Made by a program: the position numbers and the translations under genes. From assembly GCA_012837895.1 (NCBI GenBank), contig DUQH01000010.1, positions 1-64,000 of the forward strand: DNA of 64,000 nt, written 5' to 3'. The stretch comes from Candidatus Fermentithermobacillaceae bacterium. GTDB lineage: Bacteria > Bacillota > Sulfobacillia > Fermentithermobacillales > Fermentithermobacillaceae. Below the pieces are notes generated by a model, which saw only the letters and a list, made by a program, of their open reading frames with translations, searched no databases and was not told the DNA's origin. This document shows positions 1 through 64,000 of this stretch, piece by piece. The first letter of the stretch is position 1, and every line of letters starts with the position of its first letter.

Positions 1-68
1 AGATGCTCAAGCAGGAATTATCTGCAAATCGTAGAAGCACATTACCAGATTCACAGGGAGGTGTTCCC

Positions 69-1784
69 ATGGCAAGAATAATCCCTGATTTGCCGGCACA
101 AATGGTACAAAACGACGGTGAACTCATGTTTTATTCTGCATGCAGAGAACTCCCGGATGAATACACGGTGTTCTATGGATATAAATACCGGACCAACGCT
201 CCTTATGAACACGATGATTTGCACTCTATCGGCGAAGCGGATTTCGTCATAGTCCACCCTGAACTGGGTTACGTTGTTTTCGAAGTTAAGCAGGGCAATA
301 TCATATACATGGGCGGCCAATGGCACGAATTCAAGCTATCCCGTGGAGGCACCCATCACACCCGTCCAATGGCCAAAGACCCATGGGAACAAGCACAAAG
401 GGCTATGTGGACCATCCTGGAACGGTACAAAGAGAAGTCAGGCGAAAGCAGATTCCCGCTCCGCATAAGGGCCGCCCTGTGTTTCCCGGAAACTAAGAAA
501 CTCTCAGGAGTGCTACCTGACCATATCGACCCGAAGAGCATTTTCCTGTACGATGATCTCCATAACCTTAACACCCGGATCCGGGGTCTCTTCCCCAGCG
601 ATACAAGGCCTAACCGTGCGGCCACACTTTTCCTGATAGACAAGGTGCTCAGTCCCTCGTTCAAGGTTTTCGCACTACTGGAACACCAAATCCAGATGTT
701 CCACAGTACTGCCGAAAAAGTGCTCACAGAAGAACAGTCACGCATCCTTGAAGAGACTGAGTTGGACAAGAAGAAGGTGTTTTTCGGGGCGGCAGGAACC
801 GGGAAGACGTTCTTAGCCATGGAAAAAGCCAGGCGGCTGGCGAAATCAGGCAAACAGGTGCTACTCACGTGCTTCAACAAGAACCTTGCGGCAGACCTCA
901 GGCGTCAGCTACCGCAGGAGGTCACTTGCGCCAATTTCCACGATTTCCTGGTAGACGTGCTTCGCAAAGAAGAATTCCATGTGTCTGTGCCCGAGCACCC
1001 GGACAAGCAAGATTTGTTTTTTGACAAAACCCTGCCTGAGATGGGTTTCGATTACTATGCAACAGCGCGTGACTCAGCTAAGTTCGATTCTATCATTGTC
1101 GATGAAGGCCAGGATTTCCATGAAAACTGGTTGCTGTGTCTTGAAAGCATGTTGAGGGACCGGGAGGAAAGCGAGTTCTACATCTTTGCTGACCCTAACC
1201 AGGACTTATTTGGCGTTACGCCTGAACACCTGATGAAGTTGCCCGTATCCAAGCACAGGCTGACCAGAAATCTCAGGAACGCAGAGCCGATAAGCGAGTG
1301 GCTTAGGCCGTTTGTGCCCGCCGGACACCTGAAGCCCGTGCTCCGCGGGGGAATACCGGTGATATACCACGGGTGGGAATCCGCTAACCAGGAGAAGCGG
1401 ATGATTGAGGTGGAGATCGGGAGGCTAGTCAGCCAAGGTATACGCCCCGAGAGAATCTTGATCCTTTCACCTAACCGCCTGGAGAACAGTTGCCTTGCAG
1501 GGCGCAAGAACATAGGTCCTTGGCCCCTTGCAGACTTCCAGGCAGACACAAGGCAACCATCGAGACAGCCGGCCAATGCGATCAGGTTTGCCACAATCCG
1601 CTCGTTCAAAGGCCTGGAAGCTGACGTTGTGTTTCTCATAGGCCTAAAGGCAGGCAAGCGCAACTGCACCCATGCGGACATCTACGTTGGAGCATCCCGG
1701 GCCAGGTTCTTACTGCAAGTGTTCTACGATAAGAACATGATCCATCCAGCACTTAAAGCATGTCTCGGGCAGGCAGGAGCCTGA
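69..1784 (+). CDS. NERD nuclease domain-SF1 helicase fusion protein
   Basis: A 571-residue protein that joins a NERD (nuclease-related) domain to a UvrD-like superfamily 1 helicase. Residues about 55-90 carry the NERD core, with the motif ADFVIVHPELGYVVFEVKQG (an acidic residue followed by E-x-K, as in restriction-like nucleases). Walker A GAAGTGKT lies near residue 238, the Walker B-like VDEGQDF near 341, and a late helicase motif SFKGLEADVVFL near 505, followed by YVGASRAR. The ATG at 69 is chosen over upstream in-frame codons because GGGAGGTG sits 5 bases before it. It is transcribed alone and converges with the next gene. Proteins of this kind are usually annotated as DNA repair helicases. 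Nuclease-helicase fusions also occur in anti-phage defence, but nothing beside this gene proves such a role. Confidence 0.85.
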   Translation: MARIIPDLPAQMVQNDGELMFYSACRELPDEYTVFYGYKYRTNAPYEHDDLHSIGEADFVIVHPELGYVVFEVKQGNIIYMGGQWHEFKLSRGGTHHTRPMAKDPWEQAQRAMWTILERYKEKSGESRFPLRIRAALCFPETKKLSGVLPDHIDPKSIFLYDDLHNLNTRIRGLFPSDTRPNRAATLFLIDKVLSPSFKVFALLEHQIQMFHSTAEKVLTEEQSRILEETELDKKKVFFGAAGTGKTFLAMEKARRLAKSGKQVLLTCFNKNLAADLRRQLPQEVTCANFHDFLVDVLRKEEFHVSVPEHPDKQDLFFDKTLPEMGFDYYATARDSAKFDSIIVDEGQDFHENWLLCLESMLRDREESEFYIFADPNQDLFGVTPEHLMKLPVSKHRLTRNLRNAEPISEWLRPFVPAGHLKPVLRGGIPVIYHGWESANQEKRMIEVEIGRLVSQGIRPERILILSPNRLENSCLAGRKNIGPWPLADFQADTRQPSRQPANAIRFATIRSFKGLEADVVFLIGLKAGKRNCTHADIYVGASRARFLLQVFYDKNMIHPALKACLGQAGA

Positions 1785-1798
1785 TCATCTGGCCAGAC

Positions 1799-2290
1799 TT
1801 AAGACTCCTCCCTTGCCCTGACGCATTCAATAGCTTCCTTGCCTGTCATATGTTCGATATCAACCGCAATGATATACGCCCGGTCGCATGTGTCAATCAT
1901 TTCTTGTTTAGCCTCTTCAGGCTGATCTCCTGAATACTTCTCAACTAAAGCCTCAAAAGCTTCCCGGTATTCGTTGCCTTCTGCTATCCTTGCTTTACCA
2001 AAGGCAATAACGCTACGGAAATAAGAAGTGTATTCCCCGCTAACAATCGTATCTTCGTCTATTACACAAAAACAAACCTTTGGATTCTTGTTGACAGCAT
2101 CGAGCTTATGTCCTGCTTTTGCTGAATGGAAATAGATCTTCCCATCATAGTACACATAATTGAGAGGAACCGCATAAGGATAGCCTCCATCACCCATGCA
2201 AGCCAAGACGCCATTGCTGCATCTATGCATCACAGCCTCGGTCTCTTCCATGGGTAATAATTGCTTCATTCTCCTCATCTCTCTGAACAT
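1799..2290 (-). CDS. Pyridoxamine 5'-phosphate oxidase-like (NimA-type) flavin split-barrel protein
   Basis: This 163-residue protein matches the FMN-binding split-barrel family that includes nitroimidazole-resistance NimA and many uncharacterised flavin or F420 oxidoreductases. Visible family features are the N-terminal MEETEAVMHRCSNGVLACMG strand region, the core YPYAVPLNYVYYDGKIYFHS, and the AGHKLDAVNKNPKVCFCV segment that follows. The ATG at 2290 is preferred to an upstream start because GAAGGAGTGG precedes it at good spacing. It is the last member of the riboswitch-led group oadB-like, oadG-like, FxsA-like; the gap to the preceding stop is only 17 bases, so it is probably cotranscribed. 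Substrate and cofactor cannot be read from the sequence. Confidence 0.85.
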   Translation of the reverse strand: MFREMRRMKQLLPMEETEAVMHRCSNGVLACMGDGGYPYAVPLNYVYYDGKIYFHSAKAGHKLDAVNKNPKVCFCVIDEDTIVSGEYTSYFRSVIAFGKARIAEGNEYREAFEALVEKYSGDQPEEAKQEMIDTCDRAYIIAVDIEHMTGKEAIECVRAREES

Positions 2291-2307
2291 TGCCGGCTTC
2301 CACTCCT

Positions 2308-2457
2308 TCAAATATCTATGAAGATATACCGCTCTATCCACCGTATCACGGCGCTTCTCAAAAGCAACCTTGTAACCGGAAACAGCAATATGAATCCTAT
2401 TGCATCTGAAATCAGCCCACGGAACAGAAGCAACACTGCTCCAATCTCGATAAGCAA
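2308..2457 (-). CDS. FxsA-like C-terminal fragment (small membrane peptide or remnant)
   Basis: A short reading frame whose translation, LIEIGAVLLLFRGLISDAIG followed by FILLFPVTRLLLRS, closely resembles the conserved C-terminal membrane segment of FxsA proteins (G-x-LL-x-PG-x-x-TD-x-x-G-x-LLL-x-P-x-R). The usual Pro of the PG pair is Arg here. The frame is open upstream to a TAA at 2599-2601 but has no ATG or GTG. The only standard candidate start is TTG at 2457, six bases after the oadG-like stop, which would allow coupled translation of a 49-residue peptide. The N-terminal half of FxsA is missing. It could be a truncated working gene, a decayed remnant or a chance match; the motif similarity is what favours reporting it. 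Confidence 0.4.
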   Translation of the reverse strand: MLIEIGAVLLLFRGLISDAIGFILLFPVTRLLLRSAVIRWIERYIFIDI

Positions 2458-2462
2458 GTCAT

Positions 2463-2579
2463 CTAATTTCGCTCTGTGTTCATCAATATCCTGATCACCG
2501 CATACAGCCCTGCCATCATTATGAAGATAGTCGCCATAGACACGCCGGTAATCCGCAGCGTCTCCCTCAGTACATCCAC
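2463..2579 (-). CDS. OadG-like gamma subunit of a Na+-pumping decarboxylase (38 aa)
   Basis: A tiny gene starting at GTG 2579, with a near-perfect ribosome binding site AGGAGGG six bases upstream. It encodes 38 residues: a short amphipathic start (VDVLRETLRITGVSMA), one transmembrane helix (TIFIMMAGLYAVIRIL) and a charged tail. This is the layout of OadG/MmdD-type gamma chains, which are single-pass membrane peptides that hold decarboxylase complexes together. It lies 49 bases downstream of the beta-subunit-like gene in the same direction. Family gamma subunits are usually longer with a periplasmic or cytoplasmic tail, so this is a minimal version. The call rests on position plus the helix pattern. 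Confidence 0.65.
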   Translation of the reverse strand: MDVLRETLRITGVSMATIFIMMAGLYAVIRILMNTERN

Positions 2580-2628
2580 TGAAAACCCTCCTCGCTCCTT
2601 AGAATGCGTGTGAAATCCTCCCAGTATC

Positions 2629-3732
2629 TCATTTCACCAGGGCAAGAATAAGCGCCCCGGCGATTACAGAAGCAATCTGTCCGGCTACGTTTGCACCTAC
2701 TGCCTGCATCAAGATGAAGTTGCACGGGTCTTCCTGTTGAGCCATCTTCTGCACCACACGGGCAGACATGGGGAACGCAGATATCCCGCATGCGCCAATC
2801 ATCGGATTGATCTTGTTCTTCAGGAACAAGTTCAATACCTTCGCAAAGAGCACCCCACCCGCTGTATCGAAAACAAACGCCAAGAGCCCCATGCCGATGA
2901 TAATGAGAGTTCTGGAATGCAAGAAATCAGAAGCGGCCATGGTTGACCCGATAGTGATTCCCAGCAGCAAAGAGACGAGGTTCGTAAGTTCATTCTGGGC
3001 TGCCTTGGAAAGCCTGTCGAGAACGCCGCACTCGCGGATCAGGTTGCCAAACATCAAAGAGCCGACCAGGGCAAGGCTTATGGGAGCGACCAAGCCGGCG
3101 ACAACTGTGATTACCAGGGGAAACAGTATCCTGGTGGTCTTGGACACTTCCTTGGCCGAAGACACAGGCATGCAAATCCGGCGCTCTTCAGGAGTAGTGA
3201 GCGCCCTTATCACTGGCGGCTGGATTATGGGAACCAGCGCCATGTAAGAGTAAGCTGCCACAGAAATCGGGCCCAACAGGTTACGCGCAAACTTGGTGGC
3301 TACGTAAATGGAAGTAGGCCCGTCTGCCGCTCCTATGATTCCTATGGCTGCAGATTCCTTGAGGCTGAACCCGGCCAGCCCTGCCATGGCCATGGTCAGG
3401 AAGATACCGAGTTGAGCCGCTGCCCCAAAGAACAGCATGGCAGGCTGCTGCAGAAGCGGCCCGAAGTCGATCATTGCACCGACCCCGATGAAGATCAAAA
3501 TAGGAAACAATTCGGTTATGATTCCCGCGTCGTAAAGAATGGTAAGGAACCCCCCAGGCCCTACTGCTGATGAACCTGGGATATTGGTTAGGATCGCGCC
3601 AAACCCTATAGGCAAGAGAAGTACTGGTTCATATTCCTTGACGATAGCCAGGTAAATTAGGCCGAAACCGACACCGATCATTACAGCTTGCTGCCATGTC
3701 ATAGCTAGCAGCCCGTAAAGCAAACCGTCCAC
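2629..3732 (-). CDS. Na+-translocating decarboxylase beta subunit (OadB/GcdB/MmdB family)
   Basis: A 367-residue polytopic membrane protein. Family hallmarks are visible: GAMIDFGPLL, the IGIIGAADGPTSIYVATKFA segment (the conserved Asp and Gly of the Na+ and carboxybiotin site), GNLIRECGVLDRL, GITIGSTMAASDFL, and the C-terminal ISAFPMSARVVQKMAQQEDP. In characterised enzymes this subunit decarboxylates carboxybiotin and pumps Na+ outward. Start is GTG 3732, behind GGGAGGGG. No carboxyltransferase alpha subunit or biotin carrier gene is found in the window, so the partner, and therefore the acid decarboxylated (oxaloacetate, methylmalonyl-CoA, glutaconyl-CoA or malonate), is unknown. The gene sits directly behind a Mn2+-type riboswitch, which is unusual for this family. 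Confidence 0.93.
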   Translation of the reverse strand: MDGLLYGLLAMTWQQAVMIGVGFGLIYLAIVKEYEPVLLLPIGFGAILTNIPGSSAVGPGGFLTILYDAGIITELFPILIFIGVGAMIDFGPLLQQPAMLFFGAAAQLGIFLTMAMAGLAGFSLKESAAIGIIGAADGPTSIYVATKFARNLLGPISVAAYSYMALVPIIQPPVIRALTTPEERRICMPVSSAKEVSKTTRILFPLVITVVAGLVAPISLALVGSLMFGNLIRECGVLDRLSKAAQNELTNLVSLLLGITIGSTMAASDFLHSRTLIIIGMGLLAFVFDTAGGVLFAKVLNLFLKNKINPMIGACGISAFPMSARVVQKMAQQEDPCNFILMQAVGANVAGQIASVIAGALILALVK

Positions 3733-3769
3733 TCAAAGCCCCTCCCTCTGATCTCCGGGACGGGAAAAC

Positions 3770-3806
3770 AAAAAAACCCTCATCCCGTCCTTATGCAGGA
3801 TAAAGG
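3770..3806 (-). terminator. Riboswitch-controlled intrinsic terminator
   Basis: On the minus strand, CCTTTATCC (the 3' half of the aptamer P1 stem) can instead pair with GGGATGAGG just downstream, which is followed at once by a run of seven T (complement of 3770-3776). The 5' P1 strand GATGAAGG and the terminator strand GATGAGG compete for the same CCTTTATC. Ligand binding should therefore stabilise P1 and block termination, giving an ON switch. A second possible hairpin, GGACGGG with CCCGTCC flanking the T run, may be an alternative fold. Confidence 0.65.
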
Positions 3807-3917
3807 TCTCACTTTTGAAGGCCTGCCGGGCTTTCGCCGTGCTGACGGCAAGTGCCACCCACCGGACCGGTGTAAACTGTACACCCTGACCCCGGCGGGA
3901 AGTTACTCCCCTTCATC
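3799..3917 (-). ncRNA. yybP-ykoY (Mn2+) riboswitch aptamer
   Basis: The minus-strand leader of the oadB-like gene has both signature ends of the yybP-ykoY class: 5' GAAGGGGAGTAAC (L1 motif GGGGAGUA) and 3' GAGACCTTTATC. They close an 8-bp P1 stem, GATGAAGG with CCTTTATC (positions 3910-3917 and 3799-3806). Between them lies GTCA followed by the GGTGTA/TACACC hairpin and CGG, in the place of the L3 element of known members. The class senses Mn2+ and normally controls Mn exporters. Here the first downstream gene is a Na+-decarboxylase beta subunit. The assignment is by motif and stem inspection; a covariance-model score would settle it. Confidence 0.75.
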
Positions 3918-3977
3918 GCCTTTTGTAGATTGTTATACGTGTTGTCTAAGACGACACAAACCTAAAATTCCACATAC

Positions 3978-4006
3978 ACTATACATGGACGACCCCTGTA
4001 TGTAAA
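3978..4006 (-). promoter_or_regulatory. Sigma-A type promoter of the riboswitch/oadB-like operon
   Basis: Minus-strand TTTACA (complement of 4001-4006), exactly 17 bases, then TATAGT (complement of 3978-3983). It lies about 60 bases upstream of the riboswitch P1 stem, a sensible distance for a leader start. A hairpin CCCC-N9-GGGG just upstream (4008-4024) may end pyk transcription before this promoter. Confidence 0.6.
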
Positions 4007-4107
4007 CCCCACGTCTTTAGGGGCTTTTCGTTACTTCTTCGCGAACCGTTTACCCTGCCCTCTTGCCTGCGCTCTGCATGAAACAAGCTTCGCGTTCCCC
4101 GGGACAG

Positions 4108-6036
4108 CTACCTCACCCGCGCCACTCCCCGGTAAACCACTCCACGCTCCCCGTCTACAGTAACTATGTCCCCGTTCTTCAAGAGCTTAGTGGCGTTACG
4201 TGCACCAACCACCGCAGGGATGTTCAGGTGCAAGGCAGCAATCGCCCCGTCAGACGTCAAACCACCTTGTTCCATAATCAGAGCAGCTGCCTTCCTCAAA
4301 GCGGGGACAAACGATTTGTCTGTAGCAGGGGCCACTAAGATGCAACCGGGAAAAGCTTTGTCGACAGCTTCTTCGCCTGTAGCAGCCACCACTACCTTAC
4401 CAGACACGGCCATCTGCCCGATTCCCGAACCTTGCAGCACCACATCGCCTACAGTCCTTATTTCCATCACGTTGGTGGTTCCTGAAACTCCCTGGGGGAC
4501 CCCCTTGGTAACCACACAAAGGGCCCCGTCTTCTATCAAACCCTTCTCACGCAGTACATCGATGGCCATATCCGACACATCACCAGGCAACACATCGCCA
4601 GGCAACGCATCGCCGAGCTGCCCGCGCCCGGCGGTTCCTAAAACCCCGCTGTCCTTTCTCCGGCCTGCGTTCCCGCCAGTCCAATCACGCCTGGCCTCCC
4701 TGGCATCCCTGACATCCCCGGCATCGCCTGAGTTCCCTGACCCGGGCAGGGCCCCTGACATCCTCGGTCCCATAACAGTCTCCACTCCCCAAACACACGT
4801 GAGCCAACCGCATGTTTCGTCGTGCGGGGTAACCGCAAACACCGGGATTTCCGGCCTGAACCGCGCCACCATCCTGGCGGTATACCCTGACTCTGTAGGA
4901 GTTATGATGGCAGAAGCCCCCAGGGCGATAGCGGATTCCACTGCCGAACGGCTCACTGCCTCAGTGACATTGGTTGTTGTGCCTTTAGACCTGGATATGA
5001 ACACTTCGTGGTCAAGAAACCCTTCAGCTTGAAGGGCAACCCTCGCCATGAACTTCACAGCTTCAACAGGATATTTGCCTAAAGCTGTTTCCCCTGAAAG
5101 CATCACTGCATCGGTTCCGTCTAGTATCGCATTAGCTACGTCAGACGCTTCTGCCCTGGTAGCCCTTGGGTTTTCGATCATGGATTCCAGCATCTGGGTA
5201 GCGGTGATGACAGGTTTCCCAAGCCGGTTAGCCATGCTTATCATCTTCTTTTGCAGCACGGGGATTTCCTCAGGCGGGTACTCTACCCCCAGGTCTCCCC
5301 TTGCCACCATAAGGCCATCTGCCGCCTTGAGGATTTCTTCAAGGGCATTTACCCCGTACACAGACTCAACCTTGGCGATGATCCGGGCCTTGGAATTGAG
5401 TTCCTCAAGCACGCGCCTGACATCAAGCACATCGTCAGCAGACCGGACAAAAGAAGCGGCCACGAAGTCAATGCCGTTCTCAACGCCGAACATGATGTCT
5501 TCCTTGTCTTGCTCGCTTACTGCTGGAAGCCCCTCTATCCGGGATCCGGGGATGGCGACCTTCTTCCGGTCTGAAATCCACCCGCTATTAAGCACCCTGG
5601 TAATTATGAAGCCCTTGCCTATTTCCATCACTTCCAGCTGGACATTGCCATCATCCAGCAGAATCAGCGAGCCGGGAGACACAACCCCCGGGAGATTGGC
5701 AAACGACACTGAAGCTTGTTCGTCATTGCCCAGGATTTTTTCAGCGGTCAGGGTGAACCTGCTTCCTTCCTCCAAGAAAGCTTTTCCGCCTTGAAACTCA
5801 CCTAACCTTATCTCGGGGCCCTTAGTGTCAAGCATCAGGCCAATCCGCTTTCCTGCACGTTCAGCAGCCCATCTCAGGTTTTCCATGCGCATCCCATGCT
5901 CCTCATGGGTTCCATGGGAAAAGTTAAACCTGGCAACATCCATCCCGGCCCTTATCATCTGATACAAGGTTTCCTGGTCTTCGCAACTAGGGCCGATTGT
6001 ACACACGATCTTTGTGCGGCGCCTCTTGACGGCCAT
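4108..6036 (-). CDS. pyk: Pyruvate kinase with C-terminal PEP-utiliser domain and an unusual insertion
   Basis: Converts phosphoenolpyruvate and ADP to pyruvate and ATP, the last step of glycolysis. The 642-residue protein starts TKIVCTIGPSCEDQETL, contains the metal and phosphate motifs ARFNFSHG, LDTKGPEIR and MVARGDLGVEYP, and the catalytic-loop region KPVITATQMLESMI. It ends with the mobile His domain seen in Bacillus and Clostridia enzymes (GGLTSDGAIAALHLNIPAVV), which raises the usual length from about 475 to 585 residues. The remaining excess is a low-complexity segment at roughly residues 425-485, inside the C-terminal alpha/beta domain, encoded by short tandem repeats. An AAGGTGGG ribosome binding site precedes the ATG. 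It lies downstream of pfkA in the same direction. Confidence 0.97.
   Translation of the reverse strand: MAVKRRRTKIVCTIGPSCEDQETLYQMIRAGMDVARFNFSHGTHEEHGMRMENLRWAAERAGKRIGLMLDTKGPEIRLGEFQGGKAFLEEGSRFTLTAEKILGNDEQASVSFANLPGVVSPGSLILLDDGNVQLEVMEIGKGFIITRVLNSGWISDRKKVAIPGSRIEGLPAVSEQDKEDIMFGVENGIDFVAASFVRSADDVLDVRRVLEELNSKARIIAKVESVYGVNALEEILKAADGLMVARGDLGVEYPPEEIPVLQKKMISMANRLGKPVITATQMLESMIENPRATRAEASDVANAILDGTDAVMLSGETALGKYPVEAVKFMARVALQAEGFLDHEVFISRSKGTTTNVTEAVSRSAVESAIALGASAIITPTESGYTARMVARFRPEIPVFAVTPHDETCGWLTCVWGVETVMGPRMSGALPGSGNSGDAGDVRDAREARRDWTGGNAGRRKDSGVLGTAGRGQLGDALPGDVLPGDVSDMAIDVLREKGLIEDGALCVVTKGVPQGVSGTTNVMEIRTVGDVVLQGSGIGQMAVSGKVVVAATGEEAVDKAFPGCILVAPATDKSFVPALRKAAALIMEQGGLTSDGAIAALHLNIPAVVGARNATKLLKNGDIVTVDGERGVVYRGVARVR
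4575..4619 (-). repeat. Three 15-bp in-frame tandem repeats inside pyk
   Basis: On the plus strand ACACATCACCAGGCA (4575), ACACATCGCCAGGCA (4590) and ACGCATCGCCGAGCT (4605) stand head to tail. Read in the pyk frame they give the pentapeptides LGDAL, PGDVL and PGDVS. A further stretch of short GACATCCC/GGCATC-type repeats follows around 4690-4735. This minisatellite supplies most of the extra segment in pyruvate kinase. Confidence 0.8.
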
Positions 6037-6143
6037 CTGTACCCACCTTTCACTCCCAGAAGCAGATGCTCATATTGTCATGCTCCCGTGGTAACGGTAG
6101 CATCGCTTCCATGAGTACCAGTCAGTATCGATCAAGTACCGGT

Positions 6144-7100
6144 TCACCTAGCCAAGTCCTCTGCCAGCCTGAAGACTTCCATATCTATTTTTTTCTTGAC
6201 ACCTATTACTTGGTTCAGAGGCACAAGTCTGAGCTCTGTTCCCGAAACCGCCACCATAACGTTTGAAAGCCCTGAGCAAAGCGCGTCCACAGCTTTGGCA
6301 CCCATCCTTGAGGCAAGCAGTCTGTCGAAAGCTGTCGGCGTCCCGCCCCTCTGGACATGGCCAAGCACGGTTACCCTTATCTCAGTTCCCATACACTTTT
6401 CGATTTCGCCGGCGACCTCAAAGCCTTTGGCAGCGCCTTCAGCTACGACAATGATGCTGTGCACTTTCCCCCGGGCTATTCCCCGTTCAAGTCTGGCGCA
6501 CACATTGTCCAGATCGATAGGCAGTTCGGGAATAAGTATACTCTCAGCGCCGCCTGCAACCCCTACAGCCAATGCCAGCTGGCCGCTGTGGCGGCCCATT
6601 GTCTCCACGACGAAAACCCTCTCGTGGGAAGTTGCAGTATCCCTGAGGCGGTTTACAGCTTCTACCCCTGTGTTGACAGCGGTGTCAAAGCCGATCGAAT
6701 AATCTGTATGGGGAATATCATTGTCGATTGTGGCAGGTACACCTACTGCGCTGACACCCCTGTTGCAGAGTTCAACCATCCCTTTGAAGGTGCCCTCCCC
6801 GCCGATAACTACCAGTCCCTCCAGGCCGCTTTGTTTGATCCATGCTGCCGCCTGGTCTTGGTACTCAGGTTGTTTGAACCGTTCAGACCTTGCAGTATGA
6901 AGGATAGTGCCTCCCCGATGGATTATATCTGCCACAGATCCCAAATCCATCGGGAAAGCTTCACCGTTAAGCAGCCCTTCATAACCCCTGCGTATACCGT
7001 AGACCTGGTGGCCTGCTGATAAAGCCCGCCTCACTACGGCCCTCAGGGCTGCGTTCATTCCTGGGGCATCGCCACCGCTGGTCAGTACTCCAATCTTCAC
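6144..7100 (-). CDS. pfkA: 6-phosphofructokinase
   Basis: Phosphorylates fructose 6-phosphate to the 1,6-bisphosphate in glycolysis. The 318-residue length is that of bacterial group A enzymes. Seen motifs: N-terminal GVLTSGGDAPGMNAA (nucleotide loop), the catalytic base region ATIDNDIPHTDYSIGFDTA (Asp of TIDND), METMGRHSG for substrate binding, and VLGHVQRGGTPTAFDR. The loop that binds the donor reads GGEGTF, not the GGDGS of classic ATP enzymes or GGDDS of PPi enzymes, so donor use is worth checking. Start GTG 7100 follows the upstream small gene's stop by one base, so the two are translationally linked in the dnaE-pfkA-pyk group. Confidence 0.96.
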   Translation of the reverse strand: MKIGVLTSGGDAPGMNAALRAVVRRALSAGHQVYGIRRGYEGLLNGEAFPMDLGSVADIIHRGGTILHTARSERFKQPEYQDQAAAWIKQSGLEGLVVIGGEGTFKGMVELCNRGVSAVGVPATIDNDIPHTDYSIGFDTAVNTGVEAVNRLRDTATSHERVFVVETMGRHSGQLALAVGVAGGAESILIPELPIDLDNVCARLERGIARGKVHSIIVVAEGAAKGFEVAGEIEKCMGTEIRVTVLGHVQRGGTPTAFDRLLASRMGAKAVDALCSGLSNVMVAVSGTELRLVPLNQVIGVKKKIDMEVFRLAEDLAR

Positions 7101-7101
7101 T

Positions 7102-7314
7102 TTAGACCCTGGCAGTTCCTATGTATTGCATGATTATAGAATGAGCTTCTCTGGCTTCAAGCCTGGGCACTAGAAGTTCAACGTTTCTGGCCGACTGCTT
7201 ATCCCGGGAACCGGATCTAAGCATCACCATGAGCCCCTCCCTCGCCAGCCTGTCTTTCATCTCTTCTGCCTCTCTCCAATTAGATGCTACATAGATAACT
7301 TTCCACACAGGCAA
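7102..7314 (-). CDS. Small DUF2007-like protein between dnaE and pfkA
   Basis: A 70-residue protein with the pattern of DUF2007 'putative signal transducing' domains: a first strand WKVIYVASNW, a helix REAEEMKDRLAREGL, a strand VMLRS, then VELLVPRLEAREAHSIIMQY. The ferredoxin-like alpha/beta arrangement is inferred from this pattern. The only fitting start is TTG 7314, behind GGAGCG about ten bases away. Its location directly before pfkA, with one base between stop and start, suggests coordinated synthesis with glycolytic enzymes. No catalytic residues can be pointed to, and its function is unknown. Confidence 0.75.
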   Translation of the reverse strand: MPVWKVIYVASNWREAEEMKDRLAREGLMVMLRSGSRDKQSARNVELLVPRLEAREAHSIIMQYIGTARV

Positions 7315-7436
7315 GCCCCATGCGCTCCGTAAAAGGTTGGAACTTGAGGGCTTCCCTCCCTTCGCTGTTTGTTACCGGATATCTTTAGGTAGATACCATT
7401 AAGTCAAGTGCAATAAACAGGGCCGGAACCGCAAGC

Positions 7437-10400
7437 CTATTCCTCATCTGCATCAGCGTTGATCTTAGCACTGTCAATCTCATAGCAATCACGTGCCAAG
7501 AGCCTGCGGATCCCTTCGTGCTCTTCTATATTCCCCCTTGCTATCACTATCCTATCCTTTGCCAGGAATCCCCTGGCCTGTTGCCACACCCTGGGGAACA
7601 CTATCACTTCGATGGAATCATACTCGTCTTCCAATGAGATAAAGGCCATTTCTTCCCCTGCCCTAGTAATTATCTTCTTAACTGATGAAACCCTTCCGCC
7701 TACCGTCACTTCAGCCCGGTCAGGCACTTCGTCGATGTCGGCAAGGGATACTGTGTGCCTCCTAAGGTACTCCCTGTACTTATCCAGAGGATGCCCTGAA
7801 AAATACATACCCAGCAGGTCCCGCTCCCACGACAGCCTTACCTCAAGGGGCACAGTGTCGCCGGACACAGGCTGAGAAGACACAGCCAGCTGGGAAAACA
7901 AAGATAGCTGCTGACCTGACCCTCCGGCAGCAGGACGCGGTCTTGGTTCCACATGCTGTTCCCGCCTTGGAGCCTCAAATCCTCCGAAAAGGGACATTTG
8001 GGTATCAGGCTGGGTTGCCCGTTGGTTCAATACCTCTTCAAGCCTGTTCAGGTGAGCAAACCTGGTACCCAGCTCATCCAAAGTGCCGCACCTGATGAGG
8101 CTCTCAAGCGCCTTCTTAGTCACGTTCCTACCCATCCTGAACACGAAAGACTCAAGCGACTCAAACCTGCCCCTGAACTGCCTTTCCTTCACGATTTCAG
8201 CCGCAACGGCTTCGCCCACATTCTTGATACCGCCAAGCCCGTACCTGATTGCGGTACTGTCACCGGTGGTTTCAACCGAAAATTCCACCAGGCTGTGGTT
8301 AACGCTGGGCCCCTTAATGCCGATTCCGAGACGCTTAACTTCATCCAGGTATATACCGACTTTGCCCTGGATCCCCCTCACTGAAGACAGGAGCGCAGCC
8401 ATGAATGCAGCAGGGTATTGCGCTTTGAGATATGCGGTCCAATACGCGACCAGGGCGTAAGGCGCCGCATGGTTCTTGTTGAACCCGTAATTGGCGAACT
8501 TGAGGATAAGGTCCCAGATTTCCTGGGCACAAGCGCGGGATATCCCGTTATTGATCGCTCCTTCCAGAAACTTGTCCTGCATCTGGACAAGAAGCCCCAG
8601 GTCCTTCTTACCCACTGCCCGGCGCAATATATCTGCTTCGCCCAAACTTAACCCTGCGACCCTGTGGGCGATCTGGAGGATCTGTTCCTGGTAAACCATC
8701 ACGCCGTAGGTTTCACGTAGCACAGGTTCAAGCACAGGATGGAGATAGTGGGGTTTGCCAAACCTCGCCCTTATATACTCTGGAATCTGTTCCATAGGGC
8801 CTGGCCTGCAAAGCGCCACCGCAGCCACGATATCTTTGAATTCCCTGGGTTTCATCTCCTTGAGGAAATCACGCACCCAGGACGATTCAAGTTGGAATAC
8901 ACCCAAGGATTCGCCCCTTGCCAGCATTTCATAGGTCTCTTCGTTATCAAGCGGCACTTGTTCTATATCCAAGGGTTTCCCGGCGCTTTCACCGGCCAGG
9001 CGGGTTGCTTTCTGGATTACCGTCAAGGTCCTGAGCCCGAGGAAATCCATTTTGAGAAGACCAAGCGCCTCAAGGGCTTCCATGGGATACTGAGTTGTAA
9101 TCACCCCATCCTGCGTCTTGCCAAGGGGCACGTATTCCCACAATGGCTCCTTGCCGATAACCACTCCCGCAGCATGGACAGATGAATGTCGTGGCATCCC
9201 TTCGAGTTTTTGAGCAGTCTCGATAAGGGAGCGGATTTCATCCCGCTGCATGGCTTGTCTCAGATCCGGCACAGTCTCTATAGCTTGGGCAATGGTGATT
9301 CCAGGCTGGGCCGGTATCATCTTTGCAATAGTATCTGTCTCGGCGTAAGGCAGGTTAAGGGCACGGCCCACATCCCTGATGACTGCCCTCGCCGCCATGG
9401 TACCAAAGGTGATGATCTGGGCTACCCTGTCGCTGCCGTATTTCCCGCGCACGTATTCAATCACTTCATCCCTGCGGTCATCCTGAAAATCAATATCGAT
9501 ATCAGGCATGCTCACCCTTTCAGGGTTCAAGAAGCGCTCAAACACCAGGTCATGGTCAACCGGGTCTATCCCTGTAATACCCAGCGAATACGCGACCAAA
9601 CTCCCTGCGGCAGACCCCCTGCCCGGGCCTACAGCTATTCCCTGCCTTTTCGCATACCCCACAAAGTCAGCTACAATGAGGAAATACGAGGAGTACCCCA
9701 TTACATCTATCATCTTGAGCTCATACTCAAGCCTTTCCTGTTTAGCAGGGCTCACCCGGCCCCCAAGGCGTTCAACCAAGCCTGCCTGGGCTTGCTTCCT
9801 CAGATACGACGAGGCGGTTTCGCCCTGGGGGATTGGATAATCAGGCAAGTGGATTGATGACAGATCAAGCGTGACGTTGCACCTGCGTGCAACCTCCCCT
9901 GTGTTGGTTATGGCTTCAGGCAAGTCGCTGAATGCCCCTGCCATCTCCCCGGGGCTCTTAAGGTAGAACTGGTCTCCCTCAAAACGCAGCCTGTTTGGAT
10001 CATATATGTTGGTCCCTGTCTGAATTGCCAGGAGTATCTCATGGTGCCTGGCATCTGACTGCCTGAGGTAGTGACAATCGTTTGTAGCTACAATGGGGAT
10101 CCTGTGCCGCCTGGAAAGCTCCACAAGACCCTGGTTTACCTGCTCCTGGGCAGCGATCCCATTGCGCTGGAGTTCCAGAAACACATTGTGCTTGCCGAAA
10201 ATGTCTGTATATTGCCCGAGGCTGGCAGAGGCTTCGGTAAACCTGCCTCGCCTTACGAGCCTTGGCACTTCCCCGTCAAGGCAGGCGGTGAGAGCTATGA
10301 GTCCCTTGGAATACTTAGACAGGATCTCAAGGTCAACCCTGGGCTTGTAGTAGAAACCGTCGAGAAATCCGGTTGACACGATTTTGAGGAGATTCCGGTA

Positions 10401-10694
10401 GCCCTCGTCAGTTTCGGCCAGGAGCACCAGGTGATAGGGCTCGTCCCTGAGACCCCTATCCTTCTTGAGCCTGGAGCCCCGGGCTACATAAATCTCGCAA
10501 CCGATGATAGGGCGCAGGCCCGCTTCCAAGCAGGCGTTGTAGAAATCAATTACCCCGTACATGGCGCCGTGGTCCGTTATGGCAAGTGCCTCCATCCCCA
10601 TGCGGGAGGCCATCTGACACAACTCGTGAATCCTGCAAGCCCCATCTAGCAGGCTATATTCTGTGTGTACGTGAAGATGACAGAATTTGCTCAT
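7437..10694 (-). CDS. dnaE: DNA polymerase III alpha subunit (DnaE type)
   Basis: Replicative DNA polymerase subunit of 1085 residues, close to the length of Firmicute DnaE, which works beside PolC. Domain order: PHP domain at the N-terminus (CHLHVHTEYSLLDG, later VATNDCHYLR), polymerase palm with GPGRGSAAGSLVAY near residue 350 and the catalytic carboxylates in MPDIDIDFQDDRRDEVIEYV near 400, fingers region with KKDLGLLVQMQ, a helix-hairpin-helix/tau-binding zone, and a C-terminal OB fold (VTVGGRVSSVKKIITRAGEE) at roughly 970-1060. A linker rich in Pro, Gln and Ser separates the last two parts. It is the first gene of the dnaE, small protein, pfkA, pyk cluster, a neighbourhood known from related Clostridia. 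Confidence 0.97.
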   Translation of the reverse strand: MSKFCHLHVHTEYSLLDGACRIHELCQMASRMGMEALAITDHGAMYGVIDFYNACLEAGLRPIIGCEIYVARGSRLKKDRGLRDEPYHLVLLAETDEGYRNLLKIVSTGFLDGFYYKPRVDLEILSKYSKGLIALTACLDGEVPRLVRRGRFTEASASLGQYTDIFGKHNVFLELQRNGIAAQEQVNQGLVELSRRHRIPIVATNDCHYLRQSDARHHEILLAIQTGTNIYDPNRLRFEGDQFYLKSPGEMAGAFSDLPEAITNTGEVARRCNVTLDLSSIHLPDYPIPQGETASSYLRKQAQAGLVERLGGRVSPAKQERLEYELKMIDVMGYSSYFLIVADFVGYAKRQGIAVGPGRGSAAGSLVAYSLGITGIDPVDHDLVFERFLNPERVSMPDIDIDFQDDRRDEVIEYVRGKYGSDRVAQIITFGTMAARAVIRDVGRALNLPYAETDTIAKMIPAQPGITIAQAIETVPDLRQAMQRDEIRSLIETAQKLEGMPRHSSVHAAGVVIGKEPLWEYVPLGKTQDGVITTQYPMEALEALGLLKMDFLGLRTLTVIQKATRLAGESAGKPLDIEQVPLDNEETYEMLARGESLGVFQLESSWVRDFLKEMKPREFKDIVAAVALCRPGPMEQIPEYIRARFGKPHYLHPVLEPVLRETYGVMVYQEQILQIAHRVAGLSLGEADILRRAVGKKDLGLLVQMQDKFLEGAINNGISRACAQEIWDLILKFANYGFNKNHAAPYALVAYWTAYLKAQYPAAFMAALLSSVRGIQGKVGIYLDEVKRLGIGIKGPSVNHSLVEFSVETTGDSTAIRYGLGGIKNVGEAVAAEIVKERQFRGRFESLESFVFRMGRNVTKKALESLIRCGTLDELGTRFAHLNRLEEVLNQRATQPDTQMSLFGGFEAPRREQHVEPRPRPAAGGSGQQLSLFSQLAVSSQPVSGDTVPLEVRLSWERDLLGMYFSGHPLDKYREYLRRHTVSLADIDEVPDRAEVTVGGRVSSVKKIITRAGEEMAFISLEDEYDSIEVIVFPRVWQQARGFLAKDRIVIARGNIEEHEGIRRLLARDCYEIDSAKINADADEE

Positions 10695-10712
10695 AATATG
10701 TCTCCACCTGTA

Positions 10713-10741
10713 TTGGAAATGATCGGTTTTTCCTATAAAAT
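10713..10741 (+). promoter_or_regulatory. Sigma-A type promoter for the small zinc-ribbon gene
   Basis: TTGGAA (10713-10718), 17 bases, TAAAAT (10736-10741). It lies in the divergent gap between dnaE and the small plus-strand gene and ends 34 bases before that gene's TTG start. Confidence 0.5.
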
Positions 10742-10775
10742 GTATTCAAACTCAGCTATATAGAAGGTGAATCCG

Positions 10776-10964
10776 TTGCCCTGGAAATTTTGCCCATCGT
10801 GCAAACAGATATCCTATTCCGCTGCAACCCACTATGATTCCTGGCTATGTCCGCATTGCTGCACACAACTCAAGGACGAACCCGAATACGACCTTAATGA
10901 AGTATCTAAGTTAAAGCAACAACACTCGCCTGAGCCGCCTGCAACTGACGCCGGTGATGCATAA
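10776..10964 (+). CDS. Small zinc-ribbon protein
   Basis: A 62-residue protein with two CxxC knuckles, CPSCKQ near residue 5 and CPHCCTQ near residue 25, followed by an acidic and Gln/Pro-rich tail. This is the layout of a rubredoxin-like or zinc-ribbon fold. The TTG at 10776 is favoured because AGAAGGTGA precedes it by five bases; a GTG at 10767 overlaps that binding site and is less likely. It is divergent from dnaE and has its own promoter-like element. The function is not recognised. Confidence 0.6.
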   Translation: MPWKFCPSCKQISYSAATHYDSWLCPHCCTQLKDEPEYDLNEVSKLKQQHSPEPPATDAGDA

Positions 10965-10979
10965 TTAACTATGCGTACA

Positions 10980-11801
10980 CTATTCGCCCCGTGACAGGGA
11001 AGTCCCTTCACCGGATTCCTGCAGGCTGTCCGGGTGGATTTTGGTTTTGAAATAACGGCACATGTCTTTGAGAGGGCACAGCGGGCATGCAGGTTTCCTG
11101 GCACTGCATATTTCCCTGCCGTGTTGTATGAGCATGATATGGAAAGGCATTTTTATCTCATCAGGAGCCAGCTTCTCGAACATATTTTGGACAGACGACG
11201 CACTTTGTTTTTTCCCCGCCAGCCCCAAACGCCTGGCAATCCTGAGTATGTGAGTGTCTACAGGAAACGCAGGCTTTCCCAGGCCGAACACAACCACGCA
11301 CGCAGCTGTCTTGGGCCCTACCCCGGGGAGGGATGTCAGGTATTCCATTACTTCTTGTTTGGGCCAGTCGAACAGCGGCGCAAGTGTTATTTCCCCGAAA
11401 TCCTCTTTCAATTTTGACAATGCACTGCGTATCTTCTTTGTTTTCTGCCTCTGAAGCCCGCCACACGCCAAGGCAGCTTCCACATCGCACGGGTCACAAG
11501 CAATCACGCTATCCCAGTCGGGAAAGCAAGACTTGAGTTCTGAAAACGCACGGCCGCTAAGGGTGTCGTTGGTAGCTTGGGAAAGGATGGTTGCCACCAG
11601 TACATCTACAGGGTTGTCCCTGTAAGGCTCAAGCAAACGTGAGCGGGCGCCGGGATACAGCTTGCTGACTGCCTCGTAGATTGCATGGATGTCACCAAAG
11701 AAATCACCTTGGTTTGGCGTCAACCCCCCCGGCTTGCCCCCCGCTGAACCATGTGCATTGCTTGTATCACGTACATTGTTGTTTCCCGTATGTTTTGTCA
11801 T
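10980..11801 (-). CDS. nth: Endonuclease III family DNA glycosylase/AP lyase
   Basis: Base-excision repair enzyme that removes oxidised pyrimidines and cuts at abasic sites. The 273-residue protein contains the helix-hairpin-helix LTSLPGVGPKTAACVVVFG with the catalytic Lys, the catalytic Asp in FPVDTHILRIARRLGL, and the [4Fe-4S] cluster cysteines with exact C-x6-C-x2-C-x5-C spacing in CSARKPACPLCPLKDMC. The N-terminus has about 30 extra Gly/Asn-rich residues. The substrate-side motif reads ILSQATND rather than the classical SAQATD, so specificity may differ from E. coli Nth. It is 32 bases downstream of murD in the same direction, with GGGAG before its ATG. Confidence 0.92.
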   Translation of the reverse strand: MTKHTGNNNVRDTSNAHGSAGGKPGGLTPNQGDFFGDIHAIYEAVSKLYPGARSRLLEPYRDNPVDVLVATILSQATNDTLSGRAFSELKSCFPDWDSVIACDPCDVEAALACGGLQRQKTKKIRSALSKLKEDFGEITLAPLFDWPKQEVMEYLTSLPGVGPKTAACVVVFGLGKPAFPVDTHILRIARRLGLAGKKQSASSVQNMFEKLAPDEIKMPFHIMLIQHGREICSARKPACPLCPLKDMCRYFKTKIHPDSLQESGEGTSLSRGE

Positions 11802-11833
11802 GCCCCATGCTCCCTGCTAGATCTTTGCCATAA

Positions 11834-13246
11834 TCATAGCGCCTTGACTATTTGCTTGAACAGGCGGCCACGTTCCTCGAAACTTGAAAACATATCATAG
11901 CTGGCACACGCCGGGGAAAGCGCAACTGAATCTCCCGGCCCTGCCATGTTAAAGGCGGTGCGGACTGCCTCTTCCAATCCGCGGGCTTCAGCTATCTGAG
12001 GTTTCCCGGACATGCCTGCTTCAGACCAAGCCTTCTCTATACTCTGCCTGATCTTACCCGCGCACTGGCCAATGAGCACGGTCTTGCACTGCCTGGCAAC
12101 AATCTTCCCCGCCAATTCATCAAAACATAACCCTTTGTCTGAGCCCCCAAGTATAAGCACAAGGGGACCCCTGAGCGAATCTACCAGAGCGATGGTCCTG
12201 TCAGGAGACGTAGCAATGGAATCATTGTAAAACCTTACGCCGCCGGTCTCGCGCACAAATTCGATCCTGTGCTCAATGCCCCGGAACTCCCTTATAGCCT
12301 TTCTGATGCCTTGGGGATTGGCACCCATCTGCATTGCAAGCACTATGGCACCGAGGGCATTGGATACGTTATGCCTGCCTGGAATCACAAAGTCTTGTGT
12401 GCACGCTATTACACATGCTTCACTACCGCCGCCGGCATCGTACATAAGATCATCACCATCGAGCCATGCAAGTGGCATACGGGCAGGTCCCGGCGTCATT
12501 TCCGGATACCGGTTCAACGAAAAGAACCCGGCGCGCCCAGGGCATCCGGCTGCTGCAGCCCTGGTTTCCATCTCGTCGTAATTCAAGATCGCCAAGTCCC
12601 TTTCTGACTGGAAGCGGAATATGTTTTTCTTTGCTTCCACGTATTCGTCAAAGTCCTTATGAATATCCAGGTGATTAGGCCGTATGTTGAGCAGCAGGGA
12701 ATACTGAGGGCTCCTGGTGCACAGATGCAGCTGGAAACTTGACAGTTCAAGCACCACCCGTGCATCTTCGGGTATCTCATCTACCTTTTCAATGAGCACA
12801 GGCCCGATGTTTCCACCAAGGAATACCGGCGTACCGGGCATGCTTTGCTCAAGCATGAGCTTTGCCAGCATGCAAGTGGTGGTTTTTCCGGCGCTTCCTG
12901 TGATGCCCCCGACTACCGCCTTGCAGCGCTTGAGGAACAGATCAATCTCTGTGGAAATCTCGGCTCCTCGTTTCTTAGCTTCAATCACCTGTGGTTGGTG
13001 CTTTATCATGCCGGGAGTGAGAAAGATGAATTCGAAACCGGGTAACTTGTCTAGGTAACCAGGACCCAAACTCCATTTAACACCCCTGTTGCTGAACTCT
13101 TCATATACATCGCCAAGTTCTTCGACGGTCTTGCGGTCAAAACATGTGATCAAAGCCCCTTCGCCCAGGAGGTAGCGGCAAAGGGCCTGGTTGGATCTAC
13201 CCATACCTACCACAGCTACCTGTACATCCTTGTATGTTTCAGGCAT
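11834..13246 (-). CDS. murD: UDP-N-acetylmuramoylalanine--D-glutamate ligase
   Basis: Adds D-glutamate to UDP-MurNAc-L-Ala in peptidoglycan synthesis, in the cytoplasm. The 470-residue protein has the N-terminal Rossmann-like start VAVVGMGRSNQALCRYL, the ATP loop GITGSAGKTTTCMLA, the family LELSSFQLHL and NIRPNHLDIH, and the C-terminal FYNDSIATSPDRTIALVDSL with LILGGSDKG and SPACASYDMF. The ATG at 13246 has an ideal AAGGAGGT; a longer frame from 13372 has no support. Most Firmicutes carry murD in the dcw cell-division cluster; here it stands alone with nth, which suggests a relocated or second copy. Confidence 0.95.
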   Translation of the reverse strand: MPETYKDVQVAVVGMGRSNQALCRYLLGEGALITCFDRKTVEELGDVYEEFSNRGVKWSLGPGYLDKLPGFEFIFLTPGMIKHQPQVIEAKKRGAEISTEIDLFLKRCKAVVGGITGSAGKTTTCMLAKLMLEQSMPGTPVFLGGNIGPVLIEKVDEIPEDARVVLELSSFQLHLCTRSPQYSLLLNIRPNHLDIHKDFDEYVEAKKNIFRFQSERDLAILNYDEMETRAAAAGCPGRAGFFSLNRYPEMTPGPARMPLAWLDGDDLMYDAGGGSEACVIACTQDFVIPGRHNVSNALGAIVLAMQMGANPQGIRKAIREFRGIEHRIEFVRETGGVRFYNDSIATSPDRTIALVDSLRGPLVLILGGSDKGLCFDELAGKIVARQCKTVLIGQCAGKIRQSIEKAWSEAGMSGKPQIAEARGLEEAVRTAFNMAGPGDSVALSPACASYDMFSSFEERGRLFKQIVKAL

Positions 13247-13747
13247 CTTTCTACCTCCTTGTAACCAAGGCGCTTGACCGGCATTGTCACAGGCGCCTCG
13301 CACAACGCAAAGCAGTACTTGGTACACATGGTAATGTGCCTGCCATGCGCGTTGTTCGCAAGTGCCCGCCACATGCGCCTTTCAACATGTCCGTCAACCC
13401 GAAATGCTACAGGAACCGTGCGGTGCCGTCAAGTTCCCCTTATCCAGCCAAAGTATTTCTATGCCTTGTGAGGCTACACCTTCTTATAGGCGTGAACCTG
13501 CCGGCTTGCAGGCAAAGCTAGGTCATTTTCCGGTGAGATCGTGCTGCAATGAAACTATACCCATCAAGTTGTGTTTCCATAAGATTAGGCTTCAACGAGG
13601 TTTCTGCAAGCTGCCAGGTGTGCCATAATTACAAGGAAGATACAGCTCCACAACCCTGTATGGGCCGGTCTGTACCCCGGTCTGTACCTGTGAATGCAGG
13701 CGCAGGCCTGAAACAGGACCGGTTCCCACAAAGGGCAGGCAGGTGAT
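13247..13747. other. Gene-less 500-bp gap between murD and atpZ
   Basis: No convincing coding sequence or known RNA is seen on either strand. A minus-strand promoter-like pair TTGACG-N17-TAGCAT (complement of 13404-13432) could serve murD, leaving a leader of about 150 bases. A 10-bp direct repeat GGTCTGTACC occurs twice near 13662-13683. Confidence 0.45.
13404..13432 (-). promoter_or_regulatory. Candidate promoter for murD-nth
   Basis: Minus-strand TTGACG (complement of 13427-13432), 17 bases, TAGCAT (complement of 13404-13409). It stands about 158 bases before the murD ATG. The pattern match is good but unsupported by other evidence. Confidence 0.35.
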
Positions 13748-13978
13748 ATGGTGGCGAAGAAGCCAGGAAGCGGCGGATTTCTTGCAGCTGCAAGTGTGAT
13801 TCTGAGCCTGGGCTTTAACTTAGTAGGCTCAGCGCTGCTGGGCATGTACATCGGATCCCTGATGGACAAAGATAGTCCGGCCAAGATTTACACTCCCATT
13901 GGGCTTATCTTTGGCCTGTTAGTTGGGTTTCACCGGGCCTGGACTATAGTGCGAAACCTCATGAAGAAAAGAAAATAG
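13748..13978 (+). CDS. atpZ: AtpZ-like F-ATPase gene 1 / AtpI-related membrane protein
   Basis: A 76-residue protein with two transmembrane helices: GFLAAASVILSLGFNLVGSA and, after a short loop MDKDSPAKIYTPIG, LIFGLLVGFHRAWTIV, then a basic C-terminus. This is the layout of the AtpZ/ATPase-gene-1 family (PF09527-type), whose members sit before F0F1 ATP synthase genes and are linked to Mg2+ or Ca2+ transport or assembly of the c ring. A GGCAGGTGAT site precedes the ATG. No ATP synthase genes follow here; the next gene is convergent. It is therefore an orphan copy. Confidence 0.75.
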   Translation: MVAKKPGSGGFLAAASVILSLGFNLVGSALLGMYIGSLMDKDSPAKIYTPIGLIFGLLVGFHRAWTIVRNLMKKRK

Positions 13979-14014
13979 CCCGGCCGGACCAGATCGCCTG
14001 AAACGGCCAGGCTA
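13976..14014 (+). terminator. Terminator after atpZ
   Basis: The arms TAGCCcGGCCG (starting at the atpZ stop codon) and CGGCCaGGCTA form a stem of ten pairs with one mismatch, followed by CTCCTTTAT. Because genes converge here it may also act on the minus strand. Confidence 0.5.
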
Positions 14015-14089
14015 CTCCTTTATCCACTGCCTTACAAATGTCGCCCCTAGATCAACCGGATAAGCCGGATCACCGGTCCACCGGCAGGG

Positions 14090-15976
14090 TTAACCTGCAT
14101 GTTCCGGTCTGGGACGCAGGGTCGGTTTGGTGCCACCGGCGACTTCACGGTCCAGAGTATCTGCTTCGTGTTCCCGTTCTTCAACAAGCGGTGCGCCTGC
14201 AAACTGCTTCTCGTAAAGTGTCTTATAAAGCCCGCCTTTAGCTATTAGTTCTTCGTGGTTGCCCACTTCCGCCACTTGACCGTCTTCAATCACGTATATC
14301 CTGTCTGCATTGCGTATGGTAGAAAGTCTGTGGGCAATCACAATAGAAGTCCTGCCTTGGAACAGTTTCTCCAAGGCTTTCTGGATAAGGTATTCGGTGT
14401 ATGCATCTACAGACGACGTGGCTTCATCCAATATAAGGATCCGCGGGTCTGCCAGAAGCGCCCTTGCAAATGACAGGAGCTGCCGCTGCCCTACTGACAG
14501 CCTGGAACCACGCTCCCTGACTTCAGTGTCGTAACCGTCTGGCAGGCGGCTGATAAAGTCGTGGGCACCCACAATCCTCGCCGCTTCCTCGATTTCTTCG
14601 TCTGTTGCGTCCAACCGTCCGTACCTTATGTTATCGCGGACCGTGCCGGAGAATATGAACGTATCCTGCAACACTATTCCCAGATTTCTCCGCAGCGATT
14701 CCAGGGTCACATCCCGTATGTCCATGCCGTCTACAAGAATCTCGCCTTGGTCTACATCGTAAAACCGGCACAGCAGGTTGATGATTGAGCTCTTGCCCGC
14801 GCCTGTAGGCCCTACAAGTGCAATGGTTTCATTTGGCTTGGCCTCAATGTTTACCCCGTGAAGCACCGGCAAGCCGGGCTCATATCCAAACACCACGTTG
14901 TTGAACTCAACGTGCCCCTCAATCTCACCGAGTTCCAACGCATCTTCTTTGTCCTGAACGTTGGGCTTGGTTTCAAGGATTTCAAATACCCTTTCAGATG
15001 ACACCCCTGCCTGGAGAATCAGGTTGTACACCTCTGTAAGGTTCCTAATCGGCCAGAAGAACCTGGTCATGTAGTTGAGAAATGCCACTATGGTTCCCAC
15101 TGTAACTGTGGGATCATGCCAGGACATGCGGAGTCCACCGTAGTAAACGATCAGAGCTGAGCCCAAAGCGCTGATAATGTCGACCATGGGATGGAACAAT
15201 GCATGAAGCCGCGCTGCCTCCAGTTGAGCTTGGAAACTCTCGTAGTTAGTGTCGCTGAATTTCTCAGCATTGACTTCTTCCCGGGAGAACGCCTGCACGA
15301 TCCTCATGCCGGATATTGATTCCTGCAAATTAGCGGCTATGTCTGCAATCCTGCGCCTCACCCTGCGGTATGCCCTGGTCATCCTGGTCCTGAGCGTCCA
15401 CACAACCAGGAACAACAGGGGCACCACAGTCAACGTGGCAAGCGCCAATCTCAGGTTCATCCGCACCATAACCGTTACAATGGCAAAGAGGGTCACAAGG
15501 TCAGTCAGGAGTCCGAGTACTCCAGAAGATATCAGTTGGTTGAGTGATTCAACGTCTCCGGTAACACGGGACATAATCCGCCCGACCTGCAGCTTGTCGT
15601 AGAAATCAAGCCCCAGGTCCTGAAGGTGGCTGAAAAGTGCCCGCCTCATGGAATACAGCATGTGCTGGCCGGTCCATGACATGACATATCTCTGGGAAAC
15701 ATGGAGAACCTCGATAAACAGCATGATCCCCAGGTAAGTCAGGGCGGTCTTAGATAACCCGTTGAAATCCCCTGAAGGGATGTCAACGTCTATAGCTCTC
15801 CGCACAAGAAGGGGCCCCACGGTGCTTAAGAGGGAGATAGCTACAGCCAGGGCCAAAGCAAGCAGCAAGTACCATTTGAACGGAGTCACAAACCGCTTCA
15901 ACTTAGGCAGGTGAGAGAAGTTGATGTCTTTACGATCTATATTCCCTACGTCCAAACCACGATGGAATCGTCCCAT
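14090..15976 (-). CDS. ABC exporter half-transporter, subunit with catalytic ATP site
   Basis: A 628-residue fused membrane-ATPase polypeptide of the multidrug type. Six transmembrane helices fill residues about 30-320. The nucleotide domain has Walker A GPTGAGKSS, Q-loop LQDTFIFSGTV, a non-canonical signature RLSVGQRQ, Walker B ILILDEATSSVD with the catalytic Glu, and switch His in IVIAHRLS. With the upstream gene it should form a BmrCD/TM287-288-like heterodimer. The LSVGQ signature would then face the partner's degenerate site, while its own Walker motifs meet the partner's LSGGQ. AAGGAGGTGG precedes the ATG, which overlaps the partner's TGA by one base. The substrate is unknown. Confidence 0.94.
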   Translation of the reverse strand: MGRFHRGLDVGNIDRKDINFSHLPKLKRFVTPFKWYLLLALALAVAISLLSTVGPLLVRRAIDVDIPSGDFNGLSKTALTYLGIMLFIEVLHVSQRYVMSWTGQHMLYSMRRALFSHLQDLGLDFYDKLQVGRIMSRVTGDVESLNQLISSGVLGLLTDLVTLFAIVTVMVRMNLRLALATLTVVPLLFLVVWTLRTRMTRAYRRVRRRIADIAANLQESISGMRIVQAFSREEVNAEKFSDTNYESFQAQLEAARLHALFHPMVDIISALGSALIVYYGGLRMSWHDPTVTVGTIVAFLNYMTRFFWPIRNLTEVYNLILQAGVSSERVFEILETKPNVQDKEDALELGEIEGHVEFNNVVFGYEPGLPVLHGVNIEAKPNETIALVGPTGAGKSSIINLLCRFYDVDQGEILVDGMDIRDVTLESLRRNLGIVLQDTFIFSGTVRDNIRYGRLDATDEEIEEAARIVGAHDFISRLPDGYDTEVRERGSRLSVGQRQLLSFARALLADPRILILDEATSSVDAYTEYLIQKALEKLFQGRTSIVIAHRLSTIRNADRIYVIEDGQVAEVGNHEELIAKGGLYKTLYEKQFAGAPLVEEREHEADTLDREVAGGTKPTLRPRPEHAG

Positions 15977-17766
15977 CAGTTTCCACCTCCTTGACTTGCT
16001 GCGTCTTCAAGCCTGGCTTGTTCAGTATCCTCAAAGAGTATTTCTTGCGGCCTGAACTGCAAGTTGTAAATCGAGGTGTATATTCCGCCCTTGTTCAGGA
16101 GCTCCTCATGGGTACCTTGTTCGGCAATGGAGCCTTTATCGAGCACTATGATCCAATCGGCGTTTCTCACAGTAGATAGTCTCTGTGCAATCACAAATGC
16201 AGTCCGGTCCTCCAGGAGCCTGGAAAACGCTTCTTGTATCCGCATTTCCGTTTCCACGTCAACGCTTGACGTTGATTCGTCAAGCAACAGTATACGCGCA
16301 TCCATCAGCAAAGCCCTGGCGATAGCTACCCTTTGCTTCTGGCCTCCTGAAAGCCCTACTCCCCTTTCGCCGATTACAGAGTCATAGCCTTGGGGCAAAC
16401 TCGTGATGAAGTCGTGTATATGCGCCGCTTTTGCAGCTTCCATCACTTCTTGGTCAGTGGCTTCTGGCTTGCCATAGGCAATGTTGTCTCGCAGGGAAGC
16501 CGAGAAAAGGAAAGTCTCCTGGGTGACGATACCGATCTGCCTTCTCAGACTCTCCAAAGTGACATCACGGACATCAATTCCGTCTATCAGGATCCTGCCT
16601 TCGGTAACATCATAGAACCTGGGTATCAGGTTTATGAGGGTTGATTTTCCCGAACCTGTGCCGCCGAGCACTGCTATTGTCTGCCCGGGTTTTGCATCCA
16701 AGTTGATGCCGTCTATGACCATGTGGTCGCCGTCATATGAGAAACTTACGTCTTCGAAGGTAACGCTGCCTTGTACAGGCGGCATCGGTTTTGCGCCGGG
16801 CCTATCGTCCACCTCAGCCTTTGTATCAAGGATCTCAAATATCCTTTCACCTGAAGCGATTGTCCTTTGGACCATACTTACCCAAAAACCTAGCCTGCGA
16901 ATTGGGCCCAGCAGCTGCCCTAGCCACATGTTAAATGCCACCAATGTTCCGTATGTAATACTGCCGGAAATGACCTGCCAACCGCCATACCATAAAATGA
17001 TGCCGAGGGATATCTCTGTAAGCAGCCGCATAAGAGCCCAGTTGACTCCGGACAACCTTTCTGCCTTGACATTGCGCTCAAGCAGCGCCATATTGTCGCA
17101 CTCAAAAATATCCATCTCGTAATCCTTCCTGGCAAAAGCTTTCACAACCCTTTGGCCTGTAATGTTCTCCTGGAGACGGGCTGTAAGCACCGCAAGCTGC
17201 TGCTGTATGTTCCAGAACATGGGCCTTACCTGGGTAGAATACACCTGCACGCGCCATGCCAGGAAGGGAACTGGGATCATTGCCATGAAAGTGAGTTTTG
17301 TGTGATGGGACAACATCATGATCAAGGTCGCAGTGAAAGTAACTGAAATGGAAATTATCTGAACCAACCCGTTTGATAAGAACCTCTGGGCTGTCTCCAC
17401 ATCAGACGTAACCCTGGACATTATCTGTCCTGTTTGTGCCTTATCGTAGAAACTGAAAGACAGCTGCTGAAGGTGGCGGTATAGCGTATTCCTTATGTCA
17501 AACACCACTTTTTGTCCTGCCCAGGACATGCTGAAACGCTGGAAAAACTGGAGTACGCCCTTTAGGATAGCTACACCTAATATAGCCAGTGCCCCGTACA
17601 ACAGCAATGTGTAGTTCTTGGATTCTAGTATCTCATCTATTACCCACTTGATAACCATAGGCTCCAGCAAGTTAAGGCCAGATATTGCAAACACTAATGC
17701 TATTGCAAGCATATACCTGGTCCAATAAGGAGCTGCGAACTTCAGGAGCCTCCGAAGAACTTTCAA
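15976..17766 (-). CDS. ABC exporter half-transporter, subunit with altered switch residue
   Basis: About 596 residues with the same fold as its downstream partner: six membrane helices, then Walker A GGTGSGKST, a canonical signature LSGGQKQRVAIARAL and Walker B ILLLDESTSSVD. The switch histidine is replaced by Gln (FVIAQRLSTV). This replacement marks the degenerate site of heterodimeric exporters, although the Walker B Glu is retained. TTG 17766 is chosen because GGAGGGAGGG stands just before it; an ATG at 17802 is upstream of that site. The two subunits overlap by one base and lie downstream of a PadR-type regulator gene, which suggests drug- or metabolite-induced export. Confidence 0.93.
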   Translation of the reverse strand: MKVLRRLLKFAAPYWTRYMLAIALVFAISGLNLLEPMVIKWVIDEILESKNYTLLLYGALAILGVAILKGVLQFFQRFSMSWAGQKVVFDIRNTLYRHLQQLSFSFYDKAQTGQIMSRVTSDVETAQRFLSNGLVQIISISVTFTATLIMMLSHHTKLTFMAMIPVPFLAWRVQVYSTQVRPMFWNIQQQLAVLTARLQENITGQRVVKAFARKDYEMDIFECDNMALLERNVKAERLSGVNWALMRLLTEISLGIILWYGGWQVISGSITYGTLVAFNMWLGQLLGPIRRLGFWVSMVQRTIASGERIFEILDTKAEVDDRPGAKPMPPVQGSVTFEDVSFSYDGDHMVIDGINLDAKPGQTIAVLGGTGSGKSTLINLIPRFYDVTEGRILIDGIDVRDVTLESLRRQIGIVTQETFLFSASLRDNIAYGKPEATDQEVMEAAKAAHIHDFITSLPQGYDSVIGERGVGLSGGQKQRVAIARALLMDARILLLDESTSSVDVETEMRIQEAFSRLLEDRTAFVIAQRLSTVRNADWIIVLDKGSIAEQGTHEELLNKGGIYTSIYNLQFRPQEILFEDTEQARLEDAASQGGGN

Positions 17767-17829
17767 GAGCCACCCTCCCTCCGGCTTATGCAACGGGAGC
17801 AATCGTTTTGGTAACCGATAATACCGCCT

Positions 17830-17846
17830 TACGAAATATTATCGTA
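17830..17846. promoter_or_regulatory. Palindrome, candidate PadR operator
   Basis: TACGAAATATTATCGTA is a near-perfect inverted repeat (arms TACGA and TCGTA, AT-rich centre). It covers the -10 box of the promoter in front of the ABC exporter genes, directly downstream of the PadR-type gene. Binding there would block transcription. Confidence 0.5.
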
Positions 17847-17869
17847 CTCAATTATTTCAGTTATTGCAA
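17841..17869 (-). promoter_or_regulatory. Promoter of the ABC exporter pair
   Basis: Minus-strand TTGCAA (17864-17869), 17 bases, TACGAT (complement of 17841-17846). It separates the exporter genes from the PadR gene, so the pair can be transcribed without it. Confidence 0.5.
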
Positions 17870-17944
17870 TGTTAATACAATTGCCGTCTTTCTCATGGTT
17901 GCGGCCGTTGTCATCGTTGCCGCCTTCTCACCGTTGCCACCTTC

Positions 17945-18568
17945 TCACCGGCGGCTGTTGTCATCGTCGCCGCAATTCTCGTCACTATCACCGATTCCTT
18001 CTTCAGACCTCTTAGCTTGGATTGCCTTCTCATACCGGTCAAGGAACTGCTGAAGCACTTGGATGTTCAACCTGATGGTTTCGGTCCACACAGACAACAG
18101 CTCGTTGCCGTCAGCAGTTACCTTGTACATCCTCCTGGCAGGGCCTGTTCCTGTGGTATCCCACTTGGACTCAATCATGCCCCGCTTCTCGAGCCTCCTG
18201 AGATACCGGTACACCATGCCAGGGTCCTGATTGTCCCCAAACCCAAACTCTTTGAGCCGTGAAATCAGATCATATCCGTAAGTGACATTCTCAGTTAAGA
18301 GCAGCAAGAGACAGGGTTCCATAAACCTTTCAGGCCGTACCACATTTTCTGCATGGCCGTGGCGGTGCCAGCCGTAGTGGTCTTTGTGCCTCCCATCTTT
18401 GTGCATACCTCTGTTGTGCACATCTTCTCTGTGGATAGATTGCTTGTGGCTGCCTTCCCCAAACCTGTCGTCTGTGTGCCTTTCGCCCCCGTCTCTGGGC
18501 TTCATGTCTTGGCATTGTTCGCCCCTACATCCATCCCCTCCGTTCGTCCAGTAATTGTCATCATGCAT
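17945..18568 (-). CDS. PadR-family transcriptional regulator with His-rich N-terminus
   Basis: A 207-residue regulator. Residues about 80-165 form the winged helix of PadR proteins: PCLLLLLTENVTYGYDLISR, LKEFGFGDNQDPGMVYRYLR, RLEKRGMIESKWDTTGTGPA, MYKVTADG. A C-terminal dimer helix follows. The first 75 residues are rich in His, Asp and Gly (for example HKDHYGWHRHGH), a possible metal-binding tail, and the last 20 are acidic and Asn-rich. AGGAGGGAGGG precedes the ATG. It lies upstream of two ABC exporter genes with a palindrome between them, the usual arrangement for PadR repressors of drug pumps. The ligand is unknown; the His-rich tail suggests but does not prove metal sensing. Confidence 0.88.
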   Translation of the reverse strand: MHDDNYWTNGGDGCRGEQCQDMKPRDGGERHTDDRFGEGSHKQSIHREDVHNRGMHKDGRHKDHYGWHRHGHAENVVRPERFMEPCLLLLLTENVTYGYDLISRLKEFGFGDNQDPGMVYRYLRRLEKRGMIESKWDTTGTGPARRMYKVTADGNELLSVWTETIRLNIQVLQQFLDRYEKAIQAKRSEEGIGDSDENCGDDDNSRR

Positions 18569-19005
18569 AATCGACCCTCCCTCCTATGCCGGCTACCATG
18601 CCGGATTGTTCCGAGTTAACGAAAACCGTCTGCTTTCGGTTGGGTTCCGGGTGGGGATTGTGGGTTGTTCTTAGGAGATAACGCACCTGGCAGTCGCCGC
18701 CTGATGCAAGGATTCTCCGGCAGTTAACGTGAGTATTGCTGCGCATATACGAGGTCTCTTAGCACACCCGGTAATCTCGTGCCATATATATGTTTCTTAC
18801 ATATATATGTATACCATAGCCGGATCAAGAAGTCCTTCTTGTCGGGAGAAGTTTCTGCCGCACCGGTCAATCTCCGCCCTCTCCTAGAAAAACCGGCCTT
18901 ATTTCGATTATGTTCATGAACGGTCACACTGATTTTCAAGCGGAGTGCTACCAATAACAGGTAATTCATACTGTAACCAACACTAGTTGCAGGATTTGAA
19001 AGTAG
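18569..19005. other. Divergent intergenic region between padR-type gene and sigI
   Basis: No gene is seen in these 437 bases. They must hold the promoters of both the regulator and sigI. A striking feature is the 10-bp palindrome CATATATATG at 18783-18792, repeated at 18800-18809 with centres 17 bp apart. A small hairpin AAGAAG-TC-CTTCTT lies near 18826-18841. No clear SigI-type promoter was identified. Confidence 0.4.
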
Positions 19006-19791
19006 GTGAAGCGAACACCTCACATGGTGAATACAGTATTGACTCTAAAGATGACAAAACAAGTTGAAGAGCAAACTGTCGAAGCACGGGTGGCCCGCGC
19101 CCGTGATGGTGATATACATGCACGGGATGACCTGATAAGGGACTATACACCTTTCATTCTCAAGACGGCCGCTTCCAGCGTTAAACGGTACGTGGTGCTG
19201 GGAGAAGACGACGAGGCCAGTGTAGCCCTTTCTGCCTTCAACGAGGCCATTGATGCGTTCAAGAGCAAGAGGCCCGGTTTCCTAGCTTTTGCTGCTACTG
19301 TTATAAGACGAAGGCTCATCGATTATTACAGAAAACAGAGCAGGCAGCGTGAAATACCCTATTCAACGATGGACGCAACCGGTGTAAACAGAAATGACCG
19401 GGAAGGATTCCTGGATCCCTCCTGCTTGACATACACCACCGCTGACTGGCAAGCAGCAGTGGAACGAAGGGACGACATTGAAAACTGGAAAGACACATTG
19501 AATAAGTTTGGCCTGACCATAGGCCAAGTGGTGCAAGCTACCCCAAAACACAGGGACGCACGGGAAAGGGCCATGTACATGGCCAGGTGCATCGCTGAAA
19601 GCACCAAGTTAAGACGGTTGTTTTTCAAGACCCGCAAAATCCCCATTGATGAGTTGCTGGCCCAGGTGCCTGAGAACATGCGTGTTTCAAGAAAGACCAT
19701 AGAAAGGCAGAAGGTATATATTACGGCAGTAGCTTTAGCCATGTCCGGTGACTATCCGAGCATGGAAATCTATTTTGAAGTTACTGAGTGA
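19006..19791 (+). CDS. sigI: RNA polymerase sigma factor SigI
   Basis: An alternative sigma factor of 261 residues. The region 2 signature of SigI proteins is plain: VARARDGDIHARDDLIRDYT, PFILKTAASSVKRY, then ALSAFNEAIDAFKSKRPGFL and RRRLIDYYRKQSRQ. The C-terminal domain includes KKTIERQKVYITAVALAMSG-like DNA-contact residues (sequence here SRKTIERQKVYITAVALAMS). SigI controls cell-wall or polysaccharide responses in Bacilli and Clostridia. The start is unclear: GTG 19006 and ATG 19024 are both possible, with AGGTGA at 19004 far from the latter. The rsgI gene follows after 15 bases, so the two form a sigma/anti-sigma operon. Confidence 0.93.
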   Translation: MKRTPHMVNTVLTLKMTKQVEEQTVEARVARARDGDIHARDDLIRDYTPFILKTAASSVKRYVVLGEDDEASVALSAFNEAIDAFKSKRPGFLAFAATVIRRRLIDYYRKQSRQREIPYSTMDATGVNRNDREGFLDPSCLTYTTADWQAAVERRDDIENWKDTLNKFGLTIGQVVQATPKHRDARERAMYMARCIAESTKLRRLFFKTRKIPIDELLAQVPENMRVSRKTIERQKVYITAVALAMSGDYPSMEIYFEVTE

Positions 19792-19806
19792 AAGTGGGGA
19801 CTTAGG

Positions 19807-21378
19807 TTGCGTTCCAGGCAAGCTATGGTGGTTGAAACATCCAAGAACGGAATTACGGTGCTCACATCTGACGGGCAGTTCCTGTTCATCCCAATCAAGA
19901 ACAGCGTGTACATGGTTGGGGAACAGATCACTTTGCCCGACCTCACCGGTGCTTCAACCATGAGGAAGTGCACCCGCAGGCACACTTTTTCTCATTTCCT
20001 TAGAAGGCGGCTCCTACCCATCGCAGCAGTGGCTTCGCTGATCCTATGCGCCTCATTCTTCGGATATACGAAATACCTGGAAGCACGGCCATCAGTTGCG
20101 TGGGTAACAATAGACCTTGTTGATTCGCCTGGAAGCATGGAACTGGAAGTAAATGATAGGGGATTGATAAAATCAGTCACATACTTCGATGAAGAAAGCC
20201 AACGCCTGGCAAGTTCGCTCAACCTATATATGAAACCGGTAGATTACGCTGTGGAAGCCCTACTCAAGGACAAACAAGAATGCGGGCAGCCTGAAGTGGT
20301 AATCGGCATCATCCCTGTGGAAGAAGACCCCTCAGCAGAAGATCCTGCGCTGAACCGCCTGGAAGAAAAGATCCTTAAAGATGTGCAAAAAGCAGCGGAA
20401 AAAGCAGCCAAGAAGACGGCCAAGGCCGCCGAGAAAGCTGCCAAGGAAGCCGCCAAAGCAGTGGAAAAGGCACAGAAAGACGCTGAAAAGGCAGAAGGTT
20501 CTGATCCCAAGAGCCCCGGAACCAAGAAAGCCTTAAGTCCAGTGACCATCAATCACATCAGACTGGATAGGCAGACCCGGGACATCGCCAAGGAGCTGAA
20601 GGTTTCCGCTGCCCGGGCAATGCTTTGGGCGCTTTCCCATCATATCGACAATGCTGACCGGGAGCAAGATCTGATGCAGGCACCCGGGATTCACCAACAC
20701 GCAGTTCAAAGTGGAGATGATGACACGAGTCTTGAAGCTGCCTCTGGTTTAGCTGAAGAATCCCAAGTTCCAGTGGAGCCCGGCAACGGAAAGCCAGGTG
20801 GCGGCCAAACAGGTGGCGCAAACACAAAACAGCCTCCAGGACAATCCAAGGATGACACAAAGCCCAAGGCGCCGCCAGGACAGGCAAAGAAACAGGCAGA
20901 TTTCAGGTCCAGCATTCCCAAACTTGGCATTGAAAAAATAAAAGAACAGAGCAAGGAAATGGACAAACACTACCTGTCGGAACTTGCCAAGGAGTGGGCC
21001 GAAAAAGTTAAGGAAGCCCAGAAATCCAAGAATGGAGATAAGAAAAGCAATACTAAGGAGAACGACAAGCAGGGTGGCAAACCTTCTAGCAAACCTTTAG
21101 ACAACAAATCAGGCAGTTCTAGAGGCGACAACCAACCAACAAGCAAACCTTCAAACAACAAGCCGGACAATTCCAAGAGCAACAACCAACAACCGGGCAA
21201 ATCCTCTAACAACAAAGCACCTGGCAAGCCTTCAAACAACAAACCGGGTGATTCCAAGAGCAGTAACCAGCAAACAGGCAAGTCCTCTAATGACAAATCA
21301 AGCAAAACAAAACACAACTGGCCAACCTGGAAACCAAGAACCACTTGGCCGGGAACAACTATTCCCTGGGGCAAGTAG
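19807..21378 (+). CDS. rsgI: RsgI-type membrane anti-sigma factor
   Basis: A 523-residue anti-SigI protein. The N-terminal cytosolic RsgI domain (AMVVETSKNGITVLTSDGQF, residues 1-50) binds SigI. One transmembrane helix spans about 69-88 (LLPIAAVASLILCASFF). The conserved outer domain starts SVAWVTIDLVDSPGSMELEV, where family members usually read D-x-N-P-S; the Asn-Pro autocleavage pair is not present. An Ala/Lys-rich helix (about 190-230) follows. The C-terminal 110 residues are low-complexity (SSNNK, KPSNNKP repeats), with a Trp-rich end. No carbohydrate-binding domain is seen, unlike clostridial cellulolytic RsgI. Start TTG 19807 is best by position; ATG 19825 is the alternative. Confidence 0.88.
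   Translation: MRSRQAMVVETSKNGITVLTSDGQFLFIPIKNSVYMVGEQITLPDLTGASTMRKCTRRHTFSHFLRRRLLPIAAVASLILCASFFGYTKYLEARPSVAWVTIDLVDSPGSMELEVNDRGLIKSVTYFDEESQRLASSLNLYMKPVDYAVEALLKDKQECGQPEVVIGIIPVEEDPSAEDPALNRLEEKILKDVQKAAEKAAKKTAKAAEKAAKEAAKAVEKAQKDAEKAEGSDPKSPGTKKALSPVTINHIRLDRQTRDIAKELKVSAARAMLWALSHHIDNADREQDLMQAPGIHQHAVQSGDDDTSLEAASGLAEESQVPVEPGNGKPGGGQTGGANTKQPPGQSKDDTKPKAPPGQAKKQADFRSSIPKLGIEKIKEQSKEMDKHYLSELAKEWAEKVKEAQKSKNGDKKSNTKENDKQGGKPSSKPLDNKSGSSRGDNQPTSKPSNNKPDNSKSNNQQPGKSSNNKAPGKPSNNKPGDSKSSNQQTGKSSNDKSSKTKHNWPTWKPRTTWPGTTIPWGK
21085..21300 (+). repeat. Imperfect repeats in the rsgI 3' part
   Basis: Degenerate repeats of about 24-40 bp built on AAACCTTCAAACAACAAGCC and CAACCAACAACCGGGCAA-like units encode the Lys/Pro/Ser/Asn-rich tail (KPSNNKP, NNQQPGKSSNNK). 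They are in frame with no breaks, so repeat-number change would alter tail length only. Confidence 0.7.
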
Positions 21379-21434
21379 GCCGGGAATCATGATAGAATAG
21401 TGCCTGATACACACAAACCAAGGGGGATTCCGGC

Positions 21435-23519
21435 CTGAACCCGATTTCATCATTTGCACACAATCAATACATTGAAAATGCCTTTCAAAGCAAAGGCTCC
21501 CTGTCGGCTTTGATCCCCGGGTTTGAAGAAAGGCCCCAGCAGCGTGAAATGGCCCTGTTGGTGCATGACGCCCTGGCTCAAAAGAAGCACCTACTCGTGG
21601 AGGCAGGCACAGGTGTAGGCAAATCCCTGGCTTACTTGCTTCCGGTCTCATGCTGGTGCCTCACAACCGGCAAGAGGGCGGTTGTATCTACATATACCGT
21701 GAACCTGCAGCAGCAGCTGGTCAACAAAGACATCCCCCTGGTTGCACAGATGCTTGAGGGTAATCTGGGAACGCTCAACTATGCCTTGTTCAAAGGCCGG
21801 GGGCACTACCTTTGCCTGCGCAAATGGAACAGGATATATGAGGAGACCCTGAGCAGGCTGCAGTTGGTGCAAGCAGATGAAGATGACAAGATCCTTGAGA
21901 CGTTGTCCCAGGTGATTGACGATGGCTCATGGGACGGCGACCGCGACAGACTGCCTTTCCACATATCCAACCAGCTCTGGAGCGAGCTGTGCTCTGAAAG
22001 CATGAGGTGTATGTCGGGAAGATGCCCGTTCCGGGAATCTTGTTTCTACCAGAGACACAGGAGATACCTTGAATCATGTCACCTAATTGTCGTAAATCAC
22101 GCGCTTTTCGCCGCAAACCTGCGGATATATGATGACACTGCAGGCAGGACCTCGCTTCTGCCCGGGTACGAGGCGGTGGTTTTCGACGAAGCCCATCACC
22201 TGGATACTGTGTTCAGGGACAGCATGACTTTCAACGTGGGGCATAACCACTTGAGGCGCCTATCAGATGATACCTTGAGATTCATTTCGCGGGACCCCCT
22301 GTCGCAACTGATTAATCCCCATGAACGATCCCGCGTTCAATCAGACCTAGCCCACATCCTGGGACTAATGGACGCGGCCCTGGCAGTTTTGTCTCCAGAC
22401 CTCTTGTACAATGAGCTCAGGTACAGTCGTAGCTATTCCCGATATGCGGGAAGGGACAAGTACAGGTTGCAGCAACCAGGCAGTATAGACGACAGGATTC
22501 CAGAATCCCTCCGCAACCTGTCCAGGGTTGTTGCAGACTGGGCAAGCCTGGACCTGTCAGATGAGGACCGCTTTGATATCAATGCCCTTGCCAGGCGTTA
22601 CATGGAGATGGCCCAAGTGCTTGATAGCCTGAATGCACTCGAAGGCGACGGAGATTCTTATGTTTACTGGTCGGAGATAGAAGGCCGTGGCAGGAACAAG
22701 CATGTAACCCTAAGTGGCGCCCCCCTTGAAATCGGCCCGTATCTTGCGGAAAACCTTTGGACAGCAGTGCCTACGGCCATTCTCACGTCAGCCACCCTGT
22801 CTACCGGCGGCTCCTTCGATTACATCAGGCGCCAATTGGAGATAGAGGCGGAAGAGGCGGTTATCGATTCTCCTTTTGATTACTACAATCAAGCCTGCTT
22901 ATGCATACCCAAAGATGACCGGGGCAGTCAACCTAACAACCCTGCTTATGATGACTATGTATCCGAGATGGTTCTTGAAATAGTAGACCTGGCGCAAGGC
23001 AGGACGTTTGTGCTTTTTACATCCAAGAAATCATTGCAGGCAGTGAGCAGCAAACTCAGAGACAGAATAGAGCAAAAGGGCTATCCAGTGTTTGTCCAGG
23101 GCGACATGCCCCGTCAAGCACTCCTCAGGGAGTTCAAGCAAAGCGGAAATGCAGTGCTTATGGGCTTGGATTCTTTTTGGGAAGGGGTTGACGTTCCAGG
23201 GGATGCCCTCTCATGCGTAGTACTTGCTAAACTGCCATTCCCAGTCCCTGAAGACCCTGTGATGGAAGCCCGGGAAACCCTTTGGAGAGCTCAAGGGCTC
23301 AATCCGTTTACCCACTATTCGCTGCCCATAGCTACGCTCAAACTAAAACAGGGTTTCGGCCGGCTGATCCGCTCTAAAGCAGACCGGGGAGCGGTTGTCA
23401 TACTGGATACCCGCATACTAACAAGGCAGTACGGCGCATCCATCCTCAAGAGCCTGCCCCCTGCCCGGTTAACCAACGACCTCAATGACATTGCCCGGGC
23501 AATCGCGCCGGCCAACTGA
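21435..23519 (+). CDS. dinG: DinG/XPD-family ATP-dependent helicase with apparent CTG start
   Basis: A 694-residue superfamily 2 iron-sulfur helicase. Motifs: Walker A LVEAGTGVGKSLAYLLP, the four-cysteine cluster region CSESMRCMSGRCPFRESCF, HLIVVNHALF, DEAH-box VFDEAHHL, SATLS, FTSKKSL, LMGLDSFWEGVDVPGDALSC and the final QGFGRLIRSKADRG. The first TTG in frame is 21510, but the 25 codons before it read like the family N-terminus (YIENAFQSKGSLSALIPGFE) and AAGGGGG stands eight bases before a CTG at 21435. No ATG, GTG or TTG lies between the preceding stop and 21510, so CTG is the likely start. It lacks an exonuclease domain and probably works in repair of D-loops or G-quadruplexes. Confidence 0.88.
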   Translation: MNPISSFAHNQYIENAFQSKGSLSALIPGFEERPQQREMALLVHDALAQKKHLLVEAGTGVGKSLAYLLPVSCWCLTTGKRAVVSTYTVNLQQQLVNKDIPLVAQMLEGNLGTLNYALFKGRGHYLCLRKWNRIYEETLSRLQLVQADEDDKILETLSQVIDDGSWDGDRDRLPFHISNQLWSELCSESMRCMSGRCPFRESCFYQRHRRYLESCHLIVVNHALFAANLRIYDDTAGRTSLLPGYEAVVFDEAHHLDTVFRDSMTFNVGHNHLRRLSDDTLRFISRDPLSQLINPHERSRVQSDLAHILGLMDAALAVLSPDLLYNELRYSRSYSRYAGRDKYRLQQPGSIDDRIPESLRNLSRVVADWASLDLSDEDRFDINALARRYMEMAQVLDSLNALEGDGDSYVYWSEIEGRGRNKHVTLSGAPLEIGPYLAENLWTAVPTAILTSATLSTGGSFDYIRRQLEIEAEEAVIDSPFDYYNQACLCIPKDDRGSQPNNPAYDDYVSEMVLEIVDLAQGRTFVLFTSKKSLQAVSSKLRDRIEQKGYPVFVQGDMPRQALLREFKQSGNAVLMGLDSFWEGVDVPGDALSCVVLAKLPFPVPEDPVMEARETLWRAQGLNPFTHYSLPIATLKLKQGFGRLIRSKADRGAVVILDTRILTRQYGASILKSLPPARLTNDLNDIARAIAPAN

Positions 23520-23635
23520 AACCCCGCTTTACTAAACCTGCTTTACAACACAACCTACTTCACAGACCTTGGGCTAACAAGCCCTGCTTTACAATCCTAC
23601 TCGACATCCTGCTTCTCAATATCTCATTCAGTATC

Positions 23636-24832
23636 TCATTCAGTCTCGCTGTACACTGCCGAAGCAGCTTGCAGTCCCGCACCTGGAGCAACTTTGGCCC
23701 CCATAGATACAAGTACGTCTTCAAGCGCCGCGAACAAGGTGAGCACATTAGCTTTTGTGGAGTTGGTGCCCATAAGGCCTATGCGCCACACTTTACCCTT
23801 GAACTCGCCAAGCCCGGCTCCGATTTCTATGCCGAACTCGTTGAGCAGTTTCATCCTTGCAGGTACGTCTTCTATCCCTTCCGGGAAGTACACCGTGGTA
23901 AGGCTCGGCAAACGATACTCAGGCTGGACCACAAGTCTCATTCCCATGGCCTCAAGCCCTGCAATAAGTGCCTTCTGGTTGAGCCTGTGCCTTGCCCACC
24001 TTGCTTCCAGCCCTTCTTCCTTGATAATCCGTAGAGCTTCGTTAAGCGCGTACATCATGTTTATGGGCGCAGTATGATGATAAAACCTTTCGCCGCCCCA
24101 GTACCTTGAGATCATTGACAGATCAAGATACCAGCTCTGGCACTTGGTCTTGCGGTTTACGATAAAGTCAAGCGCCCTTTCACCTACTGTGATAGGCGCC
24201 AAGCCAGGCGGGCAGCTCAGGCATTTTTGGGTGCCTGAGAACACGAAGTCCAGTCCCAGCCTGTCTACAGGCACTTCCATGCCACCCAGTGATGTCACTG
24301 CATCAACTACTATCCGCATGCCGCTCTCATGGGTTATTTGAACGATTTCCTCCAAAGGCTGGAGTACTCCGGTTGAAGTCTCAGCATGCACGATGGCCAC
24401 GATTCTTGCATCTGGATGTTGCCTGACTGCTTTCCTCACATCTTCAGGATCAACAGCTTTCCCCCATGGTGCATCCACGCGGACTACTTCGATCCCCATA
24501 CGCAGGGCCAAATCCACCATCCGCTCGCCGAACACCCCGGCAATGCAGATGATAGCTTTGTCCCCGGGGTCCAGGGAGTTCACCAATGCCGTTTCCATAC
24601 CTGCCGACCCTGTGCCTGAAATGGGGATGGTAAGCTCATTCTTAGTACCGAAAACGTACCTGAGCAATTCGGTAGTTTCGTCCATTATCGCCACAAAATC
24701 AGGATCCAGGTGGCCCAGGGTAGGCTCTGAAAGCGCCCTCAGCACCCGGGGATCTGCATTGCTGGGTCCCGGCCCGAGCAACAATTTGTGTTTTGGGTTC
24801 CTTGGTTTCATATCCTGCGTATCTCCCTTCAT
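23636..24832 (-). CDS. Alanine-glyoxylate / serine-pyruvate aminotransferase
   Basis: A class V PLP enzyme of 398 residues. It opens with the family's LLLGPGPSNADPRVLRAL, has GTGSAGMETALVNSLDPGD for cofactor phosphate, HAETSTGVLQPLEEI, the Asp of VDAVTSLGGMEVPVD, and the Schiff-base Lys in SGTQKCLSCPPG. C-terminal WRIGLMGTNSTKANV is typical of AGXT/SPT. Likely reaction: glyoxylate plus alanine (or serine) to glycine plus pyruvate. The aldolase gene 122 bases upstream, which would release glyoxylate, supports this over aspartate aminotransferase-like or hydrogenase-linked members. Start ATG 24832 has AGAGG; an ATG at 24811 is also possible. Confidence 0.9.
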   Translation of the reverse strand: MKGDTQDMKPRNPKHKLLLGPGPSNADPRVLRALSEPTLGHLDPDFVAIMDETTELLRYVFGTKNELTIPISGTGSAGMETALVNSLDPGDKAIICIAGVFGERMVDLALRMGIEVVRVDAPWGKAVDPEDVRKAVRQHPDARIVAIVHAETSTGVLQPLEEIVQITHESGMRIVVDAVTSLGGMEVPVDRLGLDFVFSGTQKCLSCPPGLAPITVGERALDFIVNRKTKCQSWYLDLSMISRYWGGERFYHHTAPINMMYALNEALRIIKEEGLEARWARHRLNQKALIAGLEAMGMRLVVQPEYRLPSLTTVYFPEGIEDVPARMKLLNEFGIEIGAGLGEFKGKVWRIGLMGTNSTKANVLTLFAALEDVLVSMGAKVAPGAGLQAASAVYSETE

Positions 24833-24954
24833 TAAAGCCTCTTAACTCCCTCTCTTAGCTCCCTTTATCAGAATGCCTGCTTACGCCAGCTTCTGATTGC
24901 AGTGCCCATACGCCTAATCAGTTCCCACTGTTTACTTTGGACCGCTTTATGGGA

Positions 24955-25833
24955 TCATACCACCTTGAGTTCTTCCAAAGCCGCCCTGATTTCTGCTTTT
25001 TCGTTGTCTCCGATGGGAAGGATAGGCCTTCTTGGCATTCCACCGAAATACCCTATCATGTCCAAAGTAGCCTTAAGCCCTGCAACCCCGTACCTGGCCG
25101 TAACAAGCCTGTTGAGGTGGATAATGCTTTTCTGTATGCTCCGGGCTTCATCATACTTGCCTTGGCTGACCAATTCAGAAATGCGTACACACAGGTCTGG
25201 AATGACGTTCGCCGATGCCAAAATGCCGCCTCTTGCGCCCATAACCAGGGCAGGCATAAGGAAACTGGCTGATCCGGCTACCACAACAAAGTCATCAGGT
25301 GTATCCCTTAGAAACTCTGATATTTGGACTATGTTGCCGCCTGAATCTTTGATTCCCTTTATGTTTGGATGTTGTGCCAGTTTCTTTACCAGCGGGGGAG
25401 TGATGTTGAGTCCTGTATTGCCCGGCATGTTATATAGCAGGACGGGGATAGGGGACTCATCTGCCACATCTGTGTAGAACCTCTCCAACGCTGCCTCGTT
25501 CATGCTGGCTTTGAAATAGTGGGGTGTGAGGATAAGCGCCGCTTGGGCTCCGGCGTCTGCCGCCTTCTTGGTCAGTCTTACCGTTGCCCTTGTGCTTTCG
25601 CAACCTGTGCCGGCAATGACCGTCTTGTCTTCAGGAAAATGTTTGCGCGCAAACGCCCACAGTTCAACCTTCTCATCTTCGTCAACATACGGTTGTTCCC
25701 CGTTTGAGCCCAGGACAACAATCCCTGACAGTCCTGTAGCTCCCCACTTGGCAAGGTTCTCTTCAAGTTTTCCGTAGGCTATCTCTTCGTCTATGAAAGG
25801 GGTCGGAATCGGGGCAAAGATGCCTCTAAGCAT
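24955..25833 (-). CDS. DapA-superfamily aldolase, probably 4-hydroxy-2-oxoglutarate aldolase (HOGA1-like)
   Basis: A 292-residue TIM-barrel class I aldolase of the dihydrodipicolinate synthase superfamily. Core residues: VVLGSNGEQPYVDEDEKVEL (replacing the DapA GTTGE), TGCESTRATVRLTKKA, the active-site Tyr in PVLLYNMPGNTGL and the Schiff-base Lys in IKGIKDSGGN. GSASFLMPAL and the C-terminal AGLKATLDMIGYFGG also recall the mitochondrial 4-hydroxy-2-oxoglutarate aldolase rather than DapA. That enzyme splits 4-hydroxy-2-oxoglutarate into pyruvate and glyoxylate, and the next gene is a glyoxylate-type aminotransferase. AAAGGAG fixes the ATG at 25833, not 25854. The specific substrate is inferred from recalled similarity and context. 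Confidence 0.82.
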   Translation of the reverse strand: MLRGIFAPIPTPFIDEEIAYGKLEENLAKWGATGLSGIVVLGSNGEQPYVDEDEKVELWAFARKHFPEDKTVIAGTGCESTRATVRLTKKAADAGAQAALILTPHYFKASMNEAALERFYTDVADESPIPVLLYNMPGNTGLNITPPLVKKLAQHPNIKGIKDSGGNIVQISEFLRDTPDDFVVVAGSASFLMPALVMGARGGILASANVIPDLCVRISELVSQGKYDEARSIQKSIIHLNRLVTARYGVAGLKATLDMIGYFGGMPRRPILPIGDNEKAEIRAALEELKVV

Positions 25834-25948
25834 TTGAACTTCTCCTTTCCCCATGTCTAATCATGGAAGGATTCGACACCAATGCTGCACTTCCTCCTGC
25901 AGTCGGGACCAACAGGCTGCGGACTTTGGAATAGTTCTGAGACGGCAA

Positions 25949-25973
25949 CAAAACAGGGGCGGTTGCCCGCCCC
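25949..25973 (-). terminator. Terminator after nrdJ
   Basis: Minus-strand GGGGCGG-GCAA-CCGCCCC (complement of 25956-25973) followed by TGTTTTGTT. A stable seven-pair stem with tetraloop and T-rich tail ends the nrdR-nrdJ unit before the aldolase gene. Confidence 0.8.
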
Positions 25974-26052
25974 ACAAACTAATGCATCTGCAATCTGAAT
26001 CCGTACTCTACTGCACCGGCACCGGGTCCCGATGCAGCCGCCATATTCCTCC

Positions 26053-28659
26053 TCAGCACTCACTGTACCCGCACGCCAGGCATTTCTGGCATCCTTCTAT
26101 GTGGACCAGGTTCCATGTACCGCACGTGGGACATAGGCTGAATTTCTTGCCAGGAAGCAGAGGCAGTTCATCCTGATACGGGTGTATTTCATCTTCAACC
26201 TCTTCTTCATTTTTCCGTATGTGGTTCACATACTCGTCGATAAACTGTCCCATGGCATCAGGCACCGAACGTACCCTGTTCGGGCCGAACCCGATGCTCC
26301 TAGAACCGCCGATACCCATAAGCTGGTCGGCGATCTCTTGGGGATCTATGCCCGATCTGAGGCCAATCGAGACCAGCCTGGCGATCGCCTCGGTAAAAGC
26401 AGCTACGTCGCTGCCCGCCTTTCCGATCTGGGCAAATAACTCCACAGGATGCCCGTCGAGGGCGTTGAGGGTAAGGAACAACTTGCCTACAGGCGTTTCC
26501 TTGGCAGTTGTAAACCCTTCCAGGGTAGCAGGACGTTCAATAGGCCTGATCCGTCCCCAGACCCCGTTAACCCTGCCCTTCCTACCAGGGCCTGGTACCC
26601 CGTCTGTCTCCTCGTGCTTAGCTCCGGCACCGTGTACACCCAAGCCTGCAGAATCAGGAGATCCCTTGGCACCCACTGTCAGTACCTGTTCCTCGCGGCT
26701 GCCGTCCCGGTAAACGGTAACCCCCTTACATCCAAGCTTATAAGCTTGGATGAACACAGCCTTAACGTCATCCCTGGTGGCTTCGCGGCTGAAGTTTACA
26801 GTTTTTGAAACCGCATTATGGGTGAACTTCTGGAATGCTGCCTGCATTCTGACGTGCCATTCAGGAGTAATCTCATGGGCGGTGACAAACACGCGCCTTA
26901 TATCGTCAGGCACTTCCGCAATACCGTGCACCGTACCTTGTTCAGCGATTTTCTCCATAAGTTCATCGCTGTAGAAACCTCTTGCCTCAGCTATACGTTG
27001 GAACCTTGGGTTAACTTCCACAAGTTTCTTGTTGTCCAGTACGTTCCGGGTGAAAGCTATGCTGAACAGCGGCTCTATTCCCGACGATGCACCGGCTATT
27101 ATGCTTATTGTTCCGGTCGGCGCAATAGTGGTAGTGGTGGCATTCCGCACCCTAATGCCCTTCTTGGCGTAGATGCTCTTTTCCCAGTTGGGGAACACCC
27201 CGCGGGCCTTTGCAAGCTCCTTGGATGCCTCAACCGATTGTTTCTCGATGAACTCCATAACCTGTTCGGCAAGTTCAACCGCCTGATCAGAATTGTACTG
27301 GATTCCGAGATCCAGCAGCATATCTGCCCAGCCCATAACCCCCAGGCCGATCTTCCTGTTGCCGTGGGCCATGTTATCTATCTCAGCCAGGGGATACTTG
27401 TTGGCATCGATCAGGTTATCCAGGAAATGAACAGCCAGCCTCACCGCATCTGCCATGCCTTCCCAATCAATAAAGGCCTCCGGATCGGCAGTAGCTTGCA
27501 GTCCCTCCTCCCAGGCAGCCTTTGTGAAAACGCCCAGGTTTATTGAGCCTAGACAGCACGCTTCGTAGGGCAGCAAAGGCTGTTCCCCGCAAGGGTTGGT
27601 GCTTTCGATTTCTCCTAGTTCAGGAGTGGGGTTGTCCTTGTTGAGGCGGTCAAGAAATACTATCCCAGGTTCGCCGTTCCGCCATGCCTGGTCAACGATT
27701 TTCTCAAACACTTCCCTGGCATTGAGCTTGCCAGTGACTTTGCCGTTCCTGGGGTTGATGAGTTCATAGTCTTCATCCGCTTCAACCGCTTGCATAAACT
27801 TCTCGGTAATGCCAACGGAAATATTGAAGTTGGTAAGTTCCTTTGTATCAGTCTTACACGTTATGAAGTCGGATATATCAGGATGATCAATGCGCAATAT
27901 TCCCATGTTGGCGCCGCGGCGCACCCCGCCCTGCTTCACTGCCTCAGTAGCAGCGTTAAAAACTTTCATGAAAGATACAGGTCCTGACGCCACTCCTCCG
28001 GTTGAACGTACAACATCGTTCTTAGGCCGCAGCCTGGAAAAGCTGAACCCGGTTCCGCCTCCTGACTGGTGAATCAAAGCGGCATGCTTCAGAGAGTCAA
28101 ATATGCTGACCATTGAGTCGTCAACAGGCAGTACAAAACAAGCGGAAAGCTGCTGCAAGTCGCGGCCTGCGTTCATGAGGGCAGGTGAGTTGGGCATGAA
28201 CTTGCGCTCTACCATCACGCGGTAAAACTCAAGCGCCCTGTCGAGTATGTAACCTTCATTTGCCCTGACGAACTCTTCCATTTCGTCCCAGGTAGCTTTC
28301 ATCATCCCTCGTGACTCAAACCTATCAAACGCCATCTTCAAAGTTGCCCAATCTTTGCCTGATATCCCGGGCAACCCCCGGACACCTTGCTTCTTGGCTT
28401 TAGCGGCGTCTTCAGCCTCTCTCCCCGCCCCCGGCTTCCCGGCTGGGTTGTCGTCAATGGCGCCCAACTCTTTTCCCGAATACACCCGTGGATCGTAAAG
28501 AATATCCATTAGCGCAATGTTCCTGGCCACCCGCCAAAACATATCCCTCGGGGACTCAATAGCTTTTCCGTCCTTATCCTTTCTAAGGTAGCGGCGCTCC
28601 ATCACAGCCTTGGCGTTTTCTGAAAACTCCGCTTCTATTGCATCCAATTCTTTAGACAT
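26053..28659 (-). CDS. nrdJ: Adenosylcobalamin-dependent (class II) ribonucleotide reductase
   Basis: Reduces ribonucleotides to deoxyribonucleotides with a B12-derived radical, independent of oxygen. The 868-residue protein has the N-terminal cysteine region SACFVLPVDDSM, the substrate loop GGGTGFSFSRLRPKNDVVRS, the catalytic NPCGEQPLLPYEACCLGSIN with radical Cys and Glu, and ATTTIAPTGTISIIAGASSG. The C-terminal part carries the typical LFAQIGKAGSDVAAFTEAIA and a zinc-type tail CPTCGTW...CQKCLACGYSEC that shuttles electrons. A Gly/Lys-rich linker separates the two. The start ATG 28659 has GGAGG at seven bases; a TTG one codon earlier is possible. It lies 55 bases downstream of nrdR and should share NrdR control. 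Confidence 0.97.
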   Translation of the reverse strand: MSKELDAIEAEFSENAKAVMERRYLRKDKDGKAIESPRDMFWRVARNIALMDILYDPRVYSGKELGAIDDNPAGKPGAGREAEDAAKAKKQGVRGLPGISGKDWATLKMAFDRFESRGMMKATWDEMEEFVRANEGYILDRALEFYRVMVERKFMPNSPALMNAGRDLQQLSACFVLPVDDSMVSIFDSLKHAALIHQSGGGTGFSFSRLRPKNDVVRSTGGVASGPVSFMKVFNAATEAVKQGGVRRGANMGILRIDHPDISDFITCKTDTKELTNFNISVGITEKFMQAVEADEDYELINPRNGKVTGKLNAREVFEKIVDQAWRNGEPGIVFLDRLNKDNPTPELGEIESTNPCGEQPLLPYEACCLGSINLGVFTKAAWEEGLQATADPEAFIDWEGMADAVRLAVHFLDNLIDANKYPLAEIDNMAHGNRKIGLGVMGWADMLLDLGIQYNSDQAVELAEQVMEFIEKQSVEASKELAKARGVFPNWEKSIYAKKGIRVRNATTTTIAPTGTISIIAGASSGIEPLFSIAFTRNVLDNKKLVEVNPRFQRIAEARGFYSDELMEKIAEQGTVHGIAEVPDDIRRVFVTAHEITPEWHVRMQAAFQKFTHNAVSKTVNFSREATRDDVKAVFIQAYKLGCKGVTVYRDGSREEQVLTVGAKGSPDSAGLGVHGAGAKHEETDGVPGPGRKGRVNGVWGRIRPIERPATLEGFTTAKETPVGKLFLTLNALDGHPVELFAQIGKAGSDVAAFTEAIARLVSIGLRSGIDPQEIADQLMGIGGSRSIGFGPNRVRSVPDAMGQFIDEYVNHIRKNEEEVEDEIHPYQDELPLLPGKKFSLCPTCGTWNLVHIEGCQKCLACGYSEC

Positions 28660-28714
28660 CAATTAGCCTCCCACACTAGCTTGAAAGTAAGACCGGGCAG
28701 ATCACCGTTTCGAC

Positions 28715-29185
28715 CTATTCCTGGCGCTGCCCCTTCTCTGACAAGATCCGCTCCACTTCATGCCGGAAACTGTCTACGTCCCGGAATTCACGGTAGACCG
28801 AGGCAAACCTGACATAGGCGACATCATCGATCTCCTTAAGCTTCTCCATAACAAGTTCGCCTATTTGAGTAGAAGTGACTTCTCCCTTCCCGGTGTCGCG
28901 CGCAGCTTTTTCAATGGAGAAGGATGCCTGTTCCAACACTTTTAGGGCTATAGGCCTTTTTTCGCACGCCTTGAGCATGCCGGACAGGATCTTCTGCCTT
29001 GAAAAAGCTTCCCTGCTTCCGTCCTTCTTGACAACGACCAGGGGCTGCTCTTCAATGCGTTCATAAGTGGTAAAACGCCGTCTGCAATTAGGGCATTCCC
29101 GCCTTCTTCTCACGGCGGTCATTTCCTCGGTGGTTCTTGATTCTATCACCCTTGAGTCAAGATGTCCGCAAAAAGGGCATTTCAA
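28715..29185 (-). CDS. nrdR: Transcriptional repressor NrdR
   Basis: Nucleotide-sensing repressor of ribonucleotide reductase genes, 156 residues. The zinc ribbon is [20 protein letters not shown] followed by [20 protein letters not shown], and the ATP-cone domain follows with [30 protein letters not shown], and [20 protein letters not shown]. The family begins MKCPFCG, and the codon at that point is TTG 29185, with GGGGTGG about nine bases upstream. The longer open frame from 29245 is not supported. It is cotranscribed with nrdJ, and two NrdR boxes stand just upstream, which indicates autoregulation. Confidence 0.95.
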
Positions 29186-29251
29186 CGTCCTTGTCCACCC
29201 CGGTTCAGAAGTTGGACGCCCCCATAATTTGGGAGGTCCAAACATGTGTTG

Positions 29252-29299
29252 GCACTACATATAGCCCACCAGTTGCGTATTCGACACTATATGTGCGAT
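29252..29299 (-). promoter_or_regulatory. Paired NrdR boxes upstream of nrdR-nrdJ
   Basis: Two sites match the NrdR consensus ACACWATATATWGTGT: GCACTACATATAGCCC at 29252-29267 and ACACTATATGTGCGAT at 29284-29299. Their start-to-start distance is 32 bp, three helical turns, as is typical of functional pairs. The distal box overlaps the last codons of the upstream thioesterase gene. Confidence 0.78.
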
Positions 29300-29700
29300 C
29301 CCTTGTGGATAACTTTCTTCCGGAGAGATTTTGCGGTGAATTTTTCTTGGTCGACCAAGAACCGTTCATGGGTGCCTTGACCCACCAGCTCCACATCATC
29401 TGAAGCCGTGACTTCAAACACAAGTTTCCTTCCTTCAACGTGGGTCAGCACGGCATTCGCTGTTACAGTGAGCCCTGGAGGCGTAGCTGCCAGATGCCTT
29501 ATGTTCACCATGGTCCCAACTGTGGTTTCGCCATCTTCAAGGTATTCTTTGAGTGCCTCAACGCAAGCTTCTTCCATAAGCAGCACCAGGTTTGGAGTGG
29601 AAAACACATCCACAGTGCCGCTTCCGGTCGCAGAAGCCAGGGTGTCTTGTGTCACCTCTATCGTCTTGCTGCCTTTTGTGCCAATAGGGAGATGCTTCAT
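29287..29700 (-). CDS. Hot-dog thioesterase (FlK-like)
   Basis: A 137-residue protein of the thioesterase superfamily, closest by eye to fluoroacetyl-CoA thioesterase-like members. Features are VDVFSTPNLVLLMEEACVEA (substrate strand and the long hot-dog helix with Glu), EYLEDGETTVGTMVNIRHLA, ATPPGLTVTANAVLTHVEGR, and LVGQGTHERFLVDQEKF. The start ATG 29700 has GAGGTG at seven bases; a longer start at 29727 has none. Its 3' end overlaps a NrdR box of the next gene. It probably hydrolyses a small acyl-CoA; the substrate is not predictable. Confidence 0.85.
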   Translation of the reverse strand: MKHLPIGTKGSKTIEVTQDTLASATGSGTVDVFSTPNLVLLMEEACVEALKEYLEDGETTVGTMVNIRHLAATPPGLTVTANAVLTHVEGRKLVFEVTASDDVELVGQGTHERFLVDQEKFTAKSLRKKVIHKGSHI

Positions 29701-29750
29701 CAAAAACACCTCGCTGCTAAATGCCAATCTTCACAGTAAGTACTATCTTA

Positions 29751-30134
29751 CTACTTCTGCTCATTCAAGGCATAGCTAAGGTGAATCGTGGCACTCAGGG
29801 ATTGAACGACTGGGCATACCCTCTCTGTAATCTTCAGGTATTTCTCGAAAGCTTCCTTGTCTAGCCCCTCGCACTGAATATCGTAGCTGATGTGTATTTC
29901 TGTGAACCTCCTGGGCGCCTTTTCGCTTATCTTGCCTTCAACAGCTAGCTCAAGTTTGTCCGGGGCATAGCCGTCTCTTTCCAGCAATGATTCGAGGGTA
30001 AGCCCGCTGCATCCGGCAACGGACATGAGGAGAAGTTCCATGGGGCTAGGTCCTTCAGACCCGGTTATGATTCCCTGGTTACGGGAATTTGCGTACTCGA
30101 TCCTGTCATCATACAAGATGGCCGATACCTTCAT
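29751..30134 (-). CDS. OsmC/YhfA-family protein
   Basis: A 127-residue OsmC-type protein. The two redox cysteines are present in LMSVAGCSGLTLESLLER and ITERVCPVVQSLSATI, with EGPSPMELLL just before the first. OsmC and Ohr proteins reduce peroxides in dimers, while the YhfA branch, to which this short form is nearer, is less well characterised. GGAGGT precedes the ATG. It lies 50 bases upstream of the thioesterase gene on the same strand, and may be cotranscribed with it. Confidence 0.88.
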   Translation of the reverse strand: MKVSAILYDDRIEYANSRNQGIITGSEGPSPMELLLMSVAGCSGLTLESLLERDGYAPDKLELAVEGKISEKAPRRFTEIHISYDIQCEGLDKEAFEKYLKITERVCPVVQSLSATIHLSYALNEQK

Positions 30135-30315
30135 TAGACTTACCTCCCTTGATTGCTGCCGGTCAGGCTGACAGTACTACTGTTGTTGTTATTCAATGAG
30201 ATAGCAAACTGCAGCAACGGTATGAAGTGATGATACAATCCGGATCAGGGCTCAGTATTACAGCCTGGGCCAACTTAACCTAATGTACTATATTTGACAC
30301 ACAGTTTTAGGGTAC

Positions 30316-30990
30316 ATGAAAAAACCAGTTCAGTACAGGTCTATAGATGTAAATAGCTATCTCCGGCTTAAGGGCATAGACCCGCAAGAGTTCGTGGCCG
30401 GGGCCAAGCGTCTTCCCAGGTATTTCTATGCCAGGACTGCCCTGGAGCTGGCTCCTGACTTACTTGGGCTACTGCTGGTCCACCGAACCACGCACGGCAT
30501 TACTGCGGGCGTCATTACCGAAACTGAAGCTTATGCAGGGCCTGAAGATAAGGCGTGCCATGGGTACAACATGCGCAGGACCTGCCGCAACGAGGCAATG
30601 TACGGCCCTCCGGGAACCGCCTACGTATACTTTGTGTACGGCATGCACTACTGCTTCAATGTGGCCGCGTTCCGGCAGGGAATCCCCCATGCAGTCTTGG
30701 TCAGATCTGTTGAACCTGTGATTGGGGAAGGCATCATGCATAAGCGGAGAAACGGGAGATTGCCGCTGGCATCAGGCCCTGGAAGGCTCTGCCAAGCTAT
30801 GGGAATCGGCAAACAGCACAACGGCGCTGATCTTATAACCGGAAGTCTCTACATCGCCAAACCGCATGAAAGCCGGATCGCCCATGAGTTCCCCATGGTC
30901 ACAACGGCGAGAGTAGGCATTGATTATGCAGGCGAAGCCAAATATTACCCCTGGAGGTTTATGTTCGCACCTAAACAGCGGGACCGCTGA
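30316..30990 (+). CDS. mpg: 3-methyladenine DNA glycosylase (AAG/MPG family)
   Basis: Removes alkylated purines in base-excision repair. The 224-residue protein shows the family signature across TAGVITETEAYAGPEDKACH, NEAMYGPPGTAYVYFVYGMH and YCFNVAA, with the catalytic Glu in TETEAY and the intercalating Tyr loop. LASGPGRLCQAMGIGKQHNG and the C-terminal RVGIDYAGEAKYYPWRF also belong to the family. It has an N-terminal extension of about 35 residues ahead of the usual start near residue 30. The only ribosome binding site is a weak AGGG four bases before the ATG. It stands alone between two minus-strand groups. Confidence 0.93.
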   Translation: MKKPVQYRSIDVNSYLRLKGIDPQEFVAGAKRLPRYFYARTALELAPDLLGLLLVHRTTHGITAGVITETEAYAGPEDKACHGYNMRRTCRNEAMYGPPGTAYVYFVYGMHYCFNVAAFRQGIPHAVLVRSVEPVIGEGIMHKRRNGRLPLASGPGRLCQAMGIGKQHNGADLITGSLYIAKPHESRIAHEFPMVTTARVGIDYAGEAKYYPWRFMFAPKQRDR

Positions 30991-31100
30991 TGCTAAGCCA
31001 GATAGCCAGCCCTTTTGCGACTGTTGTTAGCTCCGGCTTCAATGGTTCAGTCTCCTAACGCTAACCCCGATAGCAGCCGGCTCCGGTTTCAGGAACCCGC

Positions 31101-33950
31101 TCAGCGGACTTTTTCCCCGAATCTGTTGAGATTCACAATATTGCACGGGATTCCAAGCTTCTCAGCTACTGCCTGTTCACGCCCGTGACACGAGAACAGC
31201 AAGACCTGGTGGCGTCTGGAAAGCTCCGAGACTATTTCAAGCGCCCCTTCAAGCCTCTTATCATCGTACTGTACGAAAGAATCATCCAGGAAGAAAGGAA
31301 ATGATTCGCTGTTTACTATCAGCTCGGCAACGGCCACCCTGAGAGCAAAATAACACTGGTCGACAGTACCGCATGAAAGGTTCGCTACAGGCGTTTGGGA
31401 TTTGTCGCCTGGGTGAATTACGTTCATCTCAAGATCAGGGGATATCCTGACCTCAAAATACCTCCCGCGTGTTATTTGCTTGAGGATCTCTCCGGCCCTT
31501 TGGTTCAGCAGTGGGGCAAACTCCCGCCGCAAGTTCCTTGACAGGTCTTCAAGGGTCTGAAGCGCCAGGTCCAAAGCTTCCTTATCCTGTGTAAGTTCCT
31601 TTTCAATCTCAGATACCCTGGCAAGATCCTCTTCTATGGAATAGACAGGCCGCCCTTCACGCTGCCTCAGCACGGCTTCTTTTTCCATAGACGCCTTCCG
31701 TTCACGGAGTTCGCTAAGATCAGACTTAATCCCGCTCAAGTATTTCTGGGCTTCCTGATAATCTGTTTCAGACAGGTGGTCTGCAGAAACTGCACCATCA
31801 GCCATGCCTGTTCCTGACCCCGACGCAGCTGCCTCCGCCTGGCCACTATCGCCAACCGCTTCTTCAAGCTGCCTGAGCTCATCTTCCAGGCCGCCAAGGT
31901 CTCTTCCTGAAAGCACGGCATTTAGTTTCTCTCTTAGATGGCCCAGCGCCCTGTCTGTGTTCACATATTTTTCGCGAGCGGCTATCTTGTCATAGAGTTC
32001 CCGTACAGATGCTACACCGGCAACATCAAGCAACTGCATCTCGCTTTGCTTTAGGAATTCCTGCCTAGCCCTGAACTTGGAAAGCATAGCTTCAGACTCT
32101 TCTACCCGGAAGTCAACATTCGCGATTTCAGCTTTTAGTCCGGCAACTTGTTTTAACTTGGTTTGGAGCATTTCCACTGCCCCTTCTGTAACCGCCTGGC
32201 CCTGGGAAAGACACCCTGCTTTGACCAAGACCGATACAAGTTCCTTTTCAGTCGCTGATAGTTCCTGGGAGGCCTCATACCAATACCTGTGGGCCAAGTC
32301 ATATTGCTCCCTGGCATTAATCAGGCGCGTGTGAAACTCTGATAGTTGCTGCACCTTGCGGCGTAAGTCTTCGACTGATGCTGCACCTTGAAGTTCCAGA
32401 AAACCAGTCAGGGCCGCTTGGGCCTGGGCTACCCTTCTTTCCTGTTCTTCAACTGAAGCTACTGCCTGGTTGTACACTTGTTCTGCCTGGGACCTTACAT
32501 CCATAGCCTTCTTGCGCATGTAAGACCCGATGCCAAAAACCACTATGGATATTGCAAAGGCCGGTATCGCCAAGGGCAATCCCACTATGGTTAGCGCAAT
32601 AGCTATCCCCAACACTCCCAGGGAAAGCGCATAAAGCCAACCACCGGCTCCACCCACGCTGGCTCCGGCCAGGGCGGCTTTTGCCTGCTCCATTTCTACG
32701 TCGAGTCTTGCCTTCTCCCGTTCTGAAAGCACTGCTATCTCTTTGAGGTTTTCGGCTTCTGCCAGCAAATCCTCTAGGCCGGAAAGCTCGCCCATGCTCC
32801 CTGCCTGTTCTTCCAGGCGCCTGAGCACCCTCCTGGCTTCGTTAGCGTGCCTTTCGCTTCTGCCGGCGCTGGCTTTGCATGTAAGGTACTTTGAGTACAA
32901 CCCCGACACTTGGTCCTGGATGAGCCCTGTGGAAAGCACTGTCGCGTACTGACCCAGCTTATCCGTGAGGGATTGACGCTTCACGCCCAGGCTACTGAGT
33001 TCTGCCTCAACCTCACCTATCCGCGCCTCTACGTCCTCTTTGCTCCTGACTAATGCCTCCAAATCCTGTTTGACGTTGTCAGGGATATGACGCGCCCATT
33101 CTAACTGGCTCAGGGTGCGTTCCAAACTTGTTATTTCTTCAATGAAATGCCTGGCCTGGGATACAACCCTTCTAAGCAATACAGCCCTTATCCAGTCCAG
33201 CTGCCTGGACGCTTCCTCGGCTTTTTCGACCAATTCCGCCTCTTCCTGCCTCAACCGGCGGAGTTCCACCATGATCTCTCTGACCTGGGCTTCTCTTTCA
33301 CGGGCTTCTTCAAGTTCTGCGGATAGCTCAGCTTTTTGCTGAAGAACCACGTCAAGCTTGGCCCGGGTGCTCCTGGGTGTCTTGATCTTGCCCCTTTCCA
33401 CATTGAGTACCCCCAGCGCTTTGGTGAAAGGCAGATCGTCCCCTGTGCCTTGAAGTATGTTTTCGAGTTTGCCCTGGATCTCCAGACCAAGGTCCCCGTC
33501 TTGGATGCTCCCAAGCTGGCCAATCCAGATCGTGTTGCGGAATTCCTTGGCAGACAGGCCTAAGTGCATCTGGGCGAAGTTATACTCCTTACGGGAATCC
33601 TGTACAAATTCATGGGTTATTTCTTCGCCTGTCACATCGTCGTAGATCTTGGTTATGTCAGGGTCAAACCATCTTTCAACACGGTAAAGCCTGCCGCCAG
33701 CTTCATATACAAGGATGCCCCTGTACTCCTGGCCAGCCCAGGGTCTGTACCTTTCAAATTCAGGAGTCCTGTAAGTCCTGGTGCGCCCTTCTTTCTTAAA
33801 TCCGTATAACATACCTAGAATGAACGAAGCTAAGGTTGATTTCCCGCTTTCATTGTCTCCGGTGATTATGTTAAGCCCGTCTTCCAGCAGTACCGGCTCT
33901 TTTGCTTGAAACCTGCCGAAAGCCAGAGGCAAGAGGCTCTTTAGTTTCAC
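31101..33950 (-). CDS. yhaN: YhaN-like SMC-type ATPase
   Basis: A 949-residue ABC/SMC-like ATPase related to RecF and SbcC. The N-terminal Walker A is ITGDNESGKSTLASFILGML, followed by WIGQLGSIQDGD. Long coiled coils (residues about 200-400 and 490-800) are interrupted by a hydrophobic pair of membrane segments near 450 (GVLGIAIALTIVGLPLAIPA), a trait of YhaN. At the C-terminus come the signature LSCGTVDQCYFALRVA and Walker B FPFFLDDSFVQYDD with LLFSCHGR. It overlaps the YhaO gene by four bases (GTGA) and starts with GTG. Together they should act as an SbcCD-like nuclease complex, probably membrane-associated. Confidence 0.9.
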   Translation of the reverse strand: MKLKSLLPLAFGRFQAKEPVLLEDGLNIITGDNESGKSTLASFILGMLYGFKKEGRTRTYRTPEFERYRPWAGQEYRGILVYEAGGRLYRVERWFDPDITKIYDDVTGEEITHEFVQDSRKEYNFAQMHLGLSAKEFRNTIWIGQLGSIQDGDLGLEIQGKLENILQGTGDDLPFTKALGVLNVERGKIKTPRSTRAKLDVVLQQKAELSAELEEAREREAQVREIMVELRRLRQEEAELVEKAEEASRQLDWIRAVLLRRVVSQARHFIEEITSLERTLSQLEWARHIPDNVKQDLEALVRSKEDVEARIGEVEAELSSLGVKRQSLTDKLGQYATVLSTGLIQDQVSGLYSKYLTCKASAGRSERHANEARRVLRRLEEQAGSMGELSGLEDLLAEAENLKEIAVLSEREKARLDVEMEQAKAALAGASVGGAGGWLYALSLGVLGIAIALTIVGLPLAIPAFAISIVVFGIGSYMRKKAMDVRSQAEQVYNQAVASVEEQERRVAQAQAALTGFLELQGAASVEDLRRKVQQLSEFHTRLINAREQYDLAHRYWYEASQELSATEKELVSVLVKAGCLSQGQAVTEGAVEMLQTKLKQVAGLKAEIANVDFRVEESEAMLSKFRARQEFLKQSEMQLLDVAGVASVRELYDKIAAREKYVNTDRALGHLREKLNAVLSGRDLGGLEDELRQLEEAVGDSGQAEAAASGSGTGMADGAVSADHLSETDYQEAQKYLSGIKSDLSELRERKASMEKEAVLRQREGRPVYSIEEDLARVSEIEKELTQDKEALDLALQTLEDLSRNLRREFAPLLNQRAGEILKQITRGRYFEVRISPDLEMNVIHPGDKSQTPVANLSCGTVDQCYFALRVAVAELIVNSESFPFFLDDSFVQYDDKRLEGALEIVSELSRRHQVLLFSCHGREQAVAEKLGIPCNIVNLNRFGEKVR

Positions 33951-35104
33951 GAGTCCAGCCTCCTTCTGGTGATAATCTCACCTTGCCTAAGGGCGTCCAG
34001 GCCGTAGTACATAGCCCGGTCTATAATCTCCACCGCTTCAGTGTCGCCTTTCTGTTCAGACTGCCGCTTGAGCTCCATTAGTTTCTGGACAAACCGGGCT
34101 TCAAGGCTTTGGTTTTCGGGATCTACCAGCGGCCCCAAGTCGTAGTCTAAGACAAACTCAGGCTCCAGGCGGAGGCTGAAGAATTCACCTGCAAACTCGT
34201 GGCGCAATCCTATCAAGTCAAGCCCGGTTTCAGGGTTGAGCCTGCCTGTAAGCGAGATTTTCCATATGTCCCTTTGCCTGATTTCACGGTTGTCTACTGA
34301 AAGTATGGCATTCCGCACCTGTTCACCGGTGTCAAGCCCGGTGAGATCAAGCTCAACCGCTCTCACAGTGCGCATAGCCATGGGCACAAACTCAGCTGAA
34401 AGGTCGCCAGGCCCTGTGCAAGTAACCAGGTACACTCCCCTTTGTCCTTCATCCCCAAAATCCAGGGGTTCCGGGCAGCCTGCGTAAACCACGGTTGATC
34501 CACCTATGTTCCTGGCCATAGGAACATGTATGTGACCCAGGGCAAAATAATCTGCTCCTGAGCTTGATATGTGATCCTGATGCACCGGAAGGTACACTGA
34601 TTCCTCAGCCAGGTCCCCGTGGAGAAGTACAATGTTGAGGCGGTCCCGGCGTTCCACCTTGAAACCTTGTATCAGGGGGGTCCGCTGGACAAAAGTGGTC
34701 CAGCCCAAGCCGTACACATCCAGTTCTATCCCATTGACCTCAAACGACACCCTGCTGAGCCCGGCAGAGTCAAATACGGTGACGTTCTCAGGCCAATCTA
34801 CGCTGTAGTACAAGGAATCGGGCAACAGGGGATCATGGTTGCCAGGCGCCATGAAAACCCTGGTTTCAGGGATAGTGGAAAACAACGAAGCTGCATCTTT
34901 TACCCACGATGGGCGGGCGTAAAGATGCTCAAACAGATCTCCTGCTATAAGCAGGATCTGCGCGTTTTCTTCCCTGGCGAAATCTACTATCCGCCATAAC
35001 GTAGTCTCTATTTCCCGCCGCCTGATGTAGCGGCGTTCTTCCTCCAGTTCAAACGAAAGGGGTTTGCCTGCATGGATGTCAGCTGTATGTACGATCTTGA
35101 GCAT
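33947..35104 (-). CDS. yhaO: YhaO/SbcD-like DNA repair exonuclease
   Basis: A 385-residue calcineurin-like metallophosphoesterase. All five metal motifs are visible: HTADIHAGKPL, IAGDLFEH, APGNHDPLLPDS, VLLHGDLAEE and FALGHIHVPM. A capping domain occupies the C-terminal third. In SbcCD/Mre11-Rad50 logic it supplies nuclease activity while the overlapping yhaN gives the ATPase arm. GGAGGAAGG precedes the ATG. It is first in this two-gene unit. Roles in processing DNA ends or hairpins are inferred from the family. Confidence 0.92.
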   Translation of the reverse strand: MLKIVHTADIHAGKPLSFELEEERRYIRRREIETTLWRIVDFAREENAQILLIAGDLFEHLYARPSWVKDAASLFSTIPETRVFMAPGNHDPLLPDSLYYSVDWPENVTVFDSAGLSRVSFEVNGIELDVYGLGWTTFVQRTPLIQGFKVERRDRLNIVLLHGDLAEESVYLPVHQDHISSSGADYFALGHIHVPMARNIGGSTVVYAGCPEPLDFGDEGQRGVYLVTCTGPGDLSAEFVPMAMRTVRAVELDLTGLDTGEQVRNAILSVDNREIRQRDIWKISLTGRLNPETGLDLIGLRHEFAGEFFSLRLEPEFVLDYDLGPLVDPENQSLEARFVQKLMELKRQSEQKGDTEAVEIIDRAMYYGLDALRQGEIITRRRLDS

Positions 35105-35185
35105 GGCCTTCCTCCGGCATGACAGAATGTATGAAAACAGATGGGTTACGCTTCGCTCGCAGCAATGTTTTCTCTGCTAATCTTA

Positions 35186-36334
35186 TCACAGGTTGACCGG
35201 GCATTCACAGGTAGGTTTGCCTGATAACCGCCTCTTGGGGCTCACTGACAAATCATCCCATTTGCCACAACGAGACCCCCACCTTGCTGAGAGTTCGCCA
35301 TCGATGTAGATTTCCTGCATCTCACATGCGTTTCCGCAATCATCGCACACAAACCCGATAGTATGAGCTTTCAAGGACGCAATCTTCTCCACTTGCCGGA
35401 ACCGGGTAAGTTCTCCTGTCTCAAGGAACTTCTCCCGGGCAAATAAGGCTGCGCCTAGAGCCCCCATCACTTTGAAATGGGGCGGTACTGTGATGTCCAT
35501 CCCGGTTTTCTGCTTAAGCGCCCACAGCATCCCCGCATTTGCAGCAACGCCGCCCTGGAACAGCACTCTTGGCTTGATAGGCTGGCCTCTTGCAACGTTT
35601 GTCATGTAGTTGGTGGCAAGCGCAAGGCATAGGCCTGCAATCAGGTCTTCCCGCCTGTATCCAAGCTGCTGCTTGTGGATAAGGTCTGATTCGGCAAACA
35701 CCCCGCACCTTCCGGCGATCCTAGACGGTGACCGGGATCTGAGCGCCAGCCGGCCGAACTCTTCTATGGTCACTCCCAGCCTTGAGGCCTGGTGATCCAG
35801 GAACGAACCGGTACCTGCTGCACAAACTGTGTTCATATTGAATCCTACCGGAAAGCCGTCTTTGAAAAAGATGATCTTCGAGTCCTGGCCACCTATATCT
35901 ATTACTGTACCTACGTCAGGAAACATGAAAGACGCGGCTTTGGCATGGCTTGATATCTCGTTCTTCACAGTGTCGGCACCGGCAATCACAGCAGCAAGTT
36001 GCCTGCCGGAACCTGTTGTGCCCACCATTCTCACCGAGTCGACCAGCCCTTCCCTGAGGAGCATCCTGAATCCCTCTTGAAGCGCAGCGATAGGGCCTCC
36101 CCGGTTGCGCAAGTACTTCTCGGCTACCACATTGCCGCCGGCATCGATAAGGACGATCTTTGTGGTCACACTGCCTACGTCCACGCCCAGGAACATGTCG
36201 TCCTGGGCAGCTATCACACTATCTCTGCCCCGGAACACTGCCCTTTTGCTGCTTCTCATCAGATTTGTGCTTGCCAGGTCTTGGCCTGCCAGGTTCTTAG
36301 CGGTAACTTGCATTTTCTTCATGTGCCTGCCCAT
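35186..36334 (-). CDS. BadF/HgdC-type 2-hydroxyacyl-CoA dehydratase activase
   Basis: An ATPase of the acetate-kinase/Hsp70 fold that injects an electron into a dehydratase or related iron-sulfur partner. Motifs: FLGVDVGSVTTKIVLIDAGG (phosphate loop), GTTGSGRQLAAVIAGAD, VIDIGGQDSKIIFFKDG, and the two cluster cysteines in NTVCAAGTGSFLDHQASRLG and RCGVFAESDLIHKQQLG. GGVAANAGML and GALGAALFA close the nucleotide site. The C-terminal extension CDDCGNACEMQEIYIDGE adds cysteines typical of the DUF2229-associated branch. The family start MFLGVD would be ATG 36196; the longer frame from 36334 overlaps the upstream gene by 16 bases, so the extra 46 residues are uncertain. Confidence 0.9.
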   Translation of the reverse strand: MGRHMKKMQVTAKNLAGQDLASTNLMRSSKRAVFRGRDSVIAAQDDMFLGVDVGSVTTKIVLIDAGGNVVAEKYLRNRGGPIAALQEGFRMLLREGLVDSVRMVGTTGSGRQLAAVIAGADTVKNEISSHAKAASFMFPDVGTVIDIGGQDSKIIFFKDGFPVGFNMNTVCAAGTGSFLDHQASRLGVTIEEFGRLALRSRSPSRIAGRCGVFAESDLIHKQQLGYRREDLIAGLCLALATNYMTNVARGQPIKPRVLFQGGVAANAGMLWALKQKTGMDITVPPHFKVMGALGAALFAREKFLETGELTRFRQVEKIASLKAHTIGFVCDDCGNACEMQEIYIDGELSARWGSRCGKWDDLSVSPKRRLSGKPTCECPVNL

Positions 36335-38604
36335 CGCTCCTTGCCGGTCAGGTAGTTGCCGGACTTCCTCTTCCGGCCTTCCAAGAGATCGCAGAAAGCT
36401 TCGAGCCGGGTTCTTAACCCTGCAACGCCTGTTTGCTCGGAAATCATAAGCGACAGCACAGGGATGTCCAGGTCATTGGACACTTTGACAAGAATGCTCT
36501 GGGCAATTATCTCAGGCATACATGTAAAGGGGAACAGGTGAAGCACGCCGTCCATACCCCGTATTCTTGCCAGTACTGCCTCTCCCACTGATTCCTGTCC
36601 GTGCCCGCCAATGTCCACAGGGAGATACCCGGTTGCAGCCCGCACTGTGTTGTGGTATTCCATAATTGCCCCGGGCGTCTTGAAAACGCGGCAATTAAGC
36701 CAGCTGGTAACATCAAGGGTCCTGTACACCCTGACCCGGTGTTCAAAGGATCCCAGCATCTTTTCTATGTCTTTGTTTACAAACGGTTCGTTTATCACGT
36801 AGATTTCCCCGGCCAGCACTACTTTGAGGGGCTCTTCATCAGTAAGGGGAATGGTTTCCATGTCCCGCTTGTACCTGCGGAAAGCCTGCCTTGACCCTGC
36901 CAGGTCCGCAGCCCTGTCCAAATCTTTCAAGAACTCGCTGTACCTCTTGTCGCCGGCGCCCCTTGTCTTCTCCCTGGCCCTCACTTCCCTCAAAATCTCT
37001 TGGGACTTGTCTACGAGGGCTTGTTTCTGGAGAGTCAGTGTTATGGCCCGTACGATAGTTGCCAACTTTGGAACACCTACAATCTGCTTCCATGTTTCAA
37101 GAAATTGGCGGCCGCGGGTCCTTAACGGGAACGGGGAATCAAAGGCAATTACCCTTACCTGATAAGCTGCCCGCTGCAAGATCTTCTCCATAACCTGGGC
37201 ATACCACCCCAGCCTGCACTTGCCTTTTCCCTGAACCATGATAATCAGGGATACTCCTTGCCTGATTAGCTCGAGCATCTGCCCTAACAACACCACCATT
37301 GGGTAACAGATAAACTCAGGCGCCAGCTCTTTTCCTGCATTCACAATGTCTTCAGACAGGCTCCGGGGAATCCTCGCATCTACCCCGAACTCCCTCATAA
37401 GTGCAGACAAGGATATGTCGAGCCTGCCCATGGTAACGATCCCCACAGGGGATGAGGCGGTCCCAGGCAGGTTTGAAACAAAGACAGCCGTACGGCTGCT
37501 CCCCGGCGCATGGTTACCATTCCCTTGCTGACCCGGAATCTTATATATCCGGGCTGCCTCCCTTGACTTACATGAATCAAAAAACGCCTCCAGCCTGGTG
37601 AGCAAGCCTGCTTCACCTGTGTGTTCATCGACACACAGGTACAACACCGGTATCCCGTGCTTTTCCGCTTCGGACATAACATAGTTTTCGATTACCGAGA
37701 GGGGGCCGCAGGCAAACGCCGTCACCAGGATGAGTCTGCCTATCTTCCGGTTCCGTATGAGGTACAAGCAAGAACCGAGGATATGGCCCTCGTTGGTCCA
37801 CATTTTCTCCCCTTCAAAGATGCTTTTCAAATGCTCCCGGGATTTTTCCCTGGAAACCATCTCAGGTAGTACCACCTGGCTACAAGCGGACACATACTTG
37901 ACAATCGTGCGCCCAAACAGGTCGTTAATCAGGTATGCGTGGCCCATAACCGCCGTGGGGCCACCTGCATTAGCCGGTAGACTGGACGCCGTGTGAAAAG
38001 GAAATCGCGGGTAAGTTCTACAATCCGGATCTCCACGCTGGTCCTTTGCTTCCCCACTGCCCAGCCTCCCATCGTCCGGATTCCCACCCTCCAACAGCTG
38101 TCCCAGGGGAACCCCAAGCCGGTGCATATCTTGTTCTGCCTGCTTCCATGCTGCAACCGCCTCTTGCAAGGCTTTGCGGATTCGCTTGTCACCGCCAATG
38201 CCCATTTTCCTGCCGGCATCGATCCAGCTAGCTTCCCAGGTGCCCGGGTTATCCTTGATGTCGATTACAGGGCTGATGATCCTCGAGTCGTCCAGTTCAA
38301 GTCCTGCCTTGAGCATCGAAGGCAAACCCATCATCTTGGGACAACAGTAGTTGTCCGGTTCAAGCGAAACCACAGACGGGACAAACAGGGCGTCCACATT
38401 CTTGGATAACAAAGTTGCCGAGTGGGAAAAGGCTATCTTCACAGAGATGCATGGTTCATCAGTGGGACACAGCCTCAAGTTGTCCAAATCGCTTACTGTG
38501 GACCCAGGAGTCTCGATGAAGCTAACCCCGAGTCTGGTCAAGAAAGTCCTGTACAAAGGAAAAAGATAGTAGAAACCAAGAACTCTTGGAACGCCTATCT
38601 GCAT
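36319..38604 (-). CDS. Duplicated DUF2229 / HgdB-like partner of the activase
   Basis: About 761 residues formed by two related halves. The first opens with MQIGVPRVLGFYYLFPLYRT, the usual start of DUF2229 proteins, and has the Cys pair DNYCCPKMMGLPS. The second begins near residue 385 (VGIVTMGRLDISLSALMREF). Each half ends alike: PVLYLCVDEHTGEAGLLTRL and PVLSLMISEQTGVAGLRTRL, both then EAF. In most relatives these are separate genes beside a BadF activase. The ATG 38604 is favoured by the family start; the frame is open to TTG 38709 with a poor binding site. Its enzymatic role is unknown; a 2-hydroxyacyl-CoA or double-cubane-cluster reductase is a family-based guess. Confidence 0.85.
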   Translation of the reverse strand: MQIGVPRVLGFYYLFPLYRTFLTRLGVSFIETPGSTVSDLDNLRLCPTDEPCISVKIAFSHSATLLSKNVDALFVPSVVSLEPDNYCCPKMMGLPSMLKAGLELDDSRIISPVIDIKDNPGTWEASWIDAGRKMGIGGDKRIRKALQEAVAAWKQAEQDMHRLGVPLGQLLEGGNPDDGRLGSGEAKDQRGDPDCRTYPRFPFHTASSLPANAGGPTAVMGHAYLINDLFGRTIVKYVSACSQVVLPEMVSREKSREHLKSIFEGEKMWTNEGHILGSCLYLIRNRKIGRLILVTAFACGPLSVIENYVMSEAEKHGIPVLYLCVDEHTGEAGLLTRLEAFFDSCKSREAARIYKIPGQQGNGNHAPGSSRTAVFVSNLPGTASSPVGIVTMGRLDISLSALMREFGVDARIPRSLSEDIVNAGKELAPEFICYPMVVLLGQMLELIRQGVSLIIMVQGKGKCRLGWYAQVMEKILQRAAYQVRVIAFDSPFPLRTRGRQFLETWKQIVGVPKLATIVRAITLTLQKQALVDKSQEILREVRAREKTRGAGDKRYSEFLKDLDRAADLAGSRQAFRRYKRDMETIPLTDEEPLKVVLAGEIYVINEPFVNKDIEKMLGSFEHRVRVYRTLDVTSWLNCRVFKTPGAIMEYHNTVRAATGYLPVDIGGHGQESVGEAVLARIRGMDGVLHLFPFTCMPEIIAQSILVKVSNDLDIPVLSLMISEQTGVAGLRTRLEAFCDLLEGRKRKSGNYLTGKERWAGT

Positions 38605-38861
38605 AAATCTCTTCTGCCACCTTTGGCATTGGTTCTGGTTGGGTAGCTTTGGCAGCATATCCCAAAATCTCTTAACGTAATATAACCAGTCAGGCGGCAA
38701 AATAATCAAAAGGCCCTGATGGGCCTGGAAACTGGGCTAAGGCTAGGTCGTAGCCGGCCGGGCCATACTCAGGCCATATACTGAGCCAAGACTAAGGAGG
38801 CGTACCATCGTGGCTCTATGAAATCCGGGCGGCTAATCGCGAAAAGCCGCCACCTGGAAGA

Positions 38862-39809
38862 CTACCGTGCTTTCTTGATATGGACAGTGCCTGCACCACA
38901 TGAAATGTTCACTTCGATCTTAGTCGTGGCCTCGGAAAAACCTTCTGAAACCCACGAATTGCCTTGCTTGATAAGCCCTAGGTCGTCGGTCTTGACACGG
39001 GCTATGAAAGGAGGAGCCGCGACAGTAACCTTCAGACCTGCCGACTCAGGCACGTAAAGCTCAACATTGGCGACCCCTGAGGCGATATTAACAGCCGAGT
39101 GTTGGCCGCTTAACCCGAAGTCTATCTCCACATCAGCTACCCCTGCCGCTACATCCAGGGACTCAACATAAGCAGAAACCAGATCAAGCCTGAGATCGGC
39201 AGCCCCTGCAGCTAGCTTAATGTCCGCTGGAAGCGACGGGTGAAACCGCAAGTCCCATTTCTGCTTACCTGCGTCTCTTCCGTTTTTCACAGGAGATTCT
39301 ATAGTGGTCTGAACGGTAGAACCACCTTGTGTCACTGTAGTCTCGACCGACGGTTCATGGCGGTCCCATTCCAGGTCTGCCACGATAGCGTACTCAGACT
39401 CTAAGTCACTCAAGTCCCTGTCTCCTCTAGTCTGCACATCCATGGACGGGGCAGCCAGCCTCAATTCCAGCCTGGATACCCCTTGATCAAGGGGGACCTC
39501 AACTTGTTTAGAATGCTGCAGGGACAGATTAGAGCCATCTTGTCTCCTGAGGAACATCATTGTTGGCCAGTTTGGCGAGCCAGGGAACGGATACATGGCC
39601 GACAGCACTAACGCCAGGATAAGGGCCAACGCAACTCCGGGTACGCGCCATTTTGAAAAGGCTATTTGTACTCCCAAGCCTATGATTAACAGGGGCCAAT
39701 ACTGGATCAGCGTGTCCCATACAGACCAAGGCAGATAGCCTGTTGTATTCATGAGAAGCAGGATGCCTATGATGATGACCAGAATCCCGTTTATCACCCG
39801 GTTTATCAT
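38862..39809 (-). CDS. LiaF-like membrane protein with toast-rack (DUF2154) domain
   Basis: A 315-residue protein. Three hydrophobic segments fill residues 1-75 (VINGILVIIIGILLLMNTTG, WPLLIIGLGVQIAF, ALALILALVLSAMY), the LiaI/LiaF-type membrane part. Residues about 105-310 form repeated beta strands (LAAGAADLRLDLVSAYVESL, DVAAGVADVEIDFGLSG, NIASGVANVELYVPE) of the toast-rack fold. LiaF proteins inhibit cell-envelope stress responses. It is last in the ECF sigma, anti-sigma, PspC operon, three bases after the pspC-like stop. A GC hairpin follows near 38828-38852. It probably senses or modulates envelope stress. Confidence 0.85.
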   Translation of the reverse strand: MINRVINGILVIIIGILLLMNTTGYLPWSVWDTLIQYWPLLIIGLGVQIAFSKWRVPGVALALILALVLSAMYPFPGSPNWPTMMFLRRQDGSNLSLQHSKQVEVPLDQGVSRLELRLAAPSMDVQTRGDRDLSDLESEYAIVADLEWDRHEPSVETTVTQGGSTVQTTIESPVKNGRDAGKQKWDLRFHPSLPADIKLAAGAADLRLDLVSAYVESLDVAAGVADVEIDFGLSGQHSAVNIASGVANVELYVPESAGLKVTVAAPPFIARVKTDDLGLIKQGNSWVSEGFSEATTKIEVNISCGAGTVHIKKAR

Positions 39810-39812
39810 GAC

Positions 39813-40499
39813 TCAGGAATCCCTCCTGATCACGCTTAGCACAATGACCACACCTATCCCTATGATTGCAACCGGCCACCACGTTCTGATGAACTGCATA
39901 GGCAACCTGAACCAGAATGACGGCATATGTCTCTTGAGAAGATAAAGCGCCCCTATCACAATAAGCAAATAGCCAAAGAACTGCTTGTTCCTGTCAACCC
40001 CTATTGGTTTGGCTGCCGGCCTGCTTTCCTGGACCGTTGGTTTTTGCTCCGCCGGTTGTGCTGCAGGCGTTGCATCTTCTGAACGTGGGGGTTCTGCAGG
40101 GGCTTGAGCTCCACCTTCCTGCCCCTCTGCCTCTACCGCAGCGTCTGAGTTCTCCGGCCGTGTCGTCTGCTCAATTCCCGCGGAAGCCAGTATCTCCGCA
40201 GCAGTCGGGGGAAGCGCCCCGCCTGCCGTGCCGGGGCCGGCTTCAGCTACAGGCCTGTCTTGGCGTTTTTCGGGTGCAGTGGAAATCTCCCCGGCCTTAC
40301 CCGGCTGCGTATCTGTCTTGGGAGCTTCAGGGATAATGATCCACGCAAGCAAATAGGCCAGTATGATATTTGGCGTCATCACCGTGAGCAAAGCTATGGC
40401 CAAACGGACCAGCGTAACGTCGACGTCGAAGTACTCGCTGAGTCCTCCTGCTACCCCGCCAATAACCCTAAGTCTTCTTGACCTTTGCAGTTTCTTCAT
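39813..40499 (-). CDS. PspC-domain membrane protein
   Basis: A 228-residue protein. Residues 8-60 are a PspC domain (RLRVIGGVAGGLSEYFDVDV, then LTVMTPNIILAYLLAWIIIP). A Pro/Ala/Glu-rich linker covers roughly 65-165, and two hydrophobic segments of LiaI type end the protein (FFGYLLIVIGALYLLKR, WWPVAIIGIGVVIVLSVI). It overlaps the anti-sigma gene by four bases and precedes the LiaF-like gene by three, so translation of the operon is tightly linked. PspC proteins take part in membrane-stress responses. Confidence 0.9.
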   Translation of the reverse strand: MKKLQRSRRLRVIGGVAGGLSEYFDVDVTLVRLAIALLTVMTPNIILAYLLAWIIIPEAPKTDTQPGKAGEISTAPEKRQDRPVAEAGPGTAGGALPPTAAEILASAGIEQTTRPENSDAAVEAEGQEGGAQAPAEPPRSEDATPAAQPAEQKPTVQESRPAAKPIGVDRNKQFFGYLLIVIGALYLLKRHMPSFWFRLPMQFIRTWWPVAIIGIGVVIVLSVIRRDS

Positions 40500-41122
40500 G
40501 GTCTTCTTCCCTCGCTTCTAGAAACCATCAAGTAAGCTATCCATACCACCAGAACTAGCCCTGTAAGGATTAATACGTTTGGCAGCCAGCCTGGTAATAC
40601 ATTGCCTATGATCCCAAGCGCAAACAGGCCATCAACCCTTAGTGCAACCAGAACCTGCTTCAAGTTGGCCCATAGAGCTCCCGATGCAAGATGATCGTAA
40701 ACAAACCTGAGATCAGCCCAGCCAAGGATGTAAGTCCGGGAGCCAAAAAGCCCGGGCAGAAACCTGGCCCCCTGGTAAAACAAGAAGTTCAGCAGGATCA
40801 ACGCAGCGGTAGCAGCCCACCGTATTCTGACAGGCATGACTTCTTCGCCAAACAAGGGCCACAAGAGCCGGCCCCTCCCTGGATTCATGGCGGCTTCAGC
40901 GCTCTGAACTGACTCAATGATCCGGCTGCACAATTCCGGCGGAGGCTCCTCAAGGGGGATATTGCTTAGAAGCTGGTGGAAGCGTTTGATATCCTCAAGC
41001 TGCTGCCGGCATTGGGCGCATCTGCTCAAATGATATCTTATCAGCCCGGCCTTTACCGGTGACAAGTCCCCATAGAAGTACCCTTCAAGTTCAATTTGGC
41101 CAGGACAACTGGCAGGTTCCAC
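40496..41122 (-). CDS. Zinc-finger (ZAS) anti-sigma factor
   Basis: A 208-residue membrane-anchored anti-sigma factor. The N-terminal ZAS motif is HLSRCAQC (H-x3-C-x2-C), after YFYGDLSPVKAGLIRY. Transmembrane helices are visible near 105-125 (WAATAALILLNFLFYQGARF) and at the C-terminus (VLILTGLVLVVWIAYLM). It should hold the ECF sigma factor encoded 45 bases upstream. GTG 41122 lies seven bases after GGAGG; GTG 41131 is nearer and less likely. Release presumably follows a membrane signal, though no protease gene is nearby. Confidence 0.87.
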   Translation of the reverse strand: MEPASCPGQIELEGYFYGDLSPVKAGLIRYHLSRCAQCRQQLEDIKRFHQLLSNIPLEEPPPELCSRIIESVQSAEAAMNPGRGRLLWPLFGEEVMPVRIRWAATAALILLNFLFYQGARFLPGLFGSRTYILGWADLRFVYDHLASGALWANLKQVLVALRVDGLFALGIIGNVLPGWLPNVLILTGLVLVVWIAYLMVSRSEGRRP

Positions 41123-41167
41123 CCAATCCACCTCCGTACCCTTCTTGTCAAGAAAGCAGCCTCAGGA

Positions 41168-41731
41168 TCACCTCTGGAAATCATTTTCCTGGAGAATCTT
41201 CCGTAAAGCTTGGCGTCCCCGGTACAACCTGTTCTTAATAACAGTGCCCTTTAGCCCGGTTATCTCTGAACATTCCTTGATTGACAACCCTTCCAGATGA
41301 AACAGTATTATGAGTTCCCGGTAACCTTCATCCAACTGCCTTATTGCGTCTTCTAGTATTTCCCTCAATTCCCTTTTGTCGTACACTTGCTCGGGACCCG
41401 GAGCCGGGCTCGACGCCCTGACCTGTGTAATCACGTTGCCTTCCAGGGATTCTTCAGGGAGAGACCTCCCCAGTTTGCGTCCCCTATCTATGCACACATT
41501 GCGCGCAATCCGGAAAATCCAGGGTTTGAACGGCTTTCCCAGTTGAAAAGAATCAATGTTCCTGTACGCCCTCAGGAACGTTTCCTGGGTGACATCCATG
41601 GCATCTTCCTGATTCCCGGTATACCGGTAAGCCAGGTTGTATACACCCCGGTGATACTTTACAACAAGACTGCTAAAAGCGTCGCTGTCGCCGTCTTGGA
41701 CTCTCTTTATGATATCTGTATCTTCTTTCAG
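41168..41731 (-). CDS. ECF sigma factor (SigW/RpoE-like) with apparent CTG start
   Basis: A 187-residue extracytoplasmic-function sigma factor. Region 2 includes GDSDAFSSLVVKYHRGVYNL, EDAMDVTQETFLRAYRNI and FKPWIFRIARNVCIDRGRK; region 4 includes QLDEGYRELIILFHLEGLSI and KGTVIKNRLYRGRQALRKIL. The family start aligns with the codon CTG at 41731, nine bases after GGGAGG. No ATG, GTG or TTG is near, and a candidate sigma promoter lies inside the longer open frame that runs to 41899, so that longer protein would not be made from it. It heads an operon with its anti-sigma, PspC and LiaF-like genes. Confidence 0.88.
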   Translation of the reverse strand: MKEDTDIIKRVQDGDSDAFSSLVVKYHRGVYNLAYRYTGNQEDAMDVTQETFLRAYRNIDSFQLGKPFKPWIFRIARNVCIDRGRKLGRSLPEESLEGNVITQVRASSPAPGPEQVYDKRELREILEDAIRQLDEGYRELIILFHLEGLSIKECSEITGLKGTVIKNRLYRGRQALRKILQENDFQR

Positions 41732-41775
41732 CGGAGAAAGCCTCCCAGACTTAACCGGCCCTTCTCTTGTAGAAA

Positions 41776-41801
41776 TACGCCGGAGAAGCAATAAGGTCTC
41801 A
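41776..41801 (-). promoter_or_regulatory. ECF-type autoregulatory promoter
   Basis: Minus-strand TGAGAC (complement of 41796-41801), 16 bases, CGTA (complement of 41776-41779). This fits the SigW-class pattern TGAAAC-N16-CGTA and gives a transcript starting about 35 bases before the CTG start of the sigma gene. Confidence 0.65.
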
Positions 41802-42004
41802 CACGGGTCACACGCAAACGGAAAAGCGCCGTGCCGGACATCCAAGAGCACATTTCGTACGTTCAAGCAGCAAGAAACACTGCTCAACACCCATACCAAT
41901 ACTACCAGTAAGCGCAGTTATCCTCCATAACACATGCCGCCCGCCACAGATACATAGCCCTTGTCCTTGTGGGTGGCGTGACCTCAACCTGGCTTGGTGA
42001 ACAG

Positions 42005-43027
42005 TTATCCCACAGCCCTTGCGAGACTGTGCCGGATAATCTTGTCGGCCAGGGATGCCCTTTGCTCCCAGGAATTCATCATGGCCCATGACCTAAACTG
42101 TTTGGAAGTATCAGTCTCGGCAAGCACCTGGGAATACGCCTGTTCAATATGGCCGGCAAACTCACCTGCGCTTCGCCCTATTCTGGCCAAGGGGCACAGG
42201 GACACTTCGTGAATGGGGGTTGATACAACAGGCTTGCCGCAAGCAAAGTACTCATACATCTTGATGGGGCATGAATAGTCTGTCATATCCCTCACCTGGA
42301 AAGGGATGATGCCTACGTCAAAATGGTTGGTGTAATACGGGAGTTGCTCAAAGGACTTTTCTGTTATGTAAAAAATGTTCTTCCCGTAAGGCAACCGGTC
42401 CTCAGTTATATTGAGCAGCGGCCCGACAAACACAAAACTCCAGCGGGGCAGCCTTTTGGCCAGGTGATAAACAAGGTTCCAGTCAATCCACGAAGCCAAT
42501 GCCCCGTGGAAGCCGGCAACCGGGCCAGGTGTTTCAGGAAAGTCAGCAGGACGGGGGCCTTTCCGTTGAAACGCCCTGTAATTCGCACCGTTAGGCAGGT
42601 AGTGGACATTGTGGTGCATGTAGCGGTATTTTTCATACAACAGGTAGCTCGCTGCAAACACCAGATCTGCTTTGGACATGGCCTTGTCAAACTCCGGCTT
42701 CCAATAGTCGAACTCTTCCTCGGGAAGATCGCATATATCAAAGATCATCAGTTGCTCCTGGTATATCCCGTCTGTGAGAAGATGATGCTCGGGCAGGGTT
42801 ATCCACAGTATTACAGGGCTATCTGGACAAACAGCCGCCGGAGGTACATCCCTGCTGAGGACAAAGAGGCCAGGCTCCACTTCCTTAAAAGGGGTCTTGC
42901 GCCCCCTGGTGCCTGGATCGTGGAAAATGCATTTGTACCCTAACCTTGCCATATACCGCAGCATTTGGTGAGGCCTCTGTTGCAGGCGCTGCCACGGTAT
43001 AGTGGGAGGATAGATAATCGTCGCCAA
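42005..43027 (-). CDS. Glycosyltransferase, GT4-like
   Basis: A 340-residue glycosyltransferase of GT-B fold. The N-terminus ATIIYPPTIPWQRLQQRPHQ is the family start seen in teichuronic-acid-type and capsule transferases. The C-terminal sugar-nucleotide site is SCPIKMYEYFACGKPVVSTP with the acidic residue of the E-x7-E-type motif. VAGFHGALASWIDWNLVYHL and FVFVGPLLNI fit the hinge area. TTG 43027 is chosen since GAGGTG lies six bases upstream; the longer frame from 43153 has no such site. It probably builds cell-surface glycans; donor and acceptor are unknown. Confidence 0.85.
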   Translation of the reverse strand: MATIIYPPTIPWQRLQQRPHQMLRYMARLGYKCIFHDPGTRGRKTPFKEVEPGLFVLSRDVPPAAVCPDSPVILWITLPEHHLLTDGIYQEQLMIFDICDLPEEEFDYWKPEFDKAMSKADLVFAASYLLYEKYRYMHHNVHYLPNGANYRAFQRKGPRPADFPETPGPVAGFHGALASWIDWNLVYHLAKRLPRWSFVFVGPLLNITEDRLPYGKNIFYITEKSFEQLPYYTNHFDVGIIPFQVRDMTDYSCPIKMYEYFACGKPVVSTPIHEVSLCPLARIGRSAGEFAGHIEQAYSQVLAETDTSKQFRSWAMMNSWEQRASLADKIIRHSLARAVG

Positions 43028-43256
43028 CTGACTCACCTCATACCCATTGCCCCGGGACTGCACTGCACCAAACTGCAGAGGACCTGTCACCCCTGGAGCT
43101 ACGTTTGCCTCCTGAATCTGCAACTGCCTTCTGCATCTACAGATTTGGTACATGCGAGAGGCTACTATATGGGTATGCCGGGAAGGCAGGTTTTGTTCGG
43201 TAAGGAACGGCGCCTGAGGCTGCGCCGGAAACTTACCCCGGAAGCTTACGATTGCA

Positions 43257-44804
43257 CTACACCTTTATATCCTGCCACCTGTCACTGCGCCATCTGAGCA
43301 CCATGAGCGTGGCTCTTACGGTCCAGTCAGCTGCCATGGCAATCCAAGCACCTTCAAGGCCCATTCCAAAATACCTGACCAAAAGCAGTGCCAGGCCAAC
43401 CCTCAGGCCCCAGGCTCCTGCCAGGGTAATGCCAAGCACTGTCCGGGTATCACCTGCGCCTCTGAGAGCCCCTCCCATTACGAAGCCAATGGATTCAGGT
43501 ATCTGGATATATGCCATGATTCGCATGGTCAGGTAGGCGTACGGGAAAACCCTTGCATCATCGGTAAAAATCTTCATAAAGCCCACGGGGAAAATAAAGA
43601 AAAGTATTCCCATGCCTATCATCACAATTGCCGCCATCTTCCAGCACTCGATAGCAGACACCTTTGCCGCCTTCGGCTGCTTTGCGCCTAGATTCTGACC
43701 CACCATGGTAGATGCCGCGGTTGAAAACCCAAAAGCGGGCATGTATGACATTGACTCTGCGTTAAGGCTGACCACGTGAGCTGCATAGGGGACCATCCCC
43801 AAGGATGCAACCGTCCTGGCATAGATCAGGGATGCACTGGACATGAACATTCTTTCCAGGGCTGCAGGGAACCCGATTGAGATGATACGGCTGATTAGCG
43901 GAAAATCGGGTTTAAGAGCTGCCCTGAAGCCGGGCCACTTGAAATGGATTATGCTCTTGGGCCTGTTTGCAATGTAGAACATGGCTGCAAACGCGAAAAC
44001 CCTGGATATGCTGGTTGCCAGAGCGGCACCTGCTTCCTCCATCCTAGGCGCGCCCAAATTCCCCCAGATCAGGACCCAGTTGAGAAACACATTTAGCAAA
44101 TTTGCAATCGCGTTTATCACCATAGGGGTCCGGGTGTCCCCTGCGCCTCTCAGGGAGCCTCCCATGATGAATGAACACAACATGAACGGCGCGCCTGGGA
44201 TAAGCCATCTGAAGTACCTTATCCCGCTGGACAAAGCTTTGGCATCCGCTCCCATTATGGATATGAGTTTCGGTGAATACACCCACCCTGGCACGACCAT
44301 TACCAGGGCCAACATCGCTGCGAGCACCAACGCTTGAAACGCCGCCCTTGAAGCTGTATCCCTGTCTCCTGCGCCTACTGACCGTGCAACCAGCACAGTA
44401 TTTCCCATTGCGATGCCGCCAAACACTCCGTTGACTAGCATCATAGGCTGGAAACTCAAGGAAACACCGGCTACCACCTCTGCCCCAAGCCGGCCTACCA
44501 TCGCCGAATCGACCATATGGGTAAGCATGGAGAGAATCTGCTCGATGATAACAGGCCACGCCAACATCAACACAGCCCTGCGCACCTTGGGCCGTGATTC
44601 CATATCCTCAGGGGCCAGTATCGCTTTGGAACTGAATTGCGTAGCTGCCTTTTCAGATTCAGCGCCGTTTACCTGCCCGGATTCAGATTTTCCCGGCGCG
44701 GTCAAGTCTTTAGGAACAAGTCCGGGATCACGATCAAGGCCGTGAGCCCTGTCCTCGTCTTTCTCCCGCTGGTATGCCTGGGCCTTCATATTCTCTTCAT
44801 GCAT
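43257..44804 (-). CDS. MATE-family efflux transporter
   Basis: A 515-residue Na+ or H+ coupled multidrug exporter. Twelve membrane segments are spread from about residue 80 on, beginning AVLMLAWPVIIEQILSMLTH and MVDSAMVGRLGAEVVAGVSL, the standard MATE opening. The repeated motif GGSLRGAGDTRTPMVI and GGALRGAGDTRTVLGI appears once in each half. A 65-residue charged N-terminal extension is unusual for the family. ATG 44804 follows AAGGGG at ten bases. No regulator gene is next to it. Confidence 0.93.
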   Translation of the reverse strand: MHEENMKAQAYQREKDEDRAHGLDRDPGLVPKDLTAPGKSESGQVNGAESEKAATQFSSKAILAPEDMESRPKVRRAVLMLAWPVIIEQILSMLTHMVDSAMVGRLGAEVVAGVSLSFQPMMLVNGVFGGIAMGNTVLVARSVGAGDRDTASRAAFQALVLAAMLALVMVVPGWVYSPKLISIMGADAKALSSGIRYFRWLIPGAPFMLCSFIMGGSLRGAGDTRTPMVINAIANLLNVFLNWVLIWGNLGAPRMEEAGAALATSISRVFAFAAMFYIANRPKSIIHFKWPGFRAALKPDFPLISRIISIGFPAALERMFMSSASLIYARTVASLGMVPYAAHVVSLNAESMSYMPAFGFSTAASTMVGQNLGAKQPKAAKVSAIECWKMAAIVMIGMGILFFIFPVGFMKIFTDDARVFPYAYLTMRIMAYIQIPESIGFVMGGALRGAGDTRTVLGITLAGAWGLRVGLALLLVRYFGMGLEGAWIAMAADWTVRATLMVLRWRSDRWQDIKV

Positions 44805-44878
44805 AAGGCGTACGCCCCTTCCATCTTGGCCACACTGCATTTATTCTAGCCCCGAACTAATTGGGTTTCAAGTACACT

Positions 44879-46213
44879 TTAGGTGCTCAGTTTGCCAACA
44901 ATGCCTTCAATATCACCCAGTATATGCGCCTCGGGGATGTCCAGTGGCTCTTTCGAGCCAATCTGGGCAAGTTGTGGAGTCCCGCCACCCCTTAGCCCCC
45001 AGATCCGGCCCAGCTCTGACACCAGCAAGGCAGCGTTCCGGGCAGGAGGCACATCAGAAGGTTTCTTCCCCTTGCCTGTAGTGTGTGACGCGACCACAAG
45101 GGAGAATTGGGGTTCTTGTGAGAACATGAACACAGTCTGCCCTGTGAGTTCACTTGCTGACTTAGCCATATGCCTTAGCTCAGCAGGTTGTTTACCTTCA
45201 AGCTTGCACACGGCGAAGTCAAGTCTCTTGGCAATCCAGCGTTCCTGGCCAAAGGTTTCCCCGTCCACTTCAGCGTTCTCATCAAGAAGCTGCCTGGCAG
45301 TCTCCCCTATCTCGTGCTCCAAGAGTTGTCTCCTGAGCCGGCCTATTTCCTTTTCAAGGCCGGCCGCCTTTTCAGACAGGGAAGTGACAGCACTAACAAG
45401 ATCCTGGTAGCCAACTGAAAGCGAGCGCGCAGCGCTGTCAAGCACCCTCTCCTTTGCCCTAAGGTCCGCAAGGGCCCTTTGCCCGCACCGGAAAATCACC
45501 CTCACTCCCCCATGGGACCTGTCTAACCGGTTTATCTTGATGATCCCGATCTCGCCTGTGGCCCGGACATGGGTCCCGCCGCAAGCGCACGCGTCAAAAT
45601 CCCCTATGTACACCACGCGAACCCAGTCTGAAGCAGTGGGGATTCGCCTCCGGATAGTGTCAGGCACCTGATCTGGAGTATGTACGCGGACCTCAACAGC
45701 CAGGTTGCTGAATATGATATGGTTAGCAAGATCCTCAACCTCTGTTAGCCGGCTATCGCCCACAGATTGGACATCAAGATCAATGGAAACGTAATCATCG
45801 CCAAGGTGGAATCCTACGGTGTTGGCATTGCACACTTCCTCAAGCGCCCTGGAAAGGATGTGCTGGCCTGTGTGTTGCTGCATAAAGTCAAACCGCCTGG
45901 CCCAATCAATTCGGCCGCGTACTGCCTGGCCTTTCTCCGGGAAAGTACCACCGGACCCTTTGTCAGGAGACAACACATGGACGATCCTACCGTCTTCCTC
46001 AAACACATGGCCTACGCTGAAGCTAATCCCGGGAGTCACTTGGATTGTCCCGCGGTCACTAGGCTGGCCTCCGCCTTCAGGGTAAAACAAGGTGGAATCA
46101 AACACTGCGTAGACATTGGCGTCGTCTTGCCAGGCGTCAATCACTGTGGCCGTAAACTCAGTATCATATGACTTTTCCCAGTACAATCTGGTTGTATGGT
46201 TAGCTGTATCCAT
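44879..46213 (-). CDS. alaX: AlaX-L type alanyl-tRNA editing protein with DHHA1 domain
   Basis: A free-standing homologue of the AlaRS editing domain that hydrolyses mischarged Ser- or Gly-tRNA(Ala). The 444-residue length with a C-terminal DHHA1 domain marks the long form. Motifs: YPEGGGQPSDRGTI, the zinc histidines in FMQQHTGQHILSRALEE, the further zinc ligands in CACGGTHVRATGEIGI, and the DHHA1 tail ARNAALLVSELGRIWGLRGG. A coiled coil lies at about 250-300. ATG 46213 has AAGG five bases before it; an ATG four codons upstream is possible. It stands alone on the minus strand. Confidence 0.92.
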   Translation of the reverse strand: MDTANHTTRLYWEKSYDTEFTATVIDAWQDDANVYAVFDSTLFYPEGGGQPSDRGTIQVTPGISFSVGHVFEEDGRIVHVLSPDKGSGGTFPEKGQAVRGRIDWARRFDFMQQHTGQHILSRALEEVCNANTVGFHLGDDYVSIDLDVQSVGDSRLTEVEDLANHIIFSNLAVEVRVHTPDQVPDTIRRRIPTASDWVRVVYIGDFDACACGGTHVRATGEIGIIKINRLDRSHGGVRVIFRCGQRALADLRAKERVLDSAARSLSVGYQDLVSAVTSLSEKAAGLEKEIGRLRRQLLEHEIGETARQLLDENAEVDGETFGQERWIAKRLDFAVCKLEGKQPAELRHMAKSASELTGQTVFMFSQEPQFSLVVASHTTGKGKKPSDVPPARNAALLVSELGRIWGLRGGGTPQLAQIGSKEPLDIPEAHILGDIEGIVGKLST

Positions 46214-46407
46214 CAAGTCCTTCATCCTTCGCTTAGGAATTATGGTTTACCAAACTAGTTTTCTACAGTTTGCCCAGTTTCCCTCCTGCAAGGCAAGCTC
46301 CCGGAGCCTGCGCTGTTGAAAGGAGGTAGCATCAGGAGCCGGGTGCACGGGCATAAGGATCCAGTGTACAATAGATTTGGTACGCATCTAGAGAAAGGAA
46401 TGGTCTA

Positions 46408-47055
46408 TTGCTACCTCTATACCTGTTGTTCATGATCGTCATGGGAATCCCGGCCCTATTTTTCCTTCTTTACCTCAACGTGGCGGCGCTCTCTTTTGAG
46501 AGCTTAGGGCTTTCACCCCAAGGAGCTTTTCTTGTATTTGCATTGTCTTTGTTAGGCAGTGTGATAAACATACCGGTCAAGCGGGAACAGACCATTACCC
46601 GGCCGGCAGTCCCCTCCCTGCTCTCGATATTCTTCTACTATCCGCCGGTGGTACAAGAACGCGTTCTTGCCGTCAATCTTGGCGGAGCAGTGGTTCCCCT
46701 GGCGGTGAGCTTGTACCTGTTGCCAATGGCCCCCTTTATTGCAGTGGTCTTAGCTACAGCAATTGTGTCGGTGATATGCTACACGGTTGCCAGGCCGGTT
46801 CCAGGGCGGGGCATAGCGATGCCTGCTATGGTACCCCCTCTCACCGCTGCCCTGTCAGCTGTAATCCTTGCCCGGGGGAGCGCCGGAACTGTAGCTTACA
46901 TCGCTGGTACAATGGGGACTCTCATTGGAGCGGACCTTATGCATCTGAAGGATTTGCGGCGTATGGGCCCTGGCGTGCTCTCCATCGGAGGTGCCGGGGT
47001 GTATGACGGCATATTTCTTGCCGGACTGATAGCAGCGTTTCTCGCTGCTAGGTAA
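46408..47055 (+). CDS. DUF1614-family membrane protein
   Basis: A 215-residue integral membrane protein with about six hydrophobic segments (LYLLFMIVMGIPALFFLLYL, ALSLLGSVINIPV, AVVLATAIVSVICYTVA and others). The C-terminal signature GTLIGADLMHLKDLRRMGPG then LSIGGAGVYDGIFLAGLIAA matches DUF1614. Its role is unknown. The start is TTG 46408, behind AAAGGA at eight bases; an ATG just upstream is out of frame and stops soon. It is monocistronic and converges with the D-aminoacylase gene. Confidence 0.85.
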   Translation: MLPLYLLFMIVMGIPALFFLLYLNVAALSFESLGLSPQGAFLVFALSLLGSVINIPVKREQTITRPAVPSLLSIFFYYPPVVQERVLAVNLGGAVVPLAVSLYLLPMAPFIAVVLATAIVSVICYTVARPVPGRGIAMPAMVPPLTAALSAVILARGSAGTVAYIAGTMGTLIGADLMHLKDLRRMGPGVLSIGGAGVYDGIFLAGLIAAFLAAR

Positions 47056-47111
47056 GGGAATATGAGATCATAGCTGCTCTTAATTCTCTTGTTGAGCCCG
47101 TTAACTTCTCT

Positions 47112-47168
47112 AAAAGGCAGGACCGCCCCGGCTGGCCAGCCAAACAGGTCCGTGCCAGGGCGGCCCTG
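47112..47168 (-). terminator. Terminator between DUF1614 gene and D-aminoacylase gene
   Basis: CAGGACCGCCC (47118-47128) pairs with GGGCGGCCCTG (47158-47168) with one mismatch; the enclosed loop has its own hairpin GGCTGGCCAGCC. On the minus strand it is followed by TTTTAG, so it mainly ends the D-aminoacylase transcript. Confidence 0.6.
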
Positions 47169-47197
47169 TCTTCCAATCAAACGTACCTTATTTCCGC

Positions 47198-48772
47198 CTA
47201 TTTCCGCCTAATCACCCGGCCGGCGATCTCACCGGTACTGTCGCCGTTTTCCACAACCATTACGCCGTTAATCATGACGTATTCGATACCCACAGGGTAC
47301 TGATTTGGTTCTTCAAAGGTAGCTTTGTCGATTATGGTATCAGGGTCGAACACTGTAATATCTGCCTTCATACCAGGTCTTATCAGCCCCCTGTCAGTAA
47401 GACCCAAACGCGTGGCAGTCATACCTGTCATCTTGAAAACGGCGTTTTCAAGGGTCAGAACCTTCTCTTCCCGTACGTACTTGCCAAGTACCCTGGGAAA
47501 AGTGCCGTATGCCCTGGGATGGGGTTTCCCTGTAGCCAGGGGTCCGTCTATTGCCCTGCATGATGAGTCAGAACCTATCATAACCACCGGGTGGGCCATG
47601 ACCATCTTGACATCCTCTTCGCACATGCCAAAATTGGCGTACCCGACTCCGAGCTCTTCGTCAATAAGCAGTTTGAATGCTGCGTCGACCTCGGACAATC
47701 CAAGAATCGATGCGATTTCGGGAATTCTCTTGCCTTCAGCGAATTTGTTCTTCTCGCTGGCTACTGACGTAATGAGCATCTTGGACCAACCATCAACAGG
47801 CCCTTGGTAGTCCTGGACTTCCTTCTTGAGCCTGGCGCCGGTTTCAGGATCCTTTAACCTGGCCAGAAGCGCCTGGGACCCTCCTTCATGAGCCCATGAA
47901 GGAATTATGGCCTTGAACCCGGTTGCCGAAGCTATATAGGGGTATTGGTCGCAAGTGACGTCCAACCCTTGGCTGCGGGCTTCATCAATCATGGCTAGCG
48001 ACTCCTTGACCAGCCCCCAAGCGGCCTCTCCCGATGCTTTGTGATGGGATATGTGAACCGGAACGTTACCTTCCCGGCCTATCCGGATAGCCTCCTCCAC
48101 AGACTCAAGCAAGCGCTTGCCCTCGTTACGCATATGGGTGGCATATATCCCGCCATAGGCGCTCATGGTTTTTGCAAGCTCAATTAGTTCCTCTGTGTCT
48201 GCAAAGGAACTTGGCGGGTATATAAGGCCGGTGGAAAAGCCAAATGCCCCGGAAGACAAAGCTTCCACCAGTAGATGCTTCATCTCTTGGAGTTCGTCTC
48301 CTGTGGGACGCCTGGCATCGTAACCTACTGCACTACTGCGGAGGGCACTGTGACCTACCAGCGGAACAATGTTAATACCAACCCCGTTTGCCTCAAGGGC
48401 TGACAAGTACTCGCCAAAAGTAGACCACCTGAGCTCCTCTCCTTCTTCCAAGATGGAGGGACTTTCTCCTTTCCCAGTTGCCGGTGCAGGTGAAGCACCA
48501 CACTGCCCGGTGACCTCGGTGGTCACACCCTGGCGGATCTTGCTTTCGCCCCGCTTGTCAACAAACCAGCACGAATCTGAGTGGCTGTGGGCGTCTATGA
48601 ACCCTGGTGAAAGAATCATGCCCTTGCAGTCAATTACTCTCTTGGCCCCTGCATCGATCTTGTAGGAAACTTCTCCGATCTCGTCGCCACGGACGGCAAC
48701 TTCGCCGTAAAACCAAGGCGCTCCTGTACCGTCTACTATCCTGACATTCCGGAAGATCAGATCGTACACCAT
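47198..48772 (-). CDS. N-acyl-D-amino-acid deacylase (D-aminoacylase)
   Basis: A 524-residue amidohydrolase that removes acyl groups from N-acyl-D-amino acids. Metal ligands are seen in SPGFIDAHSHSD, the family cysteine in VTTEVTGQCGASP, and later His in THMRNEGKRLLESV and VPVHISHHKASG. The C-terminal signature FPRVLGKYVREEKVLTLENA, then KMTGMTATRLGLTDRGLI and the closing small beta domain GMKADITVFDPDTI, are typical. GAGGGGTGAT places the start at ATG 48772. It stands alone; a role in D-amino acid or peptide scavenging is likely. Confidence 0.92.
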   Translation of the reverse strand: MVYDLIFRNVRIVDGTGAPWFYGEVAVRGDEIGEVSYKIDAGAKRVIDCKGMILSPGFIDAHSHSDSCWFVDKRGESKIRQGVTTEVTGQCGASPAPATGKGESPSILEEGEELRWSTFGEYLSALEANGVGINIVPLVGHSALRSSAVGYDARRPTGDELQEMKHLLVEALSSGAFGFSTGLIYPPSSFADTEELIELAKTMSAYGGIYATHMRNEGKRLLESVEEAIRIGREGNVPVHISHHKASGEAAWGLVKESLAMIDEARSQGLDVTCDQYPYIASATGFKAIIPSWAHEGGSQALLARLKDPETGARLKKEVQDYQGPVDGWSKMLITSVASEKNKFAEGKRIPEIASILGLSEVDAAFKLLIDEELGVGYANFGMCEEDVKMVMAHPVVMIGSDSSCRAIDGPLATGKPHPRAYGTFPRVLGKYVREEKVLTLENAVFKMTGMTATRLGLTDRGLIRPGMKADITVFDPDTIIDKATFEEPNQYPVGIEYVMINGVMVVENGDSTGEIAGRVIRRK

Positions 48773-49003
48773 ATCACCCCTCATATGATTTGAACCCTGA
48801 CCACTAGCCTAGACACCTGTAACAACGGGAACAACAGCCTAATCCTATCTACCGGCTACCAGCCATTGAACGAACTTCTGGGAAGCATGATGGTACTTTG
48901 ATCTGATTCGCTTAACGGGCTTTCCATTCCTTCAAGAATGGGTACTTAGCCCTCTAAAGTACACGTTGCTAATTGCGATAATGCATAAAGGGAGGTAGTT
49001 TCA

Positions 49004-49678
49004 TTGGCAAACTGTGTAAAGTGCGGAGCATCAAACCTTGGAATGGGTCGCACCGACTTGGTTATCGTAGACGAAACATGGTACTGCAGCAGATGCCTAA
49101 AGTCGACACTAGGAACTGTATCGTGTAGCAAATGCGGTAACCAGCCATTCCGGTCAGGCGAGCACTTCAAGACCATCAACGGAGAAGTGCTTTGTACTGA
49201 CTGCATGGAAAAACAGGGGATAATGAAAAAATACGACTACGTTATGTCGTCAGTGATGTCCAGGCCAAGAGCTGCCAGAACCACACAAGCGCCTCGAGGC
49301 CTTGCGGCCCTTGGTACGATGAAAGATCTCTTAGAACAAAACCTGGAGCCAGGAGAAGAGGTAGAAGTGGCAGTGCTTGGAAATACAGGGGAAGCCCTGG
49401 CATGTTCGTCTAAGCACCTGTTCATTTTGAAGGCGGGGATGGCTTCAGGTTCCCTTACAGGCAGGAAGTGCATTAAGTACCGGTGGAACCAGATCACAGG
49501 GGCGGAGATCAAAGCGGGAGCGCTATACGGCCTGATCGAAATCCAGGGAAACGGGCTCCCGTCACATGATGCCAGAAACATAAGCCAGGTAAAGCAAGCT
49601 GAAAATGCAGTAACATTCCTTATTGCAAAGCAAGGTGAATTCGAAGACGCCTTGAGCACCATAAAGCAGTACATCTGA
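49004..49678 (+). CDS. LIM-like zinc-finger protein with C-terminal PH-like domain
   Basis: A 224-residue protein with two parts. Residues 1-70 carry four CxxC knuckles: NCVKCGAS, WYCSRCLK, VSCSKCGNQ and LCTDCMEK, a double treble-clef arrangement reminiscent of LIM domains. Residues about 105-224 resemble bacterial PH or YokE-like domains: LEPGEEVEVAVLGNTGEALA, KHLFILKAGMASG, KCIKYRWNQITGAEIKAGA. The start is TTG 49004 with GGGAGG at eight bases. No catalytic site is seen. It may recognise proteins or lipids. The ChlI-like gene follows on the same strand after a hairpin. Confidence 0.75.
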   Translation: MANCVKCGASNLGMGRTDLVIVDETWYCSRCLKSTLGTVSCSKCGNQPFRSGEHFKTINGEVLCTDCMEKQGIMKKYDYVMSSVMSRPRAARTTQAPRGLAALGTMKDLLEQNLEPGEEVEVAVLGNTGEALACSSKHLFILKAGMASGSLTGRKCIKYRWNQITGAEIKAGALYGLIEIQGNGLPSHDARNISQVKQAENAVTFLIAKQGEFEDALSTIKQYI

Positions 49679-49746
49679 GGTTATAACCCTTGAATGGAAA
49701 ATTGCAGCCCGGATGCCATTAGTTCCATAACTTGTCCGGAAAGAAA

Positions 49747-49780
49747 CCTCCTGTGTGACGGGCAAAATACCCGCAGGAGG
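49747..49780 (+). promoter_or_regulatory. Hairpin sequestering the ribosome binding site of the ChlI-like gene
   Basis: CCTCCTG (49747-49753) pairs with CAGGAGG (49774-49780), with an inner CGGG/CCCG stem and a TGTGA bulge. The 3' arm is itself the Shine-Dalgarno sequence for the TTG start at 49789. The stem could act as a translation switch, or partly as a terminator for the gene upstream. Confidence 0.6.
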
Positions 49781-49788
49781 GTTCTTAC

Positions 49789-51420
49789 TTGTACACCAGC
49801 ACACCTATCAGGCATCAGGGAAATGAGAGCTTGTTTCTTGCCTTAGAAATGTCGCTCATATGCACGGCAGCTGGAATTCCCCTGCACGTCCATGCAGAGG
49901 GGCTCAGGGGGACGGGGAAAACCACTGTTATGCGCTGGGCCAGGCAGATAGCACCTAAAATCACCCGCTTAAGGGGGTGCGTTTACCAGTGCAGGCCGGA
50001 CCTACCCCATTGCCCAGACCATTCAGAATCCACCTCTTTAAGCCATAATGAAACTGAAAGCGTATCCATGCCCTTCATCGAGATTGGCCACGGGGCAAAG
50101 CTAGGGACTATCCTGGGAAGCGTAGACCTTGCCAGGTTAACTGATCCCAGGGGCCCCAAGGCTGCGCTCCTTCCCGGAGCTATACCGATGGCAAACAGGG
50201 GGATTGTGTTCATTGATGAGATAAACAGGCTTGCAGAAACGGCACCTGAAATAACCGACGTGCTGCTCTCAGTCATGGGAACCAAACCGGGCAAGATCAA
50301 GGTCGAAGAAGTGGGGCTTGAGCCGTGCGAAATACAGGTGAATTCATCAGTGTGGGCTACGTCCAATCCCGATGAAGACCCTGGCCCGCTGGAAGAGATC
50401 AGGCGGCAATTGTCTGACAGGTTCGATATGGTAGTGCCCGTTCACAGGCCATCAGACCCCCGTGTGGTGCAGGAGCTTCTGTTGAGCAAACACCGGACCG
50501 TCCCAGTTCCTGAACGGGACCACAAGATTTCCGGAAGCATAGGGCAACAAGCCCTGAAGCTTTCCAAAGTGACTGTTCCCAAGGAAATCATAAAGTACAT
50601 CTCAAATCTGTACGTGGAATGCAACATTGAAAGCTTAAGGGCCATTGAATCCCTTGAGTTGACAGCCAGATGTCTTGCGGTGATGCGGGAAAAGCAGGAA
50701 GTGTCCCTGGATGAAATATCTACGGCAATGCCCATGGTCCTAAGGCACAGGACGGAACCTATGGTGCTTTCGGAAATCCTGAAGGACCTGGAACTACGGA
50801 AAGCTGCCGGCGCTGGAATCCGTGAAAAGCAGGAACAACAAAAGGGCGCCGGCGGAGTTAACATGCCACACCAGCCCAAATTGCAGCATCCGCCTGACGC
50901 GCCCACTGGTTCCAGGTCGCCTGAAAGCTCTGACGGGTGTGCGCCCAAAGATTGGGCTGGCAGTGAGGAGAAGGGTAAACACAGTTTGGCAGATCGGCCA
51001 CCCGTACCCAGACTGGCTTTTGAACCGCCGCGGCCAAACTACCTGTCAGATCGGCCAAAGGATCCTACAAGTTTGAACTTGCAGGGACGCAACGGCCAGA
51101 GACAAGTAGGCTGGCTTCAGAAGCTGCTGTCCCGGTACCACAAGGGCATGAACACTTCCGGTGCCATCAATTCCGGTACCATGCGAAGCAAAGGCCTTTC
51201 ACAGCAAAATGCAGTAAGCAACCGTTCTAACGCTTCTACCGGCGGAGAATGGGGTCATATGAAGCAAGAGGCACACGGGGCACCTAAATCAAACCAGCTT
51301 GGCCGCAATCATTTCGCCCCCTCATCTCCTGTGTCGCCTCCTGAAGCTGCACGGGCCATTTCTGAACTCAACTGGGAAGAAATCCTGTTGCCATTTGGGT
51401 GGAAGGGCCATAGGGAATGA
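49789..51420 (+). CDS. ChlI/BchI-like AAA+ ATPase
   Basis: A 543-residue AAA+ protein of the magnesium-chelatase ATPase type. Walker A GLRGTGKTTVMRWARQIA sits near residue 40, a Cys/His loop CVYQCRPDLPHC near 65, Walker B GIVFIDEINRLAE near 140, sensor SSVWATSNPDEDPG and arginine-finger region LSDRFDMVVPV near 205. A helical lid follows to about 340. The last 200 residues are Pro/Ser/Gln-rich and look disordered. The start is TTG 49789 behind AGGAGGG. It overlaps the VWA gene by four bases (ATGA). No chlorophyll or B12 chelatase genes are near, so the substrate remodelled by this pair is unknown. Confidence 0.88.
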   Translation: MYTSTPIRHQGNESLFLALEMSLICTAAGIPLHVHAEGLRGTGKTTVMRWARQIAPKITRLRGCVYQCRPDLPHCPDHSESTSLSHNETESVSMPFIEIGHGAKLGTILGSVDLARLTDPRGPKAALLPGAIPMANRGIVFIDEINRLAETAPEITDVLLSVMGTKPGKIKVEEVGLEPCEIQVNSSVWATSNPDEDPGPLEEIRRQLSDRFDMVVPVHRPSDPRVVQELLLSKHRTVPVPERDHKISGSIGQQALKLSKVTVPKEIIKYISNLYVECNIESLRAIESLELTARCLAVMREKQEVSLDEISTAMPMVLRHRTEPMVLSEILKDLELRKAAGAGIREKQEQQKGAGGVNMPHQPKLQHPPDAPTGSRSPESSDGCAPKDWAGSEEKGKHSLADRPPVPRLAFEPPRPNYLSDRPKDPTSLNLQGRNGQRQVGWLQKLLSRYHKGMNTSGAINSGTMRSKGLSQQNAVSNRSNASTGGEWGHMKQEAHGAPKSNQLGRNHFAPSSPVSPPEAARAISELNWEEILLPFGWKGHRE

Positions 51421-53126
51421 TCTTCTTTCCAAAGGGCGCTTGTCCCGGACAAAAAAGCGCAATCAGGCGCCTTCATGAATTGATGAACATACCTGTTCCT
51501 GTGCGCGTGGGTGAGACCGCAGTAGTGTCAACCAAAGTACACCTACAGGATCCTGCCCTGCCCGATAAGATTACCGCGGTGATGAACTCTGATGCCGGCC
51601 AGGTGTTTTATCACAGGAATGCCCAAAACGAAGTAATCCACATCGATGTGTTTCATTCTGAAGGCAGAATAAAGCCTGAGGATGTAGCCCGTTCAATAGT
51701 AGATGCAGTGTCGCGCACTAATTTGGAAACAATTGACGGCATCCCCGGCCCCTCGCTCATACCTTTCCTTCCCTACATCGACATTCAGACTGCAGTTGGA
51801 GGCGGCAGGGTTGACGGACCCCTCCTCTATGGACGTGAAGCAGGCGTGAGGCAGGCACATGTAACCCACGTTCACCTGGCCATTCTCAACGTGCATGTAC
51901 TGGTATCTTCCATTTTCGTCATTGTCGGGTCAGTGGAAGCTGCGATACAAAACGCAGGTTTAGAGCTGAGGAAGATAAGCTATGTAGCTGCGGAATCAGG
52001 TAGCGCACCAATGGACCTAGGGGACTACAGGACACTCACCGACTCGCTTCTCAAACAATCAGGCAGGGACCCCCTGACAAACACAACTCCGGCCTTGTCG
52101 TGGTACAGGGCTGAAGCCCTTGCCAGGCAGGCGGCCCAGGTGATCGGCACCACCGGCGACGCACTGGACCTTTTGCAAGCCCTGTCTGCCGGGATGCATC
52201 CCGACGAGCTCACAAGGTTCAGGGGTCCCAAGGGCCGGAAAACCGGTGAAATCCGCCAGGCGCTCATGAAGTCTGACCTGATTCAGTTGGACTGTCACCA
52301 ATACAAGCTTACCCCCCAGGGGGAAATGGCCCTGGACCACCTGCGGCGCCATAGTTCAGAAATAGAAGCTTATCTCAGGCGGCTGCTGTGGTCGCTGCCT
52401 GCTGCCAACATACCCGCGCCTGAAAGGAAGGGTACCACCCTCAAGCCAGGCAATGCAAGATCAAGGGGATATGCCCTGCCAAAAGAGCGAGGCGACATAG
52501 CAGGCCATCTGGCCGTAGCTGAAAGCATAATAGCCAAAGGCACAACCCGTGGTCCTTTGAAACCCTCCCACCTCCGGTTCTGGTATACCCGCGGGATAAA
52601 GTCCAGGCCTGTGGTGCTGCTGCTTGATGCGTCAGCATCCATGGCGGGAAAGCGCATGGCGGCGGCAAAAGAGTTTGCCAGGCACCTAATAATCACAAGC
52701 AAGGAAAAAGTATGCGTGGTCGTGTTTCAAGACTCAATGGTGGAAGTGATATGCGATTTCACCAAGAACCCACGCACGCTTGAAGCAGGGCTTGCCCGTA
52801 TACGGGCTGAAGGGCTTACGCCCCTAGCCAAAGGTTTGGAGAAGGTCGGTGAGCTTTGCCGGGGCAAAATCAACAAGCCACTAGTACTGTGTGTTACAGA
52901 CGGAATCCCGACTGTGCCTTACAGGACCCTTTCCCCCATTGAAGACGCAATATCCGCCGCGAAAAAGCTGGCAAGACAAGGCATACACATAGGTTGCATA
53001 GGACTTGAGCCGAACCACAGTTTCCTTAGGCAGATGATGCAGGCAGCTAAGGGATCTTTGTATATAGTTGACGAACTTGAAGCATCCACAATGGCAGCTA
53101 TAGCCCGCAAAGAACAAAGCGGATGA
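51417..53126 (+). CDS. VWA-domain protein (ChlD/BchD-like), partner of the AAA+ ATPase
   Basis: A 569-residue protein. The C-terminal von Willebrand A domain (about 400-560) has the metal site LLLDASASMAGKRM (D-x-S-x-S), the Thr in EGLTPLAKGLEKV and Asp in LCVTDGIPTVP. The N-terminal 300 residues are not recognised; a winged-helix-like stretch (LDLLQALSAGMHPDELTRF then KLTPQGEMALDHL) is near 245-305. The four-base overlap with the ChlI-like gene implies a fixed ratio. By analogy with MoxR/VWA and chelatase I/D pairs, it would couple ATPase motor work to an unknown client, for example a metal insertion. Confidence 0.87.
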   Translation: MIFFPKGACPGQKSAIRRLHELMNIPVPVRVGETAVVSTKVHLQDPALPDKITAVMNSDAGQVFYHRNAQNEVIHIDVFHSEGRIKPEDVARSIVDAVSRTNLETIDGIPGPSLIPFLPYIDIQTAVGGGRVDGPLLYGREAGVRQAHVTHVHLAILNVHVLVSSIFVIVGSVEAAIQNAGLELRKISYVAAESGSAPMDLGDYRTLTDSLLKQSGRDPLTNTTPALSWYRAEALARQAAQVIGTTGDALDLLQALSAGMHPDELTRFRGPKGRKTGEIRQALMKSDLIQLDCHQYKLTPQGEMALDHLRRHSSEIEAYLRRLLWSLPAANIPAPERKGTTLKPGNARSRGYALPKERGDIAGHLAVAESIIAKGTTRGPLKPSHLRFWYTRGIKSRPVVLLLDASASMAGKRMAAAKEFARHLIITSKEKVCVVVFQDSMVEVICDFTKNPRTLEAGLARIRAEGLTPLAKGLEKVGELCRGKINKPLVLCVTDGIPTVPYRTLSPIEDAISAAKKLARQGIHIGCIGLEPNHSFLRQMMQAAKGSLYIVDELEASTMAAIARKEQSG

Positions 53127-53245
53127 CATGTTTCAGAATCTGCTGCTTACTAACTGTTCCCCTGGATCCTGCCATGATCTCGCAGTAACAGTTTGAGGCC
53201 TGTATGAATAGATTGAGAGCACGAAGTTGCTGGGGAGGAGAACTG

Positions 53246-54808
53246 TTGAACGCTTTTCCGGGATATGCTCTTGGCGCCGCAAGTATGCAAGGTCCAGGGC
53301 AGGCACGCCACTTATTTCAAAACCCTAATCTGTCCCAAGAACGAGCTCCTATTATTGAGGCCCTGTTTGCGTACAGGGATATAGTCAGACTGCATATGCC
53401 CGGCCACAGGGGAGGAAAGGGGGCTGATCCGCTCTTTGCGTCGTTACTTGGGCAGGAGGCTCTTCTGAGTGACGTCACAGGTGTACCTGCCATGGATGAA
53501 CTGCATGAACCCCATGGATGCATCCGGGAAGCACAGGAACTTGCAGCAGGTCTTTTCGGCGCAGAGCAGACCTATTTCGTCGTCAACGGAACCTCAGGCG
53601 CTATTCACACTATGGTGCTCTCGGCGCTCAATGACGGAGATTACATCGTAATACCGCGAAACATACACAAGTCGATCCTGTCTGCCATAATCCTTGCAGG
53701 TGCCCACCCCTTATTTGTCCAGCCGGTATACGACGAATATCTAGGGTTTGCCTTGGGAGTTGAGAAGCGCACCCTCATCCGGTTCCTGAACACCAACCCA
53801 GATGCCCAGAATGCTAAAGCTGTGTTGCTTGTCAATCCTACTTACTATGGAACTACCCAGAACCTTACCTCAATATGCCGGGCAATCCACAAACGTGGAA
53901 AACTGTTGCTGGTTGATGAAGCCCACGGCCCTCATTTCCATTTTCACAGAAGCTTGCCTGAGCCTGCCCTGAGGTCTGGAGCAGACGCCGTCGCCCAGGG
54001 TGCCCATAAGATGATTGGCGCCCTAACCCAGGCATCAATGCTGCACATACAGGGACCTAGGATTGACAGGGCGCGCGCTAAAGCATGGTTCCAGTGCTTG
54101 ACGTCAACCAGCGCTTCGTACCTGTTGCTGGCATCCCTGGATGCTGCAAGGCGCCAAATGGCTCTTCACGGGCCGGAACTTATAGGCCGTGCGATTGAAC
54201 TGGCCGACACATTGAGGGAAGAAGTAAACCATATCTCAGGTCTATACTGCTTCGGTCATGAAATTACGGGTCAACCCGGGGTAGACGCGCTGGATCCCAC
54301 TAAGGTAACAATAACCGTGAAAGAACTTGGGATCACCGGATACCAAGCTGAAATCTTCCTAAGAGACAAAATGGGGATCCAGGTAGAAATGTCTGACCTG
54401 AACAACGTCTTGGTAATCATGAGTTTCGGGAATACGGCAGAAGATATCCGCGCGCTCCTGCAAGGCCTGCGCGCCCTTAAGCGTGCCGCTGAAATCGGGC
54501 AAATCCCTAAGAAGCTAAAGGCAGTCCAGGAAACCGTACCTAACCTTCCCCCTATCCCAGAAATGGCGCTTACCCCAAGAAAGGCTGTGCAGGGTAAATG
54601 CACAAGAGTGCCCCTTAACGAAAGCTTGGGCCGGGTCAGCGCTGAAGTGGTCACTTGCTACCCACCGGGCATCCCTATCCTGTACCCGGGCGAAGTGATC
54701 TCAAAGGAAACTCTGGACTACCTCGACATGATGAAGAAATTGGCGTTTGGGATTTCAGGTCCTGAGGACAAGACACTAACTACACTACGAGTGGTGGAAA
54801 ACGTGTGA
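53246..54808 (+). CDS. Orn/Lys/Arg decarboxylase-family PLP enzyme
   Basis: A 520-residue PLP decarboxylase of the small SpeA/YaaO-like branch. Motifs are RLHMPGHRGGKGADPLF, FVVNGTSGAIHTMVLSAL, the aspartate-histidine in LLLVDEAHGPHFHFH, the Schiff-base Lys in QGAHKMIGALTQAS, and the C-terminal CYPPGIPILYPGE. It would make agmatine, cadaverine or a related polyamine; the substrate cannot be read out. TTG 53246 is preferred for its GGGGAGGAG; ATG 53204 with GAGG five bases upstream is a real alternative. It overlaps the following amidase gene by four bases. Confidence 0.9.
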   Translation: MNAFPGYALGAASMQGPGQARHLFQNPNLSQERAPIIEALFAYRDIVRLHMPGHRGGKGADPLFASLLGQEALLSDVTGVPAMDELHEPHGCIREAQELAAGLFGAEQTYFVVNGTSGAIHTMVLSALNDGDYIVIPRNIHKSILSAIILAGAHPLFVQPVYDEYLGFALGVEKRTLIRFLNTNPDAQNAKAVLLVNPTYYGTTQNLTSICRAIHKRGKLLLVDEAHGPHFHFHRSLPEPALRSGADAVAQGAHKMIGALTQASMLHIQGPRIDRARAKAWFQCLTSTSASYLLLASLDAARRQMALHGPELIGRAIELADTLREEVNHISGLYCFGHEITGQPGVDALDPTKVTITVKELGITGYQAEIFLRDKMGIQVEMSDLNNVLVIMSFGNTAEDIRALLQGLRALKRAAEIGQIPKKLKAVQETVPNLPPIPEMALTPRKAVQGKCTRVPLNESLGRVSAEVVTCYPPGIPILYPGEVISKETLDYLDMMKKLAFGISGPEDKTLTTLRVVENV

Positions 54809-55839
54809 AAAAAGCGATCTTGAATGCCTGGCCTTCGGTAGTGGTTGGTGACAGGAACCAGTGGCAGTCCAAACTTACGCTGGAACTCACTGGATTGCCT
54901 GAGGAAATAAGGTTTAGGGCGTTGCCGGATAACGCAGGTACTAACACTGGACTTAAGCCCGCACATGCAGCGGGCTTTGCAGCCGGCCTGAGTGCCCTTT
55001 GCAAAGATGCTCATAGGTATAGGTTCACCCTCCAAGGTGTGGACCTTGTTATGGCAGAGGACGATATTGTGGTAGCTGATGGGCTTATAAAACTGGTGAG
55101 GGTACACCCAGGCCGCCATACAGGACCCGGGAATATGTCAGAAAGCCTGCCCCAAATACACCTGGATATTTTCACCGAATACCCGTTGCCGGAACAAGGT
55201 GACAAGCTAGCTGTAGACATACAGCAGACTCCCGGCCTACCTGCTACAGTAACCTTTAGTTTTTCGCGCAAGCCGTTGCGGGACCTCTTAGGAGGTGTCA
55301 GAATCGGGATTGATCCGGGGCACGGGGGCAAGGATAAGGGTATCCAAGGCCCTGTTGATCTTACAGAGAAATATGTAGCGCTTGAGATATCCAGGGAACT
55401 ATGTAACTTACTTGAGCTGTCAGGAGCCCATCTGGTAGTTACACGCACCGGCGATCTGGATGTGACGGAAAAAGAGCGATTGCACATACTCAGGGCAGGA
55501 AATCCGGCGCTGTGCGTTGAGATCCATGTCTCAGGCAGCGACAACCCCCTTGCACAGGTTTACAAGCTTGCAGCAACCCAGGACTGCAGCGATTCACAAC
55601 TACTTGGAAGGGAGATAGCCCTGGCGTTACATGAACGTATGGGTATCAGGCCTGAATCAGCCGTTTTGCCGCCCCGGCCTGGCCTGGAGGTGCCGTATGT
55701 CAGGGTAGAGCCCCTATGCCTGACCTATTTTGCCGACGAAGCCAACTTCAGGGCACCCCTGTTTAGGAAAAGGCTTGCTCAATCAATATACAACGGTATC
55801 TCGCGATACCTCCATAAGACCAAGGTCCGGCAATCGTGA
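54805..55839 (+). CDS. N-acetylmuramoyl-L-alanine amidase (Amidase_3)
   Basis: A 344-residue zinc hydrolase that cleaves the bond between MurNAc and the stem peptide. The catalytic domain fills residues about 165-340: zinc His in IGIDPGHGGKDKG, zinc Glu in LTEKYVALEI, His in CVEIHVSGSDN, and the catalytic Glu in YVRVEPLCLTYFADEANF. The first 160 residues resemble a beta-rich domain and lack a clear signal peptide. The GTG start overlaps the decarboxylase stop (GTGA). Without an export signal it might act in the cytoplasm, in spores or on recycled muropeptides; this is inference. Confidence 0.88.
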   Translation: MKKAILNAWPSVVVGDRNQWQSKLTLELTGLPEEIRFRALPDNAGTNTGLKPAHAAGFAAGLSALCKDAHRYRFTLQGVDLVMAEDDIVVADGLIKLVRVHPGRHTGPGNMSESLPQIHLDIFTEYPLPEQGDKLAVDIQQTPGLPATVTFSFSRKPLRDLLGGVRIGIDPGHGGKDKGIQGPVDLTEKYVALEISRELCNLLELSGAHLVVTRTGDLDVTEKERLHILRAGNPALCVEIHVSGSDNPLAQVYKLAATQDCSDSQLLGREIALALHERMGIRPESAVLPPRPGLEVPYVRVEPLCLTYFADEANFRAPLFRKRLAQSIYNGISRYLHKTKVRQS

Positions 55840-55873
55840 GAGAACCGTGGGAGAACCCTTGAGGTGAGCTCAA

Positions 55874-56566
55874 GTGCCATACCGCTGGAGTGAACAAAAC
55901 ACCGCCATACTGAGAATCCGGACCCACCTTATCACTGAAAAGGATGACCCTGTCGATGTGATCGACAAGTACACCAAAGCCATAGCAGCGCCTGGGGATC
56001 TGGTGGGGATAGCTGAATCAGTGGTAGCCATTATGCAGGGACGGGCTATTGATCCGGACGCTGTGAAGCCAGGAATCCTGGCCCGTCTCTTGTCCAGATT
56101 TGCACACCCCGATTCCAGTGTTTCGGCGGTGCGTTCAATGCAAATGGCTATCAAAGAAGTAGGGGTTCCCAAGATCATGGCAGCTGCGTTGTGTGCCCTG
56201 GTAGGAAAAATCCTAGGTATCAAAGGGTTGTTCTTCCGGGTGGCAGGTCCTGAAGTGGCCCAAATCGACGATTCCGGCGGAACAATGCCGCCGTTTGAGA
56301 GGCATATAATCCTTGGGCCCAAGCACCCTGACAGGGTGGCCAGGCAAGTGTGGAAACGAACAGGGTTATGGACTTTGATACTCGATGTCAACGATAAAGG
56401 GGCTGTAGACATACTCGGAAGTAGTCTCCCGCTCAAGCCCCATCAATCTGAGTTCATCAAACACGTCCTCAGGTCCAACCCCTTTGGCAACGACGATCAG
56501 AAAACCCCTCTCATATTGATCAAGTTCCTAAAACCAGGAGCCGGGGAAATCCCCGGCCCCGTATAG
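55874..56566 (+). CDS. CofE-like (F420-0:gamma-glutamyl ligase family) protein
   Basis: A 230-residue protein that resembles the CofE family: RIRTHLITEKDDPVDVIDKY, then PGDLVGIAESVVAIMQGRAI, and the C-terminal DVNDKGAVDILGSS. CofE adds glutamate to coenzyme F420. Many Clostridia hold this homologue without other F420 genes, so it may glutamylate something else. The start is GTG 55874 behind GAGGTGAG. It follows the amidase by 34 bases. A GCCGGGG/CCCCGGC hairpin lies in its last codons, and ACATAG-TCTTCT-CTATGT follows in the 21-base gap to the convergent SLH gene. Confidence 0.75.
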   Translation: MPYRWSEQNTAILRIRTHLITEKDDPVDVIDKYTKAIAAPGDLVGIAESVVAIMQGRAIDPDAVKPGILARLLSRFAHPDSSVSAVRSMQMAIKEVGVPKIMAAALCALVGKILGIKGLFFRVAGPEVAQIDDSGGTMPPFERHIILGPKHPDRVARQVWKRTGLWTLILDVNDKGAVDILGSSLPLKPHQSEFIKHVLRSNPFGNDDQKTPLILIKFLKPGAGEIPGPV

Positions 56567-56587
56567 ACATAGTCTTCTCTATGTTGC

Positions 56588-58894
56588 CTACTGTCTTGAC
56601 TCTATCCTGATCTCAACCGCTGTGTGACCGTCTAAGGCGACTCTCACAACATCACCCTTCCTGAGATCTTCCCAACCCAAGGTCCTGTTGTTGTAGCTAA
56701 CCTTCGTTTCAGAATCTGCTATCACCAGAGTCTTCTCTCCCTGGTATTCGACAATCAGGACCGCCGCATAATCGTAGCGGGTAACGGTTTCAATCTTGCC
56801 ATAGAGATCTCCGAAAGGAATTGCCTGCTTCGTAGCCAGAACTTCTATCTTTACCGCTTCTTCACCGTCGTGCTTCACCTTTACCTTGTCGCCAGCTGCC
56901 AGTCTGTCAGCGGAAATCTTGGTAGTTCCCCGGAAGATTTCAGTTGCGGAGCCTACAGTGAGCACCAACTGCTTGCAGTCGTCCTGCTTTATGGTTATGA
57001 TCCGTGTCCTGACAGTGGGTCCGGCCTTTATCTCAGCGATAATGCCTGTAGTTTCCTGAGCCTCATCGTATTTCTCAACGATCTCGACTTCTACTCCGTT
57101 ATCTTTCGCCAGTTTCACCCTTACCTTATCTCCGGCCTGTATCTGAGTCCTGGGTACAAGCTCGCCTTTGTATGTTACCTTCACATTGGAAGCCAGGGTG
57201 ATTCTGTGGGTCTTGTTACTGCTATCCTGTACTTCAATGCTCATTTCGTCCTTTGACACGCGTGTCCTGGTAACAACTCCTGAGACGTACCGGACCTCGC
57301 TCAGCCGTTCAATTACCTGTATATAGACAACCCGGTTGTCTACAATCACAAAAGCAGCTACATCGCCAACGGCCAGATCTTTGAAGCTTATGGTGTCGCC
57401 TTCGTACTTAATTACAACGTCAGCATGCAGGGTTAAGGAACGCTTCCTGCCGGCATCAGTCTCGATTTCCAGGGTACGCGTACTGCCTGAGGTTTGCTTT
57501 GCCTTAATTGTGCCGGTCAGATGGGTACTTTCATCTTCAAGTATCCGGATATAGTACAGTTTGCCATTTTGCAGTTTCCCGAAAATAACGTCTCCTGCCG
57601 CAAGCCGGGAAGCTGCATATTCGTAACGCCCGTCAGTTACTGTGCAATCCCGGTCCAGGGTAAGAGTCTCTGAACCCTTGTCTGTCTTAACTGTAATTAC
57701 CACTTCGCCTTTGCTCGTGGTGAGTTTTGTTACAATCGTACCCACAATCTCACCGGTTTTTATTGGCGCGGGAGTGCCACGCTTGACTATGGTAATCAGA
57801 ACTGCAACATCAGCCGGGTTGGTCAGTACCTTCACTGTATCCCCAACTCTGATGTCGCTTACCGAACCCTGTTTTGAGTCTTCCAGGAACACAACTGCAT
57901 CCTTGGAAACCGGATATTCGTACACCTTGCCTGAAGCAACCATGATTTCAATGGAATTCCTTGAGACATCAACCACGGTTCCCGTGATATAGTACGGCAT
58001 CTCATCAGGAAGTTCTTCGTTGATCAGCCTGTCAAGTATGGCGGCCATCTCAGCCCTGGTAACCGGTTTGTTGGGCTGGAACGTGTTGTCAACGTATCCT
58101 TTGAACAGGCCCATGTCCACCGCTTGTGCTACGTATCCCCAATAGCCGTCAGGAATCGCCTTGGCATCTTTGAAATCCAATTTAGCATTCATCTTAGCTT
58201 CAGCAAGTTTGCCGTTTCCGCTGGCTCTGACCAAAGCTTTGGCTACCCATGCGCGGGTTGCCGGTTTTTCTGGATGCAGGTCATCCAGTTCCACCCATCC
58301 CTCATCCACAGCAATAAGGATGTATCCCAGGGACCATCTTGCGGATTCGGGCACATAGGGATACCATGAGCCGTTTGAGTAGAACCATCCAGGAGCGTCG
58401 TCATTTTCATACTTCCAGTAATACCAGTGGTTTTTCAGCCTCTTGTTATCTTGCTTCTTTATGTCCTGGTCAATGCTCAGATATATGCTACCAAACCTTT
58501 TCGCTAGTTCCTCAGCTTCATCTTCCAGGCCAAAAGCCCTCACCATCATGGCCAGGGCTTCAGCTTGTTTCACCGGATCATTGGGTTTGAATACATTGCC
58601 GTCGTAACCTGAAATTATCCCAAAGCCACGCATCCTCAAAATGGATTCAAGCGCCCAGAAAGATGCCCCAACATCAGAGAAGCCCAGCTTGTGGGTCTGT
58701 TTCAAGACCTTCTCTGCCTGTTTCATCAGTTTTTCTATCATCTTGGCCATCTGCTTTTGCGACTTGCTCTTGGCTTCAGCGAACCCGGACATCCCCACCA
58801 GGATTGAAAACATCAATACCAGGACCAATGCAGTCCTAAGTATCAGTCTTGCTGACCTGGACGGCCGGTACGTAAGTTTTTTCCCACCAGCCAA
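56588..58894 (-). CDS. SLH-domain surface protein with six tandem beta repeats
   Basis: A 768-residue secreted protein. A basic N-terminus and hydrophobic stretch (LILRTALVLVLMFSILVGMS) form a signal peptide, cut near FAEAKS. SLH-type segments follow at about 55-290: FSDVGASFWALESILRMRG and SGYDGNVFKPNDPVKQAEAL, a divergent one, and GYWGYVAQAVDMGLFKGYVD with NTFQPNKPVTRAEMAAIL. Residues 300-768 are six repeats of about 72 residues, each ending in a G-D-x-V/I turn. SLH units bind pyruvylated cell-wall polymers. The start is TTG 58894 behind AGGAGGCGG. It is probably an S-layer or outer structural protein; no enzyme domain is seen. Confidence 0.92.
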   Translation of the reverse strand: MAGGKKLTYRPSRSARLILRTALVLVLMFSILVGMSGFAEAKSKSQKQMAKMIEKLMKQAEKVLKQTHKLGFSDVGASFWALESILRMRGFGIISGYDGNVFKPNDPVKQAEALAMMVRAFGLEDEAEELAKRFGSIYLSIDQDIKKQDNKRLKNHWYYWKYENDDAPGWFYSNGSWYPYVPESARWSLGYILIAVDEGWVELDDLHPEKPATRAWVAKALVRASGNGKLAEAKMNAKLDFKDAKAIPDGYWGYVAQAVDMGLFKGYVDNTFQPNKPVTRAEMAAILDRLINEELPDEMPYYITGTVVDVSRNSIEIMVASGKVYEYPVSKDAVVFLEDSKQGSVSDIRVGDTVKVLTNPADVAVLITIVKRGTPAPIKTGEIVGTIVTKLTTSKGEVVITVKTDKGSETLTLDRDCTVTDGRYEYAASRLAAGDVIFGKLQNGKLYYIRILEDESTHLTGTIKAKQTSGSTRTLEIETDAGRKRSLTLHADVVIKYEGDTISFKDLAVGDVAAFVIVDNRVVYIQVIERLSEVRYVSGVVTRTRVSKDEMSIEVQDSSNKTHRITLASNVKVTYKGELVPRTQIQAGDKVRVKLAKDNGVEVEIVEKYDEAQETTGIIAEIKAGPTVRTRIITIKQDDCKQLVLTVGSATEIFRGTTKISADRLAAGDKVKVKHDGEEAVKIEVLATKQAIPFGDLYGKIETVTRYDYAAVLIVEYQGEKTLVIADSETKVSYNNRTLGWEDLRKGDVVRVALDGHTAVEIRIESRQ

Positions 58895-59148
58895 ACTTAC
58901 CGCCTCCTATACTGGTTTGCATTTGGGTCAAGGTTGCCCCTGTTATGCTGGGACAAGTCAAACCCGAATGCTTTCAGCTATACAATCGACGGGAGGCGAT
59001 TGCTTGTGGGTGTGTATCATGCCATTTTTTGTTTGTGGTGCCTATTTATGTGGCTTGAATGCTCCTGACTTGGCGGCTTCTAGACTCGGCCTGTAACGCT
59101 TCGGCGGCCTGGCAGTTGGACAGAAGATGTGAAACTCAGCGGCCTTAA

Positions 59149-59649
59149 CTAACTCCCTTGGAGTCTCTCTAGGAGTTCTGAGTAGAATCCGGCGTCGCTA
59201 TCGCATGAAGCTGAGAGCCGTTCCATGGGACACAATCCATCACCGGTGCGGTTTAGTATCGATGGCACGAATTCACGTCCATCCACCTGTATACCCCTGG
59301 CAGCAGCTTCAGCCAGCACCGGTTGGCTCACCAGGCCTCCCCACATCGCCCTGGCCCTCATGAGCACTCCCAGTCTGAAAGCAGCGAGACCAAGCACCCT
59401 GTCGCCAAATACAAGATTGGGGTGCTGGCGTGCAGTTTGGCCCATTCTCTGCAGGATCAGAAGAGCAGGCTTAATCCCACTGCCTTTTTCCCTATCCAGC
59501 ACCTTTCCGTCAGCAACAAGCACTGAAGACCATCCTGAATCAATCTGCTGTTTCGCTGATTCAAGGCTGAGGGAAATGCTGTGTTCATCTTGTCTGCAAG
59601 CCTTTGAACAGGTGCAATCTTTCGAATCGGTTTGCTCAAATCTTGGCAA
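59149..59649 (-). CDS. DUF1893 (TM1506-like) protein
   Basis: A 166-residue protein of the DUF1893 family, whose structure resembles cytidine deaminases without obvious activity. Diagnostic segments: WSSVLVADGKVLDREKGSGI, KPALLILQRM, VFGDRVLGLAAFRLGVLMRA and LSQPVLAEAAARGIQV-like text (here SQPVLAEAAARGIQVDGREF), then ILNRTGDGLCPMERLS. A Cys-rich N-terminal tail (CTCSKACRQ) precedes the domain. The start is TTG 59649 behind GGGGGAAGG. No operon partner is adjacent. Its function is unknown. Confidence 0.82.
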   Translation of the reverse strand: MPRFEQTDSKDCTCSKACRQDEHSISLSLESAKQQIDSGWSSVLVADGKVLDREKGSGIKPALLILQRMGQTARQHPNLVFGDRVLGLAAFRLGVLMRARAMWGGLVSQPVLAEAAARGIQVDGREFVPSILNRTGDGLCPMERLSASCDSDAGFYSELLERLQGS

Positions 59650-60071
59650 ATGACCTTCCCCCTCATGACTAGTCTATCGTATGATACCAGGTCTTGCATA
59701 CCTCAGCATCAACAAGGTATCAAGATCGGCCAGGTTTCCGCTGGACTCGATACGAAATCGACCACTTCCGCATCAAACCTGGTACTGAAATCAAGCACCT
59801 TAAGCCTAAGCTGGTATCAAAACCGACCACGTTGGGAGCAAACCTTAGGGTGTATCACTGCTTTCCCGCAATTGCCATGTCGCCGGTCAAGGCCGTATTC
59901 CCGCATGACCATTTAAGCATGTCATAACAGTTTTGGCACGAACCTGCAAACGCAAGTCTAAGTCACCGATCCAGGACATCAATCATCATCACATTCAAAA
60001 ACCGGTGGGGATTTTCCTCCTGGTAATGATTTTCCGGAAAACAAGGCATCATATGTCTGAGGTGGTTAATC
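59650..60071. other. Gene-less 420-bp gap with diverged 33-bp repeats
   Basis: No gene is accepted here. Four adjacent 33-bp units start at 59712, 59745, 59778 and 59811, sharing the core GGTATCAAGATCGGCCA in variant forms. They remain in one open frame on the plus strand (59694-59927) without a ribosome binding site. The rest holds the leader of the next membrane protein gene. Confidence 0.35.
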
Positions 60072-60518
60072 ATGCGAAACCTGTGGACCAGAGCCCTTTG
60101 GGGTGGCGTTACCGGAATAGCTGCGATGGACATTATTTTGGGAATCGGCAGAAGCGCCGGATTGGTACAACTCAACCTGTTGGGGGGGCTGGCTGATCTG
60201 GTGTCAACCGGGGGCGTAGCGTATTCTACCAGCGGGGCAATCTTAGGTTTTGTGATCCATTTGCTTGCCGGTGTGTTGTGGGCGCTGCTTTTCGCCGTGA
60301 TAGTGCGCAACTTGCATTCCAGGCATAATCTAATCCTGGGGCTCATCAACGGGCTTGTCGTGTGGCTCCTGTGGGGACTTATCTTACCGCCTCTGGGAAT
60401 CACGCCCCAACCGTGGAGTCTGGGGACTCCCAACACCATCATGACTTTGATAGCTAGCTTGGTCTATGGTTTAGCCACAGGGATTGCCACAAGCGAAGAC
60501 CTTCTGGCAATAACGTGA
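60072..60518 (+). CDS. Small four-helix membrane protein
   Basis: A 148-residue protein with four predicted membrane helices: ALWGGVTGIAAMDIILGIGR, AILGFVIHLLAGVLWALLFA, LILGLINGLVVWLLWGLIL and TIMTLIASLVYGLATGIA. It has few charged residues and no motif that I can assign. GAGGTGG precedes the ATG. The family is not recognised; a conserved integral membrane protein of unknown function is the honest call. It converges with the DedA-family gene 21 bases away. Confidence 0.75.
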   Translation: MRNLWTRALWGGVTGIAAMDIILGIGRSAGLVQLNLLGGLADLVSTGGVAYSTSGAILGFVIHLLAGVLWALLFAVIVRNLHSRHNLILGLINGLVVWLLWGLILPPLGITPQPWSLGTPNTIMTLIASLVYGLATGIATSEDLLAIT

Positions 60519-60539
60519 CAAAACAACGGGAACCTGACG

Positions 60540-61268
60540 TCAACAGTGGGTATCTTGGGCATTAGATGTATGCTTCCCGGTGGCTTGTTCGGCTTGAACT
60601 CTGTATTCTGCCTCTTCATGCCTTTGTGTAGTTTGAGCAGTTTCATCAGATTCCGGGCGTCCGGGCTTAGATGTACCTTTCTGTGACGCCCATGCGCGGA
60701 CCTTGTCCCAAAGCCCGAACCGGTTCCCCAGCCAGGCGAATGCCACCACCGCTATAGTAAGCCCCATTGTAACTATGTCAAAGTTCCGGTCCAGGAACGA
60801 AACAGCTTGTTCGCCAAGGAAGTACACCAAAGCGCCTTCCAGGAAGAACCGCGCCCCCCGTCCTACTACAGATGCAATCACGAAGGGCCAGACCTCTACC
60901 CTAAAGATACCGCCGGTCAAGGTAAAGAGTTTGAACGGAATGGGCGTAAAAGCTGCAATTCCCACCGCCCACCCTCCGTATTTGGAAAACAGGACTTCAA
61001 TGGCTGAAATCTTATCTTGTGCGAAATACCTCTCAACAAGGGGCCTGCCTGCTTTTCTCCCAATGGCGTACCCGGCCAGGGCTCCTGCAATCGACGCCGA
61101 GCTTGCCAGCAACGCATACCAGAAACTCAAACCGGGGTTCATTAAAGCCATGGGTAACAGCACAACATCAGGAGGTATAGGGAAGAATATGGACTCACAA
61201 AAAGACAGCAACACCAGTCCCAACTGGCCGTATTCCAATATGATATCCACTGTCTCGGGACTGAGCAC
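60540..61268 (-). CDS. DedA/YqaA-family membrane protein
   Basis: A 242-residue membrane protein of the SNARE-associated/DedA superfamily, YqaA-like. Family signs: GLVLLSFCESIFFPIPPDVV, YAIGRKAGRPLVERY, GIAAFTPIPFKLFTLTGGI (the reentrant-loop motif) and ASVVGRGARFFLEGALVYFL with the conserved Arg. A charged tail of about 50 residues rich in Glu, Gln and Thr ends the protein. AAGGAG precedes the GTG start. DedA proteins act in lipid scrambling and membrane homeostasis; the substrate here is unknown. Confidence 0.88.
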   Translation of the reverse strand: MLSPETVDIILEYGQLGLVLLSFCESIFFPIPPDVVLLPMALMNPGLSFWYALLASSASIAGALAGYAIGRKAGRPLVERYFAQDKISAIEVLFSKYGGWAVGIAAFTPIPFKLFTLTGGIFRVEVWPFVIASVVGRGARFFLEGALVYFLGEQAVSFLDRNFDIVTMGLTIAVVAFAWLGNRFGLWDKVRAWASQKGTSKPGRPESDETAQTTQRHEEAEYRVQAEQATGKHTSNAQDTHC

Positions 61269-61362
61269 TGTACTCTCTCCTTAGTGTCCGGCTAACACGG
61301 AACACCTTTGAGGGGGTTGTAGCGTTCTCCGGGTTAGACTGGCCGAAGAGTGTTCAAAGAAA

Positions 61363-61767
61363 TGGCAAGCAGGCCTGTAAGCCGGGTTCTGTCGAGGGTA
61401 GTCATCTATCTGGGAGAAAGGTTACCCTTTCCCTCAAGCGGCCATACCCAGGGGCTCAGCGGGCAACGTCATCGCCCCTCTATTCGGCCTTGCTCCGGGC
61501 GGGGTTTGCCTGGCCAGCCGGTCACCCGACTGCCGGTAGTCTCTTACACTACCATTTCACCCTTACCCCTGTCCGCCGTTTCCAGCCCTGGTTACCTAGA
61601 GGCTGGGCATGCCTCTGGTAAGGCAGGAACCACGTGACAGTGGCGGTATGTTTCTGTGGCACTTTCCCTAAGGTCACCCTTGCTGGGCGTTACCCAGCGC
61701 CCTGCCCTGTGGAGCCCGGACTTTCCTCAGGCAGCTTAAGGCCGCCCGCGACTACCTAGCCTGCTTA
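61363..61767 (-). ncRNA. rnpB: RNase P RNA (class A)
   Basis: The catalytic RNA that matures the 5' ends of tRNAs. The minus strand starts AAGCAGGCTAGGTAGTCGCG and ends ACAGAACCCGGCTTA (complement of 61378-61392), then GCCTGCTT, which pairs with the 5' end as P1. The universal P4 core GAGGAAAGTCCGGGCTCC is the complement of 61711-61728. The length of about 405 bases and the layout fit bacterial type A. A strong promoter lies just upstream. Exact ends are estimated to within a few bases. Confidence 0.97.
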
Positions 61768-61776
61768 CCACAACAC

Positions 61777-61805
61777 AATATAACAAGGCCGGTGGAAGGC
61801 GTCAA
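61777..61805 (-). promoter_or_regulatory. Promoter of rnpB
   Basis: Minus-strand TTGACG (complement of 61800-61805), 17 bases, TATATT (complement of 61777-61782). Transcription from seven bases below the -10 box would start at about 61770, the position of the RNA 5' end. Confidence 0.8.
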
Positions 61806-61999
61806 AGCGTCCAATAACGCTTGACATCCAGAAATACCGGCTACATAAGTCTACTTCTGCCTGGCTTCCTGTGTCAACCATTCCGGCCTGTCGTCTATTT
61901 CCTAGCTGCGCTCATAAACCCTGGTCATCCAAAAGCTGCTATGGTCCCCAGCAAGTGCTCTGCAGTTTACATGCTGCCGATAGTAACCAACACATGCTC

Positions 62000-62563
62000 C
62001 TAGAATTCGACCATAGGTGCTTCTTCAGCCCCCTCTGCCATCTCAAAGTAGGTCCTAGGGCCAAACCCCATAAGTCTGGCAATGACCACAGCCGGGAACT
62101 GCTTGATTCGCGTATTGTAAACCCTGACCTGCTCATTGAATCTGAGCCGCTCTACTGCGATGCGGGTTTCAGTGCCGCTAAGTTCATCCATGAGCCTGAT
62201 AAACTGGGCGTCCGCCTTGAGTTCAGGGTAGTTTTCTACAATCACCAACAGCCTGGCAAGAGCTGACTCAATCTCATTGCTTGCAGCTGTCCGTTCTTCA
62301 GGGGTTGCTGCCTGGTTTAGCCTTGCCCTTGCATCTGCAATGGCCGTGAACACTTCTTCTTCGTGTTGGGCATATCCCTTAACAGTAGCTACAAGGTTGG
62401 GGATCAGGTCGTGCCGCCTTTGCAGCTGGTTCTCTACCTGCGCCCACTGCCCGTCAATTGCCTCGCTCTGCCTCACAAGTCCGTTATAAGTCGAAACCAG
62501 CCAACCTCCGATAAGCACTATTATCCCCAGTATTACCAGAAGACCAGTGATACCTTTCTTCAT
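62000..62563 (-). CDS. lemA: LemA-family protein
   Basis: A 187-residue protein with one N-terminal membrane helix (GLLVILGIIVLIGGWLV) and an extracytoplasmic helical bundle. LemA hallmarks are YNGLVRQSEAIDGQWAQVEN, LQRRHDLIPNLVATVKGYAQ, VVENYPELKADAQFIRLMDE, LSGTETRIAVERLRFNEQVR, and FPAVVIARLMGF. GGGAGGG precedes the ATG. It follows a TPM-domain protein gene on the same strand, a common pairing. Its function is not established; membrane-stress or phage-related roles have been proposed for the family. Confidence 0.94.
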   Translation of the reverse strand: MKKGITGLLVILGIIVLIGGWLVSTYNGLVRQSEAIDGQWAQVENQLQRRHDLIPNLVATVKGYAQHEEEVFTAIADARARLNQAATPEERTAASNEIESALARLLVIVENYPELKADAQFIRLMDELSGTETRIAVERLRFNEQVRVYNTRIKQFPAVVIARLMGFGPRTYFEMAEGAEEAPMVEF

Positions 62564-62668
62564 AGCTTTTCCCTCCCGTTACTCGCCTTGGTCAAACCGG
62601 TCCGTGTAAGGCGGTTGGACAAACTCCCTCTTCCTGTGCTGGTCCAATTTCATGCCAGGCCAGAGAGG

Positions 62669-63697
62669 TTACCACCTCCTGCTTGCACCGCCTCCGCCGC
62701 TCCTGCCGCCGCCAAAACCTCTTGGGCCGAAGGACCCTCTTCCACTGGATCCACGACCCCCGCCAAACCCTCCGAAAAACGGCCCTGGCCCACCGGCAAT
62801 CGGGCCTGAGCCCGGCGGCCTTACTATCGGCCTTGTCCTGTACCTCTTCTCGTCGTTATATCCGCAAACGGGACACCTATACGCCCTGACGGCAAGCCCA
62901 CCTACTGATGCGGTAGCTTGCTGGATTATCTTATCAGTGATGACCAGCCTAGACTTGCACCTGGGACAGCGTCTTCTCTTTATGCCCTGATATGCCAGGA
63001 GGGCCACGGGCAGCAGTATAATCCCTGCAACTAACAGCACCATTCCCGTTGGAATCCCCGGCTGCACATATCCATCCCCTGGAACAAGAGGCCAGTATCC
63101 CCCATGCTCCTTAATCTGGAGTTCTATGCCCGCATCCTGGGCAATGTATTCAGCCGCATTCAAGAGCCCTGCGTATAGGCCCTTTCCATATTCCTCATTC
63201 CTGAAATACGGAATCATCATATCGAGGCATTCGCCTGCCCTGCCGTCAGTAATAACCGGCTCAAGCCCATATCCTACCTCCATGCGGAGCTCTCTTTCTT
63301 CCATGGAGAGGATCACAAGCAGACCCTTGTCCTCATTCTCCTGGCCGATTCCCCATTTCTCGTAAAGGTTGACCCCGTACATCTCTATGGATTCATCACC
63401 ATGTTCACTCACAATCGCCACGGCAAAGGTAACCCCTGTTTGCTCCAAGACCGCGTCTACAAGGGCATTGAGACCGTCAATATCTGATTGGGTCAACACG
63501 CCAACATAGTCGTTTATATTCCCATTAGGCTCCGGATAGAGAGAGGCCGGATAGGCCAGGGAACCTGCCGAGACTATAATGGCCAGAGCCAAAACGGCAG
63601 TCCCGGCTAGTCTTGCACGGTTCTTCCTGATTAAACCTGTTGTTGTCCCGCGAAATCTCAAGTTCAACATCATATTCAACATCTTAGCCGCCTGCAC
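62669..63697 (-). CDS. TPM-domain (YgcG-like) membrane protein
   Basis: A 342-residue protein. After a signal or anchor helix (AGTAVLALAIIVSAGSLAYP), the TPM domain covers about 60-190: VGVLTQSDIDGLNALVDAVL, FAVAIVSEHGDES, GIGQENEDKGLLVILSMEER, ELRMEVGYGLEPVITDGRAG. A second helix (GMVLLVAGIILLPVALLAYQ) follows, then a zinc ribbon (CPRCKSR and CPVCGYN) and a Gly/Arg-rich tail. The start is uncertain: GTG 63697 is too close to GGGGGG, and ATG 63682 may be real. It precedes lemA by 105 bases and is probably cotranscribed. Related domains act as phosphatases or in photosystem repair. Confidence 0.88.
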   Translation of the reverse strand: MQAAKMLNMMLNLRFRGTTTGLIRKNRARLAGTAVLALAIIVSAGSLAYPASLYPEPNGNINDYVGVLTQSDIDGLNALVDAVLEQTGVTFAVAIVSEHGDESIEMYGVNLYEKWGIGQENEDKGLLVILSMEERELRMEVGYGLEPVITDGRAGECLDMMIPYFRNEEYGKGLYAGLLNAAEYIAQDAGIELQIKEHGGYWPLVPGDGYVQPGIPTGMVLLVAGIILLPVALLAYQGIKRRRCPRCKSRLVITDKIIQQATASVGGLAVRAYRCPVCGYNDEKRYRTRPIVRPPGSGPIAGGPGPFFGGFGGGRGSSGRGSFGPRGFGGGRSGGGGASRRW

Positions 63698-63779
63698 TCC
63701 CCCCTTTCAGCTTTGGCTTACTAATGCTATCACCAATATATATGTTACGAAAGACTGACCGTATAGTCGCAGCAGTCGT

Positions 63780-64000
63780 TCACGATTGCGAGATCAACTT
63801 GTGAAGGTCTAGAACAAGGTTGGACAAGGAATCAGCACGTTTATTCTGCTCCCTGGGTATGTGGTGGATTTCCCACTTGGGGAAAGACCGCAAGAGGTAT
63901 TTTACCCGGTTGTAGAGGGGAAGCAAATTCCCGCTGGAAACTTTGAAGGAGCCTCTTATCTGTTCAACACACAAGTTCGAATCTGAATAAATAGCCACTT
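63780..64000 (-). CDS. RNase H-like (RVT_3) protein, partial at window end
   Basis: The C-terminal part of a ribonuclease HI-like protein whose 5' part lies beyond the window. Visible text includes AIYSDSNLCVEQIRGSFKVS (second active-site Asp in SDS), LLPLYNRVKYLLRSFPKWEI and HHIPREQNKRADSLSN with the final catalytic Asp region RADSL. This pattern is the plant-type/RnhA-related RVT_3 family found in many Firmicutes. GTG 63998 is unlikely to be the true start because about 50 N-terminal residues of the fold are missing. Confidence 0.85.
   Translation of the reverse strand, partial: VAIYSDSNLCVEQIRGSFKVSSGNLLPLYNRVKYLLRSFPKWEIHHIPREQNKRADSLSNLVLDLHKLISQS

Follow-up and report, generated by a model that had tools for sequence, protein, structure and literature searches.

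The sequence analysed here derives from Candidatus Fermentithermobacillaceae (Bacillota; assembly GCA_012837895.1, contig DUQH01000010.1) and comprises 64,000 nt of the forward strand, referred to below as the window. On the + strand, an open reading frame for a CxxC zinc-ribbon-like protein (49004-49678) is followed in the same direction by the gene for an AAA+ ATPase of 543 amino acids with a TTG start codon (49789-51420) and by the gene for a VWA protein of 569 amino acids (51417-53126). The Shine-Dalgarno (SD) sequence of the AAA+ gene, AGGAGG (49775-49780, +), is located 8 nt ahead of the TTG codon, inside the 3' arm of a hairpin. The 5' (anti-SD) arm is AAGAAACCTCCTG (49741-49753, +) and the 3' arm is CAGGAGGGTTCTT (49774-49786, +), and the stem contains 12 pairs and one mismatch. 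The folding z-score was -1.98 over 66 nt and -0.87 over 150 nt, which is only moderately unusual when judged from the window alone. The bare motif CCTCC-N14-34-GGAGG showed no excess genome-wide (49 occurrences versus 47 in the reversed control), and no second case with a clear -10 element in the loop was seen in the genome-wide CCTCC-N-GGAGG hairpin search. Elsewhere in the window, an RsgI-type anti-sigma factor-like gene with a low-complexity, repeat-rich stretch and strong AT skew was found at 20000-21300, and a bacterial RNase P RNA of class A at 61362-61767 on the - strand.

The two proteins were assigned from profile, domain and fold matches. The AAA+ protein consists of a ChlI/BchI-like core and a disordered tail. 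BchI/ChlI is the closest fold to the core (Foldseek match to 1g8p, E = 6e-19), in keeping with the PDB profile matches, and the pLDDT is under 50 for most of residues 359-509. A Cys3-His loop (C64, C68, C75 and H78; 49978-50022, +), invariant in 38 orthologues, is a probable zinc site. The VWA protein was divided into an N-terminal domain (residues 1-195), a winged-helix-like segment (225-325) and the VWA domain (395-569), in which the MIDAS motif is complete (D404, S406, S408, T468 and D495). Many conserved histidines are present in the N-terminal domain, for which no Pfam match was obtained; a fold search with the model of the whole VWA protein returned VWA matches only. AAA+ and VWA modules, a Cys/His loop and a disordered tail had been read from the sequence in a preliminary description, which proposed an uncharacterised chelatase-like machine. 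Each of these features was borne out, and the pair falls outside the curated chelatase families. Scores were 128 bits against a cut-off of 779 for TIGR02442 and 86 bits against 467 for TIGR02030. No AAA family occurs among the Pfam matches of the VWA protein in the 40 members listed, and the CobN/ChlH large subunit (PF02514) is absent from the genome, which is 96% complete. Identity with magnesium chelatase was rejected on the basis of the curated scores, the architecture of the D subunit and the missing large subunit.

The loop of the hairpin carries the sequence GGGCAAAATA (49760-49769, +), which fits the pattern GGNNANAMTR; this pattern we take to be the -10 consensus of sigma-F. It was present in 32 of 45 orthologous AAA leaders, covering 16 of 24 bacterial families. 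The same pattern was found in a mean of 1.07 shuffled leaders (maximum 5) and in 30 of the 589 other long open reading frames of the same loci (p = 2e-26 for the latter comparison). Outside the class, the strict pattern was present in only 6 of 20 leaders. As the pattern was written down after the leaders had been viewed, the spacing of the -35 element matters as a separate check. A GYATA-like -35 element was scored at every spacing in 18 families; the score peaked at 14-16 bp, with a mean best match of 3.0 of 5 bases versus about 2.1 of 5 at other spacings. The candidate -35 element of the window is weak (49739-49744, +; GAAAG with a spacing of 16 or AAAGA with a spacing of 15), about 2 of 5 bases matching. 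The spoIIR leaders, in which the pattern was found in 5 of 30 cases, were uninformative as a promoter control because spoIIR directly follows sigG. In Clostridioides difficile, a G upstream of the -10 element marks sigma-F promoters and an A downstream of it marks sigma-G promoters (PMC3789822). Both marks are present in the window. The promoter of the AAA+/VWA operon would, on these sequence features, depend on sigma-F or on sigma-F/G. In three leaders of the window's family (L031, L032 and L034) a second sequence resembling a -10 element, for example GAGAACAATA, precedes the 5' arm, some 60 nt ahead of the start of the AAA gene.

Transcription is predicted to start 5-8 nt past the -10 element, at 49774-49777 (+), which would give the operon mRNA a leader of about 14 nt. 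The 5' arm overlaps the -35/spacer region of this putative promoter. Since the predicted start is at the SD sequence and past the 5' arm, the operon's own mRNA would be unable to fold the stem, and the hairpin is expected only in RNA that reads through from upstream. The predicted cost of opening the SD sequence in the window was 13.3 kcal/mol in the read-through RNA versus 2.6 kcal/mol from the predicted start. For the ten members of the window's family the corresponding ranges were 7.8-18.4 and 2.1-6.8 kcal/mol. A longer RNA, which offers more pairing partners, also raises this cost in other families, by a few kcal/mol. The zinc-ribbon-like gene is found directly upstream and in the same direction in most loci of the family. 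The hairpin probably only silences transcripts leaking from this gene.

The stem is kept in ten of the ten leaders of the family (the window and L026-L034), with the SD sequence in its 3' arm and the -10 element straddled in every case; three leaders of a second family show the same arrangement weakly. In L030 a T-A pair is replaced by C-G and an A-T pair by G-C, and L026-L028 use U-G pairs at stem positions. In nine leaders, 86.1% of the cells in the stem columns were paired, versus 51-63% when the arms were slid by one to three columns. Only three two-sided changes were counted, a number reached in 45 of 500 shuffles. Covariation of the stem is modest, few sequences being available, and is suggestive rather than strong. 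The hairpin is significant because of its conservation across the family and not because of its folding signal in the window. Placement of the SD sequence in the stem, as first described, is upheld by sequence, folding and the relatives, and the comparison with relatives that had been proposed as a check showed pairing to be kept with few compensatory changes. A general SD-hiding hairpin in all families was considered and rejected, as no consistent excess of upstream anti-SD sequences was found in other families. Most orthologous leaders with the -10 element have no hairpin. The -10 element is thus widespread while the hairpin is mainly restricted to one family, which points to a promoter older than the hairpin; the latter is probably a later addition around it.

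The reading that we favour, and consider reasonably likely, is that the locus is a forespore operon insulated from read-through transcription by an SD-hiding hairpin built around its own promoter. Computed support comes from the conserved stem, the -10 element, the -35 spacing, the association with sporulation genes described below and the protein folds. In the forespore, a promoter recognised by sigma-F (or sigma-F/G), with its -10 element in the hairpin loop, would drive the operon. The 5' end of these forespore transcripts would coincide with the SD sequence or lie immediately ahead of it; they would lack the 5' arm and be translated. Read-through from upstream, of which the zinc-ribbon-like gene is the presumed source, would carry both arms and hide the SD sequence, so that no protein would be made outside the forespore.

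Alternatively, the hairpin could be the intrinsic terminator of the upstream gene, overlapping the SD sequence and providing transcriptional insulation, a function compatible with a translational block. The stem lies just past the end of the upstream gene, its arms follow an A-rich/GC/T-rich pattern, and in one subgroup of the family it is followed by TTTTGATTT, with a T-tract score of 3.67. However, the T-tract of the window is weak (score 1.67), a consensus scan of the + strand from the upstream gene to 49789 found no terminator, and the SD sequence is always in the 3' arm with the -10 element in the loop. We regard this explanation as unlikely. Less probable still is that the leader of the operon itself acts as an RNA switch responding to a ligand, a metal or temperature. 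Sequestration of the SD sequence is a usual output of such switches, members of the genus also share another conserved block upstream, and in the same subgroup transcription from the second, more upstream -10-like sequence would include the whole stem. Against this, the loop holds a -10 element of the forespore type, which is kept throughout the class, including families that have no hairpin, no conserved aptamer-like core was seen besides the promoter, and the leader gave no match in Rfam, which would not contain an undescribed RNA. A riboswitch was set aside as improbable on the Rfam result and on the promoter element in the loop. The preliminary description was right as to the hidden SD sequence, the conserved stem and the chelatase-like machine, but probably not as to an RNA-level switch. 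We give very little credence to a DNA operator for protein binding around the promoter: the repeat flanks the -10 element and compensatory changes would preserve a palindrome as well, but the arm-to-arm distance varies from 29 to 32 bp, which shifts the helical phase, the U-G pairs of L026-L028 keep RNA pairing while breaking DNA symmetry, and the SD logic is alike at sigG. If read-through insulation is correct, an apparent riboswitch becomes developmental gating, in which the hairpin would stop stray expression and the inner promoter would bypass the block.

The link to sporulation was assessed from gene content in genomes that are mostly metagenome-assembled (MAGs). Of the relatives with spoIIR, 67 of 88 carried the AAA+/VWA pair, compared with 1 of 13 of those without spoIIR (p = 3e-6, in a test that ignores phylogeny); two genomes with marginal matches (G062 and G094, E about 1e-4) were not scored as carrying the pair. 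Across the phylum, the AAA gene was found in 88 of 248 genomes with sigG versus 4 of 51 without (p = 2.4e-5, phylogeny again being ignored). One genus of the window's family (g4) has neither the pair nor the sporulation marker, and many spore formers are without the pair. For G001, from the window's own genus, sporulation genes are present and no match to the VWA protein was found. In a distant subfamily (L181, L182, L184, L186 and L187) TGTCGAA, which matches the Spo0A box, occurs upstream of the AAA gene; a box-like site was found in 8 of 20 leaders, with 0.83 expected. Among the loci inspected elsewhere in the class, the pair is usually preceded by secD-secF and/or a cation transporter and followed by recJ, apt and relA. 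In L041, spoIIR and sigG (1887-3345) are about 3.4 kb from the pair. No sporulation link was reported for the pair within the papers that could be searched.

Judging from these associations, the pair is probably an unstudied machine, expressed in the forespore, that serves spore formation in bacteria. The two genes are common in anaerobic spore formers, where they are filed only as a 'putative chelatase', and they thereby become candidates for a forespore function. By analogy, and as speculation, the pair may work in a chelatase-like manner: an AAA+ ring, together with a VWA adaptor, would act on a client, and a metal might take part; the ChlI-like ring and the MIDAS-containing adaptor would then probably remodel or metal-load a client in the forespore. 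A broader proposal is held only tentatively and is, in our judgement, rather doubtful as a whole: that an unrecognised AAA+/VWA machine of the forespore, conserved in many lineages and bearing a so far undescribed His-rich N-terminal domain, metal-loads or remodels a spore protein, and that promoter-in-hairpin insulation operates family-wide at forespore genes beyond sigG.

Among known systems, magnesium chelatase (ChlI/ChlD) and cobaltochelatase resemble the pair in that the AAA+ core is closest to BchI/ChlI and the partner has a MIDAS-containing VWA domain. They differ in that the VWA protein of the pair has no AAA module, the genome lacks ChlH/CobN, and the pair has the Cys3-His loop, an N-terminal domain with no Pfam match and scores far below the curated cut-offs. 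NorQ/NorD and other MoxR-VWA pairs likewise combine an AAA+ ring with a VWA adaptor, and the NorD VWA domain is among the structural matches; however, the AAA+ core described here is nearer to ChlI than to MoxR, and no NorB-like client was seen near the pair. For the leader, a likeness is found in phage T4 genes expressed both early and late, such as gene e, in which the SD sequence is hidden in long early transcripts and free when transcription starts inside the hairpin. The inner promoter is a phage late promoter in T4, whereas a sporulation sigma factor would act here.

The closest parallel is the sigG (spoIIIG) leader of Bacillus subtilis, in which a forespore promoter is enclosed by the two arms of a hairpin that hides the SD sequence; this hairpin is predicted to block translation of read-through RNA and cannot form from PsigG (PMC5942855). 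The gene, its upstream neighbour and the arm sequences are different from those of the AAA+/VWA operon. The sigG leaders of the window's family (nine genomes) typically contain, in order, GTATA, a spacer with ACCCCTGGT or ACCCCCGGT, and GGCAATACTT; ACCGGGGGG follows farther on, where the SD sequence lies. In this GTATA-N15/16-GGCAATACTT arrangement, CCCCTGGT of the spacer forms base pairs with the SD sequence, ACCGGGG. The predicted opening cost was 10.6-16.5 kcal/mol in read-through RNA versus 1.8-11.1 kcal/mol from the start, and the z-scores of the spacer/SD duplex were modest (-0.3 to -3.7). The gpr leaders of the same family (L210-L220) carry a conserved GGGTAGTATA element that is unlike the -10 element of the AAA+/VWA operon and is probably a sigma-G promoter of this family. 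In the AAA+/VWA leader the arms flank the -10 element, the 5' arm precedes the predicted start and the SD sequence is in the 3' arm. As sigG of B. subtilis and sigG of the window's family share this nested layout, the AAA+/VWA operon has the layout of a known device.
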